Virus record (IMG/VR): IMGVR_UViG_3300021957_005216
Location: 1 to 21,283 of that record
Source: a virus
DNA: 21,283 nt
Strand: one strand, 5' to 3'
Shown piece after piece: positions 1 through 21,283 of this stretch. Each line of letters begins with the position of its first letter. Within the stretch, counting starts at the first letter, position 1. Below the pieces are notes generated by a model, which had not been told where the DNA came from, searched no databases, and saw nothing but the letters and a program-made list of their open reading frames with translations. The translations under genes were made by a program, and so were the position numbers.

Positions 1-369
1 ATCTGCATCTTTACATCTAAACTGCTTGTTAAGATTTTAGAGATACCTTATCCAATATATGCTTTCATAATCTTTGCAATAATAATCTACACCTGTCAAA
101 GTTATACTGGACTATACATGGACTACGTGACGCTGGCCTGTTGCAGTGTGCTAGGACTATTTTGTTTCAAATTCAAGATAAGCAGACCCGCAATACTATT
201 GACCTACATCATCATAGACAAGTGGTCAAATCTTGGACAACAGATGGACACCATGTATGATATACCTCAACTCATTACTAGACCATTGTTCCTTGTGTTG
301 CTGTCTGGGGTGTTGTTCTTGGTGTACAGAAGCATCACACAGAAAAATAAAGGCATCGACTACGCATAA
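1..369 (+). CDS. TctA-like tricarboxylate transporter permease, C-terminal part (5' end outside window)
   Basis: The frame is open from base 1, so this is the last 122 residues of a longer gene and not a small protein starting at the ATG at 118. The piece is strongly hydrophobic, with about three or four membrane segments, and ends in a short basic tail. A pattern typical of the C-terminus of TctA, the large permease of tripartite tricarboxylate transporters, is visible: a K-I-L-x-I-P-x-P stretch before a membrane segment, an aspartate-led segment followed by L-G-L, an R-P-A-I-L-L segment, and I-T-R-P-L-F-L-V-L-L near the end. TctA moves carboxylates such as citrate across the inner membrane together with TctB and a periplasmic TctC. 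Neither partner is visible downstream. The family call rests on remembered pattern only, so another polytopic transporter is possible. The next gene starts 12 bases later without a clear ribosome site. Confidence 0.55.
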   Translation: MCIFTSKLLVKILEIPYPIYAFIIFAIIIYTCQSYTGLYMDYVTLACCSVLGLFCFKFKISRPAILLTYIIIDKWSNLGQQMDTMYDIPQLITRPLFLVLLSGVLFLVYRSITQKNKGIDYA

Positions 370-381
370 TAACTACTGCAT

Positions 382-942
382 ATGATAGATCAAAAAGCAC
401 AAGACGACTTCTACAGAAACGTTTGGCAATCGAACATACACTTATTCAAATACTCAGGCAAGAATCTTGTAGACGAGATCAACGACCTGAACCCAAGTCT
501 GGTAATTGACGCAGGGTGTGGAATCAACTTTCTCAAAGGTAAAATAAAAAATCTCATCGGTTATGATCCTGTGTTCGAGAAAGAAGCGGACATAGTCTGT
601 GGACACTGGGACGCACCTTTCAAACCGGAATGTGCTGATGTTGTGCTGGCACTTGGATCTGTGAATTGGGGTAACCATGATGACATAGCGAACATGTTGA
701 TCAAACTCAAATCATGGTTGAAGCCAGGTGGACGATTATACATGAGGGGTGCTCCGGGTGGTTACAAGAATGACCAAGGACTGAAATGGTTCCAATGGGG
801 TACAAAAGAGATAGACTACTATGCGAGGCTGATGGACTTCACCGTGGAGCGTATTGAAATGGAATACAACACAGACGGCACATTACCGGAAAGAGAATGG
901 CCACACAGGTATGTTTGGTTATATCGTAGGAAAGAGATTTAG
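382..942 (+). CDS. SAM-dependent methyltransferase (class I fold), copy 1
   Basis: This 186-residue protein has the glycine-rich SAM-binding motif I (V-I-D-A-G-C-G, residues 41-47) and an acidic residue ending strand 2 (Y-D-P, residues 61-63). A post-I segment, L-A-L-G-S-V-N-W-G, lies at 89-97, followed by a K-P-G-G-R-L turn typical of class I methyltransferases. No DPPY/NPPY-type or Pro-Cys motif is seen, so it is unlikely to methylate DNA bases; a small molecule or sugar is more likely. It is clearly related to the gene at 3797-4453, which shares the blocks around motif I and the A-L-G-S-[VI]-N-[WF]-G segment. It follows the permease by 12 bases, and its last 24 bases overlap the end of the minus-strand amidotransferase gene. 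Substrate unknown. Confidence 0.8.
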   Translation: MIDQKAQDDFYRNVWQSNIHLFKYSGKNLVDEINDLNPSLVIDAGCGINFLKGKIKNLIGYDPVFEKEADIVCGHWDAPFKPECADVVLALGSVNWGNHDDIANMLIKLKSWLKPGGRLYMRGAPGGYKNDQGLKWFQWGTKEIDYYARLMDFTVERIEMEYNTDGTLPEREWPHRYVWLYRRKEI

Positions 943-1503
943 TAAATCAAGATGATCTGTACTTAAAAGATCAGCAACCTCACTGGGCAATACTGGCTCG
1001 TCCATTCTTTCAGGATGCCAAACAATACCGTATACAGGCAAAGTGTTATGTTTGAATGCTTCGATGTTTCCTTGTTTATCATGAGCAACAGCAACGAAGT
1101 CTTTGGCTAATTTTTCTATATTTTGTGAGTGAAAGCATTTCACAATATGATCTTGGCCTTCCATTGTAATCTCTATATCGGCATCCACGTGTCCTTTAAC
1201 ATGACCATTGATGCCTTTGCATATATCATTGATCACGAATGCACCATGGCATATCCCTATCACAGGTTTATTATTCGTAATCGCATCTTGATATAGCAAA
1301 TTCTCTGTTTGATTCCTGGCCACGCTGTCAGGACCTCCTGTTAAAATCAAGCAGTCATAATCAATATCTGGTACTTTTATAGTGTTGGGTACTGGGATCA
1401 ACTCATGTGCTTGTAAGAACCGGTAGTATGAGCGTTCTAAGGCATCAAATACGAAGTTCCTGGGAGGCCTTATGTATTCAAGTTGACTGATCAATATTTT
1501 CAT
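919..1503 (-). CDS. Class I glutamine amidotransferase-like protein
   Basis: The 194-residue product has the class I glutamine amidotransferase (triad-type) layout. There is an early T-G-G-P oxyanion segment (residues 55-58), a nucleophile elbow G-I-C-H-G with the cysteine at 85, and the catalytic His-Glu pair in W-H-P-E-R (H163, E165). All three catalytic residues are present, so the enzyme should release ammonia from glutamine or hydrolyse a gamma-glutamyl amide. It stands alone with no fused synthase domain, so the acceptor is unknown; PuuD-like gamma-glutamyl hydrolases are one alternative. It is one of three minus-strand genes in the window. Its 3' end overlaps the methyltransferase gene by 24 bases, and its ATG lies nine bases downstream of a late-type box (TGTAAATA on the minus strand). 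Confidence 0.8.
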   Translation of the reverse strand: MKILISQLEYIRPPRNFVFDALERSYYRFLQAHELIPVPNTIKVPDIDYDCLILTGGPDSVARNQTENLLYQDAITNNKPVIGICHGAFVINDICKGINGHVKGHVDADIEITMEGQDHIVKCFHSQNIEKLAKDFVAVAHDKQGNIEAFKHNTLPVYGIVWHPERMDEPVLPSEVADLLSTDHLDLLNLFPTI

Positions 1504-1512
1504 TTTACCAAC

Positions 1513-1520
1513 TATTTACA
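1513..1520 (-). promoter_or_regulatory. T4-like late promoter box (minus strand)
   Basis: TGTAAATA on the minus strand lies nine bases upstream of the ATG of the amidotransferase gene at 1503. With T4 geometry the transcript would start about four bases before the ATG. It forms a divergent pair with the box at 1538-1545. Confidence 0.5.
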
Positions 1521-1537
1521 TTGATATTGACAACGGC

Positions 1538-1545
1538 AATAAATA
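1538..1545 (+). promoter_or_regulatory. T4-like late promoter box AATAAATA
   Basis: AATAAATA lies 30 bases upstream of the ATG at 1576. Predicted transcription starts near 1551, giving a leader of about 25 bases that contains the ribosome-binding site GGAG at 1564-1567. This is one of the few units in the window with both a box and a real leader. Confidence 0.6.
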
Positions 1546-1575
1546 TTGTTACTTTATAAAGTAGGAGAAACATAT

Positions 1576-2268
1576 ATGTTAACATCAAAAGAATTCGTAG
1601 CAAAAATTGAATCTGAGAACGAGGCACTCTTCAGAGCGTCTGAATTACAGATCAAACACTACTACGAAAACGTTACAGACAAGGACGAGTTGATTGACAA
1701 CTTTACTGGTCGTATGGTTAACGAAAGAATGAACATGGAAGAAATTTCAAGAGAGGTTGCGGCACTTCCAGCCGGGACTGATCCTAAGAAATTAATCCTT
1801 CTTTCGAAACAAGCACACGACGAAGCGAAGCACTTTCAATTTGTAAAAGAAGTTGTTGAGTACCTGAAAGGCGAAGAGATCGACATGCAAGAGGCAGTAG
1901 AAAGCCATGCACAGAGATTGGAGCAAAAAGGTGCGGCAATGATCAAAAAGTACAACTGCAATAGCAATCCACTAATGTTAGGCTTATACCAATTGTTAGC
2001 GGAAGGCAGAGCGGCAAGAAACTGGGGAATGATGGCGAAGTGCATCAAAGACCCGTTTATATCTTCTAGATATGCCAAAATTGCAAAAGACGAGACTTTC
2101 CACGCTACCATCGGTAGAATGGAACTTGAGAAACTTTGTGTCACACAAGAAGCTCAGGATGAGATCAACGCGGTAATCAACGAGTTCAGAAAAGACTTAT
2201 TTGCAATCACATCTTCTAAAACTGGAACACTTGAAGAAAGTGCCAAGTTGATGGAAGTTTACGCATAA
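1576..2268 (+). CDS. Ferritin-like diiron-carboxylate protein
   Basis: This 230-residue, mostly helical protein carries the ligand pattern of a four-helix diiron protein. There is a candidate glutamate in helix 1 (E50, E55 or E56), E83-x-x-H86 in helix 2, E143 in helix 3 (L-A-E-G-R) and E173-x-x-H176 in helix 4 (D-E-T-F-H). The layout is that of the ferritin-like oxygenase/oxidase superfamily (MiaE, PaaA/PaaC, RNR R2-type folds). It is not the ribonucleotide reductase subunit, which is encoded separately at 20038. The start is placed at the ATG at 1576 because GGAG lies eight bases before it; an in-frame TTG at 1546 sits at the promoter and is rejected. The gene is a self-contained unit with its own late-type box upstream and a strong terminator just after. 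Whether it is an oxygenase, an iron store or something else cannot be told. Confidence 0.7.
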   Translation: MLTSKEFVAKIESENEALFRASELQIKHYYENVTDKDELIDNFTGRMVNERMNMEEISREVAALPAGTDPKKLILLSKQAHDEAKHFQFVKEVVEYLKGEEIDMQEAVESHAQRLEQKGAAMIKKYNCNSNPLMLGLYQLLAEGRAARNWGMMAKCIKDPFISSRYAKIAKDETFHATIGRMELEKLCVTQEAQDEINAVINEFRKDLFAITSSKTGTLEESAKLMEVYA

Positions 2269-2282
2269 TAATTTAAATTACT

Positions 2283-2314
2283 AAAGGGCGGTATTTTTTT
2301 ATCGCCCTTTTTTT
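2283..2314 (+). terminator. Rho-independent terminator
   Basis: AAAGGGCG (2283-2290) pairs with CGCCCTTT (2303-2310) around an AT-rich loop, and the 3' arm runs into a tract of seven T (2308-2314). It closes the diiron-protein transcription unit. The next late-type box begins five bases after the T tract. Confidence 0.9.
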
Positions 2315-2318
2315 ACGG

Positions 2319-2326
2319 CTTAAATA
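2319..2326 (+). promoter_or_regulatory. T4-like late promoter box CTTAAATA, leaderless geometry
   Basis: CTTAAATA ends exactly five bases before the ATG at 2332. If the last A is position -6, as in T4 late promoters, transcription starts at the A of the ATG. The whole stretch from 2303 is nearly repeated at 11071. Confidence 0.7.
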
Positions 2327-2331
2327 TCAGT

Positions 2332-3201
2332 ATGGAACACAGCAAAGATTATTCAGAGAAAGTATTAAAGAAAATTGATGAGGACCTGCAAGATTCAGAT
2401 AAAGCAATCAAAAACCTAAAAGCACACACAGAAGTAAATGCACTCAAAACAGGAAAAAAACTAGAGTATGGCAAAAGCCGTTGGGACTTCGAAAAAAAGA
2501 GGGCACTTGAAAGAGGTGCATACCACTTTGACTGGAGCAAGAAAGACAACATAGAGGATGTTTTGATGTTCCATGGCAACATTGATATGGATTGTGATTA
2601 CTTCATTAAAACCTACGGTGACAAAGCAGAAGACAACGCTGTGCATTGGGCGACAAGAAATAAAAGTGTTGGAGAGAACTACGGTATAGACCAAGAAGTA
2701 TATGACATAGTGAGATCAGGTGGAGACCCTGAAGGAAAGATATATGGCAGGGCAAACATGTTCACTGATCCCAAAGCAGTCGCACTCGCAGAAGGATTGC
2801 TTGGTCTTTATGACTATGAACTAAAACTACACAGTCAAGTTTGCGGACAACTACTTCACATGCACATGGACAACTTTGCGGCAAGACTGGACAGGCAAAA
2901 CAGTTTTGACGAACTAGATTACGATGTTGATCCAAAGAAGGTACATAGATTTGTCGTTTTCCTTAACGACTGGAGCATGGGGCAGATATGGCACCAGGGA
3001 ACGGCAACACATACCCATTGGAAAGCGGGCGATGTGATAAGTTGGCACTGGCAAGACTTCCCCCATGGCACAGCAAACATGGGCTGGGATACTAGATACA
3101 TCTTGCAATACACTGGCAGGACCACAGACAAGACTTGGGACTTCATAGAAAATACCACAAAAGATTCCAAACACAAACTTGACATACACACAAAAGCATA
3201 G
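2332..3201 (+). CDS. 2-oxoglutarate/Fe(II)-dependent oxygenase
   Basis: The 289-residue protein has a charged helical N-terminus (about 1-70) and a C-terminal double-stranded beta-helix core. The iron-binding triad is visible: H178-x-D180 (within H-M-H-M-D) and the distal H245 (F-P-H-G-T-A-N). R255 (T-R-Y-I-L-Q-Y) is placed to bind the 2-oxoglutarate carboxylate. The strand before the distal histidine, W-K-A-G-D-V-I-S-W, is the usual turn of this family. The expected reaction is oxidative hydroxylation of an unknown substrate coupled to 2-oxoglutarate decarboxylation. There is no ribosome site before the ATG, and a late-type box five bases upstream suggests a leaderless mRNA. It sits directly after a diiron protein and 12 bases before a sulfotransferase-like gene. 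Confidence 0.8.
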   Translation: MEHSKDYSEKVLKKIDEDLQDSDKAIKNLKAHTEVNALKTGKKLEYGKSRWDFEKKRALERGAYHFDWSKKDNIEDVLMFHGNIDMDCDYFIKTYGDKAEDNAVHWATRNKSVGENYGIDQEVYDIVRSGGDPEGKIYGRANMFTDPKAVALAEGLLGLYDYELKLHSQVCGQLLHMHMDNFAARLDRQNSFDELDYDVDPKKVHRFVVFLNDWSMGQIWHQGTATHTHWKAGDVISWHWQDFPHGTANMGWDTRYILQYTGRTTDKTWDFIENTTKDSKHKLDIHTKA

Positions 3202-3213
3202 TAGTATTAATTC

Positions 3214-3804
3214 ATGTACATACTAATGACAGGTGCTCCCGGATCAAAATGGAGCAGTGTGTTCAAAAACATACACAGATCCCCAGACGTAGATCAAACA
3301 GATTACACAGAAGAGAGAACATACTGGCACGATGCTGATACTCCTGGTAGAAAACAATTAATGCACACAGGTGCGTATTGGGATCCAGGCATGGAGTTTA
3401 GAGCCACAAGAGATAATTGGGACTTGCCGTTTTCCGGAACAGGTAAGAGAATAATAAAGTCACATACCTTTGCACACGAATTAAATCATCTAAAGGACTT
3501 AGGACATCCTATAATCATGGTGTATAGGAATGACTTCGAGTGTTTGGATTGGTGGAAACTGTGTGGTGAGTTCAATATCACATATCCCAACTACCAACAC
3601 TTTGTAAATCTTGACCTCATGTGGGAACACATCCAGGCAGAGAACAAAGACATAATGCAGTTTGTCAAAGACAACTCAGACAGAATCTCCACACCAAAAG
3701 ATAATGTGGATCTGTGTAGAAGCCTAGGAATTGGTTTCCCGTATCCCAACGGAAAACTACAAAACTACCAACAGAAAGATATTAAGGTATACCTTTATGA
3801 ATAG
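3214..3804 (+). CDS. Sulfotransferase-like P-loop protein
   Basis: This 196-residue protein opens with a strand and a loop M-T-G-A-P-G-S-K-W-S (residues 5-14), which resembles the 5'-phosphosulfate-binding loop of sulfotransferases. Later, I-I-K-S-H and I-M-V-Y-R-N-D-F-E-C-L-D-W-W match the strand and R-x-x-x-D segment that bind the 3'-phosphate of PAPS. The protein is shorter than most sulfotransferases, so function is not assured; a non-catalytic P-loop protein is possible. The start at 3214 has no obvious ribosome site, and an in-frame ATG at 3226 is an alternative. It follows the oxygenase gene by 12 bases and overlaps the next methyltransferase by eight bases, suggesting one transcript. 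Confidence 0.5.
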   Translation: MYILMTGAPGSKWSSVFKNIHRSPDVDQTDYTEERTYWHDADTPGRKQLMHTGAYWDPGMEFRATRDNWDLPFSGTGKRIIKSHTFAHELNHLKDLGHPIIMVYRNDFECLDWWKLCGEFNITYPNYQHFVNLDLMWEHIQAENKDIMQFVKDNSDRISTPKDNVDLCRSLGIGFPYPNGKLQNYQQKDIKVYLYE

Positions 3805-4453
3805 GAAGATTTTCGCAGAACTTGTTAAGGAAACAGGCAACGATGTTTCAAAGGTTACACAGCACTTGATTAAAAATCTTTTTGATGTGGAGATTAACCA
3901 CAGACATGAAAGTTTAGTCGAATACACCAACGACATCGACACAAAATGCCTACACAAATATTTTCAAAAGCATTGGCAGGCCGACATGAAGAAGTGGAAG
4001 CATTCTGGATTATCACTTATCGATCAAGTCAACGAGTTGAAACCAAGAGCAGTGTTAGACGTTGGATGTGGATACAATGAGTTTAGGGGAAAGATAAACA
4101 ATCTGATAGGTATTGATCCTTACAACGATAAAGCAGATTATCAAGTGGATTTAATGAGTTTCAAACCAGAGAACAAATTTGACATCATACTTGCTTTGGG
4201 ATCAATCAACTTTGGAGGACGCAACAAGATCATAGCAGAAGTATCAAAATGTATCAATATGCTAGAGGACGGAGGCATGATGTTCTTTAGGGTAAATCCA
4301 GGAGTGCAACACGACAAGCCTGAAGCGAACTGGATAGAATTTTATGCATGGAACGTGCCGTTTATAATTGAACTAGCAGAAATGTTTAATCTTAAAGTAT
4401 TAGATATCAGAGATGACAGCAATAAACGTAAATATTTCGTCTATAGAAAGTAA
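3797..4453 (+). CDS. SAM-dependent methyltransferase (class I fold), copy 2
   Basis: The 218-residue protein shows motif I (V-L-D-V-G-C-G, residues 86-92), the acidic end of strand 2 (I-D-P, 106-108), and an A-L-G-S-I-N-F-G segment. These match the methyltransferase at 382-942 block for block; this copy has about 40 extra N-terminal residues. The ATG at 3797 is chosen because AAGG lies about ten bases upstream and the ATG overlaps the stop of the previous gene (ATGAATAG), implying translational coupling. An upstream in-frame ATG at 3731 would run 74 bases into the sulfotransferase-like gene and is not favoured. Likely target is a small molecule or glycan, not DNA, as no DNA-methylase motif is present. 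Confidence 0.8.
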   Translation: MNRKIFAELVKETGNDVSKVTQHLIKNLFDVEINHRHESLVEYTNDIDTKCLHKYFQKHWQADMKKWKHSGLSLIDQVNELKPRAVLDVGCGYNEFRGKINNLIGIDPYNDKADYQVDLMSFKPENKFDIILALGSINFGGRNKIIAEVSKCINMLEDGGMMFFRVNPGVQHDKPEANWIEFYAWNVPFIIELAEMFNLKVLDIRDDSNKRKYFVYRK

Positions 4454-4491
4454 AACAAGTAGACTTATGCTAGAATTGTGCTACAATAAGA

Positions 4492-4499
4492 AGTAAATA
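4492..4499 (+). promoter_or_regulatory. T4-like late promoter box AGTAAATA
   Basis: AGTAAATA ends six bases before the ATG at 4506, predicting a transcript that starts one base before the start codon. Confidence 0.5.
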
Positions 4500-4505
4500 C
4501 CTACA

Positions 4506-4805
4506 ATGCAAAAACACACAAGAAGTCTATTAGAAGAATTAAGTTCAATGCCCTTGAAAAGGGACAAGGAAGAAGTGGTCGAAAGCCGAGCATCTCATAT
4601 ATTGGAGAGTGCTATCAGACTCATGACCTACATCAGGGAGAACTTCGATCAGGACACTGCATTCAAATTAGAGAAGAAATTCAATTCAGCACTTAAAAAT
4701 ATGGACGCATCCAAGTTCAGCAAAGGTGTTGCACGTATCAAAGAGAACAGAGACGTTAAAGAGAACGTGCTAAAAATCAAAGACGGCGAATACAAAGAGG
4801 ACTAA
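4506..4805 (+). CDS. Conserved hypothetical phage protein, small and charged
   Basis: This 99-residue, lysine- and glutamate-rich protein is predicted to be largely helical. It has no cysteine, no membrane segment and no motif I can tie to a function. The opening Q-K-H-T-R-S-L-L-E-E-L resembles, from memory, small proteins of marine T4-like phages, but I cannot confirm this. The gene lies two bases before the ligase-like gene and shares its late-type promoter, so the two are probably co-expressed. No ribosome site precedes its ATG, consistent with leaderless initiation. Confidence 0.7.
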   Translation: MQKHTRSLLEELSSMPLKRDKEEVVESRASHILESAIRLMTYIRENFDQDTAFKLEKKFNSALKNMDASKFSKGVARIKENRDVKENVLKIKDGEYKED

Positions 4806-4807
4806 TC

Positions 4808-6022
4808 ATGTTGATAGAAGATGTCCTAACAGAGTTTAAGAGGACACACCTTGAACACATCGAGGACATCGTGATCACTGACGGCTACGAGGGTGGCAAG
4901 GCTGTTGTGGAATACTTTAGGGGACTTTTACTAACTCTGAAAGGCACCAGCTCAGAAGCAATGAGTGTGTCTGTGAAGTGGGACGGTGCGCCTGCCGTGG
5001 TTTGTGGTATCAATCCAGACAATGGCAAGTTCTTCGTAGGAACAAAGTCCGTGTTCGCAAAAGCCGCCAAGATAAATTACACAAAGAAAGATGTAGCAAA
5101 CAATCACGGAACAGATGAACTAGGACAGAAGTTATTGAAGTGCCTGGTACATCTAAAGAAACTGAATATACAAGGCGTAGTGCAAGGTGATCTATTGTAT
5201 ATAGATGACGACATCACACGTAAGAATATAGATGGTAAGCCTCATTTAACATTTACACCAAACACAATCACATATGCTGTGCCAGAAGGTGGAGACCTAG
5301 GTAAACAGATAGATAGAGCGAAGGTAGGTATTATATTCCACACAACATACAACGGCGAGACACTTGCAGACATGTCAGCATCTGGGGGAGCAGACGTAAG
5401 TGCATTCACTAGAAACAATGACGTGTTCTTTGACAACGCAACATACAAGGACGTGTCAGGCAGTGCCAAGTTCACAGATGATGAAACCAAACAGTTCTAC
5501 AACGGAATAGAGAAGTTGGAAACACTGTTAAATGGTGTTCCACAGAATCTATCAAGTGTGTTGGGACAGAACCAAGACTTCATCCCCATGTTTCAGATGT
5601 ACATAAACGCAATGGTCAAACAAGGACAGTTGCCCAGCAACGTCAACCAGTTCTTACTGGGGTTCAAGAAGTTCTACGCAGAAAGAATGCAACAGCAGAT
5701 GTCGGGATTGAAGGCGCAGAAGGCCTTGCAGTTGAGACAGGACAAGATGAAGCAGATGCCTGTATTCCTTAACAGAGCCAAAAAGCCGTTACAGGCAATG
5801 CTGACTTTCTATAAAGCAGTGCAGACCATGAAAGGCTTTGTGTTAAAGAAAATGAACCAAGCACAGGCAATAGGATCATTCCAACAGACAGACGGCGGAC
5901 TTGAGGTGACAGAACCAGAAGGATTCGTAGCAGTTGATAGATCAGGCAATGCCGTTAAGTTGGTCGATAGGTTAGGATTCTCAAGAAGAAATCTTTCAAT
6001 CGTCAACAAGTTTAAGAAGTAA
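4808..6022 (+). CDS. DNA/RNA ligase-like nucleotidyltransferase superfamily protein
   Basis: The 404-residue protein carries K57-W-D-G60, the K-x-D-G nucleotidyl-attachment motif I of ATP-dependent DNA and RNA ligases and capping enzymes. A G-x-K-S stretch follows. Q-G-D-L-L-Y (126-131) resembles motif III, and a strand V-G-I-I-F-H (173-178) sits where motif IIIa would be expected. I cannot point to a convincing motif IV (E-G-x-V) or motif V (K-x-K), so catalysis is uncertain. The C-terminal half (about 225-404) is helical and lysine-rich, ending in a basic tail. Similar proteins in marine T4-like phages are, as I recall, described as unknown (DUF6267-type). AAGAGG seven bases before the ATG is a fair ribosome site. 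Its 3' end overlaps the minus-strand glycosyltransferase-like gene by 27 bases. Confidence 0.65.
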   Translation: MLIEDVLTEFKRTHLEHIEDIVITDGYEGGKAVVEYFRGLLLTLKGTSSEAMSVSVKWDGAPAVVCGINPDNGKFFVGTKSVFAKAAKINYTKKDVANNHGTDELGQKLLKCLVHLKKLNIQGVVQGDLLYIDDDITRKNIDGKPHLTFTPNTITYAVPEGGDLGKQIDRAKVGIIFHTTYNGETLADMSASGGADVSAFTRNNDVFFDNATYKDVSGSAKFTDDETKQFYNGIEKLETLLNGVPQNLSSVLGQNQDFIPMFQMYINAMVKQGQLPSNVNQFLLGFKKFYAERMQQQMSGLKAQKALQLRQDKMKQMPVFLNRAKKPLQAMLTFYKAVQTMKGFVLKKMNQAQAIGSFQQTDGGLEVTEPEGFVAVDRSGNAVKLVDRLGFSRRNLSIVNKFKK

Positions 6023-7000
6023 TTTCAGATATTGATTCACATGACTCTTCAAAAGAGTCTCATCGAAGAAGGTTTTGTAGTTGTGCTCACGTATGGTGTG
6101 AGTCATTTCGTACATTTTTGTATGATTACTGCCTTTTAAAGATCTACACAAATCAACGATACATTTGGTACGCGAGCTCAAATCTTGCACATCATCATAG
6201 GTTTCATCTATGTGTTCTCCGTATGTCATAAAACCAAGTGCCCGCAACGTTTTAAGATAGTCTGCCTTGGCGTGTACTATGAAGGGTTGTTTGGCCACTA
6301 TCGACTTCCATAACTTCTCTGTCATGAAGAGCTCGTCAGCCGAAGTCTCCGGTACGATGTTCCAAGCAGAATGATTGTAAGGTTTTTCATATAGGTCTCT
6401 GTCAGCACCATACCTTGGGTAATTATTTCGATACTTAGGCAGTTCAAACTCCGGATCGAGTAAAATGTCCTTATCATGGTAACTGAAAAGACTGTTGGAA
6501 AGCAGGCCCTCTTTAGACAGAGAATCAAATAGAAGATCTCTGTGCGGTCTTTGTGCCTTGTTGAGAAACAGAAAGTCAAATGCCTTGTGGTTGTGATAAA
6601 AATCAAATTGCATATTCTTATACCTTTGTTGCATGATGAACCAGAAGTAAGCCGTGCCGCCATGCCATACATCAAAGTCATATTCTTTTAAAATTTTTGG
6701 ATACTCTGTGGACATTATCTGCTTTTTAGATTCCCAGAAATTACAAAGCACAATTCTGATATCTTTTTTTACCAAAGTGTCCACCTTATGCATAAGATCA
6801 TCTTTGAATTCATCAGAAACAACCATACAACCTGTGCTGATTAAAGCAAAGACTTTATCATATTTCGAGTGATCGTTCAACACATGGTTGTAATATATGG
6901 TTTCGAATTCTATGTCATGATCTGAAAACCGTAGAAAGTTCTCAACTGATACAACATCAGTGGAGGTTGTAAGGTTTGTGTACACTAAGATCCGGCCCAT
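5996..7000 (-). CDS. GT10/fucosyltransferase-like glycosyltransferase (minus strand)
   Basis: The 334-residue protein has a C-terminal block very like the donor-binding region of GT10 fucosyltransferases: N-I-V-P-E-T with E218, then F-M-T-E-K-L-W-K (225-232), P-F-I-V, L-G-F-M-T-Y (255-260) and D-E-T-Y-D-D (265-270). The usual fucosyltransferase block is E-[NT]-S followed by T-E-K-L-W and P-V-V. The N-terminal half looks like the acceptor-side Rossmann domain of a GT-B enzyme. It probably transfers a sugar from a nucleotide donor; the donor and acceptor are unknown. The divergent neighbour at 7018 shows the same block. The ATG lies 11 bases downstream of an ATTAAATA box on its own strand. Its end overlaps the ligase-like gene by 27 bases. 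Confidence 0.65.
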   Translation of the reverse strand: MGRILVYTNLTTSTDVVSVENFLRFSDHDIEFETIYYNHVLNDHSKYDKVFALISTGCMVVSDEFKDDLMHKVDTLVKKDIRIVLCNFWESKKQIMSTEYPKILKEYDFDVWHGGTAYFWFIMQQRYKNMQFDFYHNHKAFDFLFLNKAQRPHRDLLFDSLSKEGLLSNSLFSYHDKDILLDPEFELPKYRNNYPRYGADRDLYEKPYNHSAWNIVPETSADELFMTEKLWKSIVAKQPFIVHAKADYLKTLRALGFMTYGEHIDETYDDVQDLSSRTKCIVDLCRSLKGSNHTKMYEMTHTIREHNYKTFFDETLLKSHVNQYLKLLLKLVDD

Positions 7001-7005
7001 AAATA
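6998..7005 (+). promoter_or_regulatory. T4-like late promoter box CATAAATA
   Basis: CATAAATA overlaps the start codon of the divergent minus-strand gene. It would start transcription near 7011, seven bases before the ATG at 7018. Confidence 0.55.
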
Positions 7006-7011
7006 TGTGTG

Positions 7012-7019
7012 TATTTAAT
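7012..7019 (-). promoter_or_regulatory. T4-like late promoter box (minus strand)
   Basis: ATTAAATA on the minus strand overlaps the start codon of the plus-strand gene at 7018. It would start transcription near 7006, six bases before the minus-strand ATG at 7000. The two opposing boxes are only six bases apart. Confidence 0.5.
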
Positions 7020-8127
7020 GATTATCGATTCCACATATTTTTCTTCATACCTAGAGGCCTCGAAGTTGACCATCAGCAGGCTTGACGACCCTTTGGGAGA
7101 CTTCTGGTTGAAGGACTGGTTCTCTGACTTCCAAGGCAGGGATAGTATATTCGTACATTCTTTCCCACAGCACGAGGAAGACGTCAAAGAGATTATAAAA
7201 TTTTGTTCGCAACATCTCGATTACACTCATATCATTATCCTAAGTGGACAGGTAGTGCCTATCGAACCAGTACAGGAATTAGTATCAACACAGGAAAAAG
7301 TATATGTGTTGAACGATTATGGTTTCACCAGTGACAAGTTCTTACCTATAACCAGTGCCCACAGAACCTTTGGCAAGGGATACATCAATAAGGTGCCATT
7401 CGTTCCATGGTCAAAGAGGAAATACGTTCTGAGTTCATTGTCGAGCAGATATGAACCACACCGTTGGATAATAACAAGTTACCTACACAGTCTTAAAAGG
7501 AATGATTTCACCTACAGTTTTCATAACGCATATCCAATGACACATGATGTAGACCACTTTATCACAACCGCAAAATCTGTGTGCAACTACGAGGTCGATC
7601 CGTTGATGGTATCCTCAGCACAGGATTTGATAGACAACGCACCTATAGTGCCTGCTGGTATGCACAATCCAAGGCCAGAAGGAAAGCAAAATGAAAACAC
7701 GTTGATTTATGACCAATGTGAAATTGGTGTATATCTTGATAGCAAAGTCCATCTCACCATGGAAGGACAATTCGTTGACACCGGGTATGGTTGCAACATC
7801 ACAGAGAAGACCATCAAGTGTTTGGCCTCCGGGTGCTTTCCATTACACGTTGGCCAGAGCGGCTTCTACAAGTTTCTATCCAGTATGGGTTTCAATTTCA
7901 ACACAGAATTAGATCTCGGCTACGATGAAACACCTCATGACAACAGGAAGGCCAAACTAGATGGTGTCATATCGAACATAAACAATTTGCATCCAACACC
8001 ACACCTTGAAAGCATCTGTAAGCAGAACTATGAATGGTTCCATAATGGTTGGTATGAAAGTTGTGAAAGACAAAACAAGTCATTACTAGATACACTAAAG
8101 CGGAGAATCCATGAGCAAAGCAAATAG
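7018..8127 (+). CDS. GT10/fucosyltransferase-like glycosyltransferase (plus strand)
   Basis: The 369-residue protein shows the same C-terminal block as its divergent neighbour: an H-L-T-M-E-G strand with E249, N-I-T-E-K-T-I-K (260-267), a cysteine-rich turn C-L-A-S-G-C-F-P-L-H-V, S-M-G-F-N-F, and Y-D-E (302-304) followed by a basic helix. It is therefore probably a paralogous glycosyltransferase acting on a different acceptor. I chose the ATG at 7018 because the GTG at 7009 lies before the predicted transcription start of the CATAAATA box at 6998-7005. Its 3' end overlaps the SGNH-like gene by 17 bases, so the pair is likely cotranscribed. Confidence 0.6.
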   Translation: MIIDSTYFSSYLEASKLTISRLDDPLGDFWLKDWFSDFQGRDSIFVHSFPQHEEDVKEIIKFCSQHLDYTHIIILSGQVVPIEPVQELVSTQEKVYVLNDYGFTSDKFLPITSAHRTFGKGYINKVPFVPWSKRKYVLSSLSSRYEPHRWIITSYLHSLKRNDFTYSFHNAYPMTHDVDHFITTAKSVCNYEVDPLMVSSAQDLIDNAPIVPAGMHNPRPEGKQNENTLIYDQCEIGVYLDSKVHLTMEGQFVDTGYGCNITEKTIKCLASGCFPLHVGQSGFYKFLSSMGFNFNTELDLGYDETPHDNRKAKLDGVISNINNLHPTPHLESICKQNYEWFHNGWYESCERQNKSLLDTLKRRIHEQSK

Positions 8128-8818
8128 GATAGGACTTTTTGGCTGTAGCAATCTCTACGGGTACCATCATGCATTTGCGGATGCAGTGTTGGGTGCAAAC
8201 AAGTTGGAAAAATTGAATGCCTACCTCGATGAACATGTCTACAATACTAAAAATATCACAGATCAGGTCACACACAATGGCACAACAATCAGTAACCATT
8301 CCTTTCCAGGGTGCGGTAACACCTACATCAACGAGATGTTGAAACAAAAATTAGACGATATGGATTATGTGTTCGTGCAATTCACAGGACTTACTAGAAT
8401 AGATGTACCTGGTTACGTTGAAGGATTTCCATTTCAGCATAACGGATGGGTGTTCTCTGGTGGGCAAAACGGGTACTGGAAACAACATGACACCACAGTG
8501 TCTATGTTTACCGATCACTACAGTAGGTCCACAGAAGATACAGTGCAAGATAATCTCGCAGTAATTAAACAAACTGTGGACATGTTGGAGCAAAGTAATA
8601 AACCATACAACTGGTGTTTCTATTACGATCTTGCCAAAACAAACAAAGAAGACCACGAACCTTTAGTATTAGATACAAACAATAAGTTTATAGATAGTGA
8701 TCCGCACACGCACTGTTTTACAATGGGCAAAGGAGCAGACGATGGCGTTCACTTCATGTACGACGGCTATAGGGACTGGCTGTGCAAGATCAAACATCAA
8801 CTCAACCTGCCTCGATAA
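8111..8818 (+). CDS. SGNH/GDSL hydrolase-like protein (plus strand)
   Basis: In this 235-residue protein the four blocks of SGNH hydrolases can be placed. Block I is G-C-S-N with S13 as nucleophile, block II is P-G-C-G-N (66-70), a third block is F-V-Q-F-T-G-L-T-R (88-96), and the C-terminal D-x-x-H is D211-G-V-H214. Enzymes of this fold remove acetyl or other acyl groups from glycans or lipids, which fits the neighbouring glycosyltransferase-like gene. Block III lacks a clean asparagine, so activity is not certain. The start overlaps the end of the previous gene by 17 bases. The stop codon TAA lies inside the GATAAATA late-type box of the next gene. Confidence 0.6.
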   Translation: MSKANRIGLFGCSNLYGYHHAFADAVLGANKLEKLNAYLDEHVYNTKNITDQVTHNGTTISNHSFPGCGNTYINEMLKQKLDDMDYVFVQFTGLTRIDVPGYVEGFPFQHNGWVFSGGQNGYWKQHDTTVSMFTDHYSRSTEDTVQDNLAVIKQTVDMLEQSNKPYNWCFYYDLAKTNKEDHEPLVLDTNNKFIDSDPHTHCFTMGKGADDGVHFMYDGYRDWLCKIKHQLNLPR

Positions 8819-8821
8819 ATA
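8814..8821 (+). promoter_or_regulatory. T4-like late promoter box GATAAATA, leaderless geometry
   Basis: GATAAATA contains the TAA stop of the SGNH-like gene and ends exactly five bases before the ATG at 8827, which predicts a leaderless transcript. Confidence 0.7.
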
Positions 8822-8826
8822 TCAAT

Positions 8827-9387
8827 ATGCTTACTCCATTTTTAAAGTATGTAGCCGAGGGCAAGGTCATTAGACGTCACGGTGACTTACAGAGATTCTC
8901 GTTTCCAGAAGTCACAGAACGGATTTATCTAAGTTTCCTAGCATTGGCCTTGATGAGTCAGAACAAGGATACTCGGTCTTTCACTAAATCATACGCAGAC
9001 CAAACAATGGCAAAGGGCACGTTTGACCAAGTTAGGATGATCAACAATGATCTTTCTAACATGTTGGCCATAGTGTCAGGTGATCCTGAGATTACCAAGA
9101 AACTAAAGAACAAAGACGAAGCACAAGCCATGAGGCAGAGACAACCTGTGCCTGTAATGGCATTGAGAAGATACCTCAGGACGTGGGAAGATCATTTTAA
9201 GAATCTTACCCATCTAGAGAGATCTCTTAACATAACCGATGCCAACCTAAAGAACATCAGGCGAGCAGTGGCCAACTACACAAAGTTGAATTCCAAAATG
9301 AAGATGCAGACCCTACACAGACTTCAACAGCAATTACAATCTAAACTGCCCAATACAGACATACTAAAAAAATTCAAGGAACTATGA
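8827..9387 (+). CDS. Conserved hypothetical phage protein, helical and basic
   Basis: The 186-residue protein is rich in lysine, arginine and leucine, predicted helical throughout, and has no cysteine or membrane segment. I do not recognise a domain; a virion or assembly role is possible from the promoter type but is a guess. The ATG at 8827 is chosen over the in-frame ATG at 8782, because 8782 lies inside the previous gene and upstream of the GATAAATA box that sits five bases before 8827. Its stop overlaps the start of the next small gene as ATGA, implying translational coupling. Confidence 0.75.
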   Translation: MLTPFLKYVAEGKVIRRHGDLQRFSFPEVTERIYLSFLALALMSQNKDTRSFTKSYADQTMAKGTFDQVRMINNDLSNMLAIVSGDPEITKKLKNKDEAQAMRQRQPVPVMALRRYLRTWEDHFKNLTHLERSLNITDANLKNIRRAVANYTKLNSKMKMQTLHRLQQQLQSKLPNTDILKKFKEL

Positions 9388-9497
9388 TGATGATCAAATA
9401 TATTTGTGAGAAGTGTGAGTGCGAACAGCATTGTGGGAGATCATGTAGCGAGTGCCTAGACTGTCCTGACTGTGCATGTAAAGAATGTGAAAAATAA
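9384..9497 (+). CDS. 37-residue cysteine-rich microprotein
   Basis: A short open frame starts with three ATG codons in a row and encodes 37 residues, ten of them cysteine (positions 8, 11, 13, 17, 21, 24, 27, 30, 32, 35) with one histidine (16). The C-x-x-C and C-x-C spacings recur and acidic residues fill the gaps, as in small zinc-binding or metallothionein-like peptides. It fits exactly between two genes: its first ATG overlaps the upstream stop (ATGA) and its TAA overlaps the downstream ATG (TAATG). That fit and the cysteine density argue for a real gene. No homologue is known to me. Metal binding, redox or an adaptor role are all possible. Confidence 0.7.
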   Translation: MMMIKYICEKCECEQHCGRSCSECLDCPDCACKECEK

Positions 9498-10108
9498 TGT
9501 ACCCGACAGGCAGAGACTTCTGGGTAGCATACAAAGGTTCGCATACTAAACCAACTTTCATGAAGGACGAAGGAGACGGACAAGGTCCTCTCAGACAAAT
9601 AGCATACCGTTACGTCCAAGACTGGAGAGTCTGCGTTGATGCAGGAGCCAACGTTGGCATGTGGACAAGAAATTTGATGCAGGACTTTGATACCGTACAC
9701 TGTTTCGAGCCTAATCCTGTTTTCATAGAGTGTTGGAATAAGAACATACCCGCTGATCAAAATGCAGTCTTGCATGAAGTAGGCCTAGGTGAGAAAAATT
9801 CTAGTGCCTCATTTGATTCACCATTGGACCAGAAATTACAGAGGTCACCGGGTAGTATAAAAATTAAAACCCTAGACAGTTATGAATTAACCAACGTAGA
9901 CTTTATAAAGATAGATGTTGATGGCTATGAAGATCTACTATTACAAGGTGCTAAAGAAACAATAGCAAACAATTCACCGGTCATAAACATTGAAATGAAA
10001 CAGACAAAAAGACCAGACGTTGTTAAAGTTTCAAGAAAAATACTCCATGATCTAGGATATAATATGAGAATTCGCACTAGAAGTGACGAAGTCTGGGCAA
10101 AATCGTAA
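9497..10108 (+). CDS. FkbM-family SAM-dependent methyltransferase
   Basis: The 203-residue protein shows the FkbM pattern: motif I C-V-D-A-G-A-N-V-G (46-54), strand-2 end F-E-P-N-P (70-74), and the family-specific F-I-K-I-D-V-D-G-Y-E (136-145) followed by I-N-I-E-M (163-167). FkbM enzymes methylate hydroxyl groups on sugars and natural products, which fits the glycan-related genes upstream. The ATG is formed by the stop codon of the microprotein gene (TAATG), so translation is probably coupled. It is the last gene before the strong leader of the next unit and has no terminator that I can see. Confidence 0.85.
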   Translation: MYPTGRDFWVAYKGSHTKPTFMKDEGDGQGPLRQIAYRYVQDWRVCVDAGANVGMWTRNLMQDFDTVHCFEPNPVFIECWNKNIPADQNAVLHEVGLGEKNSSASFDSPLDQKLQRSPGSIKIKTLDSYELTNVDFIKIDVDGYEDLLLQGAKETIANNSPVINIEMKQTKRPDVVKVSRKILHDLGYNMRIRTRSDEVWAKS

Positions 10109-10136
10109 TATTACAGCATAATTTACCAATCTTACC

Positions 10137-10144
10137 AATAAATA
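10137..10144 (+). promoter_or_regulatory. T4-like late promoter box AATAAATA with long leader
   Basis: AATAAATA lies 64 bases upstream of the ATG at 10209. The predicted start near 10150 gives a leader of about 59 bases that begins with a stem-loop and ends in a strong ribosome site. Confidence 0.7.
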
Positions 10145-10152
10145 CTTGCAAC

Positions 10153-10173
10153 TTGATCCCTGAGCGGGATCAA
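10153..10173 (+). promoter_or_regulatory. 5'-terminal stem-loop in mRNA leader
   Basis: TTGATCCC (10153-10160) pairs perfectly with GGGATCAA (10166-10173) around a five-base loop. It begins about three bases after the predicted transcription start. A stem at the very 5' end commonly protects phage and bacterial mRNA from decay. It has no T tract, so it is not a terminator. Confidence 0.7.
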
Positions 10174-10208
10174 CGCATTATGTTAACAGAAAAAAAGGAG
10201 GATAACAA

Positions 10209-10595
10209 ATGCCAATAGCACCAAACAGAACGGTGACTGCTTTAATCGGAGAACAAGACTTTATCGGTAAAGGCATCACTATGATCGCAGTGGACTGGGA
10301 CGTAGACGCAGATGCTTCAAGAGAAGCCATGGAAGCAGTCTCTAACACTATACTATCAAGAGCAACAATCTTAGCCGCAGGTGCGGTTTATGACACTGGT
10401 ACGAAACAAGATTTCTTACTAGAAGGTGACTTCACAGACACTATCAATGATTTCACATCATTAGATGGAACTGTGACAGGAACTTTAGCTCAAGTTTTAG
10501 TAGAAGATATCATCAACCTAGGAACAGTAGACTCAATTAACTTTGGTTCAGGTACTGTTGCTGTAACAATTAAAACTACATTCAAATACGCATAA
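10209..10595 (+). CDS. Probable virion structural protein, highly expressed
   Basis: The 128-residue protein has no cysteine, is rich in Thr, Ala, Asp and Ile, and looks mainly beta. I do not recognise a named family. A near-ideal ribosome site (AAGGAGGAT, 10195-10203; seven bases from GGAGG to the ATG), a late-type box and a protective 5' stem point to heavy late expression, as for capsid-decoration or tail proteins. A second gene of similar size and codon style follows after 39 bases, and both end at the terminator at 11045. A 12-codon frame starting at 10180 overlaps its start and could be a chance leader peptide. Confidence 0.75.
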   Translation: MPIAPNRTVTALIGEQDFIGKGITMIAVDWDVDADASREAMEAVSNTILSRATILAAGAVYDTGTKQDFLLEGDFTDTINDFTSLDGTVTGTLAQVLVEDIINLGTVDSINFGSGTVAVTIKTTFKYA

Positions 10596-10634
10596 TCGTA
10601 TTGATTGTATATTAATTAGAACAGGAGCAAACAA

Positions 10635-11018
10635 ATGCCAGCAACTAAAAATAACTTTAGTCACGTTACTAATGTTGAATTAGAAGGTGTAGCAACATCT
10701 TCTTTCACAGTAGACTTCATCAACACAATGGCGTCTGAAACTAGCGACTTATCATCTGGATCTGCAACAGCAGGTTTAGAGGCGACAAGAGCAGTTATCG
10801 GATCGTACATCAACATCCTTTCAGAAGGACCGTTGGCTGATGGAAACACACAAAAAACTTACACAGTTAGAACAGACTCTTTAGGTACTCTAATAAGTGG
10901 AAACACTTTAAGAGATGCCATCAGAGCGTTGAACGGTGCAGGTTCAGTTACAGCAACTATCTCAGGTGCGACAGTAACAGCAACTGATGTAGCAATCTTA
11001 ACTGCGGCGGCTGTATAA
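10635..11018 (+). CDS. Probable virion structural protein, highly expressed (second of pair)
   Basis: The 127-residue protein is rich in Thr, Ser, Ala and Gly, has no cysteine, and ends in a small-residue tail. This composition is typical of phage coat, tube or decoration proteins. No specific family is recognised, and it is not an obvious copy of the preceding protein. A strong ribosome site, AGGAG (10623-10627), lies seven bases before the ATG. No late-type box lies between it and the upstream gene, so it probably shares that mRNA. The unit ends at the terminator at 11045-11082. Confidence 0.75.
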   Translation: MPATKNNFSHVTNVELEGVATSSFTVDFINTMASETSDLSSGSATAGLEATRAVIGSYINILSEGPLADGNTQKTYTVRTDSLGTLISGNTLRDAIRALNGAGSVTATISGATVTATDVAILTAAAV

Positions 11019-11044
11019 TAATACAGACGTTAGGTAGTTTACCA

Positions 11045-11082
11045 AAAAGGGGCGGATCTTTAATTAGGTTCGCCCTTTTTTT
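11045..11082 (+). terminator. Rho-independent terminator
   Basis: The arm AAAAGGGGCG pairs with CGCCCTTTTT, with further wobble pairs closing the AT-rich loop, and runs into seven T (11076-11082). It ends the two-gene structural unit. The next late-type box starts five bases later, as at 2283-2326. Confidence 0.9.
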
Positions 11083-11086
11083 ATGA

Positions 11087-11094
11087 CTTAAATA
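11087..11094 (+). promoter_or_regulatory. T4-like late promoter box CTTAAATA, leaderless geometry
   Basis: CTTAAATA ends exactly five bases before the ATG at 11100. The stretch 11071-11102 matches 2303-2334 at 28 of 32 positions without gaps. Confidence 0.7.
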
Positions 11095-11099
11095 TCGAT

Positions 11100-11615
11100 A
11101 TGCACGAGTACAGAATACACACCCTGGTGGACATAACCGACAACGGCAATCTCAAAAAGCAGTTCCCATTCACAACCACAGCAGGTAATCAGATACAAGA
11201 CAAGCACTCACTGACCATCGCTAGGAATCAGAACAGCAACTTCTCAACACTGATACAACTACTGCAGATGAGGGGTAACATCACATGGGATCACACACCA
11301 CAAAAAATGGAACTGCCTGACCTAGGCAATCACGCATTCGGATCCTACTACGAGGGCAAACACACGACATGGCACTTTCAGTTCTTCACAGAGCAGTCAG
11401 GAGTTTATGGAGATTTTGTTGACCCAACGGCGAGCCTGGTGGAGGACTTTAGCCTCATACCTATTGTTGCCGACTGTATGAACACGGCACACCTACCCAT
11501 ACACACTTTCGTCACAAAAGAAATGCAAGGCACAGACAGGCAGAAGATCATTGGTGCACTTGCGGGCGGTGTCATAAACACGTACTTTTCATACGCCGGT
11601 CCTACTGATAAATAA
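11100..11615 (+). CDS. Conserved hypothetical phage protein
   Basis: The 171-residue protein begins H-E-Y-R-I-H-T-L-V-D-I-T and continues with mixed alpha/beta sequence, including a central R-N-Q-N-S-N-F stretch and an aromatic W-H-F-Q-F-F segment. From memory, similar proteins occur in marine T4-like phages as unknowns; I cannot assign a role. There is no ribosome site before the ATG, which lies five bases after a late-type box. A further GATAAATA overlaps its stop region and may drive the next genes. Confidence 0.75.
   Translation: MHEYRIHTLVDITDNGNLKKQFPFTTTAGNQIQDKHSLTIARNQNSNFSTLIQLLQMRGNITWDHTPQKMELPDLGNHAFGSYYEGKHTTWHFQFFTEQSGVYGDFVDPTASLVEDFSLIPIVADCMNTAHLPIHTFVTKEMQGTDRQKIIGALAGGVINTYFSYAGPTDK
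11607..11614 (+). promoter_or_regulatory. Possible late promoter box GATAAATA
   Basis: GATAAATA overlaps the last codons of the preceding gene. Predicted start near 11620 would give a leader of about 44 bases to the ATG at 11664, with only a weak CAGG near the start codon. Confidence 0.35.
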
Positions 11616-11663
11616 TAGTACATTAAGGCACAAACTTTCTAATAATAAAGGCACACACAGGCA

Positions 11664-11969
11664 ATGAATCAGGCTCATCTACAGGCTCTACTAACGGAGG
11701 TACAAATCCTCAAAAGAGATTTACAAAGATATATGAGTACAACAGAATTAGAGAAACAGAACCTTGAAGCACACGTGGACCTTTGTTCAGAGAGATACAA
11801 AGGATTACACGATAGACTGAGCGCCATCGAGATTCGTCTACAAAAGATGAATGAAGATCAACAGGTCAGTCACAAGAGCAGTCAGAAGACAATCATAGCA
11901 ACAGCGGGCACAGTAGTCGCAGGCTTACTATCAACAGTGGTAGTGATCCTGATGAAGATGCCAGGCTAA
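11664..11969 (+). CDS. Coiled-coil protein with C-terminal membrane anchor
   Basis: The 101-residue protein has a long helical, heptad-like region (about 5-65, e.g. L-H-D-R-L-S-A-I-E-I-R-L-Q-K-M). A single hydrophobic segment follows (about 76-97, I-I-A-T-A-G-T-V-V-A-G-L-L) and then a short tail. This plan resembles XhlA-type haemolysin/holin-accessory proteins and other phage tail-anchored proteins, so a lysis or membrane role is possible but unproven. It is the first of three closely packed genes, with 12 bases to the next. Its own leader has no strong ribosome site. Confidence 0.65.
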   Translation: MNQAHLQALLTEVQILKRDLQRYMSTTELEKQNLEAHVDLCSERYKGLHDRLSAIEIRLQKMNEDQQVSHKSSQKTIIATAGTVVAGLLSTVVVILMKMPG

Positions 11970-11981
11970 CATTACCAATAC

Positions 11982-12215
11982 ATGTTCATACAAATAGCAC
12001 CCAAGGCCAAGGTCTATGTCACAGACACAGACGTAAAATTTATAAAGGCTCACGCACTTGAATCGTTCAGGAGTGACCAACTGTCATTGGAGGATGCCGA
12101 CAGAGCCAAGAAGTTGGCGGACAAGGCGGTGTTCGTGCGTAAGAAACTTGACACCCACACGCAATATGCTTTAAATAGGAAGATAAAGTTTGTTGCAAAT
12201 GACAGGAAAAAATAA
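11982..12215 (+). CDS. Small conserved hypothetical protein, basic
   Basis: The 77-residue protein is lysine-rich with no cysteine or membrane segment. An N-terminal beta-like start (F-I-Q-I-A-P) is followed by a charged helix. I do not recognise it. It starts 12 bases after the preceding stop without a clear ribosome site, and its last 17 bases overlap the next gene. Its position between co-oriented genes and uninterrupted frame support it being real. Confidence 0.65.
   Translation: MFIQIAPKAKVYVTDTDVKFIKAHALESFRSDQLSLEDADRAKKLADKAVFVRKKLDTHTQYALNRKIKFVANDRKK
12170..12177 (+). promoter_or_regulatory. Possible late promoter box TTTAAATA
   Basis: TTTAAATA lies inside the preceding gene, 21 bases upstream of the ATG at 12199. 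The match is weaker than the others and it could be chance. Confidence 0.25.
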
Positions 12216-12702
12216 ATCAGAACTGGTAAAACAGATCGAGGCCTATGGGCTGAAGAGCAAACTTGCGGATCTGGCACACAAGGAACAAGCACGTAGACCA
12301 TTCCAGCACCTACCCAAACAGTTCTCCAAAGGCATCCTCATAGGCAACATAGCGATCGTTCCAAAGAAACACACAGGCACGAGGTATGTCTATGTGATAG
12401 CAGACATGATGGAAGCAAAGTTACTTCACGAAGACATCAATCTTAAGCAGACCGCCATACTGGTGGCACACTACCTGGCGGACGGCAAGAACATACCCAA
12501 CAACATACTGGACGTGGATGCCAAACATGCCTCACAACTGTTCGACATACAGAGTGCCAAACGCATGATAAAGGAAGCACAGAAGAACAAGGACGAACAG
12601 ATGGAAGATGTGTATTGGGACAGATTGGATGTCGCTAACCGCCTAGCGGACGAGTGCAAGGGCAACATACAGCAGATCTTTAATGACACGTTCGGCACAT
12701 AG
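12199..12702 (+). CDS. Conserved hypothetical phage protein
   Basis: The 167-residue protein is basic in its first 60 residues (many K, R, H) and acidic/helical in its last 60. A beta segment in the middle (R-Y-V-Y-V-I-A-D) suggests a two-part fold. No domain is recognised. The ATG at 12199 is preferred over the TTG codons at 12190 and 12193. It overlaps the preceding gene by 17 bases and is followed after 18 bases by the long structural-type gene. Translational coupling with the upstream gene is likely, as no good ribosome site is seen. Confidence 0.7.
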   Translation: MTGKNKSELVKQIEAYGLKSKLADLAHKEQARRPFQHLPKQFSKGILIGNIAIVPKKHTGTRYVYVIADMMEAKLLHEDINLKQTAILVAHYLADGKNIPNNILDVDAKHASQLFDIQSAKRMIKEAQKNKDEQMEDVYWDRLDVANRLADECKGNIQQIFNDTFGT

Positions 12703-12704
12703 AT

Positions 12705-12712
12705 AATAAATA
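12705..12712 (+). promoter_or_regulatory. T4-like late promoter box AATAAATA
   Basis: AATAAATA begins three bases after the preceding gene's stop and ends eight bases before the ATG at 12721. Predicted leader is about three bases. Confidence 0.6.
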
Positions 12713-12720
12713 AACACAGT

Positions 12721-14061
12721 ATGAAGAGCTTAGACCTTACAAAACCAATTACTACAGAATCATTACTGAAAGAATTCGAAAGTAGATTCAACATGACAAT
12801 GGATCTATCACAGTTCAAAGAAGAAGAATTGCAAGATTACGCAAACCACGTTAGAACGAAAATACACGAGATTACACAGAACACACATTTTGGACAAGAA
12901 TTAAAAAACGACAACTATCAAAAGAATCAAATGATGTTGGACATCATCAACCAGGCAATATCCGAAAGGAAACTTGCAGAGTATGGCGGTGATACTAACC
13001 CAGTGTTAGATAAAGCGTCGGCACCAATCAAAGACAAACTTCGTAAGGGATTAGCATTAAGTCCAGACGAGAGGGAAGCGGCATCTAAACTGTTAGACAA
13101 TGAAGCGGAACTAAATGAAGTACCTGGTGCAGGCCTGATAAAAAGAGGATTAAAATCACTTGGAGCAAAGGCGGCCGGAGCAGTTGGTATGAAAGGCACA
13201 GCGGCAGGATTGAAAGGATCTCTACAAGCAGATAAAAAAGCGAGAGAACTTTATGTGCAACTACGTAGATACGCAGGACAAACAGGTGGTGATGCAGATG
13301 CATTAACGGTTACAGATTTACAATCTTTCTTACAGAAACAAGGATACAAAACAGACAGGACACCCAAAGGTCCTCCGGGAAAAGTTTTAAACAAAAAACA
13401 AGTAGACGACATTCTAATGAAATCTGTACAAGACACTTTTAGATTCCAAGCACCAGCACAAAAACAAAGTGCTCCAACAATGAAGACAGACTTTATGAAA
13501 CAGTTCCAACAACTAGCATCAGATCCAGCAACAAAGAAAAAGTTAATGTCTATATTACAAGGACAAACAGTTCCTGCAGAATCAGTGAATGAAGGTGTAG
13601 AAGAACAATCAGAATTAATACTAGCGGCCAAAGACATGATGGACAAGGTCACAGGCTACTTAGAAGATCTAGCATCAATGAAAACAGAAGGTGCATTAGA
13701 ACTAGTAGACAGAATCAGAGACGAAATGGGTGCCGAGAAGGCAGACGCATTTCTAAATAAAATCCAACCAGCGATTGAACAGGCGGAAGCCACTTTAACG
13801 ACAACTAGACAAGAGCTAGACAACGGTGTAAGAATATTGACCGGAGAAGAAGTTGCATCAGACCCTATGGGCGCCGATGACACGATGGACATGGACACAG
13901 ATCTAGACTCACTGGACTCAGAAGCGGATGCAGAGACAGATGAGTTTGGAGCCTCTGATGCCGAAGCGGGCGGAACGGAACCTGAGGGCAGAGAGCAAAG
14001 AGAATCAAAAGAAGTATTCGAGGCTTCAAACAGATTGTTCAGTAAACTAGCAGGAAAGTAG
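12721..14061 (+). CDS. Large conserved phage protein with acidic C-terminal tail
   Basis: The 446-residue protein has several zones. Residues 1-90 form a helical, charged region. Residues about 140-165 are a small-residue, Gly/Ala/Lys-rich stretch (K-A-A-G-A-V-G-M-K-G-T) that could touch a membrane or be flexible. Residues 170-280 are a mixed region, and 290-375 a long helical, coiled-coil-like region. The Asp/Glu-rich segment (about 380-425, repeated M-D-x-D and D-S-x-A-D) precedes a last helix ending L-F-S-K-L-A-G-K. Acidic disorder plus helices suggests a scaffold or virion structural role. The late-type promoter supports a late gene, but the function is not recognised. A GTG-start gene follows after four bases. 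Confidence 0.75.
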   Translation: MKSLDLTKPITTESLLKEFESRFNMTMDLSQFKEEELQDYANHVRTKIHEITQNTHFGQELKNDNYQKNQMMLDIINQAISERKLAEYGGDTNPVLDKASAPIKDKLRKGLALSPDEREAASKLLDNEAELNEVPGAGLIKRGLKSLGAKAAGAVGMKGTAAGLKGSLQADKKARELYVQLRRYAGQTGGDADALTVTDLQSFLQKQGYKTDRTPKGPPGKVLNKKQVDDILMKSVQDTFRFQAPAQKQSAPTMKTDFMKQFQQLASDPATKKKLMSILQGQTVPAESVNEGVEEQSELILAAKDMMDKVTGYLEDLASMKTEGALELVDRIRDEMGAEKADAFLNKIQPAIEQAEATLTTTRQELDNGVRILTGEEVASDPMGADDTMDMDTDLDSLDSEADAETDEFGASDAEAGGTEPEGREQRESKEVFEASNRLFSKLAGK

Positions 14062-14065
14062 TCCT

Positions 14066-14422
14066 GTGAGATTTTTCGAATTCAACAAAAGCGATACAGA
14101 CCTAGAGTCAGCATTGATCAACATTCTGTTGAACATGAAGGGCGACGCTGACGAGAAAGATCAGGCCACAGACATCAGCATGGACGCTGTAAAACAGATC
14201 ATGAGCAACACAGGTTACCCGGCGTTCAACTATGATGTGTTCAAGAGGATTTATGACGCAGATGGTGACCTACAGAACGTAGTAGCAGACTTCGACAACG
14301 AAAAGATTGTTGTAAAAACAGACGCAGAAGCAGACAAAGATCCTGCCATGGACTACGACGATCAAGGTAGCACTGACGTCGTCAAGAAGATGGCCAAGTC
14401 TGCAATGAATAGACGTAAGTAG
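14066..14422 (+). CDS. Conserved hypothetical acidic phage protein (GTG start)
   Basis: The 118-residue protein begins R-F-F-E-F-N-K after a GTG start at 14066. This short aromatic opening is, as I recall, common among small proteins of marine T4-like phages. The rest is acidic and helical, ending in a basic M-N-R-R-K tail. The GTG lies four bases after the preceding stop, so translation is probably coupled; AGGA at 14051-14054 may help. No domain is recognised. It is the last gene before the promoter of the nuclease gene, and no terminator is seen between them. Confidence 0.7.
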   Translation: MRFFEFNKSDTDLESALINILLNMKGDADEKDQATDISMDAVKQIMSNTGYPAFNYDVFKRIYDADGDLQNVVADFDNEKIVVKTDAEADKDPAMDYDDQGSTDVVKKMAKSAMNRRK

Positions 14423-14451
14423 TTGACATTATAAAAAATACCATATAAAAT
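14423..14451 (+). promoter_or_regulatory. Sigma70-like promoter, leaderless geometry
   Basis: A perfect -35 TTGACA (14423-14428) is followed after 17 bases by TAAAAT (14446-14451), a five-of-six match to TATAAT. A start seven bases after the -10 falls at 14458, the A of the nuclease ATG. The surrounding run is very AT-rich, so the exact -10 register could shift by a few bases. Confidence 0.7.
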
Positions 14452-14457
14452 ATAATA

Positions 14458-15162
14458 ATGAAAATACCAAAGGATGTCCTTGATGAAAAGGGAATAACCT
14501 ATATCCAAAAATATCCTTACGACGAGTTATCGAGAGTAACAAAAAATCACAAACGGCATTATGAAACACCAGATGGCAGACAGGTGCCCAGCGTGACCAC
14601 AGTGCTGAGTGCCACAAAGGACATGACACATCTACACGCTTGGCGAAAGAGAATAGGTGTGGAGAAGGCACAACAGATAACAACAGAGAGTGCAAACATA
14701 GGAACGGTCATGCACCGTAGCCTTGAAAAGCATGTGAAGGGCGAGGACAGGACTCCGGGTTCCAATCTAATTCAGCAGAAGGCACACAAGATGGCCAACG
14801 TTATCATAGACAACGGACTAAACAATGTCAGCGAGGTGTGGGGGTCAGAGGTTTCACTGTATTATCCGGAACTGTACGCCGGAACCACCGACCTAGTAGG
14901 TGTGTATAAAGATGCTCCTGCAATAATGGACTTCAAACAGGCACGTAGACTCAAGAAGAAAGAGTGGGTAGAAGATTATTTCCTACAACTGGTGGCTTAC
15001 TCCGAAGCACACAACAAGATGTATGACACGCAGATAAAGACCGGTCGTATATTCATATGCACCCAGAACAACGAATATCAAACATTTGACATAGAAAACT
15101 ACGATCACTGGGTTGGGCAGTGGTATGCTAAACTAGAAGAGTATTATAAAAAAATTCTATAG
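14458..15162 (+). CDS. PD-(D/E)XK nuclease, RecB/MGME1-type exonuclease
   Basis: The 234-residue protein has the ordered motifs of RecB-type PD-(D/E)XK nucleases: G82-x-x-x-H86 (I-G-T-V-M-H), E131, the metal-binding D145 (T-T-D-L-V-G), D158-x-K160 (I-M-D-F-K-Q) and Q177-x-x-x-Y181 (Q-L-V-A-Y). This set, including the H and Q-x-x-x-Y motifs, is typical of single-strand-processing exonucleases such as mitochondrial MGME1 and phage exonucleases. It probably acts in host DNA breakdown, recombination or repair. Unlike its late-type neighbours it has a sigma70-like promoter, suggesting early or middle expression. Its stop overlaps the stop of the minus-strand SGNH-like gene by six bases (CTATAG). 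Confidence 0.85.
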   Translation: MKIPKDVLDEKGITYIQKYPYDELSRVTKNHKRHYETPDGRQVPSVTTVLSATKDMTHLHAWRKRIGVEKAQQITTESANIGTVMHRSLEKHVKGEDRTPGSNLIQQKAHKMANVIIDNGLNNVSEVWGSEVSLYYPELYAGTTDLVGVYKDAPAIMDFKQARRLKKKEWVEDYFLQLVAYSEAHNKMYDTQIKTGRIFICTQNNEYQTFDIENYDHWVGQWYAKLEEYYKKIL

Positions 15163-15846
15163 ATATTTCTTAACAAGATTTGCCCAATGATTACTACCTT
15201 CTATACCAGGGTGTCCATCCTTCTCCTTAGGGAAATCTTTAGTGTGTATTTTTAATGAGTACCAAAAATCTTCTATCCAAATATCTTTGTCTAATTTTTC
15301 GATTAATTTCTTTAATTTGTTTTTATTGAAGGCTACACCCATTCGTGTCATGTCTTCCGTTTCTATTGACATGAATGCATCTTTTGAATAATTTTCTAAA
15401 GACTTGTCATCAATGTCTGGCAAGAATGCGTTGAAGTACCATAATTTTATTCTTTTCTGCTTACAATAATCTTGTAGATGTAACATGTAATGCAAAGTTC
15501 TTTCTAGACTAGTATAACTGTTATGACAGTTCTTGTAATAAAATTCTGAGTAGTTGCTGTAATCTCCACCTAGGTTTTCATCAAATGTGTGTATTGGTGT
15601 GACAATTATTCTACTGCCATTAGTATTAGGCAACATGAATCTGTCTACATTGGTCCACCCTATAATCAAAGAATCAACTGTGTGATTATTAAGGTGTTCG
15701 ATTGTCGTGTAAAAGATACGTTCATTAGATCCGCCGCCGTGTGCAAGATTAGTGCTTATGCCACATTTAGTAGTCCATCTATCTTGTGGTTGTAGATATG
15801 CTTCTTGTACGTAAGAGCATCCGTTTGCTACTATCATATTTGACAT
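15157..15846 (-). CDS. SGNH/GDSL hydrolase-like protein (minus strand)
   Basis: The 229-residue protein shows SGNH blocks: N-G-C-S with S11, A-H-G-G-G-S-N (35-41), I-G-W-T-N (62-66) and a C-terminal D210-G-H212 followed by W-A. G39, N41 and N66 match the glycine and asparagine positions of the oxyanion hole, so the layout is more complete than in the gene at 8111. It is a likely esterase or acyl-hydrolase on glycans. It sits directly before the beta-helix tail fibre gene on the opposite strand, as part of a divergent promoter pair. Its ATG lies six bases after a GTTAAATA box, so its mRNA would be almost leaderless. Confidence 0.7.
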   Translation of the reverse strand: MSNMIVANGCSYVQEAYLQPQDRWTTKCGISTNLAHGGGSNERIFYTTIEHLNNHTVDSLIIGWTNVDRFMLPNTNGSRIIVTPIHTFDENLGGDYSNYSEFYYKNCHNSYTSLERTLHYMLHLQDYCKQKRIKLWYFNAFLPDIDDKSLENYSKDAFMSIETEDMTRMGVAFNKNKLKKLIEKLDKDIWIEDFWYSLKIHTKDFPKEKDGHPGIEGSNHWANLVKKYL

Positions 15847-15852
15847 AAAACC

Positions 15853-15860
15853 TATTTAAC
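15853..15860 (-). promoter_or_regulatory. T4-like late promoter box (minus strand)
   Basis: GTTAAATA on the minus strand ends six bases before the ATG at 15846, predicting a one-base leader. Confidence 0.6.
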
Positions 15861-15876
15861 AACTGCAACTTCCTTT

Positions 15877-15884
15877 AATAAATA
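15877..15884 (+). promoter_or_regulatory. T4-like late promoter box AATAAATA
   Basis: AATAAATA ends seven bases before the tail fibre ATG at 15892, predicting a two-base leader. It diverges from the box at 15853-15860. Confidence 0.65.
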
Positions 15885-15891
15885 ACGCTAT

Positions 15892-17475
15892 ATGCCAATA
15901 GTTCAAATTTCAAGAATACAGCACAGACGTGGAAAACGTACGGATCTACCGCAATTGGCCGCGGGAGAACTGGGTTGGGTAATAGACGAACAACGATTGT
16001 TCATTGGAAACGGAACAGTGTCGGATGGTGCACCAGCAGTGGGCAACACGGAAATAGTCACATCAGGCAGTTCAGCATTCACGACAGCACTTAATCACAC
16101 ATATCAGGGTTACCTGGGAAACAGCACACCTGTTACCTTATCACAGGCAAGAACTTTACAAAAGAGACTAGATGATTACGTGTCAGTCAAAGACTTTGGT
16201 GCCACAGGTGATGACAGCACAGCAGACGTTACTGCAATACAAAATGCTATCGATGAACTTTACATAGACACAGATAAAACAGACACAAGATCAAGGAGGG
16301 TGCTTTTCTTCCCGGCAGGCACTTACAGAATCAATGCCGCACTTAAGATACCACCATACGCACACTTGGTTGGAGAAGGCCCAGACAAAACTATTATAAG
16401 GAATTCAGGCAATAATGCCGTTATGGTAACACAGGACAACGCAGGCAATGTAGGTCTTAATATAACTGCCCAGGTCAACCAAATACAAATTTCAAACATG
16501 ACAATCAGGAACACAGTCGCTTATGGCGGTGTGTCTTTAGACAGTGCCAAGGAAGTTTACTTCAACAACTGTAAATTCCTAGGATCCTATGCAACGACGT
16601 CCCCGGCGGATGCATCAACATCTAAAGGTGTTACAGTGACTTCTACCACTGCTCTGCCGTGTGAAAAAATATATTTCAATCAATGCCAGTTCACTAAATT
16701 TGCAAGATTAGTTGACATGAGTTTTGATGCAACAAATGTTAGATTTAATGATTGTGATTTCAACACTGCCTATTACGGAGCATTGATAGGAGACGAGTGG
16801 GACAGTTCTACAACCAATGGTATGACCGTTGGACCAAGAGACATACAATTCATAGGGAACAGTTGGAGCACCATCAGTCAACAAGCAATATACGTCAAGG
16901 CACAACAGACAGTTGAGGCACCATCAAGGAACATAATCTCAAGTGGAAATTGGTACGCAAAAGATGTAGCCAACAACTTTGAAGGTGTTGGATCGATCAG
17001 AGAAGTACCAGTACTTCGTTATGACCAAGATGAGTGTAGTTCTATAATGGACTTCTTTGAAAGAACTGATCTAAGAAGATCGGACGGTAGTTCAGAATTG
17101 AATGCCGCACCGGAATTACAAGGTATTGGCGTACAGACCAAAGCGATCAAATCACAGACTCTAGCAAACAACACATCGGCGGCCACCACATTCAATGAAT
17201 ACCCGGCACTAGCAGGTAAAGGATTGAAAGTTGTTTACAAAATTGTTAGGGGTACACTTGACAGGACAGGTGAAATGGTAGTGAGTGCTTCTACCAACGG
17301 TGTGAGTTTCGATGACACCTACACAGAAAGTGGAACTGACGTTGGGGTGGACCTGACAGCAGTACTTGACAACAAAGATTCCACAGCAGGATCGGAAACA
17401 GTTGCGTTGAAATTTACAACTACCAATACAGGTACGGCGGCAACTATAGATTACCAAACAACAATCTTAGCATAA
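15892..17475 (+). CDS. Tail fibre/tailspike with pectate-lyase-like beta-helix
   Basis: The 527-residue protein has three parts. Residues 6-50 (R-I-Q-H-R-R-G then A-A-G-E-L-G-W-V-I-D and L-F-I-G-N-G) match the short N-terminal repeat found in many phage tail-fibre and Mtd-like proteins. Residues about 97-400 are a right-handed beta-helix of the pectate-lyase-3 type, opening with S-V-K-D-F-G-A-T-G-D-D-S-T and continuing with F-F-P-A-G-T-Y-R-I and L-V-G-E-G. Residues about 410-527 are a beta-rich C-terminal domain, probably for trimer formation or binding. It likely sits at the baseplate or tail tip and binds or cuts surface polysaccharide; catalytic residues cannot be assigned by eye. The frame is uninterrupted and the start lies seven bases after a late-type box. 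Confidence 0.85.
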   Translation: MPIVQISRIQHRRGKRTDLPQLAAGELGWVIDEQRLFIGNGTVSDGAPAVGNTEIVTSGSSAFTTALNHTYQGYLGNSTPVTLSQARTLQKRLDDYVSVKDFGATGDDSTADVTAIQNAIDELYIDTDKTDTRSRRVLFFPAGTYRINAALKIPPYAHLVGEGPDKTIIRNSGNNAVMVTQDNAGNVGLNITAQVNQIQISNMTIRNTVAYGGVSLDSAKEVYFNNCKFLGSYATTSPADASTSKGVTVTSTTALPCEKIYFNQCQFTKFARLVDMSFDATNVRFNDCDFNTAYYGALIGDEWDSSTTNGMTVGPRDIQFIGNSWSTISQQAIYVKAQQTVEAPSRNIISSGNWYAKDVANNFEGVGSIREVPVLRYDQDECSSIMDFFERTDLRRSDGSSELNAAPELQGIGVQTKAIKSQTLANNTSAATTFNEYPALAGKGLKVVYKIVRGTLDRTGEMVVSASTNGVSFDDTYTESGTDVGVDLTAVLDNKDSTAGSETVALKFTTTNTGTAATIDYQTTILA

Positions 17476-17506
17476 ACTTCACAAACAGATAGACAGAAAA
17501 CTTTTT

Positions 17507-17534
17507 TTGTCGTAATATTAGTACATTATAAAAT
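17507..17534 (+). promoter_or_regulatory. Possible sigma70-like promoter for nrdAB
   Basis: TTGTCG (17507-17512) and TAAAAT (17529-17534) are separated by 16 bases. The -35 is a four-of-six match and the -10 five-of-six. The same TATAAAAT string occurs in the nuclease promoter at 14444. Predicted start is near 17541, giving a leader of about 75 bases. Confidence 0.45.
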
Positions 17535-17609
17535 TACATAACGACGCTGTGATTTTATTCGTATGACAGGTGACAGACAAACACAAAAAAAGTTAAACAC
17601 ACGGATTTA

Positions 17610-17617
17610 GATAAATA
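17610..17617 (+). promoter_or_regulatory. Late-type box GATAAATA overlapping the first nrdA ATG
   Basis: GATAAATA ends on the A of the ATG at 17617, so a transcript from it would start near 17623 and miss that ATG. It would then have to use the in-frame ATG at 17665. It may be a chance match. Confidence 0.3.
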
Positions 17618-20022
17618 TGGATACAACAAAAACAAAACTCAAACACAAAAAATATAAAACCTTAATGCCCAACACCAACTCTAGTACGATCAAAGTTCAA
17701 AAAAGAGATGGCAGGCTGGAGATCCTTGACATCAATAAAATCCATTTCGTCGTTGAGGAGGCCTGTGAAGGTCTGTCTGGTGTGTCGTCGTCACAAATAG
17801 AAATGAATGCCAACATACAGTTCTATGATGGCATGACAACAAAAGATATTCAGAACGTTCTAGTGAGATCGGCCAACGATCTTATTTCATTAGACGCACC
17901 CAACTACCAGTACGCCGCGGCAAGATTACTTTCCTATGACGTAAGGAAGGAAGCACACGGACAATACGAATACATTCCATTATTAAAATTAATTTTAAGG
18001 AACATCAGATCAGGTGTGTATGACAAAGGCATACTAGACAAGTATTCAAAGACAGAAATTAAGAAATTCAACACATGGATACGTAGAGACAGAGATCTCA
18101 AATTCACATATGCAGGTTTGAGACAGATATGCGACAAGTATCTTGTGCAGGACAGAAGCACAGGACAACTGTATGAGACTCCACAGGACATGTACATGAT
18201 GATCGCGGCAACACTGTTCGCGGAGTATCCAACTAAATCAAGAATGAGTTACGTTAAGAAATACTACGATGCGATATCACAGCACAAGATAAACATTCCA
18301 ACACCAGTGATGGCAGGAGTGAGGACACCTATCAGACAATTTGCAAGTTGTGTACTTGTTGACAGTGACGACACTCTGCCAAGTATCTTTTCAAGCGATA
18401 TGGCCATTGGATTATATGTTGCCAGGAGAGCAGGCATAGGGATCAACGCAGGACGTATCAGAGGCATTAACTCTAAGATCAGGGGAGGGGAGGTCCAACA
18501 CACAGGAGTCATTCCGTTCCTAAAGAAATTCGAATCAACTGTGAGATGCTGTACACAGAATGGTGTGCGTGGCGGAAACGCAACTGTCCACTTCCCAATA
18601 TGGCACCCAGAGATAGAAGACATACTAGTATTAAAAAACAACAAAGGCACAGAGGACAACAGAGTGAGACGTATGGATTACTCAATACAAATTTCTAAAT
18701 TGTTCTATGAGAGATTTATGAACGAGGAAGACATCACTCTTATCTCTCCACACATGGCTCCCGGACTTTACGATGCATTTGGTACCGAGGAGTTTGATGA
18801 CTTGTACTTGAAGTACGAAGCAGACAAAACTATTCCAAAGAAAACTGTTCCAGCACAGGACTTGTTTTTTGATTTATTAAAAGAGAGAGCAGAGACAGGA
18901 CGTATCTACATAATGAATTTGGATCACTGTAACTCACACAGTTCATTCAAAGACAAAGTTTCAATGAGTAATTTGTGTCAAGAGATCACACTACCAACAA
19001 CACCCATACAAGACATACATGATGAGCAAGGAGAGATTGCACTCTGTATTCTTTCAGCGGTTAATGTTGGTGGACTAAATGATTTAAGCGAACTGGAGAA
19101 CATCTGTGACCTTAGCGTTAGAGCATTAGAACAAATTATAGACTATCAAGATTATCCAGTTAAGGCCGCAGAAGTATCAACAAAGAAAAGAAGAAGTCTC
19201 GGAATTGGTTACATTGGACTTGCACACTACCTAGCCAAGAATGGTGTTAAGTATTCTGATCCTAAAGCATGGGATCTAGTTGACAGACTAACTGAAGCAT
19301 TCCAATACAATCTTCTGAGAGCAAGTTGCAACATAGCAATGGAGAAAGGCAAGTGTGAAGGATTCGAAAGAACAAAATACGCAGACGGCCTGTTACCAAT
19401 TGATCACTACAAGAAAGAGATTGACGAGATCGTGCCACACAAACAGAGAATGGCATGGGAGAGTTTGAGAAAAGACATAGCCAAGTATGGTTTAAGACAC
19501 AGCACACTGTCAGCACAGATGCCAAGTGAGAGTAGTTCGGTAGTTTCAAACGAGACAAACGGTATCGAACCACCAAGAGCATTGATGGCAATCAAGAAAA
19601 GCAAGAAAGGTCCTCTGAAGCAGATAGCACCAGGGTTCCCTAAACTTAAAAATGATTACACTTTACTATGGGACATGCCAAGCAACGAAGGTTACATCAA
19701 TGTTGTTGCTATGATGCAGAAATATTTTGATCAAGCAATATCAGGCAACTGGTCATACAACCCATTACACTATGAGAACAACGAAGTGCCTCTGTCAGCG
19801 ATGGCACAGGACATGCTCACAGCATACAAACTTGGTTGGAAAACAAGTTACTATCAGAACACATACGATTTCAAAGGGGAGGAAGAGGACGTACAACCAG
19901 CGGGCATTGCCACACAACTAGAAGACGATGGCGAGGATGTGATCCTTGAACCTGAAAATCCAGTTGAACAGATAAGTACAACCGCAGACGACGACGGTGA
20001 GTGCGACGCTTGTACAATCTAA
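17617..20022 (+). CDS. nrdA: Class Ia ribonucleoside-diphosphate reductase, alpha subunit
   Basis: The 801-residue protein is a full-length class Ia large subunit, reducing ribonucleoside diphosphates to deoxy forms for phage DNA synthesis. It begins with an ATP-cone-like region (K-V-Q-K-R-D-G-R-L-E, from residue 26). The redox cysteines are C245 (F-A-S-C-V) and C477 (A-L-C-I-L-S). The radical site is N452-L-C454-Q-E456, the radical-transfer tyrosines are Y745 and Y746, and the C-terminal pair is C796-x-x-C799. The M-P-S-E-S-S-S and N-G-I-E-P-P-R blocks are as expected. All catalytic residues are present. The start is uncertain: the ATG at 17617 adds 16 Lys/Thr-rich residues, while the ATG at 17665 starts just before the ATP cone. 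nrdB follows after 15 bases. Confidence 0.95.
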   Translation: MDTTKTKLKHKKYKTLMPNTNSSTIKVQKRDGRLEILDINKIHFVVEEACEGLSGVSSSQIEMNANIQFYDGMTTKDIQNVLVRSANDLISLDAPNYQYAAARLLSYDVRKEAHGQYEYIPLLKLILRNIRSGVYDKGILDKYSKTEIKKFNTWIRRDRDLKFTYAGLRQICDKYLVQDRSTGQLYETPQDMYMMIAATLFAEYPTKSRMSYVKKYYDAISQHKINIPTPVMAGVRTPIRQFASCVLVDSDDTLPSIFSSDMAIGLYVARRAGIGINAGRIRGINSKIRGGEVQHTGVIPFLKKFESTVRCCTQNGVRGGNATVHFPIWHPEIEDILVLKNNKGTEDNRVRRMDYSIQISKLFYERFMNEEDITLISPHMAPGLYDAFGTEEFDDLYLKYEADKTIPKKTVPAQDLFFDLLKERAETGRIYIMNLDHCNSHSSFKDKVSMSNLCQEITLPTTPIQDIHDEQGEIALCILSAVNVGGLNDLSELENICDLSVRALEQIIDYQDYPVKAAEVSTKKRRSLGIGYIGLAHYLAKNGVKYSDPKAWDLVDRLTEAFQYNLLRASCNIAMEKGKCEGFERTKYADGLLPIDHYKKEIDEIVPHKQRMAWESLRKDIAKYGLRHSTLSAQMPSESSSVVSNETNGIEPPRALMAIKKSKKGPLKQIAPGFPKLKNDYTLLWDMPSNEGYINVVAMMQKYFDQAISGNWSYNPLHYENNEVPLSAMAQDMLTAYKLGWKTSYYQNTYDFKGEEEDVQPAGIATQLEDDGEDVILEPENPVEQISTTADDDGECDACTI

Positions 20023-20037
20023 CATTAGAGAATTTTT

Positions 20038-21138
20038 ATGACAAAAACAGTTTTTAACCAGGGGAAAGTTGACTTCGCTAAACAGCCTATGTTCTTTGGC
20101 GAGGACGGTGGCGTACAGAGATACGACAACTTCAAGCACCCACAGTTCGACAAGTTGAACCAGACAATGATCGGTTACTTCTGGAGACCAGAAGAGGTAT
20201 CTCTACAGAAGGACAGAGCGGACTTCATGAACTTCAGACCTGAACAGAAACACATATTCACAAGTAACTTGAAATACCAAACACTGTTGGATTCAGTGCA
20301 GGGCAGAGGACCAAGCCTTATGTTCTTGCCATATGTCAGCAATCCAGAACTAGAAGGTTGCATAGTTACATGGGACTTCTTTGAAACTATACACTCAAGA
20401 TCATACACACACATCATGAAGAACGTGTACGCAGATCCTAGTGAGGTGTTTGATACTATCTTGGATGACAAAGAAATATTAAAGAGAGCAAAGAGTGTCA
20501 CATACGAATATGACAAGTTTGGTAAGATGGCATTGGATCATGCGGTTGGCAAGAAAGTTGACATGCTTGAATTGAAGAGACAACTGTACCTAGCAATGAA
20601 CACAGTCAATCTATTAGAGGGATTGAGATTCTATATATCATTTGCTTGTACATTCGCATTTGGCGAACTGAAACTCATGGAAGGTTCAGCAAAGATCCTA
20701 TCATTGATCGCAAGGGACGAAGCCACACACTTGAACTTATCCACACACGTGATCAAGGCTTGGCAAAAAGGCGATGACGCAGAAATGACCAAGGCCATGA
20801 AAGGAACAGAGAAGACAGTGATACAGATGTTCAAGGACTGTGTTGAAGAAGAGAAGGCATGGGCCAAGTACCTGTTCAAGGATGGTTCTATCATAGGACT
20901 GAACGAGAAACTATTAGGCAACTACGTTGAGTGGATTGCCAATAAGAGACTGAGAGCACTGGGATATGATCCACTGTATGACATATCAGCATCAGCGAAT
21001 CCACTGCCGTGGACACAGCACTGGCTGTCAAGCAAAGGTATGCAGGTTGCACCACAGGAGACTGAAGTGGAATCATACATCGTTGGCGGTATCAAGCAAG
21101 ACGTCAAAAAAGGACAATTCAGCAAATTTAAGTTATAA
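20038..21138 (+). CDS. nrdB: Class Ia ribonucleoside-diphosphate reductase, beta subunit
   Basis: The 366-residue protein makes and holds the tyrosyl radical used by NrdA. The diiron ligands D85, E116, H119, E194, E228 and H231 can all be placed (F-E-T-I-H-S-R-S-Y and R-D-E-A-T-H blocks), and the radical tyrosine is Y123. A fourth glutamate ligand should lie between but was not assigned. The C-terminal tail ends F-S-K-F-K-L, like the peptide by which R2 docks on R1. The gene lies 15 bases after nrdA, most likely on the same mRNA, with only a weak GAGA before the ATG. A late-type promoter for the PAAR gene follows 20 bases after its stop, without a terminator. Confidence 0.95.
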   Translation: MTKTVFNQGKVDFAKQPMFFGEDGGVQRYDNFKHPQFDKLNQTMIGYFWRPEEVSLQKDRADFMNFRPEQKHIFTSNLKYQTLLDSVQGRGPSLMFLPYVSNPELEGCIVTWDFFETIHSRSYTHIMKNVYADPSEVFDTILDDKEILKRAKSVTYEYDKFGKMALDHAVGKKVDMLELKRQLYLAMNTVNLLEGLRFYISFACTFAFGELKLMEGSAKILSLIARDEATHLNLSTHVIKAWQKGDDAEMTKAMKGTEKTVIQMFKDCVEEEKAWAKYLFKDGSIIGLNEKLLGNYVEWIANKRLRALGYDPLYDISASANPLPWTQHWLSSKGMQVAPQETEVESYIVGGIKQDVKKGQFSKFKL

Positions 21139-21158
21139 ACCAAGCAGTTTTTGGCATC

Positions 21159-21166
21159 CATAAATA
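21159..21166 (+). promoter_or_regulatory. T4-like late promoter box CATAAATA, leaderless geometry
   Basis: CATAAATA ends exactly five bases before the ATG at 21172, the same spacing as at 2319, 8814 and 11087. Confidence 0.7.
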
Positions 21167-21171
21167 CTGCT

Positions 21172-21283
21172 ATGCCAAGGATATCCAGACACAGAGACAA
21201 ATGTAAGACCGGCCACGGATGTGATAGAACAAAACCTGTGCTGTGTTCACAGTTCACAGTTTTCGCAAATGGTAAACCAATAT
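21172..21283 (+). CDS. PAAR-like baseplate spike-tip protein (3' end outside window)
   Basis: The first 37 residues are visible and the frame is still open at the window edge. M-P-R-I-S-R opens the protein like known PAAR tip proteins. It is followed by G-H-G-C-D (14-18) and then F-T-V-F-A-N-G-K-P-I (28-37), the hallmark P-x-V-F-V-N-G-x-P strand of the PAAR fold. PAAR proteins cap the gp5-type spike of contractile tails and bind zinc through histidines and a cysteine. Three cysteines (11, 17, 25) and two histidines (7, 15) occur already in this part. The N-terminus fits the family closely, which supports the ATG at 21172 and the leaderless promoter geometry before it. Confidence 0.8.
   Translation, partial: MPRISRHRDKCKTGHGCDRTKPVLCSQFTVFANGKPI

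Follow-up and report, generated by a model that had tools for sequence, protein, structure and literature searches.

A conserved Cys10His miniprotein of marine T4-like phages that probably works like a metallothionein

Introduction

The described systems closest to the phage miniprotein considered here are the bacterial metallothioneins, represented by SmtA/BmtA and the Pseudomonas PflQ2 metallothionein, the metallothioneins of vertebrates, and the CCHC zinc knuckle. Histidine is common in the bacterial proteins (PMC10612145), and the stoichiometry given for the vertebrate alpha domain is Zn4Cys11 (PMC10243857). In the open-access literature we found no relevant paper on phage or viral metallothioneins; papers outside it could exist. 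Phage genes of fewer than 50 residues can escape PHROGs and Pfam.

One such gene lies in the window, by which we mean the whole 21,283-nucleotide stretch of viral DNA analyzed here, which is also the full extent of its virus record. It encodes ten cysteines and one histidine within 28 residues, and an earlier note on the same DNA had proposed that its product might be a metallothionein-like or zinc-cluster peptide. We consider it somewhat better than an even chance that the product is a metallothionein-like miniprotein, stand-alone and cytosolic, with which marine T4-like (Kyanoviridae-related) phages buffer metal; metal binding is a prediction of this reading.

The gene and its phage

The features on which the argument draws are as follows.

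5996-7000, minus strand: cargo-like gene, glycosyltransferase-like by eye, no library match
7009-8127, plus strand: cargo-like gene, likewise glycosyltransferase-like by eye, no library match
8111-8818, plus strand: cargo-like gene
8782..9387, plus strand: upstream gene U, 201 amino acids, no assigned function (open reading frame; homologue comparison)
9376..9380, plus strand: Shine-Dalgarno-like AAGGA within the final codons of the upstream gene (...FKEL, stop), read from the sequence
9384..9497, plus strand: ten-cysteine miniprotein gene, type A (translation of the open reading frame, family conservation, dN/dS)
9405..9488, plus strand: Cys10His core, C-x2-C-x-C-x2-H-C-x3-C-x2-C-x2-C-x2-C-x-C-x2-C (pattern scans)
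9497..10108, plus strand: FkbM-type methyltransferase, next downstream (PF05050, E 9.6e-11; phrog_8156, E 3.2e-28)
15157-15846, minus strand: cargo-like gene, matching DUF6071

Judged by its gene content, the window covers part of the genome of a marine T4-like phage close to Kyanoviridae. Pelagibacter phage HTVC008M (41.6%), Methylophilales phage Melnitz-3, and cyanomyophages carry the nearest relatives of the gene at 4808-6022 (DUF6267, phrog_455). Genes for a class Ia ribonucleotide reductase and for an exonuclease are also present, as is a tail-spike-like gene. This last gene (15892-17475, plus strand) combines an Mtd N-terminal domain with a pectate-lyase-like beta helix, and a class I glutamine amidotransferase-like gene (PF07722/PF00117) occupies 919-1503 on the minus strand. 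Rfam has no match in the window.

Translated from the first ATG, 9384-9497 reads MMMIKYICEKCECEQHCGRSCSECLDCPDCACKECEK and then stops. Its cysteines, at residues 8, 11, 13, 17, 21, 24, 27, 30, 32, and 35, make up more than one quarter of the peptide, so that the 37-residue, ten-cysteine frame and the C-x-x-C and C-x-C spacings over 28 residues described earlier are both borne out. The earlier note had also described stop-start links to both neighbors. The downstream link is firm: the junction reads TAATG, the miniprotein stop TAA (9495-9497) overlapping the FkbM ATG at 9497. Upstream, where the stop TGA of gene U occupies 9385-9387, the ATGA overlap exists only if the first of three consecutive in-frame ATGs (9384, 9387, and 9390, giving 37, 36, and 35 amino acids) is used. 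The gap between the AAGGA and the start codon is 3 nt for the first ATG, 6 nt for the second, and 9 nt for the third, and close relatives mostly start MIKYIC or MMIKYIC. Because this spacing is better and the relatives begin M(M)IKYIC, the sequence makes 9387 or 9390 (36 or 35 amino acids) the more likely true start over 9384; with the later ATGs better placed, the upstream overlap is possible rather than certain.

The AAGGA context, ...TTCAAGGAACT..., also precedes many of the relatives' copies. TATAAATA is absent from the window, and we therefore regard it as likely that the miniprotein is translated there by coupling from gene U. Six copies of one subtype elsewhere (L098, L103, L117, L147, L323, and L344; L numbers denote relatives' loci or contigs) carry a T4-late-promoter-like (T/A)ATAAATA placed 13 nt upstream of the ATG; a late transcript started from it would be nearly leaderless. 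A 133-aa open frame runs antisense across the cysteine gene and the start of FkbM (9374-9775, minus strand) and shows no sign of being a gene.

Family membership and selection

Copies were gathered from FkbM-anchored relatives and from scans of viral contigs, for the bare cysteine spacing and then for the spacing with histidine. The resulting collection holds at least 156 copies (including some contigs fetched twice), at least 117 distinct proteins, and at least 100 distinct cores, all from viral contigs, and every distinct core collected shares the full spacing listed above. When the scan pattern did not require histidine, it was nevertheless present in every real member among the matches listed. 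When 43 diverse members are aligned, no column is invariant except those of the ten cysteines and the histidine. A local profile search added a few copies in which the loop that follows the His-Cys pair is longer by one residue (L384, L096, L085, and L147), and further copies whose spacing differs elsewhere.

Relatives fetched through the FkbM protein, and not through their cysteines, bear directly on whether the pattern holds in related phages, a check that the earlier note had proposed, with loss of the frame or of the cysteines in close relatives as the outcome that would tell against it. Every copy present in these relatives retains all ten cysteines and the histidine; no cysteine has been lost from a present copy. 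Some relatives lack the gene entirely, with no remnant left, and it is therefore accessory.

The selection is on the protein. TGT and TGC are mixed at every cysteine position, which indicates that conservation acts on the amino acids and not on the DNA. The search pattern leaves 17 codons free, none of them for its cysteines or histidine, and at these dN/dS is about 0.10 (pS 0.55, pN 0.09) in pairs at least 80% identical; the pairs were picked by similarity, so these values are approximate. On this sequence evidence the miniprotein is translated and under purifying selection. A chance open frame or an overlap artifact of the flanking genes might be suspected of so short a frame with no library match, but this explanation is refuted: conservation in relatives, with at least 100 distinct sequences in many contexts and under purifying selection, rules it out where zero chance matches are expected. 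Within the window the cysteine spacing is present a single time, and none of 100 dinucleotide shuffles contains it. The stretch 9384-9497 is a real gene.

Profile and genome searches

The Pfam, NCBIfam, and PHROGs profiles give no meaningful match for any of the 43 members. The metallothionein families of Pfam and NCBIfam, among them PF02069, the Pfam family of bacterial metallothioneins, match none of the 43, and none of the eight members searched even at E 10; a profile search of the PDB up to E 10 likewise returned no metallothionein among its matches. Two candidates were set aside. The C-terminal 40 positions of phrog_24592, a family with no assigned function, match L364 at E 0.0085; this is one of the 43 members, and the same profile also matches in unrelated control genomes, which marks it as probably a chance match among cysteine-rich sequences. 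A single PADLOC match (E 0.044) was dropped. The family is a real phage miniprotein family, unclassified in the libraries checked.

With tblastn, no member was found in phage isolates (INPHARED) or plasmids (PLSDB); in a local control, low-complexity masking shortens some queries, and unmasked queries recover members down to 35-40% identity. Profile searches of 16 isolate phage genomes, mostly Kyanoviridae (HTVC008M, Mosig, Melnitz, S-PM2, P-SSM2, and others), and of about 1,300 cellular genomes sampled from four groups with some overlap found no member, and the same profile recovers members in virus records. A scan of cellular genome contigs for the bare cysteine spacing gave, among the matches listed with 12 or fewer core cysteines, none with a stop-free frame. 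It is chiefly the profile searches of sampled genomes that speak for absence from cells; with the cellular side covered by this sample of about 1,300 genomes, the family is possibly restricted to viruses.

Variation of the locus and the FkbM neighbor

Two paralogous forms of the miniprotein occur upstream of FkbM: type A, which is window-like, and type B, which resembles KCHRCACDPHCDKxCKNCENCDTCDCxKCLQRFAVDG. The 22 closest loci, those whose FkbM is about 50% identical or more, include some with A alone, some with B alone, some with B+A, and some with neither form. Gene U, which has a distant homologue in Agrobacterium phage Atu_ph07, precedes 116 of the 156 copies among the matches listed.

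The adjoining FkbM methyltransferase named in the earlier note is confirmed by its Pfam match, and the association is frequent in relatives without being obligatory. Of the 156 copies among the matches listed, 97 are directly followed by an FkbM homologue, the two genes are coupled by TAATG in the window, and the cysteine domain is fused in frame to FkbM in L121 and L346. These facts would suit a dedicated partner or regulatory domain of FkbM, acting as a metal-dependent stabilizer or a substrate-holding subunit and encoded in a coupled gene pair. However, the two fusion contigs are 98.9% identical over 3.7 kb, with 10 differences in the 726-nt fusion frame, and represent one lineage. L017 offers a clean empty site, in which a gene U 79% identical to that of the window ends ...TTCAAGGAACTGTAATGG... 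and passes through the same TAATG straight into FkbM; in L016 gene U is followed by FkbM with no peptide between them, L018 has both genes and lacks the peptide, and L008 has FkbM without an adjoining U or peptide. Most FkbM genes retrieved by the FkbM protein search are without the peptide, and many copies of the peptide stand beside other genes, so that co-occurrence is not obligate. We know of no FkbM enzyme that needs metal, and on this account we rate a dedicated partnership as improbable.

No decayed copy of the miniprotein was seen at the relatives' loci. The gene appears in about a dozen contexts other than the window-type locus, beside a probably structural protein of 125 amino acids, an SNase-like nuclease, a very long virion-like protein, another SAM methyltransferase, a sulfotransferase, or a radical-SAM gene, names that come from reading the sequences and not from library matches. 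Clean presence or absence at one site, together with the dozen contexts, suits an autonomous cargo gene.

Details of individual loci may be recorded here. Compared with the window, the L121/L346 fusion has two extra bases (TA) after the former FkbM start codon, and the start is lost. In L165 and L375 the gene after the cysteine frame encodes a long, probable structural protein, which in L375 has repeated GVAEG motifs and in L165 a short cysteine-rich insert of its own, CPQCGSSKCSCPPGKCKCK.

Metal buffering or a zinc finger

From established metalloprotein chemistry, metal sites are the most likely role for ten cysteines and one histidine that lie within 28 residues of a cytosolic peptide. The 114 distinct stand-alone members (median 40.5 amino acids, 25% cysteine, 2.5% aromatic) have the broad-sense traits of metallothioneins, namely, small size, high cysteine content, CxC and CxxC motifs, and few aromatic residues; the cores are acidic, with a median net charge of -2. 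The abundance of cysteine and an expected cytosolic location, no signal peptide being apparent in the sequence, would also suit a thiol redox buffer or scavenger of reactive oxygen, in which the cysteines cycle between thiols and disulfides instead of binding metal. Strict spacing and an invariant histidine fit the needs of metal sites, whereas a redox sponge needs neither, and we regard this alternative as very unlikely.

The main rival is a multi-zinc finger, a rigid adaptor for a host or phage protein (e.g., RNA polymerase or a virion protein) or for nucleic acid. Core positions 1, 4, 9, and 14 form C-x2-C-x4-H-x4-C, the CCHC spacing, in all 100 distinct cores among the matches listed, and positions 17, 20, 25, and 28 form a CxxC-x4-CxxC site; yet two such mononuclear sites leave three invariant cysteines unexplained. 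The 10 PDB profile matches with E values up to 10 all belong to zinc knuckles (AIR2, HIV NCp7), with alignments that pair positions 1, 4, 9, and 14, but they are insignificant (E 0.17-2.5), and zf-CCHC in Pfam matches none of eight members even at E 10. The glycine that precedes histidine in knuckles is absent in 114 of 114 members, position 2 is aromatic in 10%, the acidic core is unlike that of nucleic-acid-binding knuckles, and the four loop variants have H-x5-C. Near-invariant spacing suits a zinc finger and, being stricter than a mere metal sponge requires, counts against the metallothionein-like reading; E, N, or D at core position 16 in 99 of the 100 distinct cores among the matches listed was also counted for the finger. 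AlphaFold models of types A and B, from which metals are absent, have almost no secondary structure (pLDDT 80, pTM about 0.5), and structure searches with them gave no significant match; for type B, MYND and ZZ zinc domains are among the top Foldseek matches, at E 1.5 at best and rmsd over 7. Being free of metal, the models do not help to choose between the readings. Overall, we consider a multi-zinc finger unlikely, at roughly one chance in four.

The metallothionein-like or zinc-cluster reading of the earlier note is thus the best available, and the family probably works like a metallothionein. It is favored because of the invariant Cys10His set, the 25-27% cysteine, the CxxC and CxC motifs, the scarcity of aromatic residues, and the phage context; no profile similarity to a known metallothionein family was found, and neither a metal-sensor site nor a gene for metal transport was recognized next to the miniprotein gene. 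L153, in which a B unit and an A unit share one open reading frame, resembles multi-domain metallothioneins.

In the reducing cytosol, the 11 ligands would wrap around several d10 metal ions and hold them in a single thiolate cluster. The closest precedent by ligand count would be a four-metal cluster, predicted because 11 ligands with 5 bridging cysteines saturate four tetrahedral zinc ions, the arrangement of the 11-cysteine alpha domain in vertebrate metallothionein. Made together with virion and surface-modification genes, the peptide may buffer or scavenge zinc (or Cu(I)/Cd) released or displaced as host proteins are dismantled, which would keep free metal tolerable and store zinc for phage metalloenzymes until lysis. 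More tentatively, and at a little short of even odds, we propose an unclassified, possibly virus-only metallothionein family whose members are cargo exchanged at one site (none, A, B, or B+A) and serve to control the infected cell's zinc or other soft metals. If metal is bound as predicted, phages would have a metallothionein-like protein of their own with which to handle metal ions directly, and viral infection would be linked to the marine cycling of zinc, copper, and cadmium. Tiny, easily synthesized, and sharply defined by Cys10His, the family poses a directly testable question.

Comparison with known systems

Like SmtA/BmtA and the Pseudomonas PflQ2 metallothionein, the phage peptide is small, cytosolic, and cysteine-rich, with CxC and CxxC motifs, histidine among the expected ligands, and a similar ligand number. 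It differs from them in the order and spacing of its cysteines, in its lack of profile similarity, in its shorter length (about 40 amino acids), in its occurrence here in phage contigs only, and in having no identified metal-sensor gene beside it. With the vertebrate alpha domain it shares 11 ligands in about 30 residues; the vertebrate ligands are 11 cysteines, whereas the phage peptide has ten cysteines and one histidine, no CC pairs, and an unrelated sequence. Core positions 1, 4, 9, and 14 have exactly the spacing of the CCHC zinc knuckle of retroviral nucleocapsid and AIR2, but the phage core is acidic, has no knuckle glycine, includes four loop-length variants, and carries seven further invariant cysteines.
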